NCBI GenBank assembly: GCA_000993615.1 | Contig: LBWM01000008.1 | Location: forward strand, 8,742-70,812 | Reading direction: 5' to 3' | Origin: Candidatus Peregrinibacteria bacterium GW2011_GWF2_39_17 | GTDB taxonomy: Bacteria; Patescibacteriota; Gracilibacteria; UBA1369; UBA12473 | Length of the DNA stretch: 62,071 nt | Shown here: piece by piece, positions 1 to 62,071 of the stretch | Layout: each line of letters begins with the position of its first letter | Numbering within the stretch: the stretch's first letter is position 1 | The notes under the pieces: generated by a model | The model's input: the letters and a program-made list of their open reading frames with translations, nothing else | What the model was told of the DNA's origin: nothing | The model's database searches: none | Translations under genes and position numbers: made by a program

Positions 1-17
1 TTTTTTGTTCTATTCGT

Positions 18-93
18 GGCAGGGTAGTCCGCCGCGGCGGACACAGGACTCATAAGCCTGGGGTCGACGGTTCAAATCCGTCCCCTGCTACCA
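18..93 (+). tRNA. tRNA with CAU anticodon (Met elongator or lysidine-Ile)
   Basis: The sequence folds as a cloverleaf: acceptor 18-24 with 83-89, D stem 27-30 with 39-42, anticodon loop 49-55 with CAT at 51-53, T stem 66-70 with 78-82, and encoded CCA at 91-93. The initiator signature of three G-C pairs at the base of the anticodon stem is absent, so this is an elongator tRNA-Met or a tRNA-Ile whose C34 becomes lysidine. Oddities are a G.U first acceptor pair, an A.G mismatch closing the anticodon stem, and G instead of the near-universal A14. Which amino acid it carries cannot be settled by eye. Confidence 0.8.
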
Positions 94-101
94 ATATTAA
101 A

Positions 102-1295
102 TTATTCCCCTACTACCTTAGACACATATTCCTTAATCGCGTCATAATTACCACCTTTTGGTAAAAGCAAATAGGCACCGGTTGGGCCATGGGTGGAATA
201 TAAAAAATTGCTGGTAGAGAGAACGTTTCCCTTTTTGAGAGTATAATTTTGGTATTTTTGCGCAAAAGAGATTAAGGTTAGTAAATCTATGTCGGTTTGG
301 ATAGATTTGGTAACCTCCGTATAAAGTGCAACCATGTCGTCCATTTTGCTAAGGAGATTTCCGGATAGAATTTTATCTTTTACGGCCTCAATAATTTGTT
401 GCTGTCTTTTGGCACGATCAAAATCAGTAGTAGATTCTCGGCTACGAGCGTATTTTAAGGCAGTTTTTCCATCTAAATGATGTAACCCAGCAGAAAGATA
501 AAAAGGCTCATAGGTAAAATTCACTCCTGGGTATAAAGAATCGTAAAGATCTTTTTCCACGTTAACTTCAACTCCTCCAATTGTATCAATGATGGTTTCA
601 AAAGATTTCATATCAAAAACCACATATTGTTCGGGGTAAAGATCCGTAATACTTTGGATTTTATCTCTCATGGCATCAATGCCGTACCGATACCAATATT
701 CATTAATTCGACGCCCATCAACTGCTAAATCGCGCGGAATACTTATGAGACTGACACTCTTTTGCGTTTCGTTTATAGACAGAAGCATAATTGTATCTGT
801 TAATTTACCATGTGTTCCTAAAATTAGAACATCTAATGTTTCATCGATTTTTATTTTTAAAGTGGGATCTACTTTTTCAATGCCAGATGAAAGAAGTCCT
901 GCCACGGTATTGTTGCGGGAAGATAATTCCTGATTTAATTGTTCTACCTTTTTTTGAAGATTGAGAGTGTTGCCGTTAGCGTCAAGGGCTTCCTCTATAA
1001 GGGTTATAATTTTTTCATTTTTGTCTAATTTTTCCGAAAGGTTTTGATTTTCTTCTCTTATTTGTCCAATTTCCGAAATTAAGGAGTTTACCTGAAAATC
1101 TTTAATTTGGAGCTCATGAATTACTTTTTTACTACAAAAAGATAAACCCACCCCTAATATCAGCAAGGCAATACCTGTAAATAGTAATCCCCAGCGCATT
1201 TCGTGATGCCCATTTTCTTTTTTGGACTGAATTATTGATTTTTCGGCATATTGCCATTCTAACTGCGGATCCGCTGTGAAGTTATTTTCGCTCAT
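102..1295 (-). CDS. LytR-CpsA-Psr (LCP) family cell-envelope protein
   Basis: 397 residues. An N-terminal cytoplasmic tail is followed by one membrane segment (about 35-55), a coiled coil (about 60-130) and an LCP domain (about 150-330). Visible LCP features are the DTIMLLSINE strand, the IPRDL motif and the Arg-rich ARSREST...DRAKRQQ helix that binds the polyprenyl pyrophosphate head group. LCP proteins transfer teichoic-acid-like or other glycopolymers from lipid carriers to peptidoglycan or proteins outside the membrane. The coiled-coil spacer is longer than usual. The gene lies 7 bp downstream of the VirD4-like gene and is probably co-transcribed with it. The family assignment is secure; the transferred polymer is unknown. 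Confidence 0.88.
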   Translation of the reverse strand: MSENNFTADPQLEWQYAEKSIIQSKKENGHHEMRWGLLFTGIALLILGVGLSFCSKKVIHELQIKDFQVNSLISEIGQIREENQNLSEKLDKNEKIITLIEEALDANGNTLNLQKKVEQLNQELSSRNNTVAGLLSSGIEKVDPTLKIKIDETLDVLILGTHGKLTDTIMLLSINETQKSVSLISIPRDLAVDGRRINEYWYRYGIDAMRDKIQSITDLYPEQYVVFDMKSFETIIDTIGGVEVNVEKDLYDSLYPGVNFTYEPFYLSAGLHHLDGKTALKYARSRESTTDFDRAKRQQQIIEAVKDKILSGNLLSKMDDMVALYTEVTKSIQTDIDLLTLISFAQKYQNYTLKKGNVLSTSNFLYSTHGPTGAYLLLPKGGNYDAIKEYVSKVVGE

Positions 1296-1302
1296 CTTAA
1301 AA

Positions 1303-3906
1303 TTATTTAGTTAAAACTGGACTCACATTATCTACGGATAATGGTTGGTCAGATTTAGGAATTTCTTGCTTAGACGTGGAATTATTGGCTTGATCAACAT
1401 CAATACCAATTCTGGCTTTAATTTCTTGGTCAACAAAAATTTTCTTTCGTCCGTACTTCATTCTGGAGTATTCACGAATAATTTCAGCAATTTTTTTATT
1501 CTTTCCTTCTGTCGAATAAATTGTTTCTAGGGAAAACGGCCTAGAAGTCGCATTATGAACATTTAATTTGATGTAGGCCTTGTAATTGGGAATACCAATT
1601 ATGTCTTGTTCCGTAAGAACTGGCGCGTATTCCTTGCCAAGATATTCAGCGTCTTCTGCACCTACTTTAAAGGATTGTAGTGTCCCAACGTTACCAAAAA
1701 CAGCGTCTCTTATTTGACTGCTGGTTGATCCCATTTTGCTGACTACTAACTGGTTAATATATTGGTGTGCCATGGTTAAACAAAGACGATATTTTCTTGC
1801 CTCGGAGAGAATGGAGCAAAATGTATCTGTTGCGAAATTTTGGAACTCATCGACATAGAGATAAAAATCTTTTCTTTGATCTTCCGGGGTATCAACTCGA
1901 CCCATAGCGGCCATTTGAATTTGGGCCACAATCACTAATCCCAATAATTGGGTATTTAGGGCGCCCATTTTACCTTTTGATAGATTAATAAGAAGAATTT
2001 GTTGATTATCCATAGCCTGGCGAATATTAAAAGCCGATTTGGTTTGACCTATGGTGTTACGCATAATCGTATTGGTGATAAAGGGACCAAATTTTGCGCT
2101 AAAATAAGGGATCATTTCTTCGCGTTCTCTGGCTCCAGTATGCGCATATTCATGTTCCCAAAATGATTTCACGACCGGATTTGTTACTTTGGCTACTTTG
2201 TATTTCATAAAATCGTCATCAGTAAAAACCCTTGGCACATCGATTAAAGTTGCTCCTTCTTCTTTGTCTTCCATGAGGGTTAAGCAGGCATTACGAAAAT
2301 AGTGCTGGATACGGGGACCAAAGATTTCATCACCAAAAATTTTGATAAAAATTTCGGTGGCTTGACTGGAAGCCATATCTTGCTGCTCGGGTGTTTCCGC
2401 TTCAAGGATATTTAATCCCATTGGTCGTTCCATATCGGCAGGATTGAATACTACGACGTCTTTAGCCCGTTCTTTGGGAATATATAAAAGAAGATCCTCA
2501 ATTAGGTCACCATGTGGATCAATAACACAAACTCCATCACCATTGATTATATCCTGTCTGGCTATTGAGCTAATAAAGGCTGATTTACCGGTACCGGTTT
2601 GTCCAATAACATAATGGTGACGCCGACGATCATTCCGGTTAAAGGTAACTTTTCTTTTTTCCCCACGGTAAACATTATTTCCTAATAAAATTCCTTCCCC
2701 GTCTGAATCTTGCGGTGCTGGTAAGACTTTATAACTGAGCCATTGAATAACTGGTGTGTAATTATATCGACTATTTGGAAAATGGAACAATCCAGCTAAT
2801 TCCTGCGAAACCAAAAGTGATTTTTTCTCACCGTACTGAAAATAACGATTCCTAAAGTTATGAATAAAGATTGGCATGTGTAAAAAATCGAATAAAGGAA
2901 TAATGCGACGACTTTGGAAAAAATTCAGAAGCGGTTCCTTAAAGACCGTAAAAGCTAGTAAGAAATTATTTAGAATATCTTCGAGCCTGTTTTTTTGAGG
3001 AGAAGAAGCGATAACGCGAATAATGGTGTCAAATCCATTTTGAGCTGCTTTTTCCCCAATCAATTTGTAATGTTCTTCCTTGGTTTGTAACATACGGACA
3101 TAGCTATCCCCGCTGGATGATCCTGGTGCGTTTGTCCCCTTTACCTGATCATATCCAAAAAACAAAGCGACAAGCACACTGTTTAAATGTTTAATAATCG
3201 GAATTTTAGAAAGGAAGCCTCCTTCCTTTTTACCCTTAAAGAGAGCTTCACCAAAACTCTGCGCTTTTTTTTGCCAATTATCGCTAATTGGGCGAACAAT
3301 TATTTGAATACACGCATATTCCCCTTCCGCTAGCTTAGAAAGGACATTTGTGAGATCGTTAAGGGGGTCATTTTCAATGGCCTTATAGGTTTTAATCGGA
3401 AACCAATTTTTCATTTTCTCGTATAAATAATAACCTCTCAATTTGTTTCCTTTTTGACTAAACGGTGGTGGGGTTGAGGAGATTTGGATATCGGCATCAG
3501 GATAAAAGGTCGTTATTTGTTTTTCGACTAGGGAAGCATAGTATTCATAGGTACTTACCCAAAATTCGATGTTTTTGTATTTGGCAATAATTTCAAAGGA
3601 AACTGTATTACGTTGAAATAACCAGACCTTAATCCGATTAGTAATGCTTAATTCGGCAAGCTCAGATAAGGCTCGATATAATTGCTCCATAATGCCAATT
3701 TTTTCCCTGAAATCTTTTTCAGTAGCTTTTTCCTTGTCTTTTTGAGATTCCTCACGAGGCATGGTTATTTTTAAATAACGAGTATCCTTTTTGTGGTAAA
3801 AAGCATAGGTATAGCGTAAAGCAAGCCAGAAAAGCTTCCAGCCAAAATAGATTGCTAAAAGCGCGATAATAACTAGTTCCCAGTTTGCTGTTAGCCAATT
3901 GTTCAT
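1303..3906 (-). CDS. Membrane-anchored VirD4/TraG-like (DUF87-type) ATPase
   Basis: 867 residues. One N-terminal membrane segment (about 8-30) is followed by a long region of about 400 residues with no recognised motif, then a P-loop motor. Walker A is GQTGTGKS (435-442), Walker B is YLYVDEF with D686-E687, and a conserved Gln/His region (TMAHQYINQL) follows. This is the fold of type IV secretion coupling proteins and conjugation ATPases, which move DNA or protein through the membrane. No relaxase or other type IV secretion gene is nearby; stand-alone versions of this protein are common in CPR genomes and may serve DNA uptake or protein export. The ATG is preceded by an A/T-rich stretch without a Shine-Dalgarno site. 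Motor identity is secure, role inferred. Confidence 0.85.
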   Translation of the reverse strand: MNNWLTANWELVIIALLAIYFGWKLFWLALRYTYAFYHKKDTRYLKITMPREESQKDKEKATEKDFREKIGIMEQLYRALSELAELSITNRIKVWLFQRNTVSFEIIAKYKNIEFWVSTYEYYASLVEKQITTFYPDADIQISSTPPPFSQKGNKLRGYYLYEKMKNWFPIKTYKAIENDPLNDLTNVLSKLAEGEYACIQIIVRPISDNWQKKAQSFGEALFKGKKEGGFLSKIPIIKHLNSVLVALFFGYDQVKGTNAPGSSSGDSYVRMLQTKEEHYKLIGEKAAQNGFDTIIRVIASSPQKNRLEDILNNFLLAFTVFKEPLLNFFQSRRIIPLFDFLHMPIFIHNFRNRYFQYGEKKSLLVSQELAGLFHFPNSRYNYTPVIQWLSYKVLPAPQDSDGEGILLGNNVYRGEKRKVTFNRNDRRRHHYVIGQTGTGKSAFISSIARQDIINGDGVCVIDPHGDLIEDLLLYIPKERAKDVVVFNPADMERPMGLNILEAETPEQQDMASSQATEIFIKIFGDEIFGPRIQHYFRNACLTLMEDKEEGATLIDVPRVFTDDDFMKYKVAKVTNPVVKSFWEHEYAHTGAREREEMIPYFSAKFGPFITNTIMRNTIGQTKSAFNIRQAMDNQQILLINLSKGKMGALNTQLLGLVIVAQIQMAAMGRVDTPEDQRKDFYLYVDEFQNFATDTFCSILSEARKYRLCLTMAHQYINQLVVSKMGSTSSQIRDAVFGNVGTLQSFKVGAEDAEYLGKEYAPVLTEQDIIGIPNYKAYIKLNVHNATSRPFSLETIYSTEGKNKKIAEIIREYSRMKYGRKKIFVDQEIKARIGIDVDQANNSTSKQEIPKSDQPLSVDNVSPVLTK

Positions 3907-3995
3907 TGAGTTTAGTTTAATTTTGTTTTTTACGTATTTTTTAACGCTTTTCTATTAAGTATTTTACGGATTCGATTTGATCAAAATATTTTACC

Positions 3996-4028
3996 ATAAA
4001 AAGGACGATTTAACAATTAAATCACCTT
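3996..4028 (-). terminator. Rho-independent terminator downstream of rseP
   Basis: A palindrome at 4007-4023 (7-bp arms GATTTAA/TTAAATC, 3-base loop) is extended by AAGG/CCTT. Read on the minus strand it is followed by a run of T (A run at 3998-4002 on plus). It lies 36 bp after the rseP stop and before the VirD4-like gene start, so it would end the pyrH-frr-rseP transcript. Confidence 0.6.
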
Positions 4029-4063
4029 CTTAACTAAAGGATAATTAGCGGGTTTACGATCAC

Positions 4064-5497
4064 TTATTCAAAGAGGCGCTTTAAATCTTGAAAAGTTACT
4101 AAGATAATTACCAAAATTAGAAACAAAAATCCAAGGGTATGAATTTTGGCTTCCATATTCTGATTAACTGGTTTACCGCGAACTGCTTCAATAATAATAA
4201 ACAAAAATCGTCCGCCATCCAGGGCTGGAAAGGGAAAAACATTTATTACAGCTAAACTCAGCGATAAAAGAGCTGTAAATCGCAAAAGAGCAATAATGCC
4301 TTCCTGAACGTAAATTCCAGTCATTTGAGCGATACCTATTGGTCCGGCTACACCTTCTGGAACCGATCCGGTGGTAAATATATTCTTAAAAACATCTCCA
4401 AGCATAACGGCGGTGTAGATCGTAATCCTTTTCATCTCAACTAAGGATTGCCAAGGAGCTAGATACCAGGGGTATTGAATGGAATTTATTGCAGTTATTT
4501 CTGCTCTAGCCAGTCCGTCGTAATAGGAAAAAGGCAAATTTAATTGATCATAGATTGTTCCTAGGGCAACGCCGATTCTGCCCTCACTATTTTTATTAAT
4601 GCTAAATTGTTTAATTTCGTCATTACGTTTAATTTCATAAATTAGCTGTTTTTCTGAGTTTTCGCTTGTCAGACGAACAATTTGTTCGGGATGCCAAATT
4701 TCTTTCCCATCGACTCTTATCACTTGATCCCCAGCTACTAGGCCAGCTTGTTCAGCAGGAGAATCTGGTAAAATCTGGGTTATGATGGCGCGATGTGGCT
4801 GCGGAAATAAATATTCGATAGTTCTTAGTTGATTATTTCGCCAAATCTCAAAAGTAACCTTTGGGGTTTCAAGGTTATTAATAAGTTGCTGCAATTCTGC
4901 GGCTTCAAAAATAATTTGCTTATTAATCGAATAAATTTGGTCTCCGGGTTGAAAAATTTCAGGATTAACAGTTGATTCAATGAATAACTGCGGGATATCA
5001 ACTATTTGGCCTATTTCAGAATTTGGATCGGGTGCTGGTTTATTTTTAAAAAGGTCAAAATTAAGTTCAATTAAATTATTCCTGATTCCGTTCAAAAAAT
5101 CATTACCGTCAACAATAAGTGGCTGCATTCCAACTGTGAATCCAATATTTAAAAGTATCCAGGCCAATAAAAAATTCATTACTACGCCAGCCAAGACAAC
5201 TTTTGTGCGCACACCAATCGATTTACTCATAAAGCTTTGCTTGCTTTTAGCTTTTTTGTCACTTGGATTTTCCCCTAGCATTCGCACAAATCCCCCAAAG
5301 GGAATCCAGTTAATCGAATATAATGTTTCGCCTCTCTTAATACCAAAAATGCGCGGTGGTAAGCCAAAACCAAATTCTTCGACCTTAATACCATTTCGTT
5401 TGGCCATCGAAAAATGACCAAATTCGTGAATTAGGATTAGCACGGAAAAAATAATCAAAAAGGCCAGAATTGTTAGGATGAGATGCATATTAAACAT
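4064..5497 (-). CDS. rseP: RIP site-2 zinc metalloprotease (RseP/MucP type)
   Basis: 477 residues. The intramembrane protease signature HEFGH (residues 24-28) sits in the first membrane helix, and the second metal-binding motif (FPALDGGR) sits in a C-terminal helix near residue 425. At least one PDZ domain is visible between them (AEQAGLVAGDQVIRVDGKEI). RseP cleaves membrane-spanning anti-sigma factors and leftover signal peptides. It follows frr and pyrH, echoing the classic pyrH-frr-cdsA-dxr-rseP cluster, though cdsA, uppS and dxr are missing here. An ATG three codons downstream (MHLIL) is an equally possible start. Function is secure at family level. Confidence 0.93.
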   Translation of the reverse strand: MFNMHLILTILAFLIIFSVLILIHEFGHFSMAKRNGIKVEEFGFGLPPRIFGIKRGETLYSINWIPFGGFVRMLGENPSDKKAKSKQSFMSKSIGVRTKVVLAGVVMNFLLAWILLNIGFTVGMQPLIVDGNDFLNGIRNNLIELNFDLFKNKPAPDPNSEIGQIVDIPQLFIESTVNPEIFQPGDQIYSINKQIIFEAAELQQLINNLETPKVTFEIWRNNQLRTIEYLFPQPHRAIITQILPDSPAEQAGLVAGDQVIRVDGKEIWHPEQIVRLTSENSEKQLIYEIKRNDEIKQFSINKNSEGRIGVALGTIYDQLNLPFSYYDGLARAEITAINSIQYPWYLAPWQSLVEMKRITIYTAVMLGDVFKNIFTTGSVPEGVAGPIGIAQMTGIYVQEGIIALLRFTALLSLSLAVINVFPFPALDGGRFLFIIIEAVRGKPVNQNMEAKIHTLGFLFLILVIILVTFQDLKRLFE

Positions 5498-5541
5498 TAA
5501 AATTTAAAAATTAAAATTAATTTTTCCAAAGTGAAATAATC

Positions 5542-6102
5542 CTATATTTTCATCATAGATTCCTCTTTGGCTTTGGCTAATTCAGCAACTTTATCATTGC
5601 ATTCATTGACTTTTTCTTGCAATTTTTTTTCAGCGCCAGTTCCTTCGTCTTCGGAAATTTCCTTTTTTTGCTCTAACTCCTGAAATTTATGGTGAGCACT
5701 TTGTCTTGCATTACGGATGGAAATTCTGGCTTCTTCAGCTAAATTATGAACTACTTTTACCAAATCTCTTCGTCGTTCTTCGGTCAATGGTGGAATCATT
5801 AAAAAAATCGCGGTTCCTTTATTAACAGGTGATAAATTTAGATCGGAAAGCTGAATCGCTTTTTCAATGGAATTAATAATATTTCGATCCCAGGGTTGAA
5901 TTTGTAAGGTACGTGAATCAGGGACACTGATATTGGCCAAATTTTTAAGTGGCTGTTTGGCTCCGTAAACATCTATCAACATTGATTCCACAAGGGCAGC
6001 GTTAGCTTGTCCAACTTGTAATCTGGAAAATTCTTGCCTGAGATGCTCAATGATTTTTTCGAATTCCAGGTTCGCTTGTTGAATATATTGGGTGGTCGAC
6101 AT
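5542..6102 (-). CDS. frr: Ribosome recycling factor
   Basis: 186 residues, the normal length of the family (about 185). The C-terminal helical signature (RISIRNARQSAHHKFQELE) and the TRTLQIQPWD-like segment (SRTLQIQPWDRNII) are clear. RRF splits post-termination ribosomes together with EF-G. The gene lies 85 bp after pyrH and 44 bp before rseP; the spacer to rseP is almost pure A/T. No Shine-Dalgarno site precedes the ATG. Confidence 0.97.
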   Translation of the reverse strand: MSTTQYIQQANLEFEKIIEHLRQEFSRLQVGQANAALVESMLIDVYGAKQPLKNLANISVPDSRTLQIQPWDRNIINSIEKAIQLSDLNLSPVNKGTAIFLMIPPLTEERRRDLVKVVHNLAEEARISIRNARQSAHHKFQELEQKKEISEDEGTGAEKKLQEKVNECNDKVAELAKAKEESMMKI

Positions 6103-6187
6103 AGATAATTTTATTTAAGTATTTAGTGGATATACTATAGCAAAATTTTTAAGAGCGCCAAGGCATACGCATACATGTTGTTTTTAT

Positions 6188-6898
6188 TTAATTAGTACTC
6201 ACTATTGTGCCTACTTTTCCCCCTGTTGCGGCCTTTATTAAATTACCTTTTTTCATCAAGTCGAAGACTATTACTCTTAAGCCTCCTTCTTGACACAAGG
6301 AAGACGCCGTCATATCCATAAATGCTAATTTTTTTTGCAGGACCTCGTCAAAATTAATCTTTGTGTAGCGCTTGGCCCCTTTGTTTTTCATAGGGTCAGA
6401 GTCATAAACGCCATCCACCTTAGTGGCCTTAAGTAAAACTTCGCAATCTAGTTCCAGGCCGCGAAGGGCTGCGGCACTATCAGTGGTAAAAAAGGGTCGA
6501 CCTGTTCCTCCAACGCAAATTACAATTCTCCCTTTTTGCAAATGCAGGAGGGCTTTTTTAAGCACATAAGTTTCAGCAATTTCCGCAATGGGCAGTGCTG
6601 ATACAACTCGACAAGGCACTTTTAATTTTTCGAGTACGGTTTGCATAGCTAAACCATTCATTATGGTTGCCATCATGCCCATAAAATCAGATTCCACTCT
6701 GGGCATACCTTTGCCTTTATTGTCACGGTACCGCCAAATATTACCACCCCCGATAACAATCGCTATCTGAATTTTTTTTTTATGAAGATGAACAATTTCC
6801 TGCGCTAATTTTTCTAAAATATTAAAATTAATAGATTCCCCGTTTTTGCCTTGCAAAACCTCTCCAGAAAATTTCAGCATAATTCGTTTATAGCTCAT
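6188..6898 (-). CDS. pyrH: UMP kinase
   Basis: 236 residues of the amino-acid-kinase fold: N-terminal KRIMLKFSGE phosphate loop, IVIGGGNIWR, DFMGMMATIMN, the VGGTGRPFFTTDSAAALR substrate segment and the KATKVDGVYDSDP signature. It phosphorylates UMP to UDP in pyrimidine nucleotide synthesis. The start ATG overlaps the stop codon of the upstream membrane-protein gene by 4 bp, so translation is probably coupled. It begins the pyrH-frr-rseP group. Confidence 0.97.
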   Translation of the reverse strand: MSYKRIMLKFSGEVLQGKNGESINFNILEKLAQEIVHLHKKKIQIAIVIGGGNIWRYRDNKGKGMPRVESDFMGMMATIMNGLAMQTVLEKLKVPCRVVSALPIAEIAETYVLKKALLHLQKGRIVICVGGTGRPFFTTDSAAALRGLELDCEVLLKATKVDGVYDSDPMKNKGAKRYTKINFDEVLQKKLAFMDMTASSLCQEGGLRVIVFDLMKKGNLIKAATGGKVGTIVSTN

Positions 6899-7290
6899 AC
6901 TTTTAGGATTACATAAGTTAATATTACGCCGATAACAATCCCAGCTAAAAACATAAGTGGTGTTTTGCGTTCACCCCCTTGGTCGTGGGCGTTAGCTAGG
7001 TCGGTTAGCAAATTACTGCTAATGATTATTTCTTCATCGGAATTTTTATCTACAACATCGACAAAACTATGATTAGCAACTAATTGCACAAATTTTACGA
7101 AATTGATAGTTACCTTGTTGCCTGGGAGAGGTGATGGAGGTGATGGAGTTACTGGTGTCGGTAATTCGTTTTTGTAGTCTTGAGGGATGCTTTTTTTGGA
7201 AAATTCAAGATCAATAATGTCTTCATCTTGGATGGGACGAATTAGAATCTTATCGTCATCATTTTCGTTGGGGAGGGTGATGTCGTCCAT
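6895..7290 (-). CDS. Small C-tail-anchored membrane protein, unknown function
   Basis: 131 residues, not recognised. The N-terminal half is acidic and Pro-rich (TPVTPSPPSPLPG near residue 45-60), the middle is amphipathic, and a single hydrophobic segment (about 108-129, LMFLAGIVIGVILTYVILKV) ends the protein, suggesting a tail anchor with the rest in the cytoplasm. Its stop overlaps the pyrH start (4 bp), and it lies 24 bp after the cNMP-binding gene, so it belongs to the same transcript. No function can be assigned. Confidence 0.7.
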   Translation of the reverse strand: MDDITLPNENDDDKILIRPIQDEDIIDLEFSKKSIPQDYKNELPTPVTPSPPSPLPGNKVTINFVKFVQLVANHSFVDVVDKNSDEEIIISSNLLTDLANAHDQGGERKTPLMFLAGIVIGVILTYVILKV

Positions 7291-7314
7291 TATTTAAAGT
7301 ATACATTAATTTTT

Positions 7315-8211
7315 TTAGAATTCCACATTTCTTTGCTCCAATTTCGATCGCCCATTTTCAGATTCCATAAACCAGTAATCACTGATTGCGATACCCAATT
7401 GATCAGTTACTGCTCTGGCAATTTTTCGCGTTTCTATGGTCCATCCTACTTGGCTTTCCATGGCAATTATTCCTAGAAAATTTTCCGAAAAATCATAAAG
7501 GGGCAAGGCTAAAAATGTTTTTTCGTGAAGTGTATGTTGCGTAATTAATTTTTGAGCCAATTGATCTAATTCTTCCGAAGAAAGATTATAATTCCCCCAT
7601 TGAGTTGATATTTCTTGTTTTTGAGTGGATCGGTTTTTAAGTGCAATTAGGCCACGATTAGCTTTAGTCAATGAGGCCAAACGTTGCATAATTTTTTTAA
7701 CGAGAGCAGGTAAATCATTTTTAGTTTTACTAATTATTTGTGCAATTTCATATAAAGTGACTAATTCATGATTAGTCCAGATAAGCCTTTGATTAACAAC
7801 TCTCAAGAGAGCTAATAAAAGGTAATTCGCTTCCTTTGGTCTTTCTTTTAAGAAGGATTCAAATTTTTCTTTGCTTAGAACTAGAGTTTCCGTATTCACC
7901 AAGGTTGTAGCTGTGGCGGAGCGTGGTTTGTCGGATAAAAGGGCTCCCTCTCCAAAGATCGAGCCTTGTCCTAGGATTGCCAGAATTTTCTTTTTAGTTC
8001 CTTTTTCTCCAACTATTTTACTTATTTCAATTTGTCCTTTTAAAATTAGGTAAAGATCGGTACTAGTTGAATTTTCAGCAAAAACAGTGACTCCAAGCGG
8101 GAAATATTTTTTTTGCCAAATTCCTGATCCGGTTAATAGTTTTTCGTGTTCATCTGGAGCTAGTTCAGCAAAAAATAAAGCTAGTTCTTGGGTAGAATCG
8201 TTGTTAATCAT
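7315..8211 (-). CDS. Cyclic-nucleotide-binding domain plus GAF-like regulator
   Basis: 298 residues. Residues about 15-135 form a cNMP-binding beta-roll: the phosphate-binding cassette is recognisable as GSIFGEGALLSDKPRSATATT. A helical segment and a GAF-like domain (about 155-285, ALKNRSTQKQE...FLGIIAMESQVGWT) follow. There is no helix-turn-helix, so this is not a CRP-type DNA-binding protein; it more likely senses a ligand and regulates a partner. Its start overlaps the end of the PilT-like gene by 8 bp, so control of pilus retraction is plausible but inferred. Confidence 0.8.
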   Translation of the reverse strand: MINNDSTQELALFFAELAPDEHEKLLTGSGIWQKKYFPLGVTVFAENSTSTDLYLILKGQIEISKIVGEKGTKKKILAILGQGSIFGEGALLSDKPRSATATTLVNTETLVLSKEKFESFLKERPKEANYLLLALLRVVNQRLIWTNHELVTLYEIAQIISKTKNDLPALVKKIMQRLASLTKANRGLIALKNRSTQKQEISTQWGNYNLSSEELDQLAQKLITQHTLHEKTFLALPLYDFSENFLGIIAMESQVGWTIETRKIARAVTDQLGIAISDYWFMESENGRSKLEQRNVEF

Positions 8212-9298
8212 GAGAATTACTTTTTGTTATCGTAGAATAATTTTCAATTGCCCTGTTAAAAGCTTCAGGGTCGTGAGTTTTGGCAAGAGCATGTTCTTTG
8301 GATACTAAATTTTGTGTTACCAGTATGGCCAAAGAGTCATCTAAGGTTTGCATGCCTGCTTCCTTCCCGATTTGAAGCATGGAATAAATTTGATGGGTTT
8401 TTCCCTCTTTTATGCAATTTTTAATAGCATCATTGGCAACCATAATTTCAAAAGCCGGCACTCTCCCCTGCTCGTCTAACCGTTGGACCAAGGTTTGCGA
8501 AATTACGCCTAAAAGCGCGACTGAAAGTTGAGCGCGAATTTGTTGCTGCTGGTACGGGGGGAAAATATCAACAATCCGATCAACGGTTTGAGCCGCATCG
8601 GTAGTATGCAATGTTGATAAAACCAAATGGCCTGTTTCAGCTAAAGTTACGGCTGCGGCAATAGTTTCCAGGTCACGCATTTCTCCAACCATAATAACGT
8701 CCGGATCTTGTCTTAAAGCAGAACGAATAGCATTAGGAAATGAATCCGTATGGACATTAACCTCGCGTTGCGTAATAAGTGAATTTTTGGCTTGATGCAC
8801 AAATTCGATTGGATCTTCAATCGTAATTATGTGACATTTTCGAGTAGTGTTTATATGATTAACCATGGCTGCCAGGGTGGTTGATTTCCCGCTTCCGGTT
8901 GGCCCGGTGACAAGCATTAATCCTCTAGGTTTGAGAGCAAAATCCCCAAAAAGGCGAGGTAATCCAAGTTGTTCAAGCGTTGGTATCTCGCTAGGGATTG
9001 AGCGAAAAGCTAGGCATGGGCCTTCCTGGTCTTGATATAGGTTAACGCGGAATCGACCTTGATCGGCAAGTCGATAGGAAAAATCTATTTCCTTCTTTTT
9101 CTTAAATAATTCGTATTTTTCGGGTCCCGCTATATTTTGAGCAACTTCGCTAATTTCCTCTAACTTAAGAGGTTGAACTTTATCGGTTACATAAAGTTCA
9201 CCATTGCCTAATCTGATTACCGGTGGACTATTGACTTTAAGGTGAAGGTCAGGTGCGTGATTATCAACGATTTGTTTTAAAATTGAATTTATGTCCAT
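8204..9298 (-). CDS. pilT: PilT-family type IV pilus retraction ATPase
   Basis: 364 residues from the ATG at 9298 (MDINSIL), chosen because PilT proteins begin with this short N-terminal domain; an upstream TTG extension of 13 residues would lie beyond the likely promoter. Visible are Walker A GPTGSGKST, the Asp box, Walker B DVIMVGEMRD and the His box (HLVLSTLHTTDA). PilT hexamers hydrolyse ATP to disassemble type IV pili, giving twitching motility or DNA uptake. No other pilus gene is in the window. An extended -10 (TGTTATACT) ends 6 bases before the ATG, so the mRNA should be leaderless. The last 8 bp overlap the cNMP-binding gene. Confidence 0.93.
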   Translation of the reverse strand: MDINSILKQIVDNHAPDLHLKVNSPPVIRLGNGELYVTDKVQPLKLEEISEVAQNIAGPEKYELFKKKKEIDFSYRLADQGRFRVNLYQDQEGPCLAFRSIPSEIPTLEQLGLPRLFGDFALKPRGLMLVTGPTGSGKSTTLAAMVNHINTTRKCHIITIEDPIEFVHQAKNSLITQREVNVHTDSFPNAIRSALRQDPDVIMVGEMRDLETIAAAVTLAETGHLVLSTLHTTDAAQTVDRIVDIFPPYQQQQIRAQLSVALLGVISQTLVQRLDEQGRVPAFEIMVANDAIKNCIKEGKTHQIYSMLQIGKEAGMQTLDDSLAILVTQNLVSKEHALAKTHDPEAFNRAIENYSTITKSNSHD

Positions 9299-9304
9299 CT
9301 CATA

Positions 9305-9313
9305 AGTATAACA
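9305..9313 (-). promoter_or_regulatory. Extended -10 promoter giving a leaderless pilT mRNA
   Basis: On the minus strand TGT-TATACT (TGnTATACT, extended -10) ends 6 bases before the pilT ATG. Transcription would begin about at the A of the ATG. No good -35 is seen, as expected for an extended -10. The same element and the same 6-base spacing occur at radA. Confidence 0.55.
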
Positions 9314-9355
9314 TAATTCTTGTAAAGAAGAAAACAAGTCGGTATAATAAACGGA

Positions 9356-10105
9356 TTGCCACTTATAAAAATCTCAAAAAAAATAATGAATTTTCAAAAT
9401 CAACACCTAGCTAGAATTTATAAGGAAGCTGGTCAGATTATCAAAAAATCTTTCCCAAACAAAGCTTACCATAATATTAATCATGCTCTTTTTACCGCAA
9501 AGGAGGCGATGCGCCTTTTTAATTATGAAAAAAAATTTAGGATTCAGCATCAAGAAATTTTTCCATTAGAGCAAAAAGATCGTGAATTACTTATAATTTC
9601 AGGTATTACCCACGACATTGTTCAGCGCTATAAAAAATTTGGTAAAAACGAGGAAATGTCAGCCAAATGGCTTATTTCTTACTTACATGACCCTAAATAT
9701 TTTACGGAACATGACCACTTATTGATTAAAAGAGCAATTTTGGGAACTAAGACCCTGCTTATCGATGATAAACTTATTCAGGAAGTGACTAAATATAAAA
9801 AACGCCATAAACCGGGTACTGTTCTTTTTTCACAACTTTTAGCAGATAGTGATCTTTCTGGTTTAGGAATGCGCTGGCCTGTTTACTGGGAACGAATGAG
9901 TGCTTGTTTTAAGGAGATTTACCCAAATCCAACACTGCAAAAGTGGTTGATCTATTTAAAGCAACAAAGTTCTATTCTGCGCCATTTTCATTACCATACC
10001 GAAGCTGCGCAAAAACGATATCATTATCTTAAAAAGAACGCTGAAAGGGTCGAAATGATCCTAAAAAATCCACAAAAAATCGAAAACCTTTTTAAGGCGC
10101 TTTGA
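9356..10105 (+). CDS. HD-domain metal-dependent hydrolase
   Basis: 249 residues from a TTG, or 239 from the ATG at 9386. The HD superfamily ligands are visible in order: YHNINH near residue 40, the His-Asp pair in ISGITHDIVQ, and a later Asp in LLADSDLSGLG. HD hydrolases act on phosphomonoesters or nucleotides; the substrate is unknown. A TATAAT at 9343-9348 ends 7 bases before the TTG, which would make the TTG form leaderless, whereas the ATG form would have a leader of about 30 nt. The gene ends in TGA, evidence for the standard bacterial code. It is divergent from pilT. Confidence 0.75.
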   Translation: MPLIKISKKIMNFQNQHLARIYKEAGQIIKKSFPNKAYHNINHALFTAKEAMRLFNYEKKFRIQHQEIFPLEQKDRELLIISGITHDIVQRYKKFGKNEEMSAKWLISYLHDPKYFTEHDHLLIKRAILGTKTLLIDDKLIQEVTKYKKRHKPGTVLFSQLLADSDLSGLGMRWPVYWERMSACFKEIYPNPTLQKWLIYLKQQSSILRHFHYHTEAAQKRYHYLKKNAERVEMILKNPQKIENLFKAL

Positions 10106-10134
10106 CTGCCTCACTAAAGAAAATCGACGATGAA

Positions 10135-11784
10135 TTAGTACACCGCCTGCAGATAGCAGGCTTCGCAATATATTTTTCCGGTCCGTTTTGGCGAGTACGA
10201 ACTTAAAATTTGCTTAAGACATTTTGTACAATTTCGATTCCAAAGACATCTAGGGTTTCGTCTTGCAAAACGATCTTTATGGCGTTGATCCGGGTGCCTT
10301 CTTGGTAAGGATAATCCTTGTTTACGGTAAAATTCCAATTCTGATTTAATGAGCCGAAATGGCTTTTTGGTAACTTCGCATAAAATGGCCTGATCCAAAA
10401 TTGAATCCTTTACTTCATCAATCGTGTCAGGTAATTCCTTGGCCGAAATTATCGACGTTACTGAAATTGGAGAGGCGTCTTCATCTTTCCACTTGTATCC
10501 TTTGGCTCTGGCCTGCTCCTTGGATAAGGGGAAATATTCATTAGCCATAGTTTCATTGTAGCTAAATGGTGATAAGACAATAGGTGGGAACTCACCCCAT
10601 TCTTCTGTTTTTTTCAAATGAGCAATAATTAGCGCCATTTTCATTTCATATTCTTCTTTGGTGTACTGCTTATTCAGGATGCAGTATTTCTTTTTTTTCA
10701 ACCCAACGCATCCAAAGCAATGTTCGCAGTTAAAACATAAATCGCAATAATACGACTCCACTAAATTCTCACAGGTAGTACAGCCAATTGCCTTGTAGCT
10801 AAAATCATTGCTCATATTTTCGTATAAAAGCTCTCCCTTACCGCCACCCTCAAAATCATAGCTATCCTTTTGTTCAACCGTTCGACCCGCGAAAGCTACA
10901 TCTTGGCATCGATAAGCAGAAAAGCAATATTTGGCATTCTTGCAATTAAAGATGAAATCCCCAGAAACATTTTCGTTATTAAAGCCGACCGAGGATTTAT
11001 GAATTGCCTCCTTTCGTATTAAATCATCAAACTTAGCTCGAAATTCTTGTACATAATTGTAGGAAGAAAATTTTACTTTTTCTTTTTCAAATTCTTCTTT
11101 GGAAACCGGCTTATTTAAAATATGATATTCCTTTTTTCGTAAATTCCAACAGCCAATACAATTCAAAACGCCTTTACAGTCAAAACAAAACCAGGAATCA
11201 GTAGTATTGCTACAATTCTGGCAGTAAAACGAATGATAATTTTCATTGCCATCAATATTCTCGTAGCAAAGCTCAGATTTATCTAAAAAAAGATTATCAA
11301 CTGAATCCTGGCATTCAAATAAAGTTTGACCAAAATAACAATTTTCATCAAACCAGGATCCGAAAATTAAATAGCAATTTTTGCAATGCGGCGCATAATT
11401 TACATATTCACAATTTTCCGTATCGCGATTAAAAACATTGAATCGCGGAACTACTTTCTGCAAAGCCGCGTATTGCTCAAAAAACGGCTGCCTAAAATCA
11501 TACTCTCGCCCGTAATCTAAACCTTCCCAACCAGCACCCCACCACTCATTTTGTTCATACACCACGAAACCATAATTCGGGTTGTACATCGAAATCATGG
11601 GCTTACCACTAATAACCGATTTATCCTGATACAAAGTCCGATCATTGCGATATGCGAGGCGTCGTTGCATCCGACACATTGGACAAAAGCTAGGCTCAGG
11701 AACTCCTATTTTGGCATAAAAAGCTTGATCAATATCGGTGACGAAAAAGGTATTTTTACAATTTCGACAATTTTTTTGAGACAT
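10135..11784 (-). CDS. Full-length Cys-rich zinc-ribbon protein (zf-trcl-like N-terminus)
   Basis: 549 residues with more than 40 cysteines. The N-terminus is a probable zinc ribbon of the zf-trcl type (CRNCKNTFFVT...FCPMCRMQRR, residues 6-43), followed by a Trp/Tyr-rich linker, two blocks of Cys-X2-Cys ladders (about 125-215 and 270-365), each closed by a KKKEYHILNK or KKKYCILNKQ motif, a helical segment, and a C-terminal ribbon (CTKCLKQIL...YCEACY). Proteins of this architecture are known mainly as hypothetical zinc-ribbon proteins of CPR bacteria. It is the third gene of an operon with two shorter relatives upstream. Metal or nucleic-acid binding is likely; the function is unknown. Confidence 0.8.
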   Translation of the reverse strand: MSQKNCRNCKNTFFVTDIDQAFYAKIGVPEPSFCPMCRMQRRLAYRNDRTLYQDKSVISGKPMISMYNPNYGFVVYEQNEWWGAGWEGLDYGREYDFRQPFFEQYAALQKVVPRFNVFNRDTENCEYVNYAPHCKNCYLIFGSWFDENCYFGQTLFECQDSVDNLFLDKSELCYENIDGNENYHSFYCQNCSNTTDSWFCFDCKGVLNCIGCWNLRKKEYHILNKPVSKEEFEKEKVKFSSYNYVQEFRAKFDDLIRKEAIHKSSVGFNNENVSGDFIFNCKNAKYCFSAYRCQDVAFAGRTVEQKDSYDFEGGGKGELLYENMSNDFSYKAIGCTTCENLVESYYCDLCFNCEHCFGCVGLKKKKYCILNKQYTKEEYEMKMALIIAHLKKTEEWGEFPPIVLSPFSYNETMANEYFPLSKEQARAKGYKWKDEDASPISVTSIISAKELPDTIDEVKDSILDQAILCEVTKKPFRLIKSELEFYRKQGLSLPRRHPDQRHKDRFARRNPRCLWNRNCTKCLKQILSSYSPKRTGKIYCEACYLQAVY

Positions 11785-11798
11785 AAGAGTAAGTTAAA

Positions 11799-12071
11799 TT
11801 AACCGATATGCTTCCAGAAACATTCCTGACAATACACAATGTATTTTGAATCTGCGGAGTAAGTTGAAATAATCTCTTTTTGGCATTTATCACATTTTCG
11901 TTTATAAAGTTTACGTTCATTGCGGAGCGACAATCGTCTTTTTTGTCGACATTCTGGGCAGTTTTCTGGCCAAGGTAAATCCTTTTTCTCATAAAACTTT
12001 TTTTCTTGCTCAATAATTAAAAAATCCTTGCTACACGCTTTGCATTTTTGAATTGTATCGGTTGGTGTCAT
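11799..12071 (-). CDS. Mini zinc-ribbon protein: N- and C-terminal ribbons without the core
   Basis: 90 residues. Residues 10-48 match the zf-trcl-like ribbon of its 549-residue neighbour (CKACSKDFLIIEQEKKFYE...CPECRQKRRL), and the last 35 residues match the neighbour's C-terminal ribbon (CDKCQKEII...YCQECFW). The Cys-ladder core that separates the two ribbons in the neighbour is absent here and is encoded instead by the gene immediately upstream (12089-13042). It lies 17 bp after that gene and 14 bp before the full-length one. A split arrangement of one ancestral protein is the simplest reading. Confidence 0.78.
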   Translation of the reverse strand: MTPTDTIQKCKACSKDFLIIEQEKKFYEKKDLPWPENCPECRQKRRLSLRNERKLYKRKCDKCQKEIISTYSADSKYIVYCQECFWKHIG

Positions 12072-12088
12072 ATTTTAAAGGTAAAAGG

Positions 12089-13042
12089 TTAAGAAAATCC
12101 GTGGATAGCTAATTCAGGATAAGTAGTAGTTAAATGTTTTCCATACGTCCCCTCCCTTCTCATTAGTGCCTTAATCTCTGCTACTTTTTTGGGCCACTCT
12201 TCGGGAGAATATTGTTCATTGAAGATGCAGTATGATCGCCCTTTCATGGTAAAACAACCAAATAGGTGATGTGAACCATAAATATTTTCCGAGTACTCCA
12301 AATCGTATGAATCGAAAACCCCATAACAAAAATGACAATTCGCAATATTCATAGCCGACATCACCTCATAGTTGAGTTCCGATTTATAATAATTATTCGA
12401 GCAATCGTAGGAATCCGTAATCTGCTCGCAATTATTCATGTATCCACAATCCTGGAGCTGCTTAACATCAAAACAGTAAAAACAATTCTTACAATTATAG
12501 AGGTAATCTCCAAACGCATTTTCGTTTTGATCCCCATGCACCATGATGCGAGGAGTGGTGCATTTTAGCGCTTCCACACGACGTTCAATTTCCTCACCTT
12601 CTAATGACTGAAATCCCTTTAAGGCCGCAAAATATTTTTCACGATCATATTTTTCATTAAAAATGTGATATTCCTTCCGACGCAATCCCACACAACCAAA
12701 ACAATCCGTACATCCAATTAAATCCTCGGAGTATTGAAGACTACGCGAGTTCTTACAATCCTGACATTTTCGGCAATCATAACATTGATGACAATCCACA
12801 CAATCGTAACAAAGCTGACAATAAAAACAATAATCGCAATCCACGCAATCCTCTGAATTGTAAAGAAAATAGCCATAATAGCAATCCTGGTCGTATTCAC
12901 TGCCTACCAAAAGGTAACAATTTTTAGAGTTGCCCGTGTAATTAACATAAGGACTATTTTCGCAATTAACTTGAAGGATAGACATGCGCGGGTGCTTGAA
13001 TTGGAGCTCCTGCATGTATTTTAGGTAATTCATAATTATCAT
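12089..13042 (-). CDS. Cys-ladder core protein without terminal ribbons
   Basis: 317 residues. It aligns with the middle of the 549-residue neighbour: the ENSPYVNYTGNSKNCYLLVGS segment corresponds to ENCEYVNYAPHCKNCYLIFGS, and the closing motif RRKEYHIFNEKY to KKKEYHILNK. Between residues about 55 and 110 a cysteine occurs every 3-4 residues (CVDCDYCFYCQLCYDC...). A second, sparser ladder follows at about 180-265. Both terminal zinc ribbons are missing. The start could also be the ATG 3 codons later. First gene of the three-gene operon, with a promoter at 13073-13100. Function unknown; multi-metal binding inferred. Confidence 0.75.
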   Translation of the reverse strand: MIIMNYLKYMQELQFKHPRMSILQVNCENSPYVNYTGNSKNCYLLVGSEYDQDCYYGYFLYNSEDCVDCDYCFYCQLCYDCVDCHQCYDCRKCQDCKNSRSLQYSEDLIGCTDCFGCVGLRRKEYHIFNEKYDREKYFAALKGFQSLEGEEIERRVEALKCTTPRIMVHGDQNENAFGDYLYNCKNCFYCFDVKQLQDCGYMNNCEQITDSYDCSNNYYKSELNYEVMSAMNIANCHFCYGVFDSYDLEYSENIYGSHHLFGCFTMKGRSYCIFNEQYSPEEWPKKVAEIKALMRREGTYGKHLTTTYPELAIHGFS

Positions 13043-13072
13043 AATTAAAGTTGAGGTGAACTTTACGTTGGC

Positions 13073-13100
13073 ATATTACTTAATAAAATAAACTTGTCAA
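13073..13100 (-). promoter_or_regulatory. Promoter of the Cys-rich operon
   Basis: Minus-strand -35 TTGACA (13095-13100), 16-base spacer and -10 TAATAT (13073-13078) lie 31 bases before the ATG at 13042. The -35 is half of an imperfect inverted repeat (TTGTC...GACAA, 13094-13113), so a regulator, perhaps the divergent TrmB-type protein, could bind there. Confidence 0.55.
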
Positions 13101-13227
13101 TATATCTCGACAAAATAAATAAAAAATAGACAGAAAAGAATACTTTATTTTTAAGATTTACAAGGTAACTTTTTTTATGGTAACATTATTCTGTCGAAAC
13201 TTTCCCACACATAAATCCACCACAAAA

Positions 13228-14034
13228 ATGCTCCCCCAGGAACAACTTCAAAAACTCGGCCTATCCCCCAAAGAAGCTAGTGTCTACATTGCCCTACTTG
13301 AGCTCGGGGAACCGGCCGCAGTTACTACCATTGCTAAACGCGCCGAAATTAATCGCACTACAACCTACGACATCCTCACCCTTCTACGCAAAAAAAATCT
13401 CGCTATCTACTACACCCACAAAAAAATTCAATACTACAGCGCCGAATCACCAGAGAAACTCATTTCCTACTTTGAGCAACAAAGTCGAGAATTTGACGAA
13501 ATGGCAAATGAAGCCAGAACAATTCTCCCTCAACTCAAATCCATCCATAATGCCATCCCCGGAAAACCCCGTGTCCAATTTTTCGAAGGGGAAACAGGCC
13601 TCATCCACGTGTACGAAGACACCCTCACCTCCTCCGAAGAAATCCGAGCCTATGCCTCGGATCAAGCTAATCAACAAGCCGTTCCTTCCTATTTTCCCAA
13701 TTATTACAAACGCCGCGCCTCCAAAAATATTCCTATTAGAGCCATCTTTCCCGATACTCCTAAAGATCGCGAACGCCATGCACTCGACCATGTCGAGCTT
13801 CGTCATAGTCGCATTGTTCCTAAGTCTGTAATGGACTTCACTCCAGAAATCAACTTCTACGACAACAAAATCATGATCGCAGACTGGAAAGAAAAACTCG
13901 GCATCATCATTGAATCCGCCGAAATCACAAAAGTCTTTAAGCAGAGCTTCGATCTAGCATGGGAAGCATCTGAAAAATATCACAAAAAATTAATTCACCA
14001 ACATTCGCCAAAGCCAAAGTATTCCCACAAGTAG
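13228..14034 (+). CDS. TrmB-family transcriptional regulator
   Basis: 268 residues from the ATG at 13228 (MLPQEQL), chosen because the TrmB winged helix normally begins a few residues before LGLSPKEASVYIALLELG; the longer form from 13177 adds 17 uncharacteristic residues. The HTH spans about 5-75 (AIAKRAEINRTTTYDILTLLRKK type), followed by a coiled coil and a C-terminal effector domain (about 110-245). TrmB-type regulators usually respond to sugars or related small molecules. Codon use differs from neighbours, with a strong preference for C-ending codons, hinting at different ancestry. Divergent from the Cys-rich operon; its last 45 bp overlap the convergent acyltransferase gene. Confidence 0.85.
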   Translation: MLPQEQLQKLGLSPKEASVYIALLELGEPAAVTTIAKRAEINRTTTYDILTLLRKKNLAIYYTHKKIQYYSAESPEKLISYFEQQSREFDEMANEARTILPQLKSIHNAIPGKPRVQFFEGETGLIHVYEDTLTSSEEIRAYASDQANQQAVPSYFPNYYKRRASKNIPIRAIFPDTPKDRERHALDHVELRHSRIVPKSVMDFTPEINFYDNKIMIADWKEKLGIIIESAEITKVFKQSFDLAWEASEKYHKKLIHQHSPKPKYSHK

Positions 14035-14724
14035 CGGCTGATGAATTAAATAAATTAAAAGACAGCGGCGCCCTAAAAATTCAAAAATGTGTCGAACTTT
14101 TAAAGGAATCCGGGAACCAAATGCGAGAAATTCTCTCCATTTTTGATCGTAAAACCAAAATCCAAAAGCCACTCCCTGCAAAAAAACCCCAAACCAAGGA
14201 AAAAGCGGAAAATAATCAAATGAACTAAAATCAATTTGCAAAAACCCCACTGGTAATAACCATTCACTTGTTACTGGAACTTGAGAAATAAAGGTCGAAA
14301 ATAAAATAATAAACAGTCCCAAAACGCTATTCCAATATTTTAGTCGTAATAGTGACAATGACAATATTGAAGCCACAGCATAAAAATGCAACACGCCGAA
14401 TTTTACGGCCTGGTCACTAAAAAAAATCCACGTAATGAACGTAATAACCATTCCCCAACCCATTAAAATAATCGCGTGCCGAAGTGCCCAACGGATCCAT
14501 ACTTCAGGCACTTTATTGCGCTTTTGGAAAGCCAAAACCATAGTCATCCCCGTGGTAATTATAAAGGTTAATTGAACGAATCGAGCCAAAATAATCCATA
14601 TCCCCTGGCGCATATCAAAATTCACCATTTTGAAAAAAGTCAGATCAAACGCTGCATGGAAAATAATCATTGCCAGCATGGCTATTCCGCGCCAGAAATC
14701 AATCCAGAAAATACGATATGACAT
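13990..14724 (-). CDS. DUF1624/HGSNAT-type membrane acyltransferase
   Basis: 244 residues with about seven hydrophobic helices. The N-terminus (RIFWIDFWRGIAMLAMIIFHAAFDL) carries the D-x-x-R-G and phenylalanine-histidine pattern of the heparan-alpha-glucosaminide N-acetyltransferase catalytic (DUF1624) family, which moves acyl groups across the membrane onto envelope sugars. The C-terminus (CLLIYLIHQPLLVGILWL) is typical too. The 3' end overlaps the TrmB gene by 45 bp. A minus-strand TATAGT lies about 11 bases upstream of the ATG. Substrate unknown. Confidence 0.8.
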   Translation of the reverse strand: MSYRIFWIDFWRGIAMLAMIIFHAAFDLTFFKMVNFDMRQGIWIILARFVQLTFIITTGMTMVLAFQKRNKVPEVWIRWALRHAIILMGWGMVITFITWIFFSDQAVKFGVLHFYAVASILSLSLLRLKYWNSVLGLFIILFSTFISQVPVTSEWLLPVGFLQIDFSSFDYFPLFPWFGVFLQGVAFGFWFYDQKWREFLAFGSRIPLKVRHIFEFLGRRCLLIYLIHQPLLVGILWLWRMLVN

Positions 14725-14779
14725 ACCATGAGCATACTATACTAACTCGAAAACAGTAATATTTACCGCCGGAAATCTT

Positions 14780-15127
14780 CTACCGCGGACAAAGATCAAA
14801 ATTATCCCCCGGTCCGATTTCAAATATCAAGTGTTTATATCTAATCGACAGGGCTGCTACTATACTTTCAAGGACTTGGGGTTCCATTTTTCTACGTTGA
14901 TCTACCCAATATGTAGGCCCACTTGATACCACGACTTGCGTCCCAGAAGGACAGTCTCTTAGCTGGCTGAGGTTATCTTTTCCGCTTTTTATTGCTTCTA
15001 AGAGGGAGTTCGAACTATTGGCCTCAAATCCTCCACCCCTCCCTACATCTGGTAATAAAAAACTAGAAAAAACTTTTCCCTTGTCATCTCCTCTTATCTC
15101 AACCCCAAAATTTATATGTGCATTCAT
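14780..15127 (-). CDS. Small protein of unknown function
   Basis: 115 residues, not recognised. The protein begins MNAHINFGVEIRGDDKGK and contains an alternation of strands and one helix (VLESIVAALSIRYKHLIFEIGPG), suggesting a small alpha/beta fold. No signal peptide or membrane segment is visible. It stands alone on the minus strand between the acyltransferase and the surface-protein gene. Coding potential is moderate; it has an ATG and natural residue composition. Confidence 0.5.
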   Translation of the reverse strand: MNAHINFGVEIRGDDKGKVFSSFLLPDVGRGGGFEANSSNSLLEAIKSGKDNLSQLRDCPSGTQVVVSSGPTYWVDQRRKMEPQVLESIVAALSIRYKHLIFEIGPGDNFDLCPR

Positions 15128-15517
15128 GGATGGATGATCAGTTAAATTTTAAGGCTATATTTTAGCTAAATAAAGCCAAAAAAGTCAAATGTTTTATTAA
15201 AAAAAGGGGGGAGGGATTTGCTTCATAAGCAATACAAGAAGCTAAAAATCTATTCCCTGTCAAGTATAACCGTTTTTGACAACGCGAAAAATTAACAATA
15301 GAAATAAAAGGATTATTTTTAACCATTAAGATTTAATCCTATTTTTATGTCTCAAAAAGAAGAACCTATTTTCATTCTCCCCATGCTCCCTAGGCGGAGA
15401 AAACCAGAAGAAGCCCCTAGTATAGGAACCCCTTCTCTATTTAAAAATACTCTCGCCGATAGGCGTACAGGGGGGCTTCGAATGGTGGCCATTGTCTTCG
15501 CGGCCAGTCTTACTGCC

Positions 15518-15525
15518 GGGGGGGG
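15518..15525 (+). repeat. Homopolymeric tract of eight G at the frame break
   Basis: Eight G in a row lie where the signal-peptide frame and the mature-protein frame of the surface protein meet. Loss of one G, or gain of two, would restore a single frame. It is the position and type of tract expected for slipped-strand phase variation. Confidence 0.8.
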
Positions 15526-16145
15526 AATCCTGTCCAGCGGAAGACATAGACTATGACGATTGGACCGTTGAGGAAGGAGATTGCGATGATGAAGATCCCT
15601 CGGTACATCCCTTGGCCGCTGAAGTATGCGACGGGGTCGACAACGACTGCGACGGAGAGGTGGATGAAGACGGAGACGACCGAGATAGAGATGGGTATGT
15701 CAAGGAATGGTGTTTTGCGGACGTTGCGGCAGTACCTCGTGGGGATTGCAATGACGAGAACGCATCCATTTACCCCGGTGCATTGGATTCGTCAAATGAC
15801 GGACTTGATGCAGACTGTGGAGGAACGGACGGACCAGATCCTCATGTGGGCCTCAGCGAAAGCTCTTTTTCTACCATTCAGGCCGCCTTAGATGCGGCCG
15901 CAGACGGCCAAATTGTTTGGGTAGGCCCCGGGACATACCTTGAACACGGGCTTAGCATGAATGGGAAAGTGATCGCACTACGATCAACTCATGGGCGGGA
16001 CAACACCACGATTGATGGACAACGGCTAGAAACAGTATTTCTGTTTATTGGGGGAGAAACCTCGAAAAGCACACTCGACGGTTTCACCATCACACGAGGA
16101 AATGCCTCCTACAATTGCAGAGAAGACGAAGCCTGCAACTATTGG

Positions 16146-16845
16146 GGCGGCGGGATGTATCTGTCCTCCTCAAGCCCGACACTAACCGATATGACTTTCA
16201 TTCAAAACTTCGCCACTCTACAAGGTGGAGGAATCTACATGGATTCCTCAAACGCTTTTCTGAATCATATAACCTTTACTGAGAATAATGCCCAAGATGG
16301 TGGTGGAATGTACTTATACGATTCAAACCCGAACATGACTGATATCTATTTAGATTGGAATTTCGCTTCCGAAACCGGGGGCGGAATTGGGATGTATGCC
16401 GCTGATCCAACCATTAACGCGGTCACCCTGACCAGTAACTCCGCCGCGTTGAGAGGCGGGGGGATGGATTTATACTCCTCACACCCAACCATAAGTCACG
16501 CATCATTGGTGGGCAACGAAACAAATTATGATGGCGGCGGGATGTACCTTTATCACTCAAACCCAACCATCTCTCTACTCACCCTGACAGAGAACTTAGC
16601 CGAACGTAATGGCGGCGGGATGTTCGTGGCGGCCTCAAATCCGACCATGACCCAACTAGCTGTAGGAGGAAATTACGCTATTTACAGTGGCGGTGGGATG
16701 TTCTTGTCTGCTTCAAACCCAACAATAACCCAGTCGGTTGTAGCCGGAAATTTTGCCGGCTACGAAGGCGGAGGGATGTATCTAAATAACTCAGCCCCGA
16801 GGGTGCAAGGCTCCATAGTGTCATACAATAGTGGTGATGGATTCA
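16146..16845 (+). repeat. Nine ~75-bp coding repeats (beta-helix rungs)
   Basis: Nine consecutive units of 25-26 codons encode GGG-[IM]-x3-S-[NSDH]-P-[TN]-[ILM], ending in an Asn-rich turn (x-N-x-A). They form the parallel beta-helix of the surface protein. The matching array in the paralog is at 18904-19599. Confidence 0.85.
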
Positions 16846-17303
16846 ATATCTATAATTCAAGTCCAAACAGGCTCCCGAGTTTGACCTACAATAATGCCTA
16901 TGACCCCGATGCAACGAAAAACCTTTCAGGCGTCGAACTTGGCGACACCAATCTCACTGTTGAACCGGGATTCTTGATAAAACCGATATGGGATCCGATC
17001 AAAGAAGTATGGGGATTCGAAGATTTTCATCTGGCCACTGACTCACCCCTCATCAATGCCGGCGCTCCGGATACCGTTGATCCAGATGGTTCACGGGCGG
17101 ATATTGGAATTTATGGCGGCCCGGATGCGGATCGCTGGGACTACGATGGCGATGGCTATTACGCCTACTTTTGGCCAGGGACTGCTGAAGATGTCCCAGA
17201 GGGGTTCAACTCAGAGAATTGGGATAGTAATGACAAAAATCCAAATGAGCAATAAAGATTCACTCAAAGCCGGCATCATTCATAATTTGGGGGGACATTG
17301 TGG

Positions 17304-17858
17304 CTACAAAAAGATGATACTACTCACAATCCCATAAATCAGGACGCTCGTCATGTCTTGCATGACAGTAGCAATTGGCCCTGAATAAGCGGCAGGATCA
17401 TCGTGCAAAATATCAAACATATAGGTTATCAAGAGGGCAACAGTTGGAGCAACTAAAATGGCGAGACATGTTGCAATGGCCACACTTAGTGCAAGAAGAT
17501 TATTATTAAGCCATAACAGCGCAATCGCTCCAGAAAAAATACCAAAAATGACCCCAAAAATTATTCCCAAAATTAATTCTTTGCGAAGATAATTACTAAA
17601 CTTTGCATTCCCTGACCTTAAATCTCTAGAATAAATCGCGCTAGTTTGTGCGCCAATGGCATCGGCCATATAGACTATAAAAGGAAGGAAAAAAGCAATT
17701 TGTATATTCTGAGAAAGAACCTCCTCAAAACGAGAAGTTACTAGTGAGATACCAAGACCAAGTAACAAACCCATAAATAGAGAGGGCGCTCTTAACTTAA
17801 AAAGCATACGTATTGGTTCGTAATCATCATCGACATACAAAGTCGTTTTCTTGTTCAT
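17304..17858 (-). CDS. MgtE-like membrane domain without cytosolic domains
   Basis: 184 residues, consisting only of the MgtE/SLC41 membrane domain: five hydrophobic helices, with RAPSLFMGLLLGLG at the start, FFLPFIVYMADAIGAQTSAIYSRDL in the middle and DDPAAYSGPIATVMQDMTSVLIYG near the end. MgtE proteins conduct Mg2+ and related divalent cations; the Asp in the ASGP...DMTS helix is the known ion-path residue. The N-terminal and CBS gating domains (about 270 residues) are missing, so Mg2+ gating must differ, or the protein pairs with another subunit. It separates two paralogous surface-protein genes and faces the other way. Confidence 0.8.
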   Translation of the reverse strand: MNKKTTLYVDDDYEPIRMLFKLRAPSLFMGLLLGLGISLVTSRFEEVLSQNIQIAFFLPFIVYMADAIGAQTSAIYSRDLRSGNAKFSNYLRKELILGIIFGVIFGIFSGAIALLWLNNNLLALSVAIATCLAILVAPTVALLITYMFDILHDDPAAYSGPIATVMQDMTSVLIYGIVSSIIFL

Positions 17859-17988
17859 ATGTGAACAGTATAAAAATTTTCAAAATTCCATACAATCCCA
17901 TTGTACACAACAATCTCCATCTCCTCCCCTCTCAAAACATCATTCCGCCCAGAATCCACGACTAAACATTTATATATTTCCGACATAA

Positions 17989-18007
17989 TGTCAAGATAAA
18001 CTTGACA
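17989..18007. promoter_or_regulatory. Inverted repeat of two -35 elements between mgtE-like gene and surface protein
   Basis: TGTCAAG-ATAAA-CTTGACA is a perfect 7-bp inverted repeat. Each arm contains a TTGACA -35 hexamer, one for each strand, so it may be an operator or simply back-to-back promoters. Confidence 0.5.
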
Positions 18008-18030
18008 AATAACGATGATATGATCAAAAT
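18002..18030 (+). promoter_or_regulatory. Promoter of the intact surface protein, near-leaderless
   Basis: TTGACA (18002-18007), 17-base spacer and CAAAAT (18025-18030). The ATG at 18040 is 10 bases after the -10, so the transcript would carry only about 0-4 untranslated bases. Confidence 0.6.
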
Positions 18031-18039
18031 ACCTGTTCT

Positions 18040-20013
18040 ATGAAAACTAATTCAGACCAATCATCAAACGCAGAAGCGCTATCCCCGTCAGTACCTCATC
18101 ATCCAACATCACCGACAGTATCAAGGAGTCCTAAATTTGCCCGCTGGTTATGGCTTACCATAGGCATTACTGCTGGCTGTGCTAATACTTCCCCTCCAGA
18201 CGATGACGATGCCTCTGATCATTCTACCCCCCTAATAGGGGATGATGACGCAACCCACGGCAACACTCCTCCGGAAGGTGATGACGATGCCACATCTAGT
18301 GCAGATGATGGGGATGGAGATGGGGTTTCCACTGAGGAAGGAGACTGTAATGACGAAAATCCGCTAGTTAATCCCAGTGCTACGGAAGTGTGTGACGGTA
18401 TAGATAGCGACTGCGATGGAATAATAGAGGGAGAAGACAAAGATAGAGATGGATTTTCTCGGGAATGGTGCCAATCCGAATGGATAGGGATGTCACGTGG
18501 GGATTGCAACGACAAAAATACCACGGTATATCCGGGAGCATCAGATAGTTCAGGAGATGGGATAGATGCGGATTGCGGGGGGACTGATGGGCCAGATCCT
18601 CACGTGGGACTAGGAGAAAATTCATTTACAACTATTCAAGCGGCATTAGATGCCGCTCATGATGGCGAAACGGTATGGGTGGGCCCCGGAACCTATCTAG
18701 AGCACGAACTGACGATGGGCGGAAAGGCTATCGTCCTCATATCTACCGAAGGGGCAACCGAGACAACAATCAAAGGAGGACGCATTGGAACCGTCATACT
18801 TTTCGTGGACGGAGAAAGCGAAGAGAGTACCCTCGACGGCTTCACACTCACGGGAGGAAACGCATCGTACAACTGCAGAGAGGACGGTGCCTGCAAATAT
18901 TGGGGAGGAGGAATATTCATATCGAGATCAAATCCAACATTAAAATGGCTAACTCTATTTAAAAACTACGCTACCGACCAAGGGGGAGGGATCTATTTTG
19001 ATTCAACGACCTCAAGTTTATATCAAACAGACATGACCTGGAACAATGCGCTAGACGGTGGGGGGATGTACCTGTACTCCTCAGATCCGACCATTGAGCA
19101 AGTCGTACTGGAAAAAAATTCAGCTTCAAAAACCGGCGGCGGGATTGGAATGGATGTCTCAAATCCTACAATTAACACAGTCACTCTGAAAAATAACTCC
19201 GCCGCGTGGAGAGGTGCTGGAATGGATTTATCATTCTCTAATCCTATTATAAGCGACACGTTACTAATAGGCAACGAGGCCGCCTATGACGGCGGAGGGG
19301 CGTATTTCTCCCGCTCAAATCCACACTTTACCTTATCTAGATTCATAGGGAATATAGCCGGGATCAACGGTGGCGGGATGTTTCTTTTCGCCTCAAATCC
19401 GAGTATGGACCAAATGGTAGTAACCGAGAATTATGCGGATTTTAGTGGCGGCGGGCTGTTTATGGATGAGGCAAGTCCGAGAATGAACCAAACGGTCGTA
19501 GCCGGAAATTATGCAGGATATGAAGGGGGAGGATTTTGTCTGAAAAATTCAGCCCCTATTACACAAAATTCCGTAATCGCCTACAATAGTGGCGAGGGCT
19601 ACAACATCTACAATCAAACGCCAGATGTACTCTCGCAATGGAGGTATAATAACCTCTATCAACCCGAATCAGGGAAAAATCTTTCAGGCGTCGTTCCCGA
19701 CGACACCAACCTCACTGCTGAACCAAAATTTTTGATAGAACCGATATTTCTCGAGAATAATAGCGTATGGAGATTTGACGATTTTCATCTCTCCATCGAT
19801 TCGCCTCTCGTTGACGCCGGCGCTCCGGATGCCGTTGATCCAGACGGCTCAAGGGCTGATATTGGCCTCTACGGCGGCCCAGATGCGGATGACTGGGACA
19901 GCGATCGTGATGGATTTAATGCCTACTTTTGGTCCGGGACGATAGACGACGCCCCCGAGGGGTTCAACCAGGCACTATATGACAAAGATGATGGAAATTC
20001 GACTATCCACTAA
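18040..20013 (+). CDS. MopE-motif/beta-helix surface protein (intact paralog)
   Basis: 657 residues. After a Ser/Thr/Pro-rich start comes a hydrophobic export segment (about 36-50, WLWLTIGITAGC) whose Cys resembles a lipoprotein site, though the residue at -3 is Thr. Then follow Asp-rich linkers, two MopE-type Cys/Asp motifs (GDCNDENPLVNPSATEVCDGI near 102-125 and GDCNDKNTTVYPGA near 155), nine beta-helix rungs and a C-terminal SPLVDAGAPDAVDPDGSRADIGLYGGPDAD segment. MopE motifs bind copper in methanotrophs; here metal binding is inferred. Sequence identity with the 15347-17255 gene runs through the whole mature part, so the two are duplicates. Local G+C is visibly higher than in the housekeeping genes. 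Probable cell-surface adhesin or pilus-like protein. Confidence 0.8.
   Translation: MKTNSDQSSNAEALSPSVPHHPTSPTVSRSPKFARWLWLTIGITAGCANTSPPDDDDASDHSTPLIGDDDATHGNTPPEGDDDATSSADDGDGDGVSTEEGDCNDENPLVNPSATEVCDGIDSDCDGIIEGEDKDRDGFSREWCQSEWIGMSRGDCNDKNTTVYPGASDSSGDGIDADCGGTDGPDPHVGLGENSFTTIQAALDAAHDGETVWVGPGTYLEHELTMGGKAIVLISTEGATETTIKGGRIGTVILFVDGESEESTLDGFTLTGGNASYNCREDGACKYWGGGIFISRSNPTLKWLTLFKNYATDQGGGIYFDSTTSSLYQTDMTWNNALDGGGMYLYSSDPTIEQVVLEKNSASKTGGGIGMDVSNPTINTVTLKNNSAAWRGAGMDLSFSNPIISDTLLIGNEAAYDGGGAYFSRSNPHFTLSRFIGNIAGINGGGMFLFASNPSMDQMVVTENYADFSGGGLFMDEASPRMNQTVVAGNYAGYEGGGFCLKNSAPITQNSVIAYNSGEGYNIYNQTPDVLSQWRYNNLYQPESGKNLSGVVPDDTNLTAEPKFLIEPIFLENNSVWRFDDFHLSIDSPLVDAGAPDAVDPDGSRADIGLYGGPDADDWDSDRDGFNAYFWSGTIDDAPEGFNQALYDKDDGNSTIH
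18904..19599 (+). repeat. Nine ~75-bp coding repeats (beta-helix rungs)
   Basis: Nine units of 25-26 codons beginning GGG-[IMAL]; one unit begins GAG. They match the order and number of the array at 16146-16845, so the duplication copied the entire array without rung gain or loss. Confidence 0.85.
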
Positions 20014-20034
20014 TTAGCCCTGCCATGATTCTCT

Positions 20035-20058
20035 AATCCGATTCCCAACAGTCGGATT
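20035..20058 (+). terminator. Possible terminator hairpin after the surface-protein gene
   Basis: Seven-base arms AATCCGA/TCGGATT with a 10-base loop, 21 bp after the stop codon. The T run is short (TTTC), so termination would be weak. Confidence 0.35.
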
Positions 20059-20087
20059 TCAATGTCACTAGCGACGCCAAAAACCCA

Positions 20088-20297
20088 CTAAAATACCAAC
20101 ATCATCTGCCGCCTAAGTGCGCCAAATTGATCGAACGATAATTTAGAAATCCGTTTTGTTAATCGGCTCCTATCAATCGTCCGAAGTTGATAAAGCAAAA
20201 CAACGCTATCAGAAGGCAATTTACTTTGCCGCTTATCTAGAAAATACGTCGTCAAAAATCCCTTCGCACTTAAATTCGACGTAATGGGAGCAATCAA
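20088..20297 (-). pseudogene. MazF/PemK toxin remnant (C-terminal part)
   Basis: The 69 codons match the C-terminal two thirds of MazF-family endoribonucleases: APITSNL, then SVVLLYQLRTIDRSRLTKRISKLS. Intact MazF is about 110-120 residues and begins with a beta strand carrying the catalytic Arg; that part is missing, and a TGA lies three codons before the first usable codon (TTG). No antitoxin gene is next to it. It is a decayed toxin, not a functional one. Confidence 0.75.
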
Positions 20298-20330
20298 TAA
20301 AAATCATAAAAAATGACTAAAATTTCATTT

Positions 20331-20664
20331 CTACCTGACTATTATGACTAGATTTTTTAAATCTCCCTTTGGACCAAGTGGCTTCAAAACAGCGTTAATA
20401 AAAACCGGATAATTAGTGTTATCCATATAATAACCCAACGGGGAATATCGCCCTTTTTGATAACGAACTTTTTTGGGATTATGAAACCCATCAATCGAAA
20501 CTCTGATTACAGGTCGATGCTGACGCAATTCATCAGCCAACAAATCAGCGATGGTCGTCTTCCCCGCAGCATCCACCCCATTCACACAAATACGAACGGG
20601 GTGGGTACGTTCTATTTTTAGAATATGGGAGCTGAGGGTTTTGAAAAAATTCGTCTGGGCTCAT
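20331..20664 (-). pseudogene. Uridine-kinase-like P-loop gene, frameshifted and truncated
   Basis: From the ATG at 20664 the frame encodes MSPDEFF, then a 6-A run (20644-20649, T run on the coding strand) shifts it; the next frame continues FKTLSSHILKIERTHPVRICVNGVDAAGKTTIADLL with a complete Walker A (GVDAAGKTT) and the family motif RVSIDGFHNPKKVRYQKGRYSP. One extra T would join the frames. The protein stops after about 110 residues at GPKGDL, while the family is about 200 residues long, so the C-terminus is lost too. A GTG at 20585 could still allow a short product. Both lesions point to decay. Confidence 0.7.
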
Positions 20665-20772
20665 ACTTAACATTCCAACATAAACGATGATTGCAAATGA
20701 CATACGGCACCAAAGGCGAATCACTCAGCAAATATGGGGGAATAAAGGAGCGGAGCGATTGACCTGAATCGT

Positions 20773-21636
20773 TTAGTCCTTGTTAAGGTATCCCCACAGT
20801 TCTTCATTTGCATCGTTTAGTAAATCTGGTTTTTTTATTGATAGCTCTTTTTCAAATTTTTCCCATCCCACAATTTGATTATTAGTAGTTGTTCCAATAT
20901 ATATTGAAGCTATATCGGATGCATTCAATTCTTCGAAAAATATTCGCATGGCAGCGAAGTAGATATCGCTTTGTCTATAGTTCCATACTTCAAATCCTTT
21001 AAAAAATTCTTGTTTTGCTATTTGTCGTAGGTAGACATCTGATGAAACTAGGAGTTCTTTGATTTCTAAATCCTCAAGTAGTTGTTCCCTAGTAAAATTG
21101 CGTTTTTCACTGTCTAAAATTTTTTTTAATCTGTTTAAAAAGGAATTTTTCCTGTTGCTTTGATATTCCATACTACTTAGAAGAAAATCAGCAATTGTAA
21201 TTGCACTATCAACCACCAATTTAGCATGGTGCCTTGAAGGCGTTATTAGTGGCCTATGCCTGTCTCCAATTTTGTTACTAAGAGTGTCTATGCTTTGAAT
21301 GATTCCGTTAAATGATCGGATAATGCTTTTTATTCCATCCTCTACATATTTTTCTTCTGAAAAATTTAAAAGGTCCTTGATTTTCTTGTAATCCTTGAGT
21401 AAATCTCCTGATTCTTCTAGTTTTGTCCCTGTAGATTTATCATAAATTTCCCCAAGAATACCTTCAATTAATGACCGAGCGCTGGAAATAGCTCCATCAT
21501 AGTCATTGCTTCTTAACCTAGACTTACATTTTTTTATTTGTTTTTGAACGAAAACAGAAACAATCTCGGATTCATTTTTATTAGATATACTTATTACACC
21601 GAGTATATTTCTTTTTTTAACTTTTTTTATTCCCAT
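20773..21636 (-). CDS. Abi_C domain protein (abortive-infection-like)
   Basis: 287 residues. The region from about 36 to 165 resembles the abortive-infection C-terminal (Abi_C) domain: ISSARSLIEGILGEIYD, a spacer, and RHRPLITPSRHHAKLVVDSAITIADFLLSS with the conserved R-H-H-x-H-type cluster. The remainder (about 165-287) is helical and unrecognised. Abi_C proteins occur in phage-defence settings but the mechanism is not generally known. Here it sits among toxin and kinase remnants, which supports an accessory, possibly defensive role. The gene is A/T-rich and reads as intact. Confidence 0.7.
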   Translation of the reverse strand: MGIKKVKKRNILGVISISNKNESEIVSVFVQKQIKKCKSRLRSNDYDGAISSARSLIEGILGEIYDKSTGTKLEESGDLLKDYKKIKDLLNFSEEKYVEDGIKSIIRSFNGIIQSIDTLSNKIGDRHRPLITPSRHHAKLVVDSAITIADFLLSSMEYQSNRKNSFLNRLKKILDSEKRNFTREQLLEDLEIKELLVSSDVYLRQIAKQEFFKGFEVWNYRQSDIYFAAMRIFFEELNASDIASIYIGTTTNNQIVGWEKFEKELSIKKPDLLNDANEELWGYLNKD

Positions 21637-21769
21637 AAATCAGAGGCCAAAATAATTTCGCCCTAACTATATTATATCTTTAACAAAAAGGATAATTGAG
21701 TCGAACAAGCTTTGCAAGGTTCTGATGGCGCTCATCTCTTTCTTCTCCCCTCCCCCACCCACAAGCAGA

Positions 21770-21939
21770 GGGGGATTTGCTTTGAGCGAATTTGGGATTC
21801 GTTGGGTATCAATATGCGATAAACCGAGCGTCTAAAATGCGATTGTTCGACCCCGCCAAAGGCGGGGAAGTTTCGCATTTTAGCGAGGCGAATCGGATAT
21901 TGATCCAAAGAATCACTCTTCGCGAGAAGCAAATCCCCC
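21770..21939. repeat. 170-bp imperfect palindrome downstream of groEL
   Basis: The gene-free stretch 21637-21945 holds one long inverted repeat: the left arm 21770-21857 and right arm 21861-21939 meet at a perfect CCCCGCC-AAA-GGCGGGG core. Matching blocks outward are CTAAAATGCGA, ATCAATAT, GATTC and the outer GGGGGATTTGCTT/AAGCAAATCCCCC. The arms have diverged by substitutions and small indels. The outer end lies 7 bp from the groEL stop. It could act as a terminator, be a MITE-like or REP-like element, or encode a structured RNA. The rest of the stretch (21637-21769) shows nothing recognisable. Confidence 0.8.
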
Positions 21940-21945
21940 GACGTT

Positions 21946-23586
<1,641 letters not shown>

Positions 23587-23624
23587 TTAAAAGTTAAAGA
23601 TTAAGATTAAAAATAATTTTAAAT

Positions 23625-23912
23625 TTAGGAGAAAATCGCTAAAACATCGCTTTCATTAAGGAAAAGTAATTCTTCTCCTTCGTGTTTAATCTCGGTTGGG
23701 CCGTATTTGGTAAATAGAATTTTATCCCCGACTTTTACGGCCATGGCAATAATTTTACCATTATTGTCTACCTTACCTGGACCGACAGCTAAAACTTCAC
23801 CCTCTTGCGGTTTTTCTTGGGCCGTTTCCGGCAAAACTATACCTGACGGGGTTTGAGCATCTTTTTTGATGCGTTTTACCACCAAACCATCGTGTAGTGG
23901 TTTAATATTCAT
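23625..23912 (-). CDS. groES: Co-chaperonin GroES
   Basis: 95 residues from the ATG at 23912 (MNIKPLHDGLVV), chosen because the family begins KPLxDRVVV; an upstream ATG would add 16 hydrophobic residues unlike GroES. The mobile loop (TPSGIVLPETAQEKPQ) and the roof motif (GPTEIKHEGEELLFL) are present. It caps GroEL. First gene of the groESL operon. HrcA itself is not in the window. Confidence 0.97.
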   Translation of the reverse strand: MNIKPLHDGLVVKRIKKDAQTPSGIVLPETAQEKPQEGEVLAVGPGKVDNNGKIIAMAVKVGDKILFTKYGPTEIKHEGEELLFLNESDVLAIFS

Positions 23913-23943
23913 AATAGTTTTGTTAAAAAATAAAAAAGAATAA

Positions 23944-23970
23944 TTAGCACTAATTAACAAAGAGTGCTAG
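23944..23970. promoter_or_regulatory. CIRCE operator (HrcA site) of groESL
   Basis: TTAGCACTA-N9-GAGTGCTAG fits the CIRCE consensus TTAGCACTC-N9-GAGTGCTAA with one mismatch in each arm. It lies between the groES ATG (23912) and the -10 (23974), so a bound HrcA would block early elongation or initiation. Confidence 0.85.
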
Positions 23971-23973
23971 CAA

Positions 23974-24002
23974 AATATAGCGACGAGTGCTAAAACAGTC
24001 AA
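23974..24002 (-). promoter_or_regulatory. groESL promoter
   Basis: Minus-strand -35 TTGACT (23997-24002), 17-base spacer and -10 TATATT (23974-23979). A further perfect CIRCE half-site (GAGTGCTAA, 23985-23993) lies inside the spacer, between -35 and -10. Confidence 0.8.
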
Positions 24003-24082
24003 GATTTTCTTAAAAAAATACAGAATAGATAAAATTTTCAAGAAGAGGCCTGTTCTAGTTCTTCTAAACGTTTTAGGGTAAA

Positions 24083-25063
24083 TTACAAGCCAAGTTGTTT
24101 TCTAATTTCATCGGCCTTACTGGCGTCTTCCTGCTTTTTGCCTTCCTGGGCATACATTAATTCTAAATCTTTCCATTCCGCCGCATGCTTTCGCTCTAGT
24201 TCCTTTAATTGCTTATGATGTTTTGCGGAAAGTTCCAGAAATTTCTCTTTTTCCTCTTCGAGAATGTCGATTAATTCATCGATTTGTTCCTGCCTTAATT
24301 TAGGAATGGAATCAATAATTTTTTTCTTTTCGTCTCGAGTCAGCGAAATAGAACCAGCTAACAGCCTAATAAAATAAGCTTCCTCAAAACGGAGTGAATG
24401 GGCCGGTATTTTTATGGCTGTTTTAAAATCCTTTAAATGATCTCCAAAATGATAATTAGGGTCTTCAGGTTCAACCGGCGGTGGCGGTGGCGGTGGAAAT
24501 CCTCCTCCCATACCTGAAGGTGGCATATAATTACCAGACATTGGGGGATAGCCAGCTTGTGGTGCCCCATATCCCTGGCCGACAGGTGGATAAGGAGCTG
24601 GGGGGTAACCTTGATAGGGATTAGGGGTAGCTCCAGGAATTGGATTAGTATTTCCCCAGTTATTTTGGACTGGTGGTATTGGGGATTGCCCGGCTGGAAG
24701 GGGCGGTGGTGGCGGTGGTGGCGTAACAAAGCCTGGTTGAGCAGCTTGGCCAATTTGCGATACTGGTGGAATTATTGGTGATGGAGGTGGAGTATTATTC
24801 GATGGTTGAGGCTGATTTATTGGCTGCTGGTGATTAACGGTTGCTTGTTGTGGGGCTAATGGCGGAGACGGTGGCGTACCAACGCCTGGCTGAACAGCGG
24901 CAATTTGAGTAGTGGCTGGAGGCATGCCGGTATTAGTTGGTGACTGCGGAGCAGATGGGTCTTGATTCGCGGGATTAGTAAATTGGCTTGCAGGAGGCGG
25001 AGTTATTCCTCCATTACCTTGATTTTGGCTGTTTCCTTGGCTTGGATCAAACGAATTATCCAT
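24083..25063 (-). CDS. Pro/Gln-rich protein with conserved helical C-terminus
   Basis: 326 residues, not recognised. Residues 1-200 are disordered and rich in Pro, Gln, Asn and Gly, with runs of PPPPPP. Residues about 210-326 are helical: a folded segment (AYFIRLLAGSISLTRDEKKKIIDSIPKL) then a charged coiled coil (QEQIDELIDILEEEKEKFLELSAKHHKQLKELE). No signal peptide or membrane segment. Stand-alone gene after groES, with a possible link to stress only by position. Could be a scaffold or assembly protein. Confidence 0.65.
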   Translation of the reverse strand: MDNSFDPSQGNSQNQGNGGITPPPASQFTNPANQDPSAPQSPTNTGMPPATTQIAAVQPGVGTPPSPPLAPQQATVNHQQPINQPQPSNNTPPPSPIIPPVSQIGQAAQPGFVTPPPPPPPLPAGQSPIPPVQNNWGNTNPIPGATPNPYQGYPPAPYPPVGQGYGAPQAGYPPMSGNYMPPSGMGGGFPPPPPPPVEPEDPNYHFGDHLKDFKTAIKIPAHSLRFEEAYFIRLLAGSISLTRDEKKKIIDSIPKLRQEQIDELIDILEEEKEKFLELSAKHHKQLKELERKHAAEWKDLELMYAQEGKKQEDASKADEIRKQLGL

Positions 25064-25147
25064 GGTGAATTAATGAAAAAATAGTAGTTTGTTTTAAATT
25101 AGCATATTTCCAGTCCGACTGTAAAATTTTTATTCCTGATAGAAGGC

Positions 25148-26392
25148 TTAAATTAGTGAATTTAAAGCAGCTAGCCGACCGGTGCACCAGGCAGCTTGCA
25201 AATTAAACCCTCCAGTAAAACCATCAATATTAAGAATTTCTCCTGCAAAATAAAGTCCTGGGCAAATTTTTGACTCCATTGTTTTAGGGTTAACTTCATC
25301 TAAAATCACCCCCCCGGCAGTAACCATTTCTTGCCCATTTATTCGCCCGATAATAGTAAGGGAAAGACGTTTAAAATTTTGAATAATTTTTACTAGATCA
25401 ATTTTACTAATTTCGGCATTACGCCTCTGAATCGGGATATTCAAATGTATCCCTAAGGTTTCGACTACTGATTTAGGAATAAAGTTAGTTAAACTGTAAA
25501 AAAGTAATTTCTGGGGAGATTTTTGAAAAATTTCCCTAAGGGCATGTTCTAATTCTGGAAACGATAATTCCGGAATTAAATCTAAGTTAAGATGGAGTGG
25601 ATTTTCTGTTGTGCAAGACTCAAAAGCAGTTAAGGAAGATAGCGAAAATAAAAGTGGCCCGCTTACTCCCTGGTGTGTAAAAATTAAATCTCCGCGCCTT
25701 TCGTATTTTTTACCTGTAATTGGAATTTGTATTTTGGCTTGTACTTTTTGGAGAGTAACGCCAGCCAGGGTTTTAAGCCATTTTTCTTTCAAAATAAATC
25801 CTCCTAAGCTTGGCGCCAAAGGGCTAATTGTGTGCCCTAGGGCTTTGGCGAGTTGATACCCATCCCCACTTGAACCTGTTGATTGATAGGCTTGCCCCCC
25901 GCAGGCTAGAATTACTTTGTCTGCAATAAGAAGCTCTTCATTTTGAAAATGGATGATAAATCGTTTATTTCTCTTTTCCAGTTTTTTAACTGGGTGATTT
26001 AATAAAATGGAAATATTATTTACCCCTATTATCTTTTTAAAAAGATCGACAATATCCTCTCCGCGATTTGATTTAGGAAATACTCGCGCATCAAGTTCAA
26101 TTTTAAGTGGGACAGCATGAGTCTCAAACCACTGGCGTACTTCGATTGGCGGGAATTGACGCATGGCGCTATTTAAAAATTTATCTCCCCTAGGGTAATT
26201 GTCCAAAATAGACGGAATGTCCTCAAGGGCGGTTGTTAAATTGCAACGTCCTCCACCTGAAAGCACAATCTTAGCCCCAAGATTAGCGGTTTTCTCGATA
26301 AGAAATATTTGATTTTGCGAATTAGATTGTTCAGCAAGGATTGCTGTGGCCATTAAACCAGCGGCTCCCCCACCGATGATGGCTATTTTCAT
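25148..26392 (-). CDS. HI0933/BaiN-family FAD-dependent oxidoreductase
   Basis: 414 residues from the ATG at 26392 (MKIAIIGGGAAGL), chosen because the dinucleotide-binding GxGxxG strand begins the family; a longer frame would run into the tRNA-Lys gene. Visible are GGGAAG near the start, LSGGGRCNLTT, VILACGGQAYQSTGSSGDGY, and the C-terminal GLYFAGEILNIDGFTGGFNLQAAW. Members oxidise or reduce varied substrates; the family's usual role is not settled. It lies 48 bp after the tRNA-Lys gene on the same strand. Confidence 0.9.
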   Translation of the reverse strand: MKIAIIGGGAAGLMATAILAEQSNSQNQIFLIEKTANLGAKIVLSGGGRCNLTTALEDIPSILDNYPRGDKFLNSAMRQFPPIEVRQWFETHAVPLKIELDARVFPKSNRGEDIVDLFKKIIGVNNISILLNHPVKKLEKRNKRFIIHFQNEELLIADKVILACGGQAYQSTGSSGDGYQLAKALGHTISPLAPSLGGFILKEKWLKTLAGVTLQKVQAKIQIPITGKKYERRGDLIFTHQGVSGPLLFSLSSLTAFESCTTENPLHLNLDLIPELSFPELEHALREIFQKSPQKLLFYSLTNFIPKSVVETLGIHLNIPIQRRNAEISKIDLVKIIQNFKRLSLTIIGRINGQEMVTAGGVILDEVNPKTMESKICPGLYFAGEILNIDGFTGGFNLQAAWCTGRLAALNSLI

Positions 26393-26440
26393 AAAAAGCA
26401 CATACATATATTGAAGCTCGCCTGGGCGGGCTTCTCTCAA

Positions 26441-26515
26441 TGGTGGGTCAGGTGGGATTTGAACCCACGGCCAATTGCTTAAGAGGCAACTGCTCTACCC
26501 CTGAGCTACTGACCC
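26441..26515 (-). tRNA. tRNA-Lys (CTT)
   Basis: Cloverleaf on the minus strand with acceptor GGGTCAG/CTGACCC, anticodon loop CTCTTAA with CTT at 26481-26483 (reverse complement), a T arm GTGGG-TTCAAAT-CCCAC and encoded CCA at 26441-26443. It reads AAG lysine codons. Confidence 0.92.
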
Positions 26516-26662
26516 AGATTATGAATCCTCTTTAAAAATCCGTTACGCGACGTATAAGGGACTTTGAAAAATGGTTCGTATGCTTATTATTGCTAAATAA
26601 ACTGTAAATTCCAAGAGTTTTTTTGTTTTTAATGTTTTTGTTAGAAAATGTTAATAAAGATT

Positions 26663-26671
26663 TGCTATACT
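26663..26671 (+). promoter_or_regulatory. Extended -10 promoter giving a leaderless radA mRNA
   Basis: TGC-TATACT (TGnTATACT) ends 6 bases before the radA ATG at 26678, so transcription should begin at about the ATG. No -35 match at normal spacing. Same element and spacing as at pilT. Confidence 0.6.
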
Positions 26672-26677
26672 TCCTGC

Positions 26678-27991
26678 ATGAAGCTTAAGACCATTTATCT
26701 TTGCCAAAATTGTCAATTCGAAAATTCAAAGTGGGCAGGAAAATGTCCGGCATGCGGAGCCTGGAATAGCTTTATAGAAGATGTTATTTCAACTGAAACT
26801 TTAAAAAAAGAGCGGATACAGCGATCAATCACTACGCAAGCAGCTACTCCCCTTTCGCAAACCAATCAAGTTTTTGATCGCTTTATAACTGGTTTATCTG
26901 AGCTGGACCGGGTTTTGGGAGGCGGTATTGTGCCAGGTAGCCTCATCCTCTTAGGCGGAGAACCAGGAATCGGAAAATCTACTCTAACCTTGCAACTTTG
27001 CGCCAATCTTACCAATCAAGGCAAAAAAATCCTTTATATTTCAGGAGAAGAATCTATCCAGCAAATTAGTTTACGGGCAAAGCGTCTAAAAATTCGTTCC
27101 GAAAATTTACTCCTACTTAATGAAACACTTTTGGAATCAATTTTAGCCAGCTTTAAATCGGAAAAAGCAAATGTAATTATCATTGATTCCATTCAAGTTA
27201 TTTCCAGCAGTGAAATTCCAGGATTACAGGGTGGGGTTACACAAGTTCGCGCTTGTACAGAATCTCTAATGGAATATGCAAAATCTTCTAACACACCCAT
27301 CCTTATTATCAGTCATGTCACTAAAAGTGGCAATTTGGCAGGACCAAAGACTTTAGAACATCTTGTGGATACGGTTCTTTACCTTGAAGGCGATCGCTAT
27401 CATGACTTAAGACTTGTTCGTGGAATCAAAAATCGCTTTGGAGCCACGAGTGAAGTAGGAATTTTTGAAATGACTGAATCGGGATTAAAGGAAATTTCGG
27501 ATCCTTCCAAAATATTTATTGAAAATCGTTCGAAAAATAGTATTGGTTCCTGTTTGACAGTTACCATTGAAGGATCACGACCATTTTTGGTTGAGGTTCA
27601 AGCGCTGACAAATCCCACACATTTTGGTTACCCCAAGCGCACAACTTCCGGATTTGACCTAAATAGATTGCAATTACTAATTGCGACTCTGCAAAAACAC
27701 GCTAATCTTGATTTAAGCAATCAAGATGTTTACGTTAATGTGGTAGGCGGCATGAAAATTAAAGATCCGGCCGCTGATTTAGCAATTTGTTTGGCCTTGA
27801 TTTCCTCTTTTCGCAATAAGCCCATTGCGCTTGATTTAGTGGCCTTTGGGGAAGTTGGTCTTTCGGGAGAAGTACGTAAAACAGCACAAGAAGGGCGAAG
27901 ATTAAAAGAAGGTCAAAAATGGGTTAACCAGGTTATTTCTCCGGAAAAAATAAAACATCTTTCGGAAATAAATCGGTTTTTATTATCATAG
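26678..27991 (+). CDS. radA: DNA repair protein RadA
   Basis: 437 residues from the ATG at 26678; an upstream ATG would add 10 residues before the zinc finger. The C4 zinc finger (YLCQNCQFENSKWAGKCPACGAW) is followed by the RecA-like core with Walker A GGEPGIGKST, Walker B IIIIDSIQ, the RadA signature KNRFG, and a Lon-like C-terminal domain (VVGGMKIKDPAADLAI...FGEVGLSGEVR). RadA speeds branch migration during recombination. The preceding promoter suggests a leaderless mRNA. Convergent with queA, 6 bp between stops. Confidence 0.96.
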   Translation: MKLKTIYLCQNCQFENSKWAGKCPACGAWNSFIEDVISTETLKKERIQRSITTQAATPLSQTNQVFDRFITGLSELDRVLGGGIVPGSLILLGGEPGIGKSTLTLQLCANLTNQGKKILYISGEESIQQISLRAKRLKIRSENLLLLNETLLESILASFKSEKANVIIIDSIQVISSSEIPGLQGGVTQVRACTESLMEYAKSSNTPILIISHVTKSGNLAGPKTLEHLVDTVLYLEGDRYHDLRLVRGIKNRFGATSEVGIFEMTESGLKEISDPSKIFIENRSKNSIGSCLTVTIEGSRPFLVEVQALTNPTHFGYPKRTTSGFDLNRLQLLIATLQKHANLDLSNQDVYVNVVGGMKIKDPAADLAICLALISSFRNKPIALDLVAFGEVGLSGEVRKTAQEGRRLKEGQKWVNQVISPEKIKHLSEINRFLLS

Positions 27992-27997
27992 AAATTC

Positions 27998-29011
27998 TCA
28001 TTTTATCAGCATCGCATCCCCAAAACTGAAAAATCGATATTTTTGACGAATCGCCTCCTGGTAAGCCTCTTTAATAAATTCTTTACCAACCAAGGCACTC
28101 ACTAGCATTAGCAAGGTGCTTTTTGGTAGATGAAAATTAGTCAAAAGGCCGTCAATAAATTGAAATTTGTATCCAGGAAATATAAATAAATTCGTGGTGC
28201 CAGTTTTAGCTTTAACCTGCTGATTTTTGGCGCAAGATTCCAAAATACGAGCACTGGTGGTCCCCACGGCAAAAATTTTTTTGTTCTTCTTTTTTGCGAG
28301 ATTTAATTGTTCTGCAGTTTTTACGCTCAGCTGAAACCATTCGTGATGCATTTGGTGATCCTCAATTTTTTTAACTTTGACTGGCTCAAATGTTCCCCTA
28401 CCAACATGCAGGGTGGCATAAAACTGATCTATCCCCTTTTCGGTTAATTTTTTCATTAAATCAGGTGTAAAATGGAGGCCAGCAGTTGGAGCAGCCACAC
28501 TCCCCCGTTTTTGCGCATAAATTGTTTGATATTGATCCGGACGAGAGGTGCTTTTTTTGATATAGGGGGGTAACGGGACTTGGCCGATAGCATCGATTTT
28601 GCGAGTAAAATTTGCGCCGCATAAAGAAAACTCAATTAGGCGTGACCCATCTTCGTTAATTTCAATAACTGTACCCTCTAATTCTGGCCAGGAAATCTTT
28701 GTTCCTACCCTAAACCTCTTTCCTGGACGCACTAAACATTCCCATTTGCCCGGACTTTTTTCCTGATGCAATAAAATTTCGACTTTTTTTTGGCTAATTT
28801 CTCCGTATAACCTAGCCGGAAAAACCAGAGTATTGTTAAAAAACAACACTGTATTGGGATTCAAAATCCCTGGCAAGTCGCTAATTTTTTTATGTTCAAT
28901 ACTCTTATTAATTCGGTCCAAAACCATTAAACGGGCATCATCCCTCTTTTCTAATGGATTTTGGGCAATCAATTCCAGAGGTAATTTGTAATCAAATTCA
29001 TTAATCTGCAT
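27998..29011 (-). CDS. queA: tRNA ribosyltransferase-isomerase QueA
   Basis: 337 residues of the S-adenosylmethionine:tRNA ribosyltransferase-isomerase. Signatures are the N-terminal DYKLPLELIAQNPLEKRDDARLM, the PLPPYIK motif, the APTAGLHFT substrate-binding segment and the C-terminal NFHLPKSTLLMLVSALVG. It makes epoxyqueuosine at position 34 of tRNAs reading NAU/NAC codons. It lies 37 bp downstream of the SpoIIE phosphatase gene on the same strand. No other queuosine gene (tgt, queG) is in the window. Confidence 0.97.
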   Translation of the reverse strand: MQINEFDYKLPLELIAQNPLEKRDDARLMVLDRINKSIEHKKISDLPGILNPNTVLFFNNTLVFPARLYGEISQKKVEILLHQEKSPGKWECLVRPGKRFRVGTKISWPELEGTVIEINEDGSRLIEFSLCGANFTRKIDAIGQVPLPPYIKKSTSRPDQYQTIYAQKRGSVAAPTAGLHFTPDLMKKLTEKGIDQFYATLHVGRGTFEPVKVKKIEDHQMHHEWFQLSVKTAEQLNLAKKKNKKIFAVGTTSARILESCAKNQQVKAKTGTTNLFIFPGYKFQFIDGLLTNFHLPKSTLLMLVSALVGKEFIKEAYQEAIRQKYRFFSFGDAMLIK

Positions 29012-29048
29012 GAAAGGATACTACTGGATTTTTGCTTTCTTCGAAAAG

Positions 29049-30257
29049 CTATTTTTTATTTAGTCCTGATTCAATTACTTCCTGCTGCTCATATCCAACA
29101 AGGGTTTTACTTGGCTGTGTATTTTTATTCGCAAAATTGCTTTCCCATTGAGTTGATTCTGGTATTTCGACCGCTTGGGTGAGTTCACCGGTTTCACCAT
29201 TTCTAATGACAATTAAGGTCATATCGTCTTCCTGGATATGCTCACCTAAAAACAAGGTTAATTCCGCGGCTATTTTTTGAAAAAGGGCTTCAGCATTCTT
29301 TGATTTCGGTGCCCATCTTTCAATGAGTTTTAAAAATCGCTCAATGCCAAACAGCTCACCTTCCATGTTGCGGGCTTCAGTTATACCATCACTGTAAAGG
29401 ATCACAAAATCACCCATTTCCCATCTTATTTCTTGCTCTTTGGTTAATTTTTCATTATCCGCTACCATCCCCAGGGCAATACCCCCGGCTTTAAGATTTT
29501 CGCAGCTCTGTTCACTCAATTTATAATGGATGATAGTTTCATGACCGGCTCCAGTAAACATTAATTGCTTCGTAGGGTGAATCCACCTTAGCATAATTAT
29601 GGTCATAAACATGGTGCTTTGAATACGAGGTTTAAGATACTTATTGACCTGAGTAATTAGTTGGTGAGAATCCAGGCATAAATCAACAAAAGTATGAATT
29701 AAGGTGTCAACAATCATCATTACTAATCCCGAAGGAACACCGTGCCCAGTTACATCGCCAATATAAAAAAAAGTTTGATCATTTTTAGTAATGAAATCAA
29801 AACTATCTCCTCCAATCTCCGCAGCCGGCTTCGTTTTAGCAATAATGTCTAGTCCGGGAATAGCGGGCGCAGCTTGAGGGATAAGATCCCTCTGAATTTT
29901 TTGGGCAATATTGAGCTCTGAAGAAATTCGACGATGTTCCTTAATATCGTTAGAAACTCTTTCTAAACTACGCGTAACCTCATTAAAAAAGTGCGCTACC
30001 ACCCCAACTTCATCAATTTTCTGAGTATATAAACGATTATATTGTTTACCGGTTAATAGTGCCTTAAATTCGCGTAAAATAATAGCAAACGGCCGACTCA
30101 CCAAAACCCAAAATCCTAAACATGAACCAAGAACAAAAATTGCAATTATTAAAAATATTTTACCAGGTATAATTGCACCGCAGATTAAGCCTAAAACCGC
30201 CAGAGCAAGCTCTAAAATTACAAATTTACGTAATAATTTTTTACGCAGGAAGAGCAT
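29049..30257 (-). CDS. SpoIIE-type PP2C phosphatase, membrane-bound
   Basis: 402 residues. Two closely spaced membrane helices (about 10-55) and a HAMP-like linker (about 55-105) lead to a SpoIIE PP2C domain (about 125-350). Metal and catalytic motifs are AEIGGDSFDF, GDVTGHGVPSGLVM, GAGHET, GIALGM, LYSDGITEA and DDMTLIVI. Such enzymes dephosphorylate STAS anti-anti-sigma proteins; a STAS protein is encoded at 39059. The short periplasmic loop means the input signal is probably cytosolic or membrane-borne. Its start overlaps the end of the MFS-HEAT gene by 17 bp, so they are co-expressed. Confidence 0.9.
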   Translation of the reverse strand: MLFLRKKLLRKFVILELALAVLGLICGAIIPGKIFLIIAIFVLGSCLGFWVLVSRPFAIILREFKALLTGKQYNRLYTQKIDEVGVVAHFFNEVTRSLERVSNDIKEHRRISSELNIAQKIQRDLIPQAAPAIPGLDIIAKTKPAAEIGGDSFDFITKNDQTFFYIGDVTGHGVPSGLVMMIVDTLIHTFVDLCLDSHQLITQVNKYLKPRIQSTMFMTIIMLRWIHPTKQLMFTGAGHETIIHYKLSEQSCENLKAGGIALGMVADNEKLTKEQEIRWEMGDFVILYSDGITEARNMEGELFGIERFLKLIERWAPKSKNAEALFQKIAAELTLFLGEHIQEDDMTLIVIRNGETGELTQAVEIPESTQWESNFANKNTQPSKTLVGYEQQEVIESGLNKK

Positions 30258-32763
30258 AGGAATTCTGGGTTAGAATAAGTATTTTCGATTTTTGTCGTTG
30301 CTTGTTTTTAATAATTTTTTCGATTTTAGCAACCTCATTGTATTCATCAACAACAGTATAGGCAGCTTTAAGTTTTTTTAAAGTTTTTATATTCAGCGCA
30401 TCCAAATTTTCAACTTGCGAGTTCCTACTTAAAATATGACAGATGTACTCCGAAACTCGAACATGGGCTAATTGATGAATATTTTCCACAATTGATTTAT
30501 CAAGCCTTTTAAGTAATTTTTTGCTTTTGGCAGCTAAGTTTTGGTCTTCTTCCATTAAAAATTCCACCATATGAGGGATAGAAGCAGGATGCTTTAGCTT
30601 GGATAGGGCTTCAGCGGCCCGATATCTAATTTTCTGGTCACTTGAAGCCAAATTTTTAATTAAGTAAGCGAGATCTTTTTCTCCTTCTAGCTCCCCGCTT
30701 AAGAGCAAAGTAGCTAAAACCACCTCTCTATCATCACTTTTTTTCATTAAATTAACATGATGGATAAGCTCTTTTCTCATGGACATAAAACCCCATAGCG
30801 CGATGATCGTTTCAGCTTTAATTAGCGGATTTTTATCCTGCAAATAACCTTTTAAATAAGCCATAATATTGGCATCTTTGAATTTACCACACGCCCGAAT
30901 ACAAGCCTGTTTAATCCCCTCATTTCCTTCAATCATAACCGAAAGAATAAAAGGGATTAAATCTCCTTGATCAATGTGTGAGAGTAGCCGAATAATATTA
31001 GCACGCACTTCATCTGAGTCTTCACGCTGAAATAATTTCTTGGATTCATCAATGAGGCGATATCGAGTAAAAGGAAGTTTTTCTATTTCCTTTACTAAAT
31101 TTTTAAAATGCTGCAAGGCCTCCAACGCACCTAGGCGAATTTCTTCATTATCATCTTCCAGGCAATTTATAAGGGCTGGGAGTGTTTCCATATCTTGCCG
31201 AACGCCCATTATTTCAAGAATTTTTGATTTTATCTGCGGTAATTCTTTTTTATTTTTTAAATATTTTATAAAAACATTATTGTCAATTTCGTGGCCTTCC
31301 TGCCCTAAAATCTCAATGGCATTTAGGCGAGTTGGTAAATCGTAGGAAGGATTAAGATTTTGATAGGAAAGATCGGTGTATTTTTTCCGTAATTGAATGA
31401 GACGCAAGGTCATTAAAAGGGCCACAATCACTATGGATAGATTTATTAACCACGTCGCTTCTGAATTCATATATCTGTTTTGAATTAGGAAAATAACCCC
31501 AAAGGCCAAAACAGCTCCGACCGGTTTAATTAGCCCCTCCAATAATTCTTTTATCCTGGTTCGTAGGTGCTCGCTGATGGCGTAATAGGAAGTATGATAG
31601 GCATTTTGAAAAATTCCTCCGGTGATTTCAAAGCTACTACGCGTGATTGCAGCTGTAAAAAAATTAAAATGTAAAGTCATACCCACCAAATTTAGGCAAG
31701 TTACCAAGGGATGGATTAGGAGGCTATTTACAATTCCTAGATTACTAATAATTCGTGAGGTTAATAAAATTTGTACTACTAAACTTCCTAGCGAGAAAAT
31801 CACAGCCAGAATTCCCAGATTTTTAGTTAATTCATTTTCACGATGTTGAATAGTTTCGCCAATTGCTTCAAAATTAGTAATTGGCTTTATGTCGAGCAAG
31901 GAAACTTTTAGATTTTTGGTAGTTGGTTGATAATTATATAATTCAAATTCAATGGGATTTTTCTGAGTAACAGTTTCTTGAATCGCTTTAATGTATTGAA
32001 ATTCCAATAAATTAAAAAGCATAAATTGCATTAAAATAATGCCAACGATTCCTTTTAAAAAAGGATTTTTCCTAGCCTTAAAAAAACTATTTTTCATATA
32101 ATCAATAGGATTTCTTAGTTCTCTTTCCCTGTGGCTCTCCTTTTGCACTTTAAGATATGGGAGCTTCTTGTGATACGAGTGAGAGGCCAGAAAAATAGGG
32201 ATAATTGCTAAGAGCGCCAATATCCATAAATAAATAAATTTGTAAGCAGGTAAGATGCCCACAAAAATACCAACAGCTAAACCACCGATAATCCCGCCTA
32301 GGGTTTCAGCTGATGCAATTAAGGGGAAGGCTCTTTGGCTTTCAAAGGGTGAGAACAGATCTTCAATAAAAAGCGCGATTAGGATATTAAGCTGAGAAAG
32401 GAGTATTGATTGCGCGATTAGGATAATGCCGAAAAAGATAAAGTTATTGCTATAGGCGAAGAAGGTGGAAACGAATAAAAATATTCCGGCCATTAGAATG
32501 GTGGCATAAATTAACAATTGCTTTTTTATCCACTGCAAAAAATGGGCATAAATAATGGTGCTGAGCATGATTAACAACGCATTCAAAACAATCAAAAAGG
32601 GCAATGAATTTATCCCAAAGCGATTAATAAACATGGCAATTGTGGTGGTCCAGCCCATTACAAAGCCAATCCTTAAAAGTAGATTTATATTCCAAGCTAG
32701 AACTATACGTGGCCACTCTCCCTTGCTCACATTAAGAACTCGATTTAGAAAAGGGATTTTCAT
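30241..32763 (-). CDS. MFS-like membrane protein with C-terminal HEAT repeats
   Basis: 840 residues. The first half (about 1-460) holds about 12 hydrophobic helices of an MFS-like or nucleotide-transporter-like fold, with a soluble insertion (residues about 255-300). The second half (about 480-800) is a chain of HEAT-type helical pairs with the regular signature I.ALG.....AI..L...L and many Asp/Glu at turns. Similar fusions exist in several phyla but their transported substrate is unknown. It precedes and overlaps the SpoIIE phosphatase gene, so the HEAT tail may dock or control the phosphatase (inference). Confidence 0.8.
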   Translation of the reverse strand: MKIPFLNRVLNVSKGEWPRIVLAWNINLLLRIGFVMGWTTTIAMFINRFGINSLPFLIVLNALLIMLSTIIYAHFLQWIKKQLLIYATILMAGIFLFVSTFFAYSNNFIFFGIILIAQSILLSQLNILIALFIEDLFSPFESQRAFPLIASAETLGGIIGGLAVGIFVGILPAYKFIYLWILALLAIIPIFLASHSYHKKLPYLKVQKESHRERELRNPIDYMKNSFFKARKNPFLKGIVGIILMQFMLFNLLEFQYIKAIQETVTQKNPIEFELYNYQPTTKNLKVSLLDIKPITNFEAIGETIQHRENELTKNLGILAVIFSLGSLVVQILLTSRIISNLGIVNSLLIHPLVTCLNLVGMTLHFNFFTAAITRSSFEITGGIFQNAYHTSYYAISEHLRTRIKELLEGLIKPVGAVLAFGVIFLIQNRYMNSEATWLINLSIVIVALLMTLRLIQLRKKYTDLSYQNLNPSYDLPTRLNAIEILGQEGHEIDNNVFIKYLKNKKELPQIKSKILEIMGVRQDMETLPALINCLEDDNEEIRLGALEALQHFKNLVKEIEKLPFTRYRLIDESKKLFQREDSDEVRANIIRLLSHIDQGDLIPFILSVMIEGNEGIKQACIRACGKFKDANIMAYLKGYLQDKNPLIKAETIIALWGFMSMRKELIHHVNLMKKSDDREVVLATLLLSGELEGEKDLAYLIKNLASSDQKIRYRAAEALSKLKHPASIPHMVEFLMEEDQNLAAKSKKLLKRLDKSIVENIHQLAHVRVSEYICHILSRNSQVENLDALNIKTLKKLKAAYTVVDEYNEVAKIEKIIKNKQRQKSKILILTQNSYALPA

Positions 32764-32866
32764 GAAAATTTTATTTTTTGTTTTTGATTTTTAATTATAC
32801 CCTAAAAAGTACTTATTTGCAACTACATTTAATCTGTTAAGGCTAGAAATATGATACCCAAAATCC

Positions 32867-33604
32867 CTAAAAGAGCCACCATGGCCTCTTCACCTGTATT
32901 TCGAATGCATTTGCCAGTAAATAATTTTCTTGATCCTTGATGTGTACTCTAATCTTATAAATCCCGGTATTTTTCAAATAAAGATTGTACCGAAAGAGCC
33001 TATTTTTAATTTGGATTTGTTGGCTTTGTTTTACGCCGTTAGCCTGCTCAATTTCAATAATAATTTGCTTAATATCACGAATGGATTTCCCTTTTAGGAG
33101 CACACCCTTTCGATTTGAGACAATTTTGGGGATTTTTTTAAAAAAAATCAGTTCTCGTTTGGCAAAATTTTGGGTGTAATAGTAAATTTTGTCGGCAGAT
33201 TTTACAACACCAATCCCCACACAATTATAATGTTCATTTAGAATATTGGCTCGATGACCAGGGCTATTCATTAGTCCAATTTCCGCCCGTACGGTTGGCA
33301 GGGGGTAACCACCTATCTTTGCTAAATTTTCGCCAGATATGGCCTCAGTTATTCTTGCCTGCTTGAGCCGGTCACTAGGTGATTTTCCTAATTTATTGGT
33401 ATGACTAAAATAATCCTTTTTTGCCATATCCTGACTATGCTTTCTAGCTACTTCACGCAAATCTTCCTGCATGAATAGCGTTTTTAGATTGTGACTTTTT
33501 CGATCTTTATTAAGAAGCCTGAGCATATACCACTCCATGGTTTTAGGAGAATTAGGCAAAATAAGGCGACGTACTAGATAAATAATAAATTGAGCTAAAG
33601 GCAT
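32867..33604 (-). CDS. CAP/SCP-domain protein
   Basis: 245 residues. A CAP (CysRich secretory/antigen 5/PR-1) domain spans about 26-150: LLNKDRKSHNLKTL, HSQDMAKKDYFSHTNKLGKSPSDRL, GENLAKIGG and the conserved NSPGHRANILNEHYNCVGIGV. A C-terminal beta domain (about 165-245) follows. CAP proteins in bacteria are usually exported; a hydrophobic stretch (about 4-16) near the N-terminus may act as an anchor or weak signal. Last gene of the rpsB-tsf-ribBA-ribD series. Role unknown. Confidence 0.85.
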   Translation of the reverse strand: MPLAQFIIYLVRRLILPNSPKTMEWYMLRLLNKDRKSHNLKTLFMQEDLREVARKHSQDMAKKDYFSHTNKLGKSPSDRLKQARITEAISGENLAKIGGYPLPTVRAEIGLMNSPGHRANILNEHYNCVGIGVVKSADKIYYYTQNFAKRELIFFKKIPKIVSNRKGVLLKGKSIRDIKQIIIEIEQANGVKQSQQIQIKNRLFRYNLYLKNTGIYKIRVHIKDQENYLLANAFEIQVKRPWWLF

Positions 33605-33616
33605 AAATAATGAAAT

Positions 33617-34723
33617 TTAAAAATCGCCAGATTGCATCTCTCCCTGGATCCAAAAATCTTGCCCTACTTTTTCAATTTTCATGTTTTTTAAAAAAAGTGG
33701 CAAAATTTTAGATGCTTTAAAAATTGCGGGCAATCTAGAATTTTTGGCAATTTTAGGTGTATAAATAAAGCTCACCCGATCAACTAATTTTTCCTGCAAA
33801 AAGGAGGTATTAACCATCTCTCCCCCTTCAACTAAAATACTACGAATCCCCATCTTGAATAATTTAGGGAGAAGATCGTTAAGGTCAATTTTCCCCTGAC
33901 TGTTTTTTTTACAACTCAAAATGGTTACTTGTGGCATTTTTCCCCACTTTGAATTAATTTTTCTTCTGGTGGTGGCCAAAATATTCCTTCCTTTCTCCTG
34001 AAAAATTTGAGCTGAAAATGGGGTCCGTAAGGCACTATCCAGAATTATACGTATAGGATTTACTCCTTTGGTAAGACGTACTGTTAAGCGCGGATTATCA
34101 ATTTTCAGAGTATTAAAACCAATTAAAATGCCATCATAACAGTTGCGTATTTTATGAACTCGAACACTGGTTGCCCTACTGCCCAAACTTGTTGATTTAC
34201 CCTTTTTAAGGGTTATTTTGCCGTCTAAAGTGGCAACTGTTTTTAAATGAATAAATGGCCTTTTGAGTTTCACGTTAACATTATAAAATTCATTAAGCTG
34301 TTTTGCTTCTAAAGTCGAGCCACAAACACACTCAATTTTATTTTGCTCCAAAATAGCAATCCCCTTACCACTAACCAATGGATTGGGATCAACTTGAGCG
34401 TAAATGACTTTTTTAGGCTTAATTTTAATTAAAGCCTCTGTGCACGGTCCTTTCTTCCCGCAATGGCAACATGGTTCAAGCGTAACATACAAGGTCGTTC
34501 CCTTGAGAGATTTCTGGTTCGAAATAGCCTGCTTAATCGCTTCTACTTCGGCATGATCATCGCCAAATTGACGATGGTAACCTTCCGCTATAATGACACC
34601 ATTTTTAACAAAAACCGCTCCCACCATCGGATTTGAACCTACTTTGGACATCCCCTTCCACGCCAGTCGGACGGCTTGATTCATAAAACGATTATCGCTA
34701 TTGGCTTGCTTTTTTTTAGACAT
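33617..34723 (-). CDS. ribD: Bifunctional riboflavin deaminase-reductase RibD
   Basis: 368 residues from the ATG at 34723 (MSKKKQANSD), which overlaps the ribBA stop by 8 bp and so is the coupled start; a longer frame would run further into ribBA. The deaminase zinc site HAEVEAIKQ and PCCHCGKKGPCTEAL are complete, followed by the reductase domain (about 160-365, TLDGKITLKKGKST, IRSILVEGGEMVNTSF). It performs the second and third steps of riboflavin synthesis. RibE and RibH, needed to finish the pathway, are not in the window. Confidence 0.95.
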   Translation of the reverse strand: MSKKKQANSDNRFMNQAVRLAWKGMSKVGSNPMVGAVFVKNGVIIAEGYHRQFGDDHAEVEAIKQAISNQKSLKGTTLYVTLEPCCHCGKKGPCTEALIKIKPKKVIYAQVDPNPLVSGKGIAILEQNKIECVCGSTLEAKQLNEFYNVNVKLKRPFIHLKTVATLDGKITLKKGKSTSLGSRATSVRVHKIRNCYDGILIGFNTLKIDNPRLTVRLTKGVNPIRIILDSALRTPFSAQIFQEKGRNILATTRRKINSKWGKMPQVTILSCKKNSQGKIDLNDLLPKLFKMGIRSILVEGGEMVNTSFLQEKLVDRVSFIYTPKIAKNSRLPAIFKASKILPLFLKNMKIEKVGQDFWIQGEMQSGDF

Positions 34724-35933
34724 TTTTAAGCAAATGACCCATTTTTTCCTTTTTAGCTTTAAGGTAAGCATGGGCACGTTTATTGGTAGATTTTATCTCA
34801 ATTGAAATGCGTTTGGTAATTTTAAGACCGTAACCCTCCAATCCAACTATTTTGGTAGGATTGTTAGTCATTAAGCAAATAGTTTTAAGCCCTAAATCAG
34901 CCAGAATTTGGGCTCCGATACCGTAATGCCTTAAGTCTGATTTAAAACCTAATTTTTGATTCGCTTCCACTGTGTCCAGACCTTTGCCCTGTTGTAATTC
35001 ATAGGCCTTTAGCTTGTTAATCAAACCAATACCGCGTCCTTCTTGGCGCATATAAAGAATAACGCCAGCCCCCTTTTTGGCTATTTTTTCCATGGCAAAA
35101 TGGAGTTGCTCATTGCAATCGCAATGGAGTGACCCAAAAACATCTCCAGTCATGCACTCGGAATGGACCCTTACTAAAACATTTTTTTTGCCAGCCACTG
35201 AACCACAAACAAGAGCTACATGTTCACTACCGTGAATTTTTTCCTTATAAATTAAAATTTTAAACTTACCAAATTGGGTACATAAATCAGTTTCAACTTC
35301 CTTAATCACCAATTTTTCCTTATGCCTTCGATATTCGATTAGATCCTCAATGGAAATAATTTTAAGGTGGTGCTTTTTGGCAAACTGTAATAATTGCGGC
35401 ATTCTTGCCATAGTGCCATCCTTTTGCATGATTTCACAAATTGCTCCAGATGGGATCAGCCCGGCTAAACGTGCCAAGTCAACGGCGGCTTCGGTGTGCC
35501 CAGCGCGGACTAAAACTCCGCCATCAGTTGCCCTGATTGGGAAAAGGTGCCCAGGCCTAATTAAGTCGCTTGGTTGTGTTTTTTTATTGATAATTGTCAG
35601 AATAGTTTTTGCTCGATCACTGGCTGAGATCCCAGTGGTTGTTCCTTCTTTTGCATCTACAGAAATAGTAAAATTGCAGCGAGTTTTTTCTGTATTATTT
35701 ATAGTCATCGGATACAGCTCTAAGCGATCCGCAATTGAATTTTCAATTGGTAAACAGATTAATCCTCGCCCCTCACTCGCAAAAAAATTTATTGCTTCTG
35801 GGGTAACTTTTTCGCCTGCCATTACCAAGTCACCCTCGTTTTCACGATCTGCATCGTCAACGACTATAACCATTTCGCCGTTATGCAAAGCCCTTAGAGC
35901 AGATTCGATATTGTCTAATTTCCCATGTGTCAC
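34716..35933 (-). CDS. ribBA: 3,4-dihydroxy-2-butanone-4-phosphate synthase / GTP cyclohydrolase II
   Basis: 405 residues with both domains. DHBP synthase (about 1-200) shows VVDDADRENEGDLVMAGE, TRCNFTISVDAKEGTTTGISA and RPGHLFPI; GTP cyclohydrolase II (about 210-395) shows VRVHSECMTGDVFGSLHCDC (zinc ligands) and YMRQEGRGIGLINK. The enzyme makes both starting compounds of riboflavin. It lies 40 bp after tsf, which is an unusual neighbour, and overlaps ribD by 8 bp. Confidence 0.97.
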   Translation of the reverse strand: MTHGKLDNIESALRALHNGEMVIVVDDADRENEGDLVMAGEKVTPEAINFFASEGRGLICLPIENSIADRLELYPMTINNTEKTRCNFTISVDAKEGTTTGISASDRAKTILTIINKKTQPSDLIRPGHLFPIRATDGGVLVRAGHTEAAVDLARLAGLIPSGAICEIMQKDGTMARMPQLLQFAKKHHLKIISIEDLIEYRRHKEKLVIKEVETDLCTQFGKFKILIYKEKIHGSEHVALVCGSVAGKKNVLVRVHSECMTGDVFGSLHCDCNEQLHFAMEKIAKKGAGVILYMRQEGRGIGLINKLKAYELQQGKGLDTVEANQKLGFKSDLRHYGIGAQILADLGLKTICLMTNNPTKIVGLEGYGLKITKRISIEIKSTNKRAHAYLKAKKEKMGHLLKNV

Positions 35934-35972
35934 AGGTAAATTGGTTAAAATGAAAGTAAGATTGCGTAAATT

Positions 35973-36725
35973 TTATAAACGCACAAATTCCTTGATGGTT
36001 ATTCCTTTAAGAATTTGCTCAATACTTTCATCAGAATTTTTAACAAAGGCTTGCTTCAAAAGAGAATTTTCCTCCCTAAATTTTTTTTCTTTACCTTCAA
36101 GGATTTTCAAAATGATATTGTCTGGTTTTCCCTCATCTTTTAGCTGTTTGGTCCAAATTTCGCGCTCTTTTTGAATCAATTCGGTGGGGATTTGATCTGG
36201 TGAGATAGCAATCGGATTCATAGCGGTAATGTGCATAGCAATGTCTCTCGCTAATGCTTCATTTCCCCCACTTAAAGCTATAAGTGTCCCTATTTTTCGA
36301 TTAGAATGGATATAGGCCTCTACATTTTCACCTTCAAGAAAATTGAGCTTATCAATTGCCACTTTTTCACCCATTTTTAAATTGAGCTCATTAATTAAGA
36401 TCGATGGATCATAGTCTTTTCCTTGAGCTAGATAATTTTTAGCAATATTTTCTGCCGCTTGAATAAATTCTGCATTTTTGGCCACAAAATCAGTTTCGCA
36501 TCCCAAGTGCAGAATAACTCCTTTCCCTTGTTTCGTGGCAACCGCAGCAACTCCTTCACTAGTTTCGCGATCGCTGCGACTAGCTGCTTTAGCTTCACCT
36601 TTTTCTCGCAAGATTTGAATCGCCCTAGTCATATCGCCATCAGATTCCTCAATGGCCTTTTTGCAGGCTTGTAGGGAGGCTCCACTTTTCTCGCGAAGCT
36701 CCTTTATAGTTTCTAAATTAATCAT
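35973..36725 (-). CDS. tsf: Translation elongation factor Ts
   Basis: 250 residues, short for the family (about 280-300 in E. coli) but with the N-terminal UBA-like LREKSGASLQACKKAIEESDGDMTRAIQILREKG and the key CETDFVAKN motif. It recharges EF-Tu with GTP. Separated from rpsB by a membrane-protein gene, which interrupts the classic rpsB-tsf pair. The ATG follows an A/T-rich spacer without a Shine-Dalgarno site. Confidence 0.96.
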   Translation of the reverse strand: MINLETIKELREKSGASLQACKKAIEESDGDMTRAIQILREKGEAKAASRSDRETSEGVAAVATKQGKGVILHLGCETDFVAKNAEFIQAAENIAKNYLAQGKDYDPSILINELNLKMGEKVAIDKLNFLEGENVEAYIHSNRKIGTLIALSGGNEALARDIAMHITAMNPIAISPDQIPTELIQKEREIWTKQLKDEGKPDNIILKILEGKEKKFREENSLLKQAFVKNSDESIEQILKGITIKEFVRL

Positions 36726-36743
36726 GATTTTTAAAATTAAATT

Positions 36744-37238
36744 TTATGGATTAGGAGTAGGATTTGGTGAATCTTGATCTGAATTTGGCTTCACGGGAGT
36801 TGTTTTAGCTGGCTCAATGCCTGTTTTTGCAAACATTTGATCCACATTAATCTTCATAGCGAGATTATGTAAAATTGGAATTGGCCATAAAATTCCCGAA
36901 TAAGCTTGGAAAGCACCAATAGCGCTGACCGCGATTAATGTCAAAAATAATAGTGACCCAATTGCCGGCATAAGTATCAAAATAAAAAGTGTAAAAAAAG
37001 CAATAATCGTTAACAGTAACCCCTGTTTGCCGTGCATTTGGCAAAATTTACTTTTAGGTTTCATGGTAATTGCGCCCACAAAAAGCATTGGTATGTAGGA
37101 AGCGGCGCCCAGCAGGCGTTCATCGGTCGGAATCTGGAGACCTGGGTTATCCGTATTTTTAGGCTCATTTTGAGAAATTGGGACACTTGAGACTTGGGTT
37201 TCCGGTGAAATATTGGGATTAGCTTTATTTTCAGCCAT
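36744..37238 (-). CDS. DUF4870-like small membrane protein
   Basis: 164 residues. A disordered N-terminus (about 1-40), a folded start (TDERLLGAASYIPMLFVGAIT), a KSKFCQMHGKQGLLL segment and two or three membrane helices (about 72-120) resemble DUF4870/Tic20-like proteins, whose function is unknown. The C-terminus is Pro/Asn-rich. It sits between rpsB and tsf, all on the same strand with small gaps, so it should be strongly expressed with them. Confidence 0.7.
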   Translation of the reverse strand: MAENKANPNISPETQVSSVPISQNEPKNTDNPGLQIPTDERLLGAASYIPMLFVGAITMKPKSKFCQMHGKQGLLLTIIAFFTLFILILMPAIGSLLFLTLIAVSAIGAFQAYSGILWPIPILHNLAMKINVDQMFAKTGIEPAKTTPVKPNSDQDSPNPTPNP

Positions 37239-37274
37239 AAAAAGGAGGTTAGAGGATGCTTTGGATACTAAAAC

Positions 37275-37973
37275 CTAGGCGACCTTTTTCGAATCTTTAA
37301 TTGCATCGCCAACTGTTCGAACAAGAAAATTAATCGAGTTGACTGCATCATCATTACCCGGGATAGGGAAAGTAACCATGGTGGGATCAACATTAGAATC
37401 AACAATGCCAACAACTGGAATATTTAATTTTTTTGCCTCAACCACAGCTATTTTCTCTCTTAGAATATCCACCACAAAAAGAGCATCCGGAAGCTTCTTA
37501 ATGTCCTGAACACCACCAAGCATGGCCTCTAGTTTTTCAATAGTTTTACCTAATTCCAGAGCCTCTTTCTTAGTATATTTGTCAAAATCACCATTTTTTT
37601 GCTGTTCTTTTAGGCTTTTGAGATAATTAATACGCTTCTTGATGCTTTCAAAATTGGTTAATAATCCTGGAACCCATTTGTGAGTAATATAGGGCATGTT
37701 GCACTCCTTGGCCACTTCCTCAACAATCCTAACAGCTTGCTGCTTGGTGCTAACAAAAAGCACTATTTTACCTTCCTTAACGCATCGACTCAGGAATTGA
37801 GTCGCTTGCTCAAGTGCTTCAGCGGTTTTATGAAGATCAAAAACATGGACACCAGAATATTTTCCGTAAATATACGGGGCCATTTTGGGATTCCATTTAC
37901 TTGGACGATGCCCAAAATGAACTGCATTTTTGAGCATTTCCTGTAACATTTTGTCACCAGTGAGCTTAGTCAT
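37275..37973 (-). CDS. rpsB: Small-subunit ribosomal protein S2
   Basis: 232 residues. Family features are MLKNAVHFGHRPSKWNPKMAPYIYGKYSGVHVFDL and VVGIVDSNVDPTMVTFPIPGNDDAVNSI. S2 is assembled late into the 30S subunit and binds S1 where that exists. It has one of the few recognisable ribosome-binding sites in the window (AAGGAT before the ATG). The 180-bp upstream stretch holds inverted-repeat segments that may form a leader hairpin. Confidence 0.97.
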   Translation of the reverse strand: MTKLTGDKMLQEMLKNAVHFGHRPSKWNPKMAPYIYGKYSGVHVFDLHKTAEALEQATQFLSRCVKEGKIVLFVSTKQQAVRIVEEVAKECNMPYITHKWVPGLLTNFESIKKRINYLKSLKEQQKNGDFDKYTKKEALELGKTIEKLEAMLGGVQDIKKLPDALFVVDILREKIAVVEAKKLNIPVVGIVDSNVDPTMVTFPIPGNDDAVNSINFLVRTVGDAIKDSKKVA

Positions 37974-38158
37974 AGATCCTTGGGGTTAACGTCAATCCCC
38001 CTCATTTCCGGGCGTAACTTCATAAAATTAAGAAGCAGGATGCGCGGATCAGAGTATTGACTTTGATAAAGTGCGGAAACAATACGCGATTTTTATTTTT
38101 TTTACAAGGAATTGCGTGTTAATAATAAATCAGCATAATTTATTTAATAGAATTATTA

Positions 38159-38428
38159 ATGATCGAAACTGACCCACTTTCAAATTATCGGACAAAAATA
38201 GATGAAATTGATGATCAGATTGTGGAATTATTAGGACAGCGTTTTGATCTTATTTTAAAAATAAAAAATAAAAAAAGGAAATTAAATATCGCTGTTTATG
38301 ATCAATCCAGGGAGGAAAAAATTTTAAAAAGGGTTATAAAAAAAGGAACCGCGCTTGGATTAAATCCCATTTTATTACAAGCTCTTTTCATCCAGATTTT
38401 CACGGTTTCAAAGCGTAATCAGGTTTGA
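38159..38428 (+). CDS. AroQ-class chorismate mutase
   Basis: 89 residues, all helical, matching type II (AroQ) chorismate mutases: YRTKIDEIDDQIVELLGQRFDLILKIKNKKRKLNIAVYDQSREEKIL with the conserved Arg, Lys and Glu positions. It converts chorismate to prephenate. It is free-standing, with no dehydratase or aminotransferase nearby. A TAGAAT at 38148-38153 ends 5 bases before the ATG, so the message may be near-leaderless. The gene ends in TGA. Confidence 0.88.
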   Translation: MIETDPLSNYRTKIDEIDDQIVELLGQRFDLILKIKNKKRKLNIAVYDQSREEKILKRVIKKGTALGLNPILLQALFIQIFTVSKRNQV

Positions 38429-38485
38429 CATAAGGGGTATTTTTTGGTAATATAATATGATTTGCTTTAATAATATTTGTCTTAT

Positions 38486-39028
38486 ATGCCTAATAATCCC
38501 CAAACGGCACCAGTAAAAATAACTATTACCTTACCGACAAATGCTTACTTTTTATCTGGAATCCGCGATTTTACAATTACAATGACTAAAAATGTCACTG
38601 GTTTTTCTGACCAGTGGGCTTTTCGTTTTCAATCCGTAGTTGACGAACTTTGTAATAATGCTATTGAGCATGGTTCGGTATCTGGCCAGGAGATTAAAAT
38701 TACGTTTTTAAGTGTACCACAAAAGGAATTAGAAATTATGGTTGAAGATAGCGGAACTGGTCCGAATAAATACACGGCAACTCAAATGCGCGAAGTTTTT
38801 GAAAAACAAAAAAAAATAGTCCAAAATCAATTTTTAGGTCTTCGTGGTCGTGGATTAGCCAAAATTGTGGCGGAATGGACCGATGAGCTGATTTTTGAAG
38901 ATCGTGAAGGAGGTGGTTTACGTGTTAGAGCCATTAAATATCTCCATCCTGAGGACTCCGTCTTAGCTGTTAATACGCAAAATCAGCCACAGACTGCATC
39001 CATTATATTGCAGCCTGTTCATGCTTAA
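38486..39028 (+). CDS. RsbW/SpoIIAB-like anti-sigma kinase (HATPase)
   Basis: 180 residues from the ATG at 38486 (MPNNPQT). The GHKL ATPase N box (VVDELCNNAIEHG), G1 box (VEDSGTG) and G2 box (LRGRGLAKIV) are all visible. Such kinases bind a sigma factor and phosphorylate a STAS protein. The STAS gene follows 30 bp downstream and SpoIIE phosphatases lie at 29049 and 46846, completing a partner-switching set without a visible sigma factor. The TTG nine bases upstream is rejected as a start. Confidence 0.88.
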   Translation: MPNNPQTAPVKITITLPTNAYFLSGIRDFTITMTKNVTGFSDQWAFRFQSVVDELCNNAIEHGSVSGQEIKITFLSVPQKELEIMVEDSGTGPNKYTATQMREVFEKQKKIVQNQFLGLRGRGLAKIVAEWTDELIFEDREGGGLRVRAIKYLHPEDSVLAVNTQNQPQTASIILQPVHA

Positions 39029-39058
39029 TTCAAATAATCTTTAACATTTAATATTTTT

Positions 39059-39430
39059 ATGACCTACGCCAATATCTCCATTGAAGATCTACCGACTGAT
39101 CAAGCTGATCGAGTGGTAAAAATTATAAAAATCAGCGGCCAACTAGATGAAAGCAATGTTGATGAACAATCTAAGACTATTTACCAACTTATCGAAGCTA
39201 ATCCAAAAAATCTTTACTTGATTTTTAATTTTGCGGAACTGGAATATCTTAATAGTAAGGCCATTGGGTATTTAACTGATTGGTACGGGAAAATTTCAGC
39301 CGAAGGGGGCAAGATCGCGATTGCCATGGCCAAGGATAATATTACAGATATTTTGAGTGTGGTAGGGTTAACACAGCTAATTACTTGTTATCTCACTTTG
39401 GACGAGGCGAAATTAGGAATTATGCAGTAG
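39059..39430 (+). CDS. STAS-domain anti-anti-sigma protein
   Basis: 123 residues of STAS fold. The phosphorylatable serine is Ser66 in LEYLNSKAIGYL. In the SpoIIAA/RsbV model the unphosphorylated form removes the anti-sigma kinase from its sigma factor. Its gene lies 30 bp after the HATPase gene; the stop is 1 bp from the convergent 39432-40688 gene. The preceding A/T-rich stretch has no Shine-Dalgarno site. Confidence 0.9.
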   Translation: MTYANISIEDLPTDQADRVVKIIKISGQLDESNVDEQSKTIYQLIEANPKNLYLIFNFAELEYLNSKAIGYLTDWYGKISAEGGKIAIAMAKDNITDILSVVGLTQLITCYLTLDEAKLGIMQ

Positions 39431-39431
39431 A

Positions 39432-40688
39432 TCACTCCAAAAATTTTACAAAAGCTCGACGGCCATCGCTAATAACCTGGATTACGCATTTTAGAGGATT
39501 TTTATTGAGTCTAGCTTCAAAAGCTTTACGGTGAAATTCACGGCTCAAAGGTAAAACCAAACTAATTTCAGGATAAAAAAGCTTAGAAAGTAAAACATGG
39601 TTTGTCGCTAATATGCCGTCTATTAAATTAGGCACCGTATCCGCGGTCAAAATTTGCAGTTTACGAATTTCTGGTAGCGCTAACTCCGAAACATGATGTC
39701 CCACACAGTTAGCATCATAAGAAGCTGGCGCATGAAATTTTTTTCGATTATCATTCTCGTATATCGCTACTTCCATTGTTAGTCCCTCTGGTAAAGTAGT
39801 AGCGCCTCTTACAAAAACTGCCTCAATTTCATCTTCGGACGGATGCCCTTTTAGAGAAAAATTTGTCTCCTTAAATAACTGCGTAGGGTGATACTGTAAA
39901 AAATATCGATTTATTTTACCTTTATCTATTGAGGTTTGAGCCTCAACAATGGGACACTGCTGCGGGTTAAAGCGATCCTTATTTCTAATTTCCTCATACC
40001 ACTCCACTAATTTTCCGGGAGATTCCGGGATAGCATCTGTTATTGGATCAGGAAAACTATAAATCACTCCATTCGGTTCTTCCCAAATTGTGTAATTGTA
40101 ATATGGTCTTGAACCAAGAGATTGGGGTTTTAATGTATGATTAACCGTCATTAAATGCCAACGGTGCTGGATTCCTGAATCCGCAACAATGGTGTGATTA
40201 AAACCGGGAATATATTCCCAGTATGAATAAGAAGCTTTTTCTAATTCTTTTTCCGATTCATATCCCATCATTTCAAAATAGATTTCCCATCTATCTTTAT
40301 CACCAGTCCATTTGAATACTTTTTTCTCCATTTCGGACGGTGAAATTTTTCCAGCCAAACATTGAGCTATAGCTTGATGGATAAAAGGATTTCTACCAAA
40401 AAGAGAGCGATATCCTATTCCATATTTACTTTCGGGTTCATCTCGCATTTGTGCTAACAACGATCTTTTATGAGTATCAACTAAAAGAGTTCTTCCTAAT
40501 CCGGAGGGGCCAGCAAAGGCTCTTAGATGTTCGTCCCGCATCATAAATTCTTGCCCCGAGTCCCAAGCATCTCGAAAGGAGTCATAAATAAGAGGAGTTC
40601 CTCCCACATACGCTCCGATTTCCTTTTTGGGCTGAGCTGGCGGATGCATATCATAATAGTAGGCGCTTTCTACTGGTTTTTCTTGCAT
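39432..40688 (-). CDS. Protein of unknown function (418 aa)
   Basis: 418 residues, not recognised. It appears soluble and globular: no signal peptide or membrane segment. Segments that may be conserved include FAGPSGLGRTLLVDTHKRS, EYIPGFNHTIVADSG, VEAQTSIDKGKINRYFLQYHPTQ and ASYDANCVGHHVSEL. The composition is rich in Tyr, Trp and His, more like an enzyme than a structural protein. It lies next to the partner-switching pair on the opposite strand. Confidence 0.6.
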   Translation of the reverse strand: MQEKPVESAYYYDMHPPAQPKKEIGAYVGGTPLIYDSFRDAWDSGQEFMMRDEHLRAFAGPSGLGRTLLVDTHKRSLLAQMRDEPESKYGIGYRSLFGRNPFIHQAIAQCLAGKISPSEMEKKVFKWTGDKDRWEIYFEMMGYESEKELEKASYSYWEYIPGFNHTIVADSGIQHRWHLMTVNHTLKPQSLGSRPYYNYTIWEEPNGVIYSFPDPITDAIPESPGKLVEWYEEIRNKDRFNPQQCPIVEAQTSIDKGKINRYFLQYHPTQLFKETNFSLKGHPSEDEIEAVFVRGATTLPEGLTMEVAIYENDNRKKFHAPASYDANCVGHHVSELALPEIRKLQILTADTVPNLIDGILATNHVLLSKLFYPEISLVLPLSREFHRKAFEARLNKNPLKCVIQVISDGRRAFVKFLE

Positions 40689-40757
40689 AATTAAATTTTA
40701 AAATACCTCAAAAGATTGCAGCTTATAATAAAAGAGGCTTCATGGAAAGATCATTTT

Positions 40758-42143
40758 TTAATTAAATTTTCCTACTAAAACTTTCCTTAACTCCTCTATA
40801 TCTACCCTTTCTTGAGTCATTTGATCTCGGTCACGAATCGTAACCTGCTGATCTTTTAAAGTGTCAAAATCAACGGTTACGCAATAAGGCGTACCGATTT
40901 CATCCTGTCGGCGATAGCGTTTGCCGATCGAACCAGTAACATCAAAGTCTGTGACAAAATGTGGAGAAATTTGTTTCCAAACTTCCTCGGCTTTCTCGTT
41001 TAATTTATTAGAAAGCGGCAAAACCGCCACTTTATAAGGAGCCAAATGCTTTGGAAAACGCATTACTACCCGCGTTTCCTTTTCACCCTTGGCACTTTCG
41101 GTCTCGTCCTCATCATAAGAACTTAAAAGTAACATAAGAAGTGTCCGATTTAGCCCAAAAGTGGGTTCGATCACGTGTGGAATAAATTTTTGATTGGTTA
41201 CTGGGTCAAAATATTGCAAATCCTCACCGCTTTTTTCAATGTGATTTTTGAGATCAAAATCTGTCCGATAAGCTAAACCATAAAGTTCTTTCCAGCCAAA
41301 AGGGGTTTCAAATTCAATATCCACAGTACGTTTGGAGTAATGAGAAAGTTCGTCTTTGGTGTGTTCGCGAATTCGAGTTTTTCCCTGCTTTAGCCCAATA
41401 AATTCTGCCCACTTATGCATTTGATTAAGCCAATACTCGAATTGATCTTCCCAAGTTTCTGGATGGATAAAATATTCAAACTCCATTAAATCAAATTCCA
41501 AAGTACGAAAAATAAAATTTCCTGGTGTAATTTCGTTGCGGAAACACTTTCCCACTTGCGCAATGCCAAAAGGAAGTTTTTTGCGCATGGACTCTTGAAT
41601 GGTTTTAAAATTTACGAACATGCCTTGGGCCAATTCCCCTCTTAAATAAACCGTACTGGCAGCTTCTTCCAGGGAGCCGATTGAGGTTTGAAAAAGAAGA
41701 TTAAATACCCTGGCTTCGGTAAAATTTTGCGCTCCGCACTTCGGACACTTAAGCTTGTTTTCTTGAATTAATTTAGTAAGATCAACGGGGCTTAATCCCT
41801 CAACTTTTACATTTGACAGAGCATCTTCGATCAAATGATCCGCTCGGTAACGAGATTTGCACTGCTTACAATCAACTTGGGCATCATTAAAATTGGCCAC
41901 ATGGCCACTTGCTTCCCACACTTTAGGGTTCATTAAGATAGCCGCATCCAAGCCAACCATATCCAGTCGATCTTGAACAAAAAATTTCCACCACGCTCGT
42001 TCTAGGTTTTTTTTAATCTCAGTGCCAAGTGGACCATAGTCCCAAGTATTAGCCAACCCACCGTAAATTTCCGATCCTGGGAAAATAAAGCCACGGCGCT
42101 TACAAAGGGAACTAATTTTTTGCATAAGATCAGAAGAATCCAT
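40758..42143 (-). CDS. glyQS: Glycyl-tRNA synthetase, homodimeric class II type
   Basis: 461 residues of the single-chain (alpha2) GlyRS. The N-terminal KRRGFIFPGSEIYGGLANTWDYGPLG, the zinc-like CKQC...CPKC pairs (residues about 92 and 133), motif 2 FRNEITPGNFIFRTLEFDLMEFE, motif 3 EPTFGLNRTLLMLL and an anticodon-binding domain are visible. It charges tRNA-Gly. The upstream spacer is A/T-rich without a Shine-Dalgarno site. Confidence 0.97.
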   Translation of the reverse strand: MDSSDLMQKISSLCKRRGFIFPGSEIYGGLANTWDYGPLGTEIKKNLERAWWKFFVQDRLDMVGLDAAILMNPKVWEASGHVANFNDAQVDCKQCKSRYRADHLIEDALSNVKVEGLSPVDLTKLIQENKLKCPKCGAQNFTEARVFNLLFQTSIGSLEEAASTVYLRGELAQGMFVNFKTIQESMRKKLPFGIAQVGKCFRNEITPGNFIFRTLEFDLMEFEYFIHPETWEDQFEYWLNQMHKWAEFIGLKQGKTRIREHTKDELSHYSKRTVDIEFETPFGWKELYGLAYRTDFDLKNHIEKSGEDLQYFDPVTNQKFIPHVIEPTFGLNRTLLMLLLSSYDEDETESAKGEKETRVVMRFPKHLAPYKVAVLPLSNKLNEKAEEVWKQISPHFVTDFDVTGSIGKRYRRQDEIGTPYCVTVDFDTLKDQQVTIRDRDQMTQERVDIEELRKVLVGKFN

Positions 42144-42196
42144 AAATCTATTCTAAGGTTCAAAATTTAAAAGTCAAAGTTCAAATTTTCCAATTT

Positions 42197-43411
42197 TTAC
42201 GTTGTGTTTGCTTTTAACGAAGATTTTAGCAAAAATTCCAAACTAATTATTGAAATTAGGCCGCCCACTAAAGCTAATCCGGAGGTAAGATACATGGCAC
42301 TGCTCAATTCAAATTTTTCCAGAATGAAACCGAGCAAAAGAGCGTATAGGGCAAACCCTCCCCTTGTTATTAAGCTTTCCGTGGAGAGAATTGTGGCACG
42401 TCTGGTTGAATCCTTAATTTCTTTTTGAATAAAACCCCTCACAATCGCTGTATATAAACCTACGGCGATCATTTGCATGAATAAAAACAAAAGAGCTATC
42501 TTGGAATGGAAAAATCCCATTCCCAAAAAAGAGAAAAAACAAGCTGTAGGCATTAAGATAAAAATTTTCTTAAAACCGATTTTTTGTTCAAGATTATCAG
42601 CAAAATAGGAAAAAATAGCTGAACCGAAACTAACCACGGAGTCCATAATCCCAAACCAAAAAACCGGCATCGCTAAAAAAATCAATAACGGTTGTTGTAA
42701 GGAAATTAAATTGGCACGAATTAAAACAAAAATTAAGGTAGAATAAAAAATGGCCCAAATAATAAGCTTGTTTTTAGCAATATCGCGCAAGCTATTTAAC
42801 GTATGAAGACCGTAGCTTTTGATGGTTTCCGTTATAGTACTGGTTATTTCCAGCTTCACTAGGGATTCCTTCAAGGAAATTGACACTAGGAAGGAGAAAA
42901 AAGCCATAATCCAGGCCATAACATAGACATGTTGAACATTTAAAAAAAAAGTAATTAGGCCACCTAGAAGTCCTGACAAAGTATTACCAGCAAGGTGAAT
43001 AGCCTGTGCCACACCTTGAACTTTTTTATAACGATGCTCATCTTTAAGCTGCAGCAAAGAATCATATAGAAAAGCGCTACCAACGCCGGATTGCAACGCC
43101 CTCGAAAGAGAATAAAATAGTTCAGCTAAAACAAAGGTAAATAAAGAAAACGAAAAAAGGGAAATGGTAATTGCCAACATTTTAGTAATTGTGCCTAAAA
43201 TAATTGTTTTTTTTCGGCCTATTTTGTCCGCTATAACCCCAGTCGGCAATTCAAAAACTAAAAATAGAAAATAATAGGCGCTTGCGCAAATCCCAATTTC
43301 AGCAAAACTAAGTCCCCTATCCCGCATAAACAAAACATAAAAAGGAACAAAGGCAAAGCTCATGGCATAAAAGAACTGAAACAAATAATACTTTTTGACG
43401 TTTTTTTGCAT
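42197..43411 (-). CDS. MFS transporter
   Basis: 404 residues with about 12 membrane helices. The loop 2-3 signature (GVIADKIGRKKTI) and the second-half counterpart mark the major facilitator superfamily. The substrate is unknown; the closest pattern is of drug or small-metabolite exporters. It ends 53 bp before the glyQS start. A TATAAT on the minus strand lies 13 bases before the ATG, giving a very short leader. Confidence 0.85.
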   Translation of the reverse strand: MQKNVKKYYLFQFFYAMSFAFVPFYVLFMRDRGLSFAEIGICASAYYFLFLVFELPTGVIADKIGRKKTIILGTITKMLAITISLFSFSLFTFVLAELFYSLSRALQSGVGSAFLYDSLLQLKDEHRYKKVQGVAQAIHLAGNTLSGLLGGLITFFLNVQHVYVMAWIMAFFSFLVSISLKESLVKLEITSTITETIKSYGLHTLNSLRDIAKNKLIIWAIFYSTLIFVLIRANLISLQQPLLIFLAMPVFWFGIMDSVVSFGSAIFSYFADNLEQKIGFKKIFILMPTACFFSFLGMGFFHSKIALLFLFMQMIAVGLYTAIVRGFIQKEIKDSTRRATILSTESLITRGGFALYALLLGFILEKFELSSAMYLTSGLALVGGLISIISLEFLLKSSLKANTT

Positions 43412-43537
43412 AGCTAGTTTTTACATTATACACCGAAGATTTTCTTCTTATACTCTTTCTCCTAAATAATTTCCTCTATTGTTTTTTTTACATTCCTGCT
43501 AGGATTGTTTCTCGGTTGACTTTATAGTAATTTTAAC

Positions 43538-44542
43538 GTGAAAAATAATATGACTTACCCTCACATTAAAGTTTTATTTGCCGGAGGAACTATTGGAATG
43601 ATTAGAAACCACCAGTCTGGTGCCTTGGAACCAGCTCATGACCTGGGCTCAATCCTGCAATTTATCCCTGAATTACAAACAGAACTCAAAATTGACTTCG
43701 AAAACGTGATGAATCTCGATAGTACAAATATGAATCACCATCACTGGGAAACACTCGCTAAATTGGTGCAGCGCAATTATGCCCATTTCGATGGATTTGT
43801 TATCGCGCAGGGCACTGATACTCTGGCCTATACGGCTTCAGCTTTATCTTTTGCTTTGCAAAAATTAAGCAAACCGGTCATTTGCACCGGAGCCTTGATC
43901 CCAATGAATGAATTAGGAACTGATGCTCGCAATAATTTTGTTTATGCTTGCCGCATGGCGGCCAGTGATTTAGCTGAAGTGGCCATTGTTTTTGGGGATA
44001 AGATTATAAGAGGAAATCGAGCAACTAAATATAAAGAGGGGTTATTTGATGTTTTTAGATCCCCTCGTTTTCCACTTCTTGGTGAAATTCAGCGTCCAAT
44101 TAAACTTAATGAATGGCGTAAAAAGCGACGCAAAAGAATTCCCCAATTCCTTCCAAAATTTAGCGATAAAATAGGGGTTATTCGCTTAACCCCTGGTATG
44201 CAACCGCAGCTCCTAAAAACAATGATTAATTCTGGGCTTGAAGGCGTGATCATTGTTGCATTTGGTCCGGGAAATATCCCGAATAATTTAATTCAAACCA
44301 TTGAAGAAACTGTTAAAAGTGGTATTCCGGTTGTCGTCAGTACGCCAATGGAAGAGGGGCAAACTAATTTAAAAGCTTATGAGGTTGGATATCAAGCTTT
44401 AAAGGTTGGAGTTATTGAGTCATGTGATATGACCTTGGAAGCCTGCATTACTAAATTAATGTGGTGCTTATCCCAGACAAGAGACGTTAAAAAAATTCGC
44501 AATATGATGAATATGGATTACGCTGGAGAAATTTCTCTCTAA
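43538..44542 (+). CDS. ansA: L-asparaginase, type I (cytosolic)
   Basis: 334 residues from the GTG; an internal ATG is four codons later. Catalytic threonines are in FAGGTIGM and AQGTDTLAYTA, with PVICTGALIP and TDARNNF as typical neighbours. It hydrolyses L-asparagine to aspartate and ammonia in the cytosol. No signal peptide. Divergent from the MFS gene, convergent with the DUF3467 gene. Confidence 0.92.
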   Translation: MKNNMTYPHIKVLFAGGTIGMIRNHQSGALEPAHDLGSILQFIPELQTELKIDFENVMNLDSTNMNHHHWETLAKLVQRNYAHFDGFVIAQGTDTLAYTASALSFALQKLSKPVICTGALIPMNELGTDARNNFVYACRMAASDLAEVAIVFGDKIIRGNRATKYKEGLFDVFRSPRFPLLGEIQRPIKLNEWRKKRRKRIPQFLPKFSDKIGVIRLTPGMQPQLLKTMINSGLEGVIIVAFGPGNIPNNLIQTIEETVKSGIPVVVSTPMEEGQTNLKAYEVGYQALKVGVIESCDMTLEACITKLMWCLSQTRDVKKIRNMMNMDYAGEISL

Positions 44543-44596
44543 AAAACTGCGTCCAAAAATCCTAAAGGAATACACGTTTTGGCTGCCACAATACGT

Positions 44597-44911
44597 TTAT
44601 TGTTTTTCGCTTTTTTCAAATTCTTTTTGCTTATTTCTCCAATCTAAAACCGCATTTTGTAGTACTTTCAAAAATGACTCTGTGGTTTTATGAGTTAAAT
44701 TAACGCGACTGACAACTTTAATTGTGACGGGCTTAACATTGGGGATAATGTATCCGAAATCACAAACCACACTGTCACCGCTTACAGTTACGGAAGCGGC
44801 ATTAGCAAAAACCCCAGCTTGTTGATCTTCTGATACTTTTAATTGAACGGATTGTTGCCCTTGCCCCGAAGCTGTTTGCCCTCCATCAGCGGAAGGATTG
44901 GAACTTGTCAT
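44597..44911 (-). CDS. DUF3467-family protein
   Basis: 104 residues. A disordered Gly/Gln/Ser-rich start (1-22) is followed by the DUF3467 domain: VSEDQQAGVFANAASVTVSGDSVVCDFGYIIPNVKPVTIKVVSRVNLTHKTTESFLKVLQNAVLDW. The fold is small and beta-rich; its role is not known. A minus-strand TATAAT lies about 15 bases upstream of the ATG. It is 58 bp after the second TrmB-type gene. Confidence 0.9.
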   Translation of the reverse strand: MTSSNPSADGGQTASGQGQQSVQLKVSEDQQAGVFANAASVTVSGDSVVCDFGYIIPNVKPVTIKVVSRVNLTHKTTESFLKVLQNAVLDWRNKQKEFEKSEKQ

Positions 44912-44969
44912 TTTAGGTATAATTAAATTATAAAAGCAAAATTATAGTACGCCATGTTGAAATAATTTT

Positions 44970-45713
44970 CTAGTGATTAGGCCTGTGCATATTCCATAAA
45001 AGATTCAGAATGGACTTCAAGGTGTGAGCCACATAGCTATTTCTTACTTCTACTGCCAAAAATTCTTGGTTGTTCTGCACAATAAACATAACCACTGTGC
45101 CCATAATCATAACATTTAAGGGGCCTCGAAGTTGGTGATCCGGGAAAAAGACGGTTTTCATTTGCAAGGAGCTGTTTTTGGCACTAATTTGACGTCTTGA
45201 AGCAGGGATTAGACAATAAGGTATAACTGGGGTGTACTTACTAAGATCAGTAATTAAACCAATTAATGTCCCATCGTGGATAATTAGCCATTCCTTTGTG
45301 TCATTTAAAAGTTTTTTGCAAATATTTTGGAAGCAAATCAAATCTTCAATGAAATTAATTTCACCGGCTTCCATGGTTTCCATTTCAGGGTAAGTGGCCA
45401 TAAAAGAGCGTAATCTGGGCAAAAGGCATTTGATGTGCTCTCGTTTGGCTTGGATTTGAAAAAGCTCCAAATCGCATTGTTTAAGAAAAGAATCTGGATG
45501 AGCTACTTTATAAATTCGCACATTTCTTTTTTCATGATAATTAACCACCCCTCGCTTGTGCAAACGCTCCAAGATAGAATAAACACTTAAACGAGGTAAC
45601 CCCGCCCTCTTTGCAATTGCACTCGCACTGGCTTCTCCCATTTTCATAGTTACTAGGTAGACTTTTGCTTCTCGCTGCTTTAAGCCAAACGTAATAAGTT
45701 CGGTTTCTAACAT
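44970..45713 (-). CDS. TrmB-family transcriptional regulator (second)
   Basis: 247 residues from the ATG at 45713 (MLETELITFGLKQREAKVYL), chosen because the TrmB winged helix normally starts there; the longer frame would include its own promoter. The HTH (IAKRAGLPRLSVYSILERLHKRGVV) is clear, followed by a coiled coil and a C-terminal domain of unknown ligand. Divergent from the winged-helix gene at 45982. Confidence 0.85.
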   Translation of the reverse strand: MLETELITFGLKQREAKVYLVTMKMGEASASAIAKRAGLPRLSVYSILERLHKRGVVNYHEKRNVRIYKVAHPDSFLKQCDLELFQIQAKREHIKCLLPRLRSFMATYPEMETMEAGEINFIEDLICFQNICKKLLNDTKEWLIIHDGTLIGLITDLSKYTPVIPYCLIPASRRQISAKNSSLQMKTVFFPDHQLRGPLNVMIMGTVVMFIVQNNQEFLAVEVRNSYVAHTLKSILNLLWNMHRPNH

Positions 45714-45746
45714 GATATTGTTAGGCGAAATTTTGAAAAAGAAGTT

Positions 45747-45776
45747 ATAATAGCCGGAATTTACTTTTGCAGTCAA
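45747..45776 (-). promoter_or_regulatory. Promoter of the second TrmB-type gene
   Basis: Minus-strand -35 TTGACT (45771-45776), 18-base spacer and -10 TATTAT (45747-45752), giving a leader of roughly 27 bases before the ATG at 45713. Confidence 0.55.
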
Positions 45777-45839
45777 ATATTTTAGGTAGATATTTCCTAC
45801 ACAAAAACAAGGCCGATAATTTAAAACCCTTTTTGTTTT

Positions 45840-45865
45840 CGTGTTGTTTAATTTTCAACAACACG
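45840..45865. promoter_or_regulatory. Perfect 9-bp inverted repeat between divergent regulators
   Basis: CGTGTTGTT-N8-AACAACACG lies between the TrmB-type and winged-helix genes. It may be an operator for one of them, or a hairpin, since a T run (45874-45880) follows. Confidence 0.45.
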
Positions 45866-45981
45866 GCAAAACATTTTTTTAAATCTTAAAACGGGAAGCA
45901 TTTTTTAAAGGTGGATTGTAAAAGTTTTACAATTTTAAAAATCTATCGCATTTTAAAATTCCAATTTTTAACCCCAAACGC

Positions 45982-46653
45982 ATGCACATTCTGATTATTA
46001 ACTATCACCCTTTGCATACTCAATTTATCCAAAAGTCATTACGATATGAGAATATTAAGTCAGATATTTGCCAACCAGAGAATTTACTTAAAATTTGGTA
46101 TGGGCAATATGATGCGTTAATACTGCCTTTAGTCTCCTGGAATCAACCGCCTTTTAGCGAAACGGCTCATGTTTTGGAGAACCTGGGCCAAATTCCAACT
46201 ATTATCACTGCTAAAACATTGCCTCCTGATTCTTTTACTTCAGAATTTGGTCAACACAAGCACTGGCGATTTATTGAGTCGCGAAAACCCTTTTATCAGA
46301 TAGTAACCACCATAAATAGTCTACTAAAAAATTCCATCATTGTTACTCCTCGCGATAAAATCACTTTGGGAAAATTAAAACTAGATACGCATACACATGA
46401 AGTTCATTATGAGGATAAGCAAATCCCCTTACGCAATAAAGAATTTGAGCTTTTAGAATGCTTGATGCGTAACGCTGGAGCAGTACTTACTAGGACTTTT
46501 TTACTTGAAAGCGTCTGGGATTGCAATGCTAGCATCTTAAGCAACACCGTAGATGTTCACGTTAGTCGGCTAAGGCGCAAGATTTGCAATCAAGCTCGGC
46601 ATAATTTAATTGTTACCATCCCCTGCGTAGGCTACAAATTTCCCATGAATTAA
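45982..46653 (+). CDS. Winged-helix regulator with degenerate receiver domain
   Basis: 223 residues. The C-terminal half (about 120-223) is an OmpR/PhoB winged helix: LKLDTHTHEVHYEDKQIPLRNKEFELLECLMRNAGAVLTR...VDVHVSRLRRKI...IVTIPCVGYKF. The N-terminal half looks like a receiver domain but the phosphorylation site segment reads YDALILPLVSW, with no Asp after the third strand, so phosphorylation by a histidine kinase is unlikely. No kinase gene is adjacent. A hairpin (46638-46664) covers the stop codon. Confidence 0.78.
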   Translation: MHILIINYHPLHTQFIQKSLRYENIKSDICQPENLLKIWYGQYDALILPLVSWNQPPFSETAHVLENLGQIPTIITAKTLPPDSFTSEFGQHKHWRFIESRKPFYQIVTTINSLLKNSIIVTPRDKITLGKLKLDTHTHEVHYEDKQIPLRNKEFELLECLMRNAGAVLTRTFLLESVWDCNASILSNTVDVHVSRLRRKICNQARHNLIVTIPCVGYKFPMN

Positions 46654-46664
46654 AAATGGGAAAT
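46638..46664 (+). terminator. Hairpin over the regulator's stop codon
   Basis: Perfect 9-bp arms ATTTCCCAT/ATGGGAAAT with a 9-base loop that contains the TAA stop. No T run follows, so it may stabilise the mRNA rather than terminate. Confidence 0.4.
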
Positions 46665-46669
46665 ACAAC

Positions 46670-46697
46670 TGGACTTCAAAAATAGGACATTTATAAT
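46670..46697 (+). promoter_or_regulatory. Promoter of tRNA-Arg
   Basis: TGGACT (46670-46675), 16-base spacer and TATAAT (46692-46697), 11 bases before the mature tRNA. Confidence 0.5.
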
Positions 46698-46708
46698 AAA
46701 ATCACTTT

Positions 46709-46785
46709 GCGCCAGTAGCTCAGTGGATTAGAGCACCGGTCTTCGGAACCGGGTGTCAGGGGTTCGAATCCCTTCTGGCGCACCA
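46709..46785 (+). tRNA. tRNA-Arg (TCG)
   Basis: Complete cloverleaf with acceptor GCGCCAG/CTGGCGC, anticodon loop CTTCGGA with TCG at 46743-46745, T arm AGGGG-TTCGAAT-CCCTT and encoded CCA. It reads CGA codons. Confidence 0.95.
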
Positions 46786-46845
46786 TTCTGCTACGCTAAA
46801 GCTGCGGATATTGAGGGGGGTGATATGAACAACGTTTCATTTTTG

Positions 46846-48414
46846 TTAAGTCTTTTTAATTACCATCACGGTCATATCATCTTTTTGCTCATAATTTTGA
46901 CTCCACTGTTTTACATCCGCCAAAAGTGCCACTTTAATGGCTTCGGCCGCATCAAGATCGCATGATTGGGTAACAACCCTTTTAAATTCTGGCATTCCAT
47001 ATTGATCTTTTTCATTCCTCCATGCCTCGGGAATCCCATCGGTGTAGAGGATCACACAATCCCCTTTTTTTAATTCTATAACCTGCGATTTTACTAAGGG
47101 AGTTATATCTGGAATCATACCAAGCGCAATACCACCTCTGGAAAGTTCCTCGGTTCTAATGGTGCTGGCAACATACCTTAAGGGAACTTCATGCCCAGCA
47201 TTTACTAATGTCAAAAGATTATTTTTCGTATTCCAATGCCATAAAATTAAGGTAATAAACATATTCGCGCTAGTTTTCTTTTTTAAAATTCGGTTTGCCT
47301 CTATAAGAATTTTTTCCGGATCTCCCAGGTAGACAAAACTGTCAAGAAGGGCATTAGCAATTGAGACAACTAATCCGGCTGGGACTCCATGGCCAGTTAC
47401 ATCCCCTACATAGCCAAAATAGTTTTCTTCATTAAGGGTGATAAAATCATAAACATCACCGCCAACCTCAGCGGCCGGGATAATACCAGCTGCGATATCT
47501 AAGCCAAGAATATTAGGCATTTCCTTGGGTAAAATTTCTTTTTGAATCATGGCGGCAAGCTCTAACTCTTTTGTAACTCTTTCCTTGTAAGCCATGGCTT
47601 GCATACTACGTTCCAGATCAGCGGCCATTTTGTTAAACGTTTGAGCTAGACTCCCGACCTCATCATGAGTTTTTATTTCAACCTTGCTCTTAAAGTTACC
47701 TTGCCCCAAAATTATGGCGCCAGCCTGAAGTTTCTTGAGCGGCCTTGTAATGCTACTTGAAAAGAAATAGGCATAAACAATTCCCACCAAAATGGCAATT
47801 ATAGATAACCAAACTATCCGCATCCACATAGCCTGAATTCTGTCATCTAAAATTGCGTAAGATGGAGAATAAAGGACCGCATAATGAGCTCCAGTTGGAT
47901 AAATTACATTAATAATGCGATTACTAGGTTGAATAGGAGTAACTAGTTTTTCATAAAGATTAACACTATATAAATTACCATCCTCATCTGTTTTGAGATA
48001 AATAATGCGATTATCTTCTAGTTGATAAGAAGGGTAAGTTGCTTGGATGCGTTCAAGCATCGAGCCAGTGATAATTCGTGGATCACCAGTATATTGACGT
48101 GTTTTTTCTTCGCTAGAATCATAAAGCACCGTGCCATTATAATCAGCGATTCCGATACCGGTTATTTCCTGTGTTTTATTAAATAAATCCTGAATTTCGC
48201 GGTTAAAATAAACAAAACTTTCCTGAGATAAATAGCGCTCATAAAGCTCAACGATTTGAACCGCAGTTAAATCGGAAAAGCTACGAATGGAATCATAAAT
48301 ATCGGTACTTAATTCTTGTGATTTTTGTCTAATTAGCAAAGCCGCAGAAAGACTGAAAGCTATAATCAGCAATAAGGTCATGCCGGCAATTAATTTTGTT
48401 TTAAGTGAATGCAT
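46846..48414 (-). CDS. Sensor SpoIIE-type phosphatase with HAMP domain
   Basis: 522 residues. Membrane helices at about 8-28 and 197-217 frame an extracytoplasmic sensor region (about 30-195) reminiscent of a Cache-like domain. A HAMP domain (about 218-272) and a SpoIIE PP2C domain (about 290-520) follow with EVGGDVYDF, GDVTGHGVPAGLVV, NAGHE, GIALGM, LYTDGIPEAW and DDMTVMVI. It should report an external signal by dephosphorylating a STAS protein such as that at 39059. It is 27 bp downstream of an orphan solute-binding protein gene, which may provide the ligand (inference). Confidence 0.9.
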   Translation of the reverse strand: MHSLKTKLIAGMTLLLIIAFSLSAALLIRQKSQELSTDIYDSIRSFSDLTAVQIVELYERYLSQESFVYFNREIQDLFNKTQEITGIGIADYNGTVLYDSSEEKTRQYTGDPRIITGSMLERIQATYPSYQLEDNRIIYLKTDEDGNLYSVNLYEKLVTPIQPSNRIINVIYPTGAHYAVLYSPSYAILDDRIQAMWMRIVWLSIIAILVGIVYAYFFSSSITRPLKKLQAGAIILGQGNFKSKVEIKTHDEVGSLAQTFNKMAADLERSMQAMAYKERVTKELELAAMIQKEILPKEMPNILGLDIAAGIIPAAEVGGDVYDFITLNEENYFGYVGDVTGHGVPAGLVVSIANALLDSFVYLGDPEKILIEANRILKKKTSANMFITLILWHWNTKNNLLTLVNAGHEVPLRYVASTIRTEELSRGGIALGMIPDITPLVKSQVIELKKGDCVILYTDGIPEAWRNEKDQYGMPEFKRVVTQSCDLDAAEAIKVALLADVKQWSQNYEQKDDMTVMVIKKT

Positions 48415-48441
48415 AGAGGCACTAAAAATGAATTAGAATAA

Positions 48442-50016
48442 TTAGTGGAAATCAGCGGCTAAAATAAGGCTATCAGCGCGTGGATTCCACGATAAACTTA
48501 CCTGAATAGCAGTTAAAATATCACTTTCAAATAAAGGTATTCCTATTTTTTCATCCTGAACCACGATTTTCATTAAATTTTGCAGTTGTTTTAGGCGATC
48601 CACTTCTAAGAGATTGCGTTCTTGGTTTTCGATAAGTTTATCAACGCCGGTATTTTCGTAACGATTACGATTAAAAAATCCATACTGACCATCTTCTGAA
48701 TAAGAATGCACCACATTTAAGAAAAAATCACTAGCATCACCTAAATCACTTCTCCAGCCCAAAAAATGGAAATTGCTTTTACCTGAAGAAATTAGATCAG
48801 AATAATCAGCATAAGGCAGGATATTTAACTTCAGAGAAAGTCCGATCAGATGCATTTGAGCTTGAACATAGTTACCAAATGCTTCTAAGCCGTCCGGGAG
48901 ATCTAAAATGATTTCACTGGTAGCATCTAATCCGATTGAGGAAATTAATTTTTGGGCTAATTTCAGGTCATAAGTCGGAGTTTCGATGTCAGGATTATAG
49001 CCAAAAACTCCCCTGCTAATAAACTGATTAACCGGATGAGCGAAACCACCGGTCATTTTTTTTAATTCTTCTGGATCAAAAAGATGATTGAGAGCTTCAC
49101 GAAGCTCTTGATGTCGAAAGGGTGAATTTGGATCTTGCCATCCCATTAGTAAAAAGTTAGTTTCCAGGCTAGGTTGCGTAGCGATCGGGTATCCCATGGT
49201 TAATAAAGTATTCACAAACACCGGCGGAACCTGGGCTAAAACATCAATCTCCCCAGCCACGAACTGTTCGTAACGGGTAAATTTATCAGGGATATAAAGT
49301 AAGTGTAGATCACGATAGGTCGGCATTTGGCCCCAATAATCGTCAAACGCCTTAAAATACCATTTGTCATCATTAGTCTTTTGAATAAAGGAGTAGGGGC
49401 CAGTGCCAATTGGTGTCTCCAGATGATCTGGTGATTCGGCAGGGATAATGTAAATTGCGGTTAATTTATTGAGCAAGATAGGATCTGGATTCTTGGTAAT
49501 AATTAGGATAGTAAGATCATCTACAGCTTTAACTTCTTTGATGCTAGTTACTAGATTTTGAGTTTCTGATAAAGGATTAGACTTAGCACGCTTAAAACTA
49601 GCAATAACGTCGCTGGCCTCGAAGCTGCTCTGATCATGAAAAGTAAGATCCGGTCTCAATTTAAATTGCCAGGTAGTATCATTAATCATACCCCAGGATA
49701 AGGCGAGAGCGGGTCTAATTTTAAAATTGCGATCAAAGCTCACCAGAGCTTCGTAGGTATTTGCAAGATAAGAGCGACTAGTGCTATCGAAGGTTGCGGC
49801 TTCGTAAGTTAAAAGCGGCTGATCATAGGCAATGGTTAACTCCTCTTTTAAGGGCTGAGCGGCATTATAGAGCGATGAATTATCGATTGTAGGTTTTTCA
49901 AAAAAATAATAAGCAGTAACTGCAATTAAGATTAGAGCTAAACCAACTAAACTAATGATTAAATTTTCGCTTAGGTTTAGTTTGGGTTTTTTTGTTTTGG
50001 TTTCAGATTGATTCAT
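48442..50016 (-). CDS. Membrane-anchored oligopeptide-type solute-binding protein
   Basis: 524 residues of the SBP_bac_5 family (DppA/OppA fold): a single N-terminal anchor (about 19-40), then ALALSWGMINDTTWQFKLRPDLTFHDQSSFEASDVIASFKRA and IGTGPYSF. No lipobox; the protein is tethered by the helix. No permease or ATPase gene is nearby, whereas a sensor phosphatase gene follows at once. It may act as a ligand receptor for that sensor instead of, or besides, a transporter. Confidence 0.85.
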   Translation of the reverse strand: MNQSETKTKKPKLNLSENLIISLVGLALILIAVTAYYFFEKPTIDNSSLYNAAQPLKEELTIAYDQPLLTYEAATFDSTSRSYLANTYEALVSFDRNFKIRPALALSWGMINDTTWQFKLRPDLTFHDQSSFEASDVIASFKRAKSNPLSETQNLVTSIKEVKAVDDLTILIITKNPDPILLNKLTAIYIIPAESPDHLETPIGTGPYSFIQKTNDDKWYFKAFDDYWGQMPTYRDLHLLYIPDKFTRYEQFVAGEIDVLAQVPPVFVNTLLTMGYPIATQPSLETNFLLMGWQDPNSPFRHQELREALNHLFDPEELKKMTGGFAHPVNQFISRGVFGYNPDIETPTYDLKLAQKLISSIGLDATSEIILDLPDGLEAFGNYVQAQMHLIGLSLKLNILPYADYSDLISSGKSNFHFLGWRSDLGDASDFFLNVVHSYSEDGQYGFFNRNRYENTGVDKLIENQERNLLEVDRLKQLQNLMKIVVQDEKIGIPLFESDILTAIQVSLSWNPRADSLILAADFH

Positions 50017-50091
50017 ATATTTAAAAAACCTATTTTATCTATTAATTTTACCATAAAAGTCAAAAAACAGCAACGATCAGGGCCTAATTTT

Positions 50092-50120
50092 TTGACTGAA
50101 GCCAGGATTAGTATTATGCT
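50092..50120 (+). promoter_or_regulatory. Promoter of the radical SAM leader
   Basis: TTGACT (50092-50097), 17-base spacer and TATGCT (50115-50120). The transcript would start near 50127, with a 184-base leader before the radical SAM ATG. Confidence 0.5.
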
Positions 50121-50143
50121 TAATATAGTAAAAAAAATTCTTT

Positions 50144-50230
50144 ATGAAGAAATTCGCCGCGATTCACCTACTTCAGCATTCACGCCGCCGTCATTTATTC
50201 CGTTGCCTCTTTGGAATAATGGCTGCTTAA
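50144..50230 (+). CDS. 28-codon leader peptide in an attenuator-like leader
   Basis: ATG at 50144 to TAA at 50228-50230, 28 residues rich in His, Arg and Leu (MKKFAAIHLLQHSRRRH...). It begins about 17 bases after the predicted start of transcription and ends 19 bases before a strong terminator hairpin, the layout of a translated attenuation leader. A second, weaker hairpin (50195-50219) lies inside it. It could also be a peptide substrate of the radical SAM enzyme. No Shine-Dalgarno site. A longer frame (50008-50286) is rejected because it starts before the promoter and ends inside the terminator. Confidence 0.4.
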   Translation: MKKFAAIHLLQHSRRRHLFRCLFGIMAA

Positions 50231-50249
50231 ACCTACAAAATTTTAAAAA

Positions 50250-50279
50250 GCACTTTCCAGGGAGGAAGGTGCTTTTTTT
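50250..50279 (+). terminator. Intrinsic terminator upstream of the radical SAM gene
   Basis: A 9-bp stem (GCACTTTCC/GGAAGGTGC, one G.U pair, 5-base loop), extended by A-T pairs, then seven T. It stands 31 bases before the radical SAM ATG, so it must be read through or be relieved for expression from the leader promoter. Confidence 0.85.
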
Positions 50280-50310
50280 GTACTAATTTTATTTTTTTAC
50301 CATAATTACC

Positions 50311-51378
50311 ATGAATGAAACTACTCTATCATCAGCTCAAAAAATTAAGTCTTATCAGGAAAATGCTTGTCAAAATGGGCTACCCACTGATGCCTATTTA
50401 CAGGTAACAGAACAGTGCAATTGTCGATGCGCCATGTGTGATATTTGGAAAAACCCTGGGGGTAAATCAGGCGAAAAAGAAACGCTGGTAAGTATTATTC
50501 AGACCTTGAGAGAAAAAAATTTTAACTGGGTAACTTTATGGGGTGGGGAACCCTATTTACACCCTGATATTATTCCCTTAATGGCCGAAGTAAAAAAGTG
50601 TGGAATGAGGCTGCAATTAATTACCAATGGCACCCTGCTTCGAAATGATAAATCTGGTTCAAAACTAGATGCCACCGTGGAGTTGGCGGATAATGTTGTT
50701 TTTTCTCTTGATGGAGCTACTCCTGAAATCCATGATGCGATAAGAGGTATCCAGGGTACTTTTGCCAGGACAATAAGGAATTTAACGGCACTGCTGGCAC
50801 TTAAGAAAAAGACAGGGAAAGGACCAGAAGTCGAAATTGACACTACTATTTTACTTCAAAATATTGCTGAGATAAGCGCAATGATTGACTTTAGTAAACA
50901 GTTTGGGGATATACTGGTTGATTTTGACCCAGCCCAGATTCAGGGAACCGGTAATTCCGCAGATCAAAGTATAATTGAAATTCCAGAAGCGATAGTCGAG
51001 CAGGCTTTTGGGCAATTAATTACCGCAAAGCGAATGGGCGCAAATATTACTTCTGAGGAAAAACTGGAACTCATGAAGGATTATTTAAAAAAGAAGCCAG
51101 TGCACGGAGCGTGTTTTAGCTTATTCAAGGATCTATTAATTGCACCTGACGGAAAAGTCTATTTTTGCTGGGGTTGGGATAAGGTTATTGGGAATATCCT
51201 CGACACTAATTTTAAGGAAGAATGGGAGGGAGCTATTAGACAAAATTTAGAGGCAATTGATGGCAAAATGGGAAGATGTAAAAGTTGTGGCTTTTCTCAT
51301 GTCAGATGGCCTGATAAAGATTTTTTGGAACTGGTTACGGCGATAAACACGCAAAGAAAAAAATATTTTATGGTGTAA
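50311..51378 (+). CDS. Radical SAM/SPASM-like enzyme
   Basis: 355 residues. The 4Fe-4S cluster motif is CNCRCAMC (C-x3-C-x2-C with an extra Cys), followed by WGGEPYLHPDI for SAM binding. The C-terminus has a twitch/SPASM-like region: HGACFSLFKDLLIAPDGKVYFCWGW and MGRCKSCGF, giving at least four further Cys. Such enzymes modify peptides, or act on cofactors or proteins. No partner enzyme, transporter or protease is adjacent, and the only nearby peptide is the leader at 50144. Substrate unknown. Confidence 0.88.
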   Translation: MNETTLSSAQKIKSYQENACQNGLPTDAYLQVTEQCNCRCAMCDIWKNPGGKSGEKETLVSIIQTLREKNFNWVTLWGGEPYLHPDIIPLMAEVKKCGMRLQLITNGTLLRNDKSGSKLDATVELADNVVFSLDGATPEIHDAIRGIQGTFARTIRNLTALLALKKKTGKGPEVEIDTTILLQNIAEISAMIDFSKQFGDILVDFDPAQIQGTGNSADQSIIEIPEAIVEQAFGQLITAKRMGANITSEEKLELMKDYLKKKPVHGACFSLFKDLLIAPDGKVYFCWGWDKVIGNILDTNFKEEWEGAIRQNLEAIDGKMGRCKSCGFSHVRWPDKDFLELVTAINTQRKKYFMV

Positions 51379-51389
51379 TATCTTCGATG

Positions 51390-51418
51390 TTGCATTAAGG
51401 CCTATTAAGCAATATAGT
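51390..51418 (+). promoter_or_regulatory. feo operon promoter
   Basis: TTGCAT (51390-51395), 17-base spacer and TATAGT (51413-51418); transcription would start near 51425, inside the DtxR-like box. Confidence 0.65.
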
Positions 51419-51432
51419 TAGGTAAGCCTAAC
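51417..51432. promoter_or_regulatory. DtxR/IdeR-type operator at the feo promoter
   Basis: GTTAGG-TAAG-CCTAAC is a palindrome that fits the core of the DtxR/IdeR box (TTAGGTTAGCCTAA) with one changed base. It overlaps the end of the -10 and the start site, where a bound iron-loaded repressor would block transcription. Confidence 0.75.
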
Positions 51433-51440
51433 TCTAGGAT

Positions 51441-51521
51441 ATGTCCAGTATTAACAGAGAAGATTATCTTCGAGCGATATTCCTTTTTTTCTTTTGGGGA
51501 CAAAAAATACCAACTATCTAA
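51441..51521 (+). pseudogene. N-terminal remnant of a DtxR/MntR-family repressor
   Basis: ATG at 51441 encodes 26 residues, MSSINREDYLRAIF...GQKIPTI, then TAA. This matches the first helix of DtxR-family metalloregulators (S-x-REDYLKAIYxL...GxxxTT). The rest of the DNA-binding and dimer domains is gone; feoA begins 2 bases after the stop. Since DtxR proteins often end in a FeoA-like SH3 domain, a deletion may have fused the ends of such a gene. It could also be a short leader peptide. The reading relies on pattern recognition of a short stretch. Confidence 0.5.
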
Positions 51522-51523
51522 AA

Positions 51524-51754
51524 ATGAAAAAACTATTATTATCTCAATTAAAACAAGGGATAAGAGCTGAAATACTTAAAGTTGATTGTGGGAAAAATTT
51601 CACAGGGAGGCTCTGTGACTTAGGTCTGTTTGAGGGCACAAACGTCACTATTGTTAAAAACGATCATTTTGGCCCTCTTATTTTAAAAATTTTAAATTCT
51701 AAAATCGCTTTAGGACGAGGCGAAGCCGCTAAAATTTATGCCAAAGAAATTTAA
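51524..51754 (+). CDS. feoA: FeoA-like ferrous iron transport protein
   Basis: 76 residues from the ATG at 51524 (MKKLLLSQL); a longer TTG frame is rejected. The SH3-like FeoA fold shows LLSQLKQGIRAEILKV, RLCDLGLFEGTNVTIVKNDHFGPLILKI and ALGRGEAAKI. FeoA assists FeoB on the cytosolic side. Its last 17 bp overlap feoB. A DtxR remnant lies directly upstream, so this could instead be a surviving C-terminal domain of such a regulator; the tight feoB overlap favours feoA. Confidence 0.85.
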   Translation: MKKLLLSQLKQGIRAEILKVDCGKNFTGRLCDLGLFEGTNVTIVKNDHFGPLILKILNSKIALGRGEAAKIYAKEI

Positions 51755-53567
51755 AATCAAAGTGGTATTAGTCGGGAATCCAAACACCGGAAAATCTACC
51801 CTTTTTAACGCCTTGACTGGCGTAAGACAGCATGTGGGTAATTGGCCAGGAAAGACCGTAGAAAAAAAAGAAGGAATTCTGGAATATAAAGGACGGACGA
51901 TAAAAATCATTGATCTGCCGGGTACTTACAGCTTAACAGCTTATACAGAAGAGGAGGCAATTACCGCTCGATTCATAAATGGGACAAAACCGAATGTTGT
52001 TGTTCAAATTATTGATGCGCAAAATTTAGAAAGAAACCTTTTTATGACCGTCCAGTTGATTGAGTCAGGAGCCCCTCTAATTTTGGCAATCAATATGCTG
52101 GACTTGACCCAAAAAGAAAACATCCAAATCGACACCAAAAAACTCTCTATATTATTAGGGATTCCAGTAGTGCCAATTTCAGCAAAACAAAAAAAGGGAA
52201 TCGAAAATCTTATGCAAACAATAGTAGGCTACTTTGAAAATCCGCCCACATCATTTCTAAAGCTAAAATACGGCACAAAAATCGAGAGTGAAACAAAAAA
52301 AAGATACGATCTTGTAAAAAACTTAAGCAAAGAAGTTTTATCTTCGCCCACCCTTCAAGGCGATAATACTTCAGATAAAATTGATAAAATTCTCCTTAAT
52401 AAATTTCTTGGCATCCCGATATTTTTAGTCATTACATGGCTAATGTTTCAAGCTACTTTTAAGCTTTCAAAGCCACTTATCAATTGGATCGAAACCTTAT
52501 TTGCCTTATTGGCCAAGGAATCGTTTTTAATACTTGATAAAATTGGTGCCCTGAAATGGACACAGTCGCTTATTGTGGATGGAATTATTGGTGGGGTAGG
52601 TGGCGTCTTAGTCTTTATCCCGATTATAGGTACTTTATTTTTGCTCATCGCCCTACTTGAAGATTCCGGATATATGGCCAGAATTGCCTATTTGATGGAT
52701 AACTTTATGCAAAAACTCGGACTACACGGAAAAGCTTTTATCCCCCTAATAATCGGCTTCGGATGCAATGTGCCGGGAATTATGGCCACCAGAACTCTAG
52801 CCACAAAACGCGATAGACTGTTAACGATTTTAATTAATCCTTTTATATCTTGCGGGGCTCGTTTACCGGTCTATGCTTTATTTGCCGGTGCTTTTTTTTC
52901 TTCCTATCAAGGGCTCATTGTTTTTTCAATGTATTTACTCGGAATTTTTATCGCAATTTTAGCCGGACTTATTTTTAAAAAAATCCTTTTGAAAACCACC
53001 TCATCGCCTTTTGTTATTGAATTACCTCCCTACCGATACCCAGCGCTGCAGGGAATACTACTGCATGCCTGGGGGAAAATATGGCTTTTTATAAAAAAAG
53101 CAGGAACCATTATCTTGGCATTTTCCATAATCATTTGGCTTATGTCTAGTTTGCCAGTCGGGGTTGATTATGGATCGAACAAAAGCCTAGCTGGTAAAAT
53201 GGGAGAAATCGCCTCTCCTATTTTCGAACCTCTCGGTTTTGGAAACTGGGAATCCTCAGTAGCCTTATTATTTGGATTGGCCGGAAAAGAAATCATCGTA
53301 AGCACTTTTGGCACTTTATATGGCGTAAATATTGAAAATACTCAATCAGTTTCACAGGCCTTAAAAGATAATTTTACACCATTATCAGCTTACGCCTTTA
53401 TGGTATTTGTCTCACTATATGTTCCCTGTCTACCAACCATCGCGATTATCAAAAGAGAGCTTAATTCATGGAAATGGGCTATCTTTGTGATTTTTTACAC
53501 AACCGCAGTCGCCTGGATAATGGCATTTATTGTTTATCAAGGTGGTTCATTATTAGGATTTAATTAA
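51738..53567 (+). CDS. feoB: Ferrous iron transporter FeoB
   Basis: 609 residues, shorter than E. coli FeoB (773). The N-terminal G domain has G1 GNPNTGKST, G3 DLPGTYSL and NMLD (G4). The membrane part (about 220-609) has about eight helices with two GATE-like repeats, including GFGCNVPGIMATR and the later AGKEIIVSTFG. It moves Fe2+ into the cell. The GTPase start overlaps feoA by 17 bp, and a Cys-rich small protein follows 5 bp later. Confidence 0.96.
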   Translation: MPKKFKIKVVLVGNPNTGKSTLFNALTGVRQHVGNWPGKTVEKKEGILEYKGRTIKIIDLPGTYSLTAYTEEEAITARFINGTKPNVVVQIIDAQNLERNLFMTVQLIESGAPLILAINMLDLTQKENIQIDTKKLSILLGIPVVPISAKQKKGIENLMQTIVGYFENPPTSFLKLKYGTKIESETKKRYDLVKNLSKEVLSSPTLQGDNTSDKIDKILLNKFLGIPIFLVITWLMFQATFKLSKPLINWIETLFALLAKESFLILDKIGALKWTQSLIVDGIIGGVGGVLVFIPIIGTLFLLIALLEDSGYMARIAYLMDNFMQKLGLHGKAFIPLIIGFGCNVPGIMATRTLATKRDRLLTILINPFISCGARLPVYALFAGAFFSSYQGLIVFSMYLLGIFIAILAGLIFKKILLKTTSSPFVIELPPYRYPALQGILLHAWGKIWLFIKKAGTIILAFSIIIWLMSSLPVGVDYGSNKSLAGKMGEIASPIFEPLGFGNWESSVALLFGLAGKEIIVSTFGTLYGVNIENTQSVSQALKDNFTPLSAYAFMVFVSLYVPCLPTIAIIKRELNSWKWAIFVIFYTTAVAWIMAFIVYQGGSLLGFN

Positions 53568-53572
53568 TAAAA

Positions 53573-53821
53573 ATGTCTCTAATTGAAATTATTTTAATCT
53601 CAAGCGTCGTCTTCCTAGCAATCCGTTACATTTTTCTATATCTTAAAAAACCTTTTAACAATTGCGAAAACCTTTGTGAAGGCTGTCCAGATGCCAATAA
53701 TTGCAATCAACCAATCCCTAGTCGAAAACTTTCCGGTAAAAAAATGTTAAACAAAAAAATAAAAAATTCATCATCACAATCATGGCTCCAGTGGGAAGAT
53801 CGAGAAAAAAAGAAAAAGTAA
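53573..53821 (+). CDS. FeoB-associated Cys-rich membrane protein
   Basis: 82 residues. One N-terminal membrane helix (about 3-24) is followed by a Cys cluster (NCENLCEGCPDANNC, residues 34-49) and a Lys-rich tail. This matches FeoB-associated Cys-rich proteins, which sit at the same operon position as FeoC and may carry an iron-sulfur or metal site. It starts 5 bp after feoB. The last 104 bp overlap the 3' end of znuB on the other strand. Confidence 0.82.
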   Translation: MSLIEIILISSVVFLAIRYIFLYLKKPFNNCENLCEGCPDANNCNQPIPSRKLSGKKMLNKKIKNSSSQSWLQWEDREKKKK

Positions 53822-54527
53822 TTCCCAAAAGAACACTGAAAAGAGAAATAAAACTACTCATCAGTAATGCTACCTGAAATTTTTTAGATAGTTGCAGGGC
53901 AGTTACTGCCGGAAGAATAAGGAGAGCGGAGACCAACATGACACCAACCATCTTAACAGACAAAATAACCGTAATTGCGGTCAAAAAGGCAATGAGTATA
54001 TTTATAAAATTCGTTTTCACTCCGGTTGTTTTGGCATATTCCTCATCAAAGGTGGCTGAAAATAAATCCCAATAAAAAACATAAACTAAAATCATAACAA
54101 TAAGTGACAACACTATCGATAAAATTACCTCGGTATTACTTATGGCCAAAATATTTCCAAATAGGTAACTAAAAAGATCCACATTAAAACCATTTGAAGC
54201 ACTTGCCAAAATAACGCCTCCCGCAATACCAACGGAAGAAACAATGCCGATTGCAGCGTCCCCGTAAATCTTAGCTTTTTCGCTTATTTTTAGAATAAAA
54301 AAAGAAGCGATCATGACCACCGGAATGGCAACATAGAAAGGATAAAAGCCAAAAAATAATCCGAGAGCAATAGCTCCAAAGCTCACATGAGAAAGTCCGT
54401 CTCCGATTAAGGACATTTTTCTTAAAACCAAAAATAACCCTAAAATCGAACAAACCACGGCTACAAAGGAACCAGCGAGAAATGCCTTTTGGACAAATGA
54501 ATATTGTAAAAAGTTTATTATTTCCAT
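53718..54527 (-). CDS. znuB: ZnuB-type zinc ABC transporter permease
   Basis: 269 residues from the ATG at 54527 (MEIINFLQYSFVQKAFLAGSF), one base after the znuC stop; an upstream frame of 45 extra residues lies inside znuC and is rejected. Eight or nine helices, with the family segments ALAGSFVAVVCSILGLFLVLRKMSLIGDGLSHVSFGAIALG and ILPAVTALQLSKKFQ. It forms the zinc channel. Last gene of zur-znuA-znuC-znuB. Its 3' end overlaps the Cys-rich feo gene by 104 bp. Confidence 0.92.
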   Translation of the reverse strand: MEIINFLQYSFVQKAFLAGSFVAVVCSILGLFLVLRKMSLIGDGLSHVSFGAIALGLFFGFYPFYVAIPVVMIASFFILKISEKAKIYGDAAIGIVSSVGIAGGVILASASNGFNVDLFSYLFGNILAISNTEVILSIVLSLIVMILVYVFYWDLFSATFDEEYAKTTGVKTNFINILIAFLTAITVILSVKMVGVMLVSALLILPAVTALQLSKKFQVALLMSSFISLFSVLLGITFSFFLDLPTGAMIVMMNFLFFCLTFFYRKVFD

Positions 54528-54528
54528 G

Positions 54529-55284
54529 TTAATTATGCTGATGCCAAATAATATGATTATCGGTTTTTTCAAAAAAATGACCACCCTTTTTGGGCTTACA
54601 AAAAGCTGATATTTCACCAAAATAGACAAGCCTACGATCAATATACAATAATTTATTGGCATAATTCCCGATATACCCGGTATCGTGGGTGATTAGGATT
54701 ATGGTAATCCCCTTTTTCCTATTCAAGGTGCGAATCAAGCGAAAAAAATTATTTCTTGAGGCCGGGTCAAGCGCTGTAGATGGCTCATCAAAAACGAGAA
54801 GTTCCGGTTCTGAGACAAGGGCTCGGGCTAATAATACTCGCTGTTGTTGCCCCCCGGATAATTCGGAAAGCATTTTATTTTTTAACTTTAAAATCCCAAG
54901 TTCTCCAAGAGTTTTTCGCACCTTACTTTGGTCACTTTTGGTAATAACTTTTGGAATTTTTTTGGCAGCTAAAAGCCCAAGTGAGACAACCTCCTCAACA
55001 GATGCAGGAAAAATAGAATTAAGGTTAGAATTTTTTTGCGGAAGATAGCCAATTTTTGAAAAATAATTAAATCTGGCTCCATGTTGGCCAAATAAAGTAA
55101 TGGTACCGGATTCAAGTGGCAAAAGACATAATATGGCTTTTGCCAACGTGGTTTTCCCAGCGCCGTTCGGGCCTGCAAGTCCGATAAAATCTCCCCTTTC
55201 TACTTGAAAAGATATATCGTCTATGACCTTATTCTGGCCAAAACGAATTGAAACATTTTTGACATCAATAATAATCTCATTCAT
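54529..55284 (-). CDS. znuC: ZnuC-type zinc ABC transporter ATPase
   Basis: 251 residues. Walker A GPNGAGKTT, signature LSGGQQQR and Walker B LLVFDEPSTALD are intact. It drives the ZnuB channel. It starts 1 bp after znuA and stops 1 bp before znuB, so the three are translationally coupled. Confidence 0.95.
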   Translation of the reverse strand: MNEIIIDVKNVSIRFGQNKVIDDISFQVERGDFIGLAGPNGAGKTTLAKAILCLLPLESGTITLFGQHGARFNYFSKIGYLPQKNSNLNSIFPASVEEVVSLGLLAAKKIPKVITKSDQSKVRKTLGELGILKLKNKMLSELSGGQQQRVLLARALVSEPELLVFDEPSTALDPASRNNFFRLIRTLNRKKGITIILITHDTGYIGNYANKLLYIDRRLVYFGEISAFCKPKKGGHFFEKTDNHIIWHQHN

Positions 55285-55285
55285 T

Positions 55286-56209
55286 TTAATTTGAGCAATT
55301 TAATCCGACAGAAAGATTAGCAAGATTATTTCTCATCAAAGAAAGAAACGTGGCATTATTTTCGTAATCTTTTTTTGATAAATTGTGAGCCGAATGTAAT
55401 AAAAGCATTTTGGCCCCAGTTTCTTTGGCTAGAGTTTCCGCGATTTTCGGGCTGGCCAATTCTTCATAAAAAATATATTTAAAATCATTTTCATTGATTT
55501 GAGTCACTAAGGCGATTAAATCATTTACCGTAGGTTCAGCATCAGGGGCAAGACCTTGTGCAGCTGTGTAAATTAGCCCGTACCTTTTAGCCAGGTACCC
55601 GAGAGCATAATGCCCTCCGTAAATAATTTTTTTGCTTTGGCAACTGAGCAGGGTGTCTTGATATTCAAAATCGAGTTGCCCTAATTGTTCTTTGTATCCT
55701 TGGGCGTTTTTTTGATAAAAAGAAGCATTATAAGGATCTACTTCGGATAAAGCTTGGGCAATATGATCGACCACGATTTTTGCATTATCAAAATTAAGCC
55801 AGAAATGCGGGTCAACATCTGTTTGATCATGCTCCTTTTTGACCATCAATTCCACTCCCCTACTTGCATTCAAAATAAGTGCACTTCCTTCTTTCATTCC
55901 AGCAATTAAATCATCGACCCAGGGTTCCATAAATTTCCCGCTGTAAATAAAAAGGTCTGATTCGTTTATGGTGACGATATTACTTGGAGTGGGTTCAAAA
56001 GAATGAGCTTCAATCCCCGGGGGGAGAAGTAGTAAGATTTCGACCTTATCTTGGCCGATGTTTTTAGCAAAATCGTATAAAGAAAAAAGCGTAGTAGTAA
56101 TTTTTATTTTTTGAAAATCACTTTCAGGCGACCTGGATACAGGTGACGCCCTTAAAATTCCGACCACAATTAAGCTAACAACAGCCAAGGCGAATAATGC
56201 TTTTTTCAT
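55286..56209 (-). CDS. znuA: ZnuA-type zinc-binding protein
   Basis: 307 residues of the TroA/ZnuA fold with an N-terminal signal or anchor (about 5-20) and no lipobox. Metal ligands are visible as EAHSFEPTP (His), VDPHFWLN (His), YGGHYALGYLAKR (His) and the Asp/Glu near DYENNATF. The His-rich loop of classical ZnuA is reduced to KKEHDQTDVDPH. It captures zinc for ZnuBC. It starts 6 bp after zur. Confidence 0.93.
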   Translation of the reverse strand: MKKALFALAVVSLIVVGILRASPVSRSPESDFQKIKITTTLFSLYDFAKNIGQDKVEILLLLPPGIEAHSFEPTPSNIVTINESDLFIYSGKFMEPWVDDLIAGMKEGSALILNASRGVELMVKKEHDQTDVDPHFWLNFDNAKIVVDHIAQALSEVDPYNASFYQKNAQGYKEQLGQLDFEYQDTLLSCQSKKIIYGGHYALGYLAKRYGLIYTAAQGLAPDAEPTVNDLIALVTQINENDFKYIFYEELASPKIAETLAKETGAKMLLLHSAHNLSKKDYENNATFLSLMRNNLANLSVGLNCSN

Positions 56210-56215
56210 AATTTC

Positions 56216-56647
56216 TTAAATAGTAATAAAGCGAGGCTGGCAGCTAAAACAGTAGCCATAAAATTCAAGCGAATGGTTCCTAATATAGAATTTATTTTCT
56301 TTGGCAATTCTTTTTTCTTGATACCCCAAATGGCTAGGCATCTCAACCTTATTTATTGAATTGCAGCCTAAACAAACTAGGTGATGATGGTGATCGTGCG
56401 GCGTTTCGTAATAATTAACTCCGGCAATTGTGTTTTTGATAACAATGCCGTTTTCAGAAAGAAATCGTAGTTCTCGGTAAACGGTTGACCGATTTGGAAA
56501 CATATTTTTTTCTTTTAAATAAATCAAAATATCGGCTTGTGAAATTAGACAACCTAAATTCGTCAAAATCCGAACAAGTTCCCTGCGAATCTTTGTAACT
56601 CTTCCTCCTTGGGCACGAATATTTTTATAAAGAGATTCTTTATTCAT
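56216..56647 (-). CDS. zur: Fur-family regulator, probably Zur
   Basis: 143 residues. Winged helix (about 1-80, ISQADILIYLKEKNMFPNRSTVYRELRFL) and dimer domain with HDHHHHLVCLGC (regulatory His and structural Cys) and a second CxxC (YCFSC). Being the first gene of znuACB identifies it as the zinc-responsive member. It is repressed by its own protein in the usual model; a palindrome overlaps its start codon. Confidence 0.9.
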   Translation of the reverse strand: MNKESLYKNIRAQGGRVTKIRRELVRILTNLGCLISQADILIYLKEKNMFPNRSTVYRELRFLSENGIVIKNTIAGVNYYETPHDHHHHLVCLGCNSINKVEMPSHLGYQEKRIAKENKFYIRNHSLEFYGYCFSCQPRFITI

Positions 56648-56670
56648 AATTGCAACATTGGTGCAATTAT
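56646..56670. promoter_or_regulatory. Zur-type palindrome over the zur start codon
   Basis: ATAATTGCA-N7-TGCAATTAT is a perfect 9-bp inverted repeat that covers the ATG and the predicted start of transcription. It resembles Fur-family operators in length and symmetry, though not a textbook Zur box. Confidence 0.6.
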
Positions 56671-56697
56671 CATATCTCGATACGATGTTAGTGTCAA
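56669..56697 (-). promoter_or_regulatory. zur-znuACB promoter
   Basis: Minus-strand TTGACA (56692-56697), 17-base spacer and TATGAT (56669-56674), with the start near 56662 inside the palindrome. Confidence 0.75.
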
Positions 56698-56718
56698 AAT
56701 TATCCTATTCTTGGATAA

Positions 56719-59388
56719 TTAGCGTGCTTGATTTTGCCATAAAGTTCTTAAAATTCCGCCATCCTTAATAGGATCCATGATTCCTAATTCTGCTTGAATC
56801 GCCTGCCCAAAGTGTTGTTCAAGCGCAAAAGCTTCTTTCCAATCATAGTCTCCTAAAGTAAAAATTTTCTTCATCATATCATGATAAATTTCAGCTAAAC
56901 GGCCAGTAGTTGGGGAAATTGTGGTTTGAGCTTGCCGTACTCTAACATAATGAACCGCTGCAGATGCCAATAATTGCAGATAAAATAAACGCTTTTCATG
57001 TTCACCCTTAGAATCCAATTGGACACCATGAAATTCAATTTTTACCTGCGGATCTTTATCTCCAAAAACATCTAGCAAAGACCCCCTATGCCAAGAGCGC
57101 TTAACAATGTCCGCACGCCCAAAATTAAACTGAGGATGAGTTAAGCCGCAAGCAATTCTATTTAATCTGCTTAAGGAGGACGACATCACGAATTCCCATT
57201 CCCGAGCTTCCCTTAAGGGGACATCTTTCGGTAAAGCGATATTCATATGAACCGAATAAATAGGGGAAATCAAGCCGCGGTTTTTAAAAATGGCCGATTT
57301 ATCTAAAAAACCAAACCTTTCATCAACAAGAAGTGCCAATAACAACGACTGCATTCCAAAACTCCCTGTAGGAGAAGTCATAACTTCATTAGCATAACGA
57401 TCCCCCCCCATAGGGAGAACATTTAAAAGCCATTGATATAAGTCAGGGTTAATAACCCTATTCCCCTCCATATCTCTTCCAATACATTCTAATTCGATGC
57501 CGGAAGTTAACAAAGCAGGATGACTAGTTCGCCGAGAAAATTCAGCCAGACGTCCAACTTCATCTTTAACTTTCAAAGGGGACAATCCCCGATATATTAA
57601 CAAAGTAGCAAATTGTAAGAAACAAAGTAAATCCGGTGAATCTCCATATAAACGAATAATTTCTCGGTGAGGTGCATCACTATATCCTGCTGGATGAAGC
57701 AGTTCTCCAGGACGCATTGTATCCTGATGACTGGCCAAAAATTCAGTTAAAGCATCCCCACCTAAGACACCCCTTAGAGCTTGCCCTACTAGGGCTCGTT
57801 CAGCATAAATCTCTACAGATTTGGGACCAACTTCTCTCAATAAATCTCCATGATCAGGTAACGCAGCAGCCACCTGTCCCTCATCTCTACCCCTTGATGC
57901 ATCCAGTAAAATTGATCCTTCAATGCCAACCAAAATCACCTCTTTAAGGAGTGCTTGATTAACCATCAAAATTAGTCTATTCCTTAAATCTCTATCTAAA
58001 ATAAGGAGAATTTCTTGTTTTATAGCTCGCAAATTATCTGGGCTAAACTCTCGAATTAAATCTGGAAAAACCATCATCAGCCCATCTAACCTTTGATCTT
58101 GACTAGAAAAAATTCGATGTAATAAGGGAATATCAACGCGCTCAGATAATGACCTAAATAAAATAGCCTGATCAATTTTAGCTTGTAGTTCCCTTTTAAC
58201 TTTTCCATCAGAAAACCTTGGAATTAAAATTTCTTGTATTTTCCCCAAATTCACTAAAGACATATCCCTAAGTATTCCTGCAAAAAGGAGGGGGAAAATT
58301 GAACTTCCAGGTTGATCCTGATTCAAATATTGAAAAATGATACTATCAATATTATCAAAACCTTTAAAAGAAACAGGATGAGCAGCTATTTCTTCTGCTG
58401 ACGACCATCTTTCTACCTCTTCATACCCATCCGAAGCAAAAGCAACAATTTCCGCTAATTGCTCTGGCGGTAAATTTTCAAAATCAAATCTTTTAAAATA
58501 TTGTTGATGTTTATCGAACTTTTTTTCCCTTAAAGGAAATGCCACGTCAAGGCCTGCGCCACCCATTAAAATACCACAGGAAGGAATCCATTCCTTCATT
58601 TCAAGAGGATTAGGAAATGAGGAGGGGTTATCGAAGACAGCATTAAACAACCTACTTAGGCCACCGTGAGAATTAAAACTGGCGCGCGCTGCATCTGCCC
58701 AATTAAATATTATCGGGAATTGTTCTTCATAATAATCTAAAATACATTGCTCCACCGCATCAACTGCCTCCAAAAAGGATTCCGTACCTCGTAACCTGAA
58801 CCAATAATAGAACATTACCTTCAAAGGAGGTTGATTGCATTTAATTTTAGAGACAATCCAATTTGTAACATCTGCCGGTGTTATATCATTTATACTAGCT
58901 GGTAGATCGCAGGCGCATTCCGCTAAAATATCTAAATTCGTCCCTTGCCCAGAGAGCCTAGTCCCTCTGTAATTCATATCTTCCTCTAGGTATTTTGGAA
59001 GAGAGGGCATCGTAAGCAAACCCTTAACTTTTGCGGGTTCGAGACTTCCCCCAACTAACCTAAAAAAATTACACTTCCCGTGAAAGCTAACACTTATGAA
59101 GTGATGAAGAAGTTCATCAGGTAATAAACAAGCTACTAATTTTACTAATACTCCATTATTAGCAGTTAAGGCTATCTCCTCTAGTATTTCCCCTGGATTA
59201 GTTGAAAAAAGATTAAATTCTTTCCTCACTTCGCTAGTTGCTATCCCAAAGCGTTGCTCTAAATCCTCAATTGTTTGAGGCGCATCTGACCAGCGTAAGG
59301 GAGATGAATCTTGCATCTCTGTACCTGATAAAAACCAGGGCAACAGCCCCATTTGTAAGCCTTCTCCTAGCTCAGGCACTCGATCCAT
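56719..59388 (-). CDS. Large protein with a C-terminal amidoligase/GCS-like domain
   Basis: 889 residues. Residues 1-600 are helical and unrecognised. The C-terminal part has the motif pattern of the glutamine-synthetase/GCS-type amidoligase fold: GIELE with E632 and E634 on a first strand, NEVMTSP with E668, SVHMNIAL with H714 and N716, and KIEFHG with E785 and H787. In that superfamily such residues hold Mg2+/ATP and activate a carboxyl group for amide bond formation. It is divergent from the VWA-J-domain operon. No signal peptide or membrane segment. The domain call is by motif alone; PafA (Pup ligase), GCS and amidoligase_2 families share the pattern. Fairly sure it is a real gene, moderately sure of the fold. 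Confidence 0.6.
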   Translation of the reverse strand: MDRVPELGEGLQMGLLPWFLSGTEMQDSSPLRWSDAPQTIEDLEQRFGIATSEVRKEFNLFSTNPGEILEEIALTANNGVLVKLVACLLPDELLHHFISVSFHGKCNFFRLVGGSLEPAKVKGLLTMPSLPKYLEEDMNYRGTRLSGQGTNLDILAECACDLPASINDITPADVTNWIVSKIKCNQPPLKVMFYYWFRLRGTESFLEAVDAVEQCILDYYEEQFPIIFNWADAARASFNSHGGLSRLFNAVFDNPSSFPNPLEMKEWIPSCGILMGGAGLDVAFPLREKKFDKHQQYFKRFDFENLPPEQLAEIVAFASDGYEEVERWSSAEEIAAHPVSFKGFDNIDSIIFQYLNQDQPGSSIFPLLFAGILRDMSLVNLGKIQEILIPRFSDGKVKRELQAKIDQAILFRSLSERVDIPLLHRIFSSQDQRLDGLMMVFPDLIREFSPDNLRAIKQEILLILDRDLRNRLILMVNQALLKEVILVGIEGSILLDASRGRDEGQVAAALPDHGDLLREVGPKSVEIYAERALVGQALRGVLGGDALTEFLASHQDTMRPGELLHPAGYSDAPHREIIRLYGDSPDLLCFLQFATLLIYRGLSPLKVKDEVGRLAEFSRRTSHPALLTSGIELECIGRDMEGNRVINPDLYQWLLNVLPMGGDRYANEVMTSPTGSFGMQSLLLALLVDERFGFLDKSAIFKNRGLISPIYSVHMNIALPKDVPLREAREWEFVMSSSLSRLNRIACGLTHPQFNFGRADIVKRSWHRGSLLDVFGDKDPQVKIEFHGVQLDSKGEHEKRLFYLQLLASAAVHYVRVRQAQTTISPTTGRLAEIYHDMMKKIFTLGDYDWKEAFALEQHFGQAIQAELGIMDPIKDGGILRTLWQNQAR

Positions 59389-59420
59389 AGTGATTTTTTA
59401 AAAAAGACTATATCAAATAC

Positions 59421-59445
59421 TATTATTGACAAAAAGTCAATAATA
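59421..59445. promoter_or_regulatory. 10-bp perfect inverted repeat between the two arms of the module
   Basis: TATTATTGAC-AAAAA-GTCAATAATA lies midway between the divergent ATGs (59388 and 59520). Each arm includes a partial -35 (TTGAC). A single regulator bound here could control both arms. Confidence 0.6.
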
Positions 59446-59459
59446 TTTATTGCAAAATC

Positions 59460-59488
59460 TTGACAAATCACTAATAAGGCCATATTTT
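59460..59488 (+). promoter_or_regulatory. Promoter of the VWA operon
   Basis: TTGACA (59460-59465), 17-base spacer and TATTTT (59483-59488), with a leader of about 25 bases before the ATG at 59520. Confidence 0.5.
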
Positions 59489-59519
59489 GTCATCTTTCCG
59501 TTATTTTTATTTATTTGTT

Positions 59520-60389
59520 ATGTCCCACGAAATTGTTCCTGCTGAAAATAATCAAATAGCCATAAGAAGGCCAGAAGCTAAACATGAACTAGCTAGGCTG
59601 GGGAAGGGAACTGAGACAGCTTTATCCCCCTATGTCCAAAACCAATTAGCCAGGACAAAGCAAGCCGTTCAAGGAGCACAGGCGGCTAGACTGGAAACTT
59701 TGCGAAGAAAACCTCTTTCGGTATATCTCGCTGTGGATTATTCTGGCTCGACGACTGCTCTTGATGCAACTCTTAGAGAAGAGTCTTCCGCTATCACAAG
59801 AGCAGTTATTGCTCAATCACCTACTGCAACAATTAATTTCGGAGTTTTTGGTGGAAATAACTTCATTGAAACGAAACAATCGTCTAGAATCCTAACTAGT
59901 GGACACCAACCAACCAACGGCTGGGCATCAACTTTAAATCAGTATTTAGAAAGGCTAGTGCCTGACCTACATACAGAAGGAACTTCAAATCTAGTCATTG
60001 TTTTTACTGATGCTATCCCTGGTACAGAAAATCTTGCTGCAACAATTGAAAAAATCAATAAAACGGACACTGCCGTTGTTATCGCGTATGTTCCCAGCGA
60101 AGGTTCCTCTATCAACGACCGAGATACGTTAGTTAAGGTAGCAGATCTCTTTAAAAGGGGGGTCTTTTTAGATCTGGAAAAAGTTACCGTAGGAGATTCA
60201 TCCGTATTAAATCCCTTAATCGAAGAGCTGGTCAATGCTGCCGACACAGCTAATCAGAATCAACCACAAGGGAATCCGGGGGCTGCAGCTATCTCTGCCC
60301 ATACCGCCTTTAAAAAACTAGCTGGTGAAGTCGTAACACGAGCTCTTCGCATTAGTTCCACTAAAAACCCCAAAGGTCTTTTAATCTAA
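59520..60389 (+). CDS. VWA-domain protein with intact MIDAS
   Basis: 289 residues from the ATG at 59520 (MSHEIVP); the longer TTG frame would overlap the promoter. A helical N-terminus (about 1-64) precedes a von Willebrand A domain (about 66-240) with complete metal-ion-dependent adhesion site: D73-x-S75-x-S77 (DYSGS), a Thr/Ser in EGTSN and FTDA. No signal peptide, so it is likely cytoplasmic, as in MoxR-VWA and Ter-type complexes. First of three genes, 12 bp before the J-domain gene. Confidence 0.85.
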   Translation: MSHEIVPAENNQIAIRRPEAKHELARLGKGTETALSPYVQNQLARTKQAVQGAQAARLETLRRKPLSVYLAVDYSGSTTALDATLREESSAITRAVIAQSPTATINFGVFGGNNFIETKQSSRILTSGHQPTNGWASTLNQYLERLVPDLHTEGTSNLVIVFTDAIPGTENLAATIEKINKTDTAVVIAYVPSEGSSINDRDTLVKVADLFKRGVFLDLEKVTVGDSSVLNPLIEELVNAADTANQNQPQGNPGAAAISAHTAFKKLAGEVVTRALRISSTKNPKGLLI

Positions 60390-60401
60390 ATTAAATAGTA
60401 T

Positions 60402-61577
60402 ATGCCCCCATTGGAAAAGGAACTAGATGAAGGAATGCGAGCACTAGTCCTCTTGATTGAAGAAGCTGTAGCTCAAGAAGTAGATGATGTTGCCGCAACA
60501 GTATCTGAACGTGTCCAGGAAACTCTAAACGGAACATTACACTTAAGTAAGGAAATTTCCGATGCAATAGGCGTGCCTCCAGAAGATATTCTGGGACCCC
60601 TAGTGCAAATTTTAAGTGATCCAACTGCTACTGGCGCCAAAACCCTACTCCTAAAAATTAAAAAAACAGTCGTAGCATTAAAAGAGCGTATTGCCGATTT
60701 GGAGATGTTAAAAAAACCTGCTGATCAAAGCGTATCGGATCCCGATATAGCGCCCGGCGTTGATAATTCAGAAGCAGCAGCATCCCTCGCAACCAACGCA
60801 AGACTAGAAAGTGAAATTACTCAATTGAGGGCCGAATTGGAATCCCTTAAGGGGGAATTAGCACAAAGTCAGGCTGCCCTCAAAGAGGCTGCGGCCAAGC
60901 TAAGCACAGCCGCCAGAGCGAATAGCGATATCATTTTGATAAGAGAACGATTATTAAAACATCTCCAGGAAGTAGCCCAAGAAATCGAGAGTGCTGTAGT
61001 TATGGCCAGAAATAACGCCACTGAGCCAGAAGGTGAAGCTCTTGTAGCTTTAATTTCCTTTCAAGAAATCGAGGCGTTAGCTAGTCAATGCCAAGCAATA
61101 TTCCAAGGGCTAGCGAGCGAACGTCTAGGTAATTTGCGTCTTTTTGGTAAGGCCTTAGAAGCATACGAAGCGCTTTTGAGGGCAATTGGTGCCGCCGAAA
61201 AAATCCCCTCGAGCACTTTATTTAGCCAGGCAGTTTCTTGTCTCGCGACATTTCAAGCACTCCTAACCATTCAAGAACAAATGATTGCTGAAGATGTCGG
61301 AGAAACGATCAATGTTCCCAGGGAATGGATTGGTGTTAATGGAGTTTTGATTGATTTTTATGAACTCTTAGAAGTACCCTATGGAAGCGATACTGTGGAA
61401 ATAAAAAAAGCTTACCACAGAAAATCAAGAAGGGCTCATCCCGATCGTAATGGTGGAACGGATAATCAAGGATTTGAGCAATTAGCGTTTGCTTGGGAAA
61501 TTCTTGAAGACACCGAAAAAAGAACACTGTATGATAAAGCCTATGCGGTTGCCTATCCAGAAAAACTTCATCAGTAA
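60402..61577 (+). CDS. Coiled-coil protein with C-terminal J domain
   Basis: 391 residues. An N-terminal helical region (about 1-105), a coiled coil (about 128-165, LESEITQLRAELESLKGELAQSQ), another helical bundle (about 175-310) and a J domain at the end (about 317-391) with the catalytic HPD at 346-348 (RAHPDRN). J domains stimulate Hsp70 (DnaK) ATPase and deliver clients. The reversed order, J domain last, differs from DnaJ. No membrane segment. Second gene of the VWA operon, 29 bp before the disordered gene. Confidence 0.85.
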   Translation: MPPLEKELDEGMRALVLLIEEAVAQEVDDVAATVSERVQETLNGTLHLSKEISDAIGVPPEDILGPLVQILSDPTATGAKTLLLKIKKTVVALKERIADLEMLKKPADQSVSDPDIAPGVDNSEAAASLATNARLESEITQLRAELESLKGELAQSQAALKEAAAKLSTAARANSDIILIRERLLKHLQEVAQEIESAVVMARNNATEPEGEALVALISFQEIEALASQCQAIFQGLASERLGNLRLFGKALEAYEALLRAIGAAEKIPSSTLFSQAVSCLATFQALLTIQEQMIAEDVGETINVPREWIGVNGVLIDFYELLEVPYGSDTVEIKKAYHRKSRRAHPDRNGGTDNQGFEQLAFAWEILEDTEKRTLYDKAYAVAYPEKLHQ

Positions 61578-61606
61578 TTAACTTTTATTCTTTTTAATCT
61601 TAAATT

Positions 61607-61870
61607 ATGCCTTCGCAAACTGCTACTATCAAAGATCTTCTTGAAGGATTAGAAGCGGAATTAGACACCGATGCCGCACCAACTCCAACTCCTCCTACAC
61701 CAAAAAGCGATGTGGTCGAATTACCCCCCATGCCAAAAGCCACCGCCTTGCAAGATGCTTTAGAAGCCCTCCCTGATACTTCGCCTGGGCCACAAATTTC
61801 AGGCCGAGCGCAGCCTAACATGACCCCTAGTCGCGGCGCTCCTGAACATGCTACTGCTACGAAAAAATAG
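61607..61870 (+). CDS. Short disordered Pro/Ala-rich protein
   Basis: 87 residues, no fold recognised. Two acidic helical patches (IKDLLEGLEAELDTD and ALQDALEALPD) are linked by TPTPPTPKS-like stretches, ending ATATKK. The antisense frame is a shadow. Third gene of the VWA operon. It may be a substrate, adaptor or regulator of the module; this is inference from position and composition. Coding status is supported by the ATG, operon spacing and in-frame composition. Confidence 0.55.
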   Translation: MPSQTATIKDLLEGLEAELDTDAAPTPTPPTPKSDVVELPPMPKATALQDALEALPDTSPGPQISGRAQPNMTPSRGAPEHATATKK

Positions 61871-62071
61871 GTAAAACAGTATAGTTATAATTTTTCTAGG
61901 TTGGCTGTCCAGTCGGGCCTAGTACCATTGAGTCGGTATTATTTTAGCGTTTCTTGTTGTTCGACACAATTGTGTGTGCGGTTCCATAGTCTCGAGGGCA
62001 CCCCTGAGATGAGGCGGGATTTGTAGAACAAGTTAAAATATACAGCGATTGGAGGTCTCATATCCAGAGTT
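61871..62071. other. Gene-free right edge
   Basis: No open frame stands out in these 201 bases. There are small inverted repeats (CTAGG at 61896-61900 with CCTAG at 61918-61922, and CACAATTGTG) that may form part of an RNA structure, but I do not recognise a family. Confidence 0.3.

Follow-up and report, generated by a model that had tools for sequence, protein, structure and literature searches.

The window, the whole stretch of 62,071 nucleotides analysed here, corresponds to positions 8742–70812 of contig C8 in a 1.3-Mb Peregrinibacteria genome (G000). At its right-hand end, a gene for an 889-residue ligase-like protein faces an operon that encodes a VWA-like protein, a coiled-coil protein with a J domain, and an 87-residue protein (Table 1). 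The four ORFs described by the first-pass annotation are all present, and for each of them, including the 87-residue ORF, a coding signal is found in its own frame and in neither of the other two frames. The contig ends together with the window, 201 bases past the last of these ORFs, so that the operon as read here may be incomplete and may continue beyond. The approximately 200 bases that follow this ORF (61871–62071) contain no listed ORF, and no Rfam match was obtained, with these bases included.

Table 1. Features of the divergent locus, in window coordinates.
Feature	Position	Strand	Basis
Ligase-like protein, 889 aa; helical N-terminal part (about residues 1–600) and putative C-terminal carboxylate-amine ligase domain	56719–59388	-	ORF, four homologues, coding signal
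Predicted catalytic domain, residues 622–885; GhExE E632/E634, D663-x4-E668, H714-x-N716, R764, E785	56734–57525	-	AF2 models, structure matches, conservation
Perfect inverted repeat TATTATTGAC-AAAAA-GTCAATAATA between the two divergent genes	59421–59445	.	Corresponding site at this location in 4/4 other ligase loci
Sigma-70-like promoter TTGACA-17-TATTTT of the VWA operon	59460–59488	+	Consensus match only
VWA-like protein, 289 aa from ATG 59520 (listed 300-aa ORF from TTG 59487)	59520–60389	+	ORF, paralogue in the same genome
Coiled-coil protein, 391 aa; C-terminal J domain (residues 318–378, HPD intact)	60402–61577	+	PF00226 E 7.5e-17; paralogue
P/A/T-rich protein, 87 aa, predicted disordered; possible substrate or tag	61607–61870	+	ORF, coding signal

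An inverted repeat at 56646–56670 (ATAATTGCA-N7-TGCAATTAT) lies just upstream of a gene for a Fur/Zur-type regulator, which is followed by znuA/znuC/znuB-like genes. Together they likely form an operon for zinc uptake that has an operator of its own and is distinct from the ligase; a linkage of the ligase gene to this downstream operon was set aside because of the operator-like repeat and a gap of 71 bases. Two other regions of the window contain related genes in succession. Three consecutive ORFs at 10135–13042 (minus strand) have related sequences that are rich in Cys and treble-clef-like; the first matches zf_Tbcl at E 4.5e-5, the first and third match each other at E 8e-45, and the three are duplicated, possibly split genes. 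Tandem paralogues at 15492–20013 (plus strand; phmmer E 6e-233) have MopE-type metal-binding repeats and a right-handed beta helix.

The C-terminal part of the 889-residue protein had been read as amidoligase-like from its motifs. The AF2 model of the full-length protein is weak (pLDDT 55.6), but its top VIA matches over residues 622–885 are already Dop, plant GCL and PafA. The C-terminal domain modelled alone (residues 560–889) has a pTM of 0.80 and a pLDDT of 72.7, and its Foldseek ranks 1–8 are YbdK-like proteins, Dop, PafA and GS, all of the same superfamily (probability 1.00/0.99 for 1tt4/YbdK, 0.96 for Dop, 0.84 for PafA). All 50 VIA matches of this domain belong to the GS/GCS/PafA superfamily, including Dop (5lrt; Z 9.6, rmsd 4.1, 215 aligned), PafA (4bjr; Z 9.4, rmsd 4.0, 212 aligned), GCL (2gwc; Z 9.2, rmsd 3.6, 197 aligned), YbdK (Z about 8) and GS (Z at most 7.3); matches less than 1 Z apart are treated as tied, and PafA/Dop and GCL are therefore not separable as the nearest relatives. 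The saddle-shaped beta-sheet of the superfamily is present in the AF2 model and its VIA alignments. The modelled structure thus makes a carboxylate-amine ligase fold (GS/GCS/PafA–Dop) well supported, and the amidoligase reading, for which a different fold would have been fatal, survives. What this establishes is membership of the GS-fold superfamily, and identity with neither PafA nor GCS2. Profile searches give little: the protein has no match in Pfam, NCBIfam or PADLOC, neither it nor its homologues match NCBIfam at E≤1, and PHROGs returns a single weak match (E 0.079). In Foldseek with the full-length protein, the N-terminus, where the model is poor, matches only low-scoring helical repeats.

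Homologues of the ligase are encoded at four further loci in three other Peregrinibacteria genomes, one of which (RIFOXYA2_41_18) carries two ligase genes on different contigs. Counting G000, which belongs to the same order as these genomes, the ligase occurs in 4 of the 353 genomes of the class. The window protein is 24–31% identical to its homologues, which are 30–47% identical to each other. A wider distribution was sought and rejected: no homologue was found in IMG/VR viral contigs, phages or plasmids, and 287 genomes of the phylum yielded no convincing homologue, with fragmentary matches at E>0.001 only. Near another ligase gene, at a distance of about 3.6 kb and in an island of large unrecognised proteins, L013:14401-16011 (minus strand) encodes a 536-residue protein with a terminal J domain (PF00226 E 9.5e-9) in which HPD is kept.

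Conservation among the five ligases (the window protein and its four homologues) refines the catalytic set proposed by the first-pass annotation. Glu632, Glu634, Glu668, His714 and Glu785 are invariant and Asn716 is kept in four of five, whereas His787, which had been included, varies (H/K/K/K/R); Gly661, Asp663 and Asn667, beside Glu668 and missing from that set, are also invariant. The superfamily motifs (GhExE, an acidic residue before or on strand 3, HxN on strand 4, and E-x-[KRH] on strand 6; PMC2588565) served as a yardstick. Strand 1 contains G630-h-E632-x-E634 in all five proteins, and the acidic residues of strands 2/3 are Asp663 and Glu668 (5/5). In the AF2 model, Glu668 is located on the strand preceding the third helix-packed strand, and Asp663 in the loop just before the strand of Glu668. 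The [HD]x[NH] motif of strand 4 is H714-x-N716 (H 5/5, N 4/5), [RK]764 ahead of Trp766 is conserved, and strand 6 has a conserved E785-x-[HKR]. The spacing of D663-x4-E668 equals that of Asp94 and Glu99 in Dop, of which Asp94 likely activates the attacking water and Glu99 is a Mg ligand (PMC8599861). By analogy with the superfamily, the 889-residue protein is probably an ATP- and Mg2+-dependent carboxylate-amine ligase that would phosphorylate a carboxylate, most likely that of a Glu side chain, and then join the resulting acyl phosphate to an amine.

In all four other ligase loci, a small gene lies back-to-back with the ligase gene and encodes a protein of 126, 163, 188 or 225 residues with a disordered P/A/R-rich tail. 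E[GP]R occurs among the last eight residues of every tail, followed by 0–4 residues; shuffling gives a chance of 0.003–0.013 per protein for this position, a figure to be read with the motif having been picked after inspection and two of the four proteins being clearly related. A helical head is common to three of the four: one pair matches at E 6e-6, and the third head scores 18.3 bits in one profile test (shuffle maximum 8.8) and 14.0 in a second (exceeded once in 200 shuffles). The small protein of L015/L011 failed the head-domain test and is tied to the others only by position and tail motif. The recognisable family is single-copy and adjoins the ligase gene; it was not found in G000 or G001. 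The 87-residue window protein was rejected as a homologue, as its alignment with the small proteins is no better than those of shuffled sequences; it has no detected homologue elsewhere, lacks E[GP]R, and ends in ATATKK. The conserved partner of the ligase is thus the small divergent protein and not the VWA or J protein. Ancestrally, this partner would consist of a short helical head and a disordered tail ending E-[GP]-R, and may be either a tag that becomes attached or a substrate that is modified at the tail Glu.

This pairing bears on what the ligase acts upon. A helical N-terminus of 600 residues is not known as a feature of GCS enzymes, and its presence here suggests a substrate-recognising enzyme that is probably directed at proteins rather than a small-molecule GCS. 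A GCS2/YbdK-like ligase that joins amino acids or free peptides, with neighbours that merely share its promoter region, is unlikely for this reason and because in all four relatives the ligase has a disordered protein as its partner and the loci have no transporter or metabolic gene in common, even though YbdK and plant GCL match the fold about as well as Dop and PafA do, and the strand-6 E-x-[KR] resembles GCS and GS and not the [QH]x4D of PafA (PMC2588565). Another possibility is a RiPP-like pathway in which the small protein would serve as the precursor: its head would be a helical leader, and its tail would be cyclised or extended by the ligase. The head and variable tail of the small proteins fit such a layout, and a RimK-like ATP-grasp protein encoded elsewhere in G000 (TIGR00768 E 3e-5; see below) would be a graspetide-like counterpart. 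Graspetides typically have repeated core motifs, which the long tails lack; no transporter or protease was recognised as a shared neighbour at the ligase loci, and we know of no RiPP pathway with a place for J-domain and VWA proteins. This possibility is accordingly very unlikely.

At all five loci, the intergenic region between the ligase and the divergent gene contains TTGAC-N5..12-GTCAA, a head-to-head pair of −35-like elements. The 62-kb window has one site of the form TTGAC-N4..12-GTCAA (0.31 expected), and the four loci of the relatives (13–22 kb) have one further site besides those at the ligase intergenic regions. These sequences point to a divergent promoter design shared by all five ligase loci. 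In the lineage of the window, the partner slot under this promoter would be occupied by the VWA–J–87-residue operon.

The likelier start of the VWA protein is ATG 59520 rather than TTG 59487, because the N-terminus of its paralogue aligns with MSHEIV. The protein was previously described as a VWA domain with a full MIDAS. The DxSGS motif and its companion residues (Asp84, Ser86, Ser88, Thr143 and Asp175 in the numbering of the 300-residue ORF) and the strand order agree with this description, and all of these residues are kept in the paralogue; no Pfam model matches, and the VWA assignment is based on motif and strand order. The terminal J domain proposed for the coiled-coil protein is corroborated by PF00226, which matches both J paralogues, with HPD, at E 7.5e-17 (window) and 1.9e-19 (contig C9). 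In PADLOC, the coiled-coil/J proteins gave weak matches and no other family was identified. Homologues of the VWA and J proteins were found in G000 and in no other genome searched, including the ligase carriers; viral contigs and plasmids yielded none.

Contig C9 of the same genome encodes a second VWA protein (34% identical) and a second J protein (35–36%, over the full length) side by side. This pair is followed by a gene for a 508-residue RimK-like ATP-grasp ligase with visible ATP-grasp motifs (TIGR00768 E 3e-5 over residues 197–267, below the curated cut-off; motif YLEGNRRPSL), and the module has no small disordered gene. Divergent to these genes, a 620-residue protein of unrecognised fold is encoded, which has no detectable homology to the 889-residue ligase. 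In a family-level relative, a 52% identical homologue of this protein has the same TrmB regulator as its neighbour, and VWA, J and ATP-grasp genes are lacking at that place. A family of 620–653-residue proteins (L036:6806-8668, minus strand; L053:8403-10286; L054:3654-5615) has a conserved YVLxQIAxxLxxGGxKxG and adjoins a TrmB regulator in two genomes.

A module of four gene families, as originally envisaged for this locus, is thus not supported as a conserved unit outside G000: VWA and J homologues occur in no other genome searched, and the divergent partner at the other four ligase loci is a different one. What stands is that VWA–J is a duplicated unit, associated in G000 with two different ATP-dependent ligase folds, and the second pair with its ATP-grasp gene supports a theme of VWA–J plus ligase. 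The VWA–J–87-residue operon may also be a divergent neighbour that is functionally unrelated to the ligase in G000. The absence of VWA and J genes from the four other ligase loci agrees with this, as does the C9 arrangement, in which the divergent 620-residue gene is paired with TrmB in a relative without VWA–J, so that VWA–J seems to land beside independent genes. Since the divergent slot of the ligase is otherwise always held by a partner, with its promoter design kept, and the sole other VWA–J pair also adjoins a gene for an ATP-dependent ligase, such a chance neighbourhood is considered somewhat unlikely.

The exchange of ligases beside the same VWA–J core in one genome could also indicate a conflict system, for defence or interbacterial competition, in which VWA and J proteins form a sensing and chaperone core and a GCS-like or ATP-grasp effector modifies host or invader proteins. 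The patchy spread of the ligase (4 of 353 class genomes), its fast divergence (24–47% identity), and the logic of core plus variable effector known from MoxR–VWA systems (PMC7159879) are consistent with this idea. PADLOC returned no family apart from the weak coiled-coil/J matches, a MoxR/AAA+ gene was recognised beside neither VWA gene, and phages, plasmids and viral contigs contain no homologues, all of which makes a conflict system improbable.

The best explanation overall, with a probability of roughly 0.4, is a ligase of the PafA/Dop/GCS fold that acts on protein or peptide carboxylates, has a disordered partner as its substrate or tag, and in the window lineage uses the VWA and J proteins as client adaptors. 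These two proteins would pick out clients and pass them between Hsp70 and the ligase, and the second VWA–J pair would serve the ATP-grasp ligase in the same way. Tagging or crosslinking of protein clients, as the first-pass annotation proposed, is plausible, and the second type of ligase beside the VWA–J copy hints at a new route by which selected proteins may be chemically modified. A more specific proposal, which we regard as rather doubtful, is a tagging system apart from pupylation, in which a PafA/Dop-fold ligase joins its disordered partner via the near-C-terminal Glu to clients that are chosen, in one lineage, by VWA and J (Hsp70) adaptors also paired with an ATP-grasp ligase.

To our knowledge, PafA with its Pup/UBact-type tags is the only established case of a GS-fold ligase that attaches protein to protein. 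The ligase appears, from its modelled structure, to be a previously undescribed member of the same structural family as PafA. If it is a second protein-partnered GS-fold family under a shared divergent promoter, the fold has turned to protein modification more than once; if a single reduced genome indeed couples a chaperone/VWA operon to two ATP-dependent ligases of unrelated fold, selection of Hsp70 clients is linked to covalent modification. The ligase fold and the small partner are concrete enough for in vitro work.

No paper that joins ligase, VWA, J-domain and disordered-protein components was found in the open literature. MoxR–VWA ternary conflict systems resemble the present arrangement in that a cytoplasmic VWA protein is accompanied by variable enzymatic components, and their VWA MIDAS has been proposed to bind unstructured peptides (PMC7159879). 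They differ in that no MoxR AAA+ gene was recognised among the ORFs around either VWA gene, the window operon being cut at the contig end, and that the constant neighbour here is a J-domain protein. The 508-residue C9 protein is like RimK-type ATP-grasp ligases in its TIGR00768 match and YLEGNRRPSL motif, and is unlike them in scoring below the cut-off, in its length, and in being encoded after VWA and J genes.

With GCS2/YbdK and plant glutamate-cysteine ligase, the 889-residue protein shares the fold (Z 8.0–9.2; Foldseek probability 1.00/0.99 for YbdK-type structures) and an Ex[RK]-type motif on strand 6. Unlike them, it is not matched by the GCS2 profiles of Pfam and NCBIfam, it is much larger, and its context is a disordered protein rather than thiol metabolism. 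It differs from PafA/Dop in its approximately 600-residue helical N-terminus, in having E785-x-[HKR] where strand 6 of PafA has [QH]x4D (PMC2588565), and in not matching PF03136 (Pup_ligase) at E≤1; a Pup ligase encoded elsewhere in the ligase-carrying genomes was also sought, and PF03136 matched nothing in the four genomes, with a positive C. glutamicum control. Pup is a protein of 50–90 residues with a C-terminal G[EQ], whereas the partners here have 126–225 residues and do not end in G[EQ]. The divergent gene order is likewise unlike that of pupylation, to which VWA and J genes are foreign, and no proteasome gene was noticed on reading the lists of ORFs that neighbour the ligase. The likenesses to PafA/Dop lie in the best structural matches of the ligase (Z 9.1–9.6, tied with plant GCL), the GhExE motif, the D-x4-E spacing as in Dop, and, in the relatives, a ligase gene that adjoins the gene for a small disordered protein in which a Glu lies close to the C-terminus.
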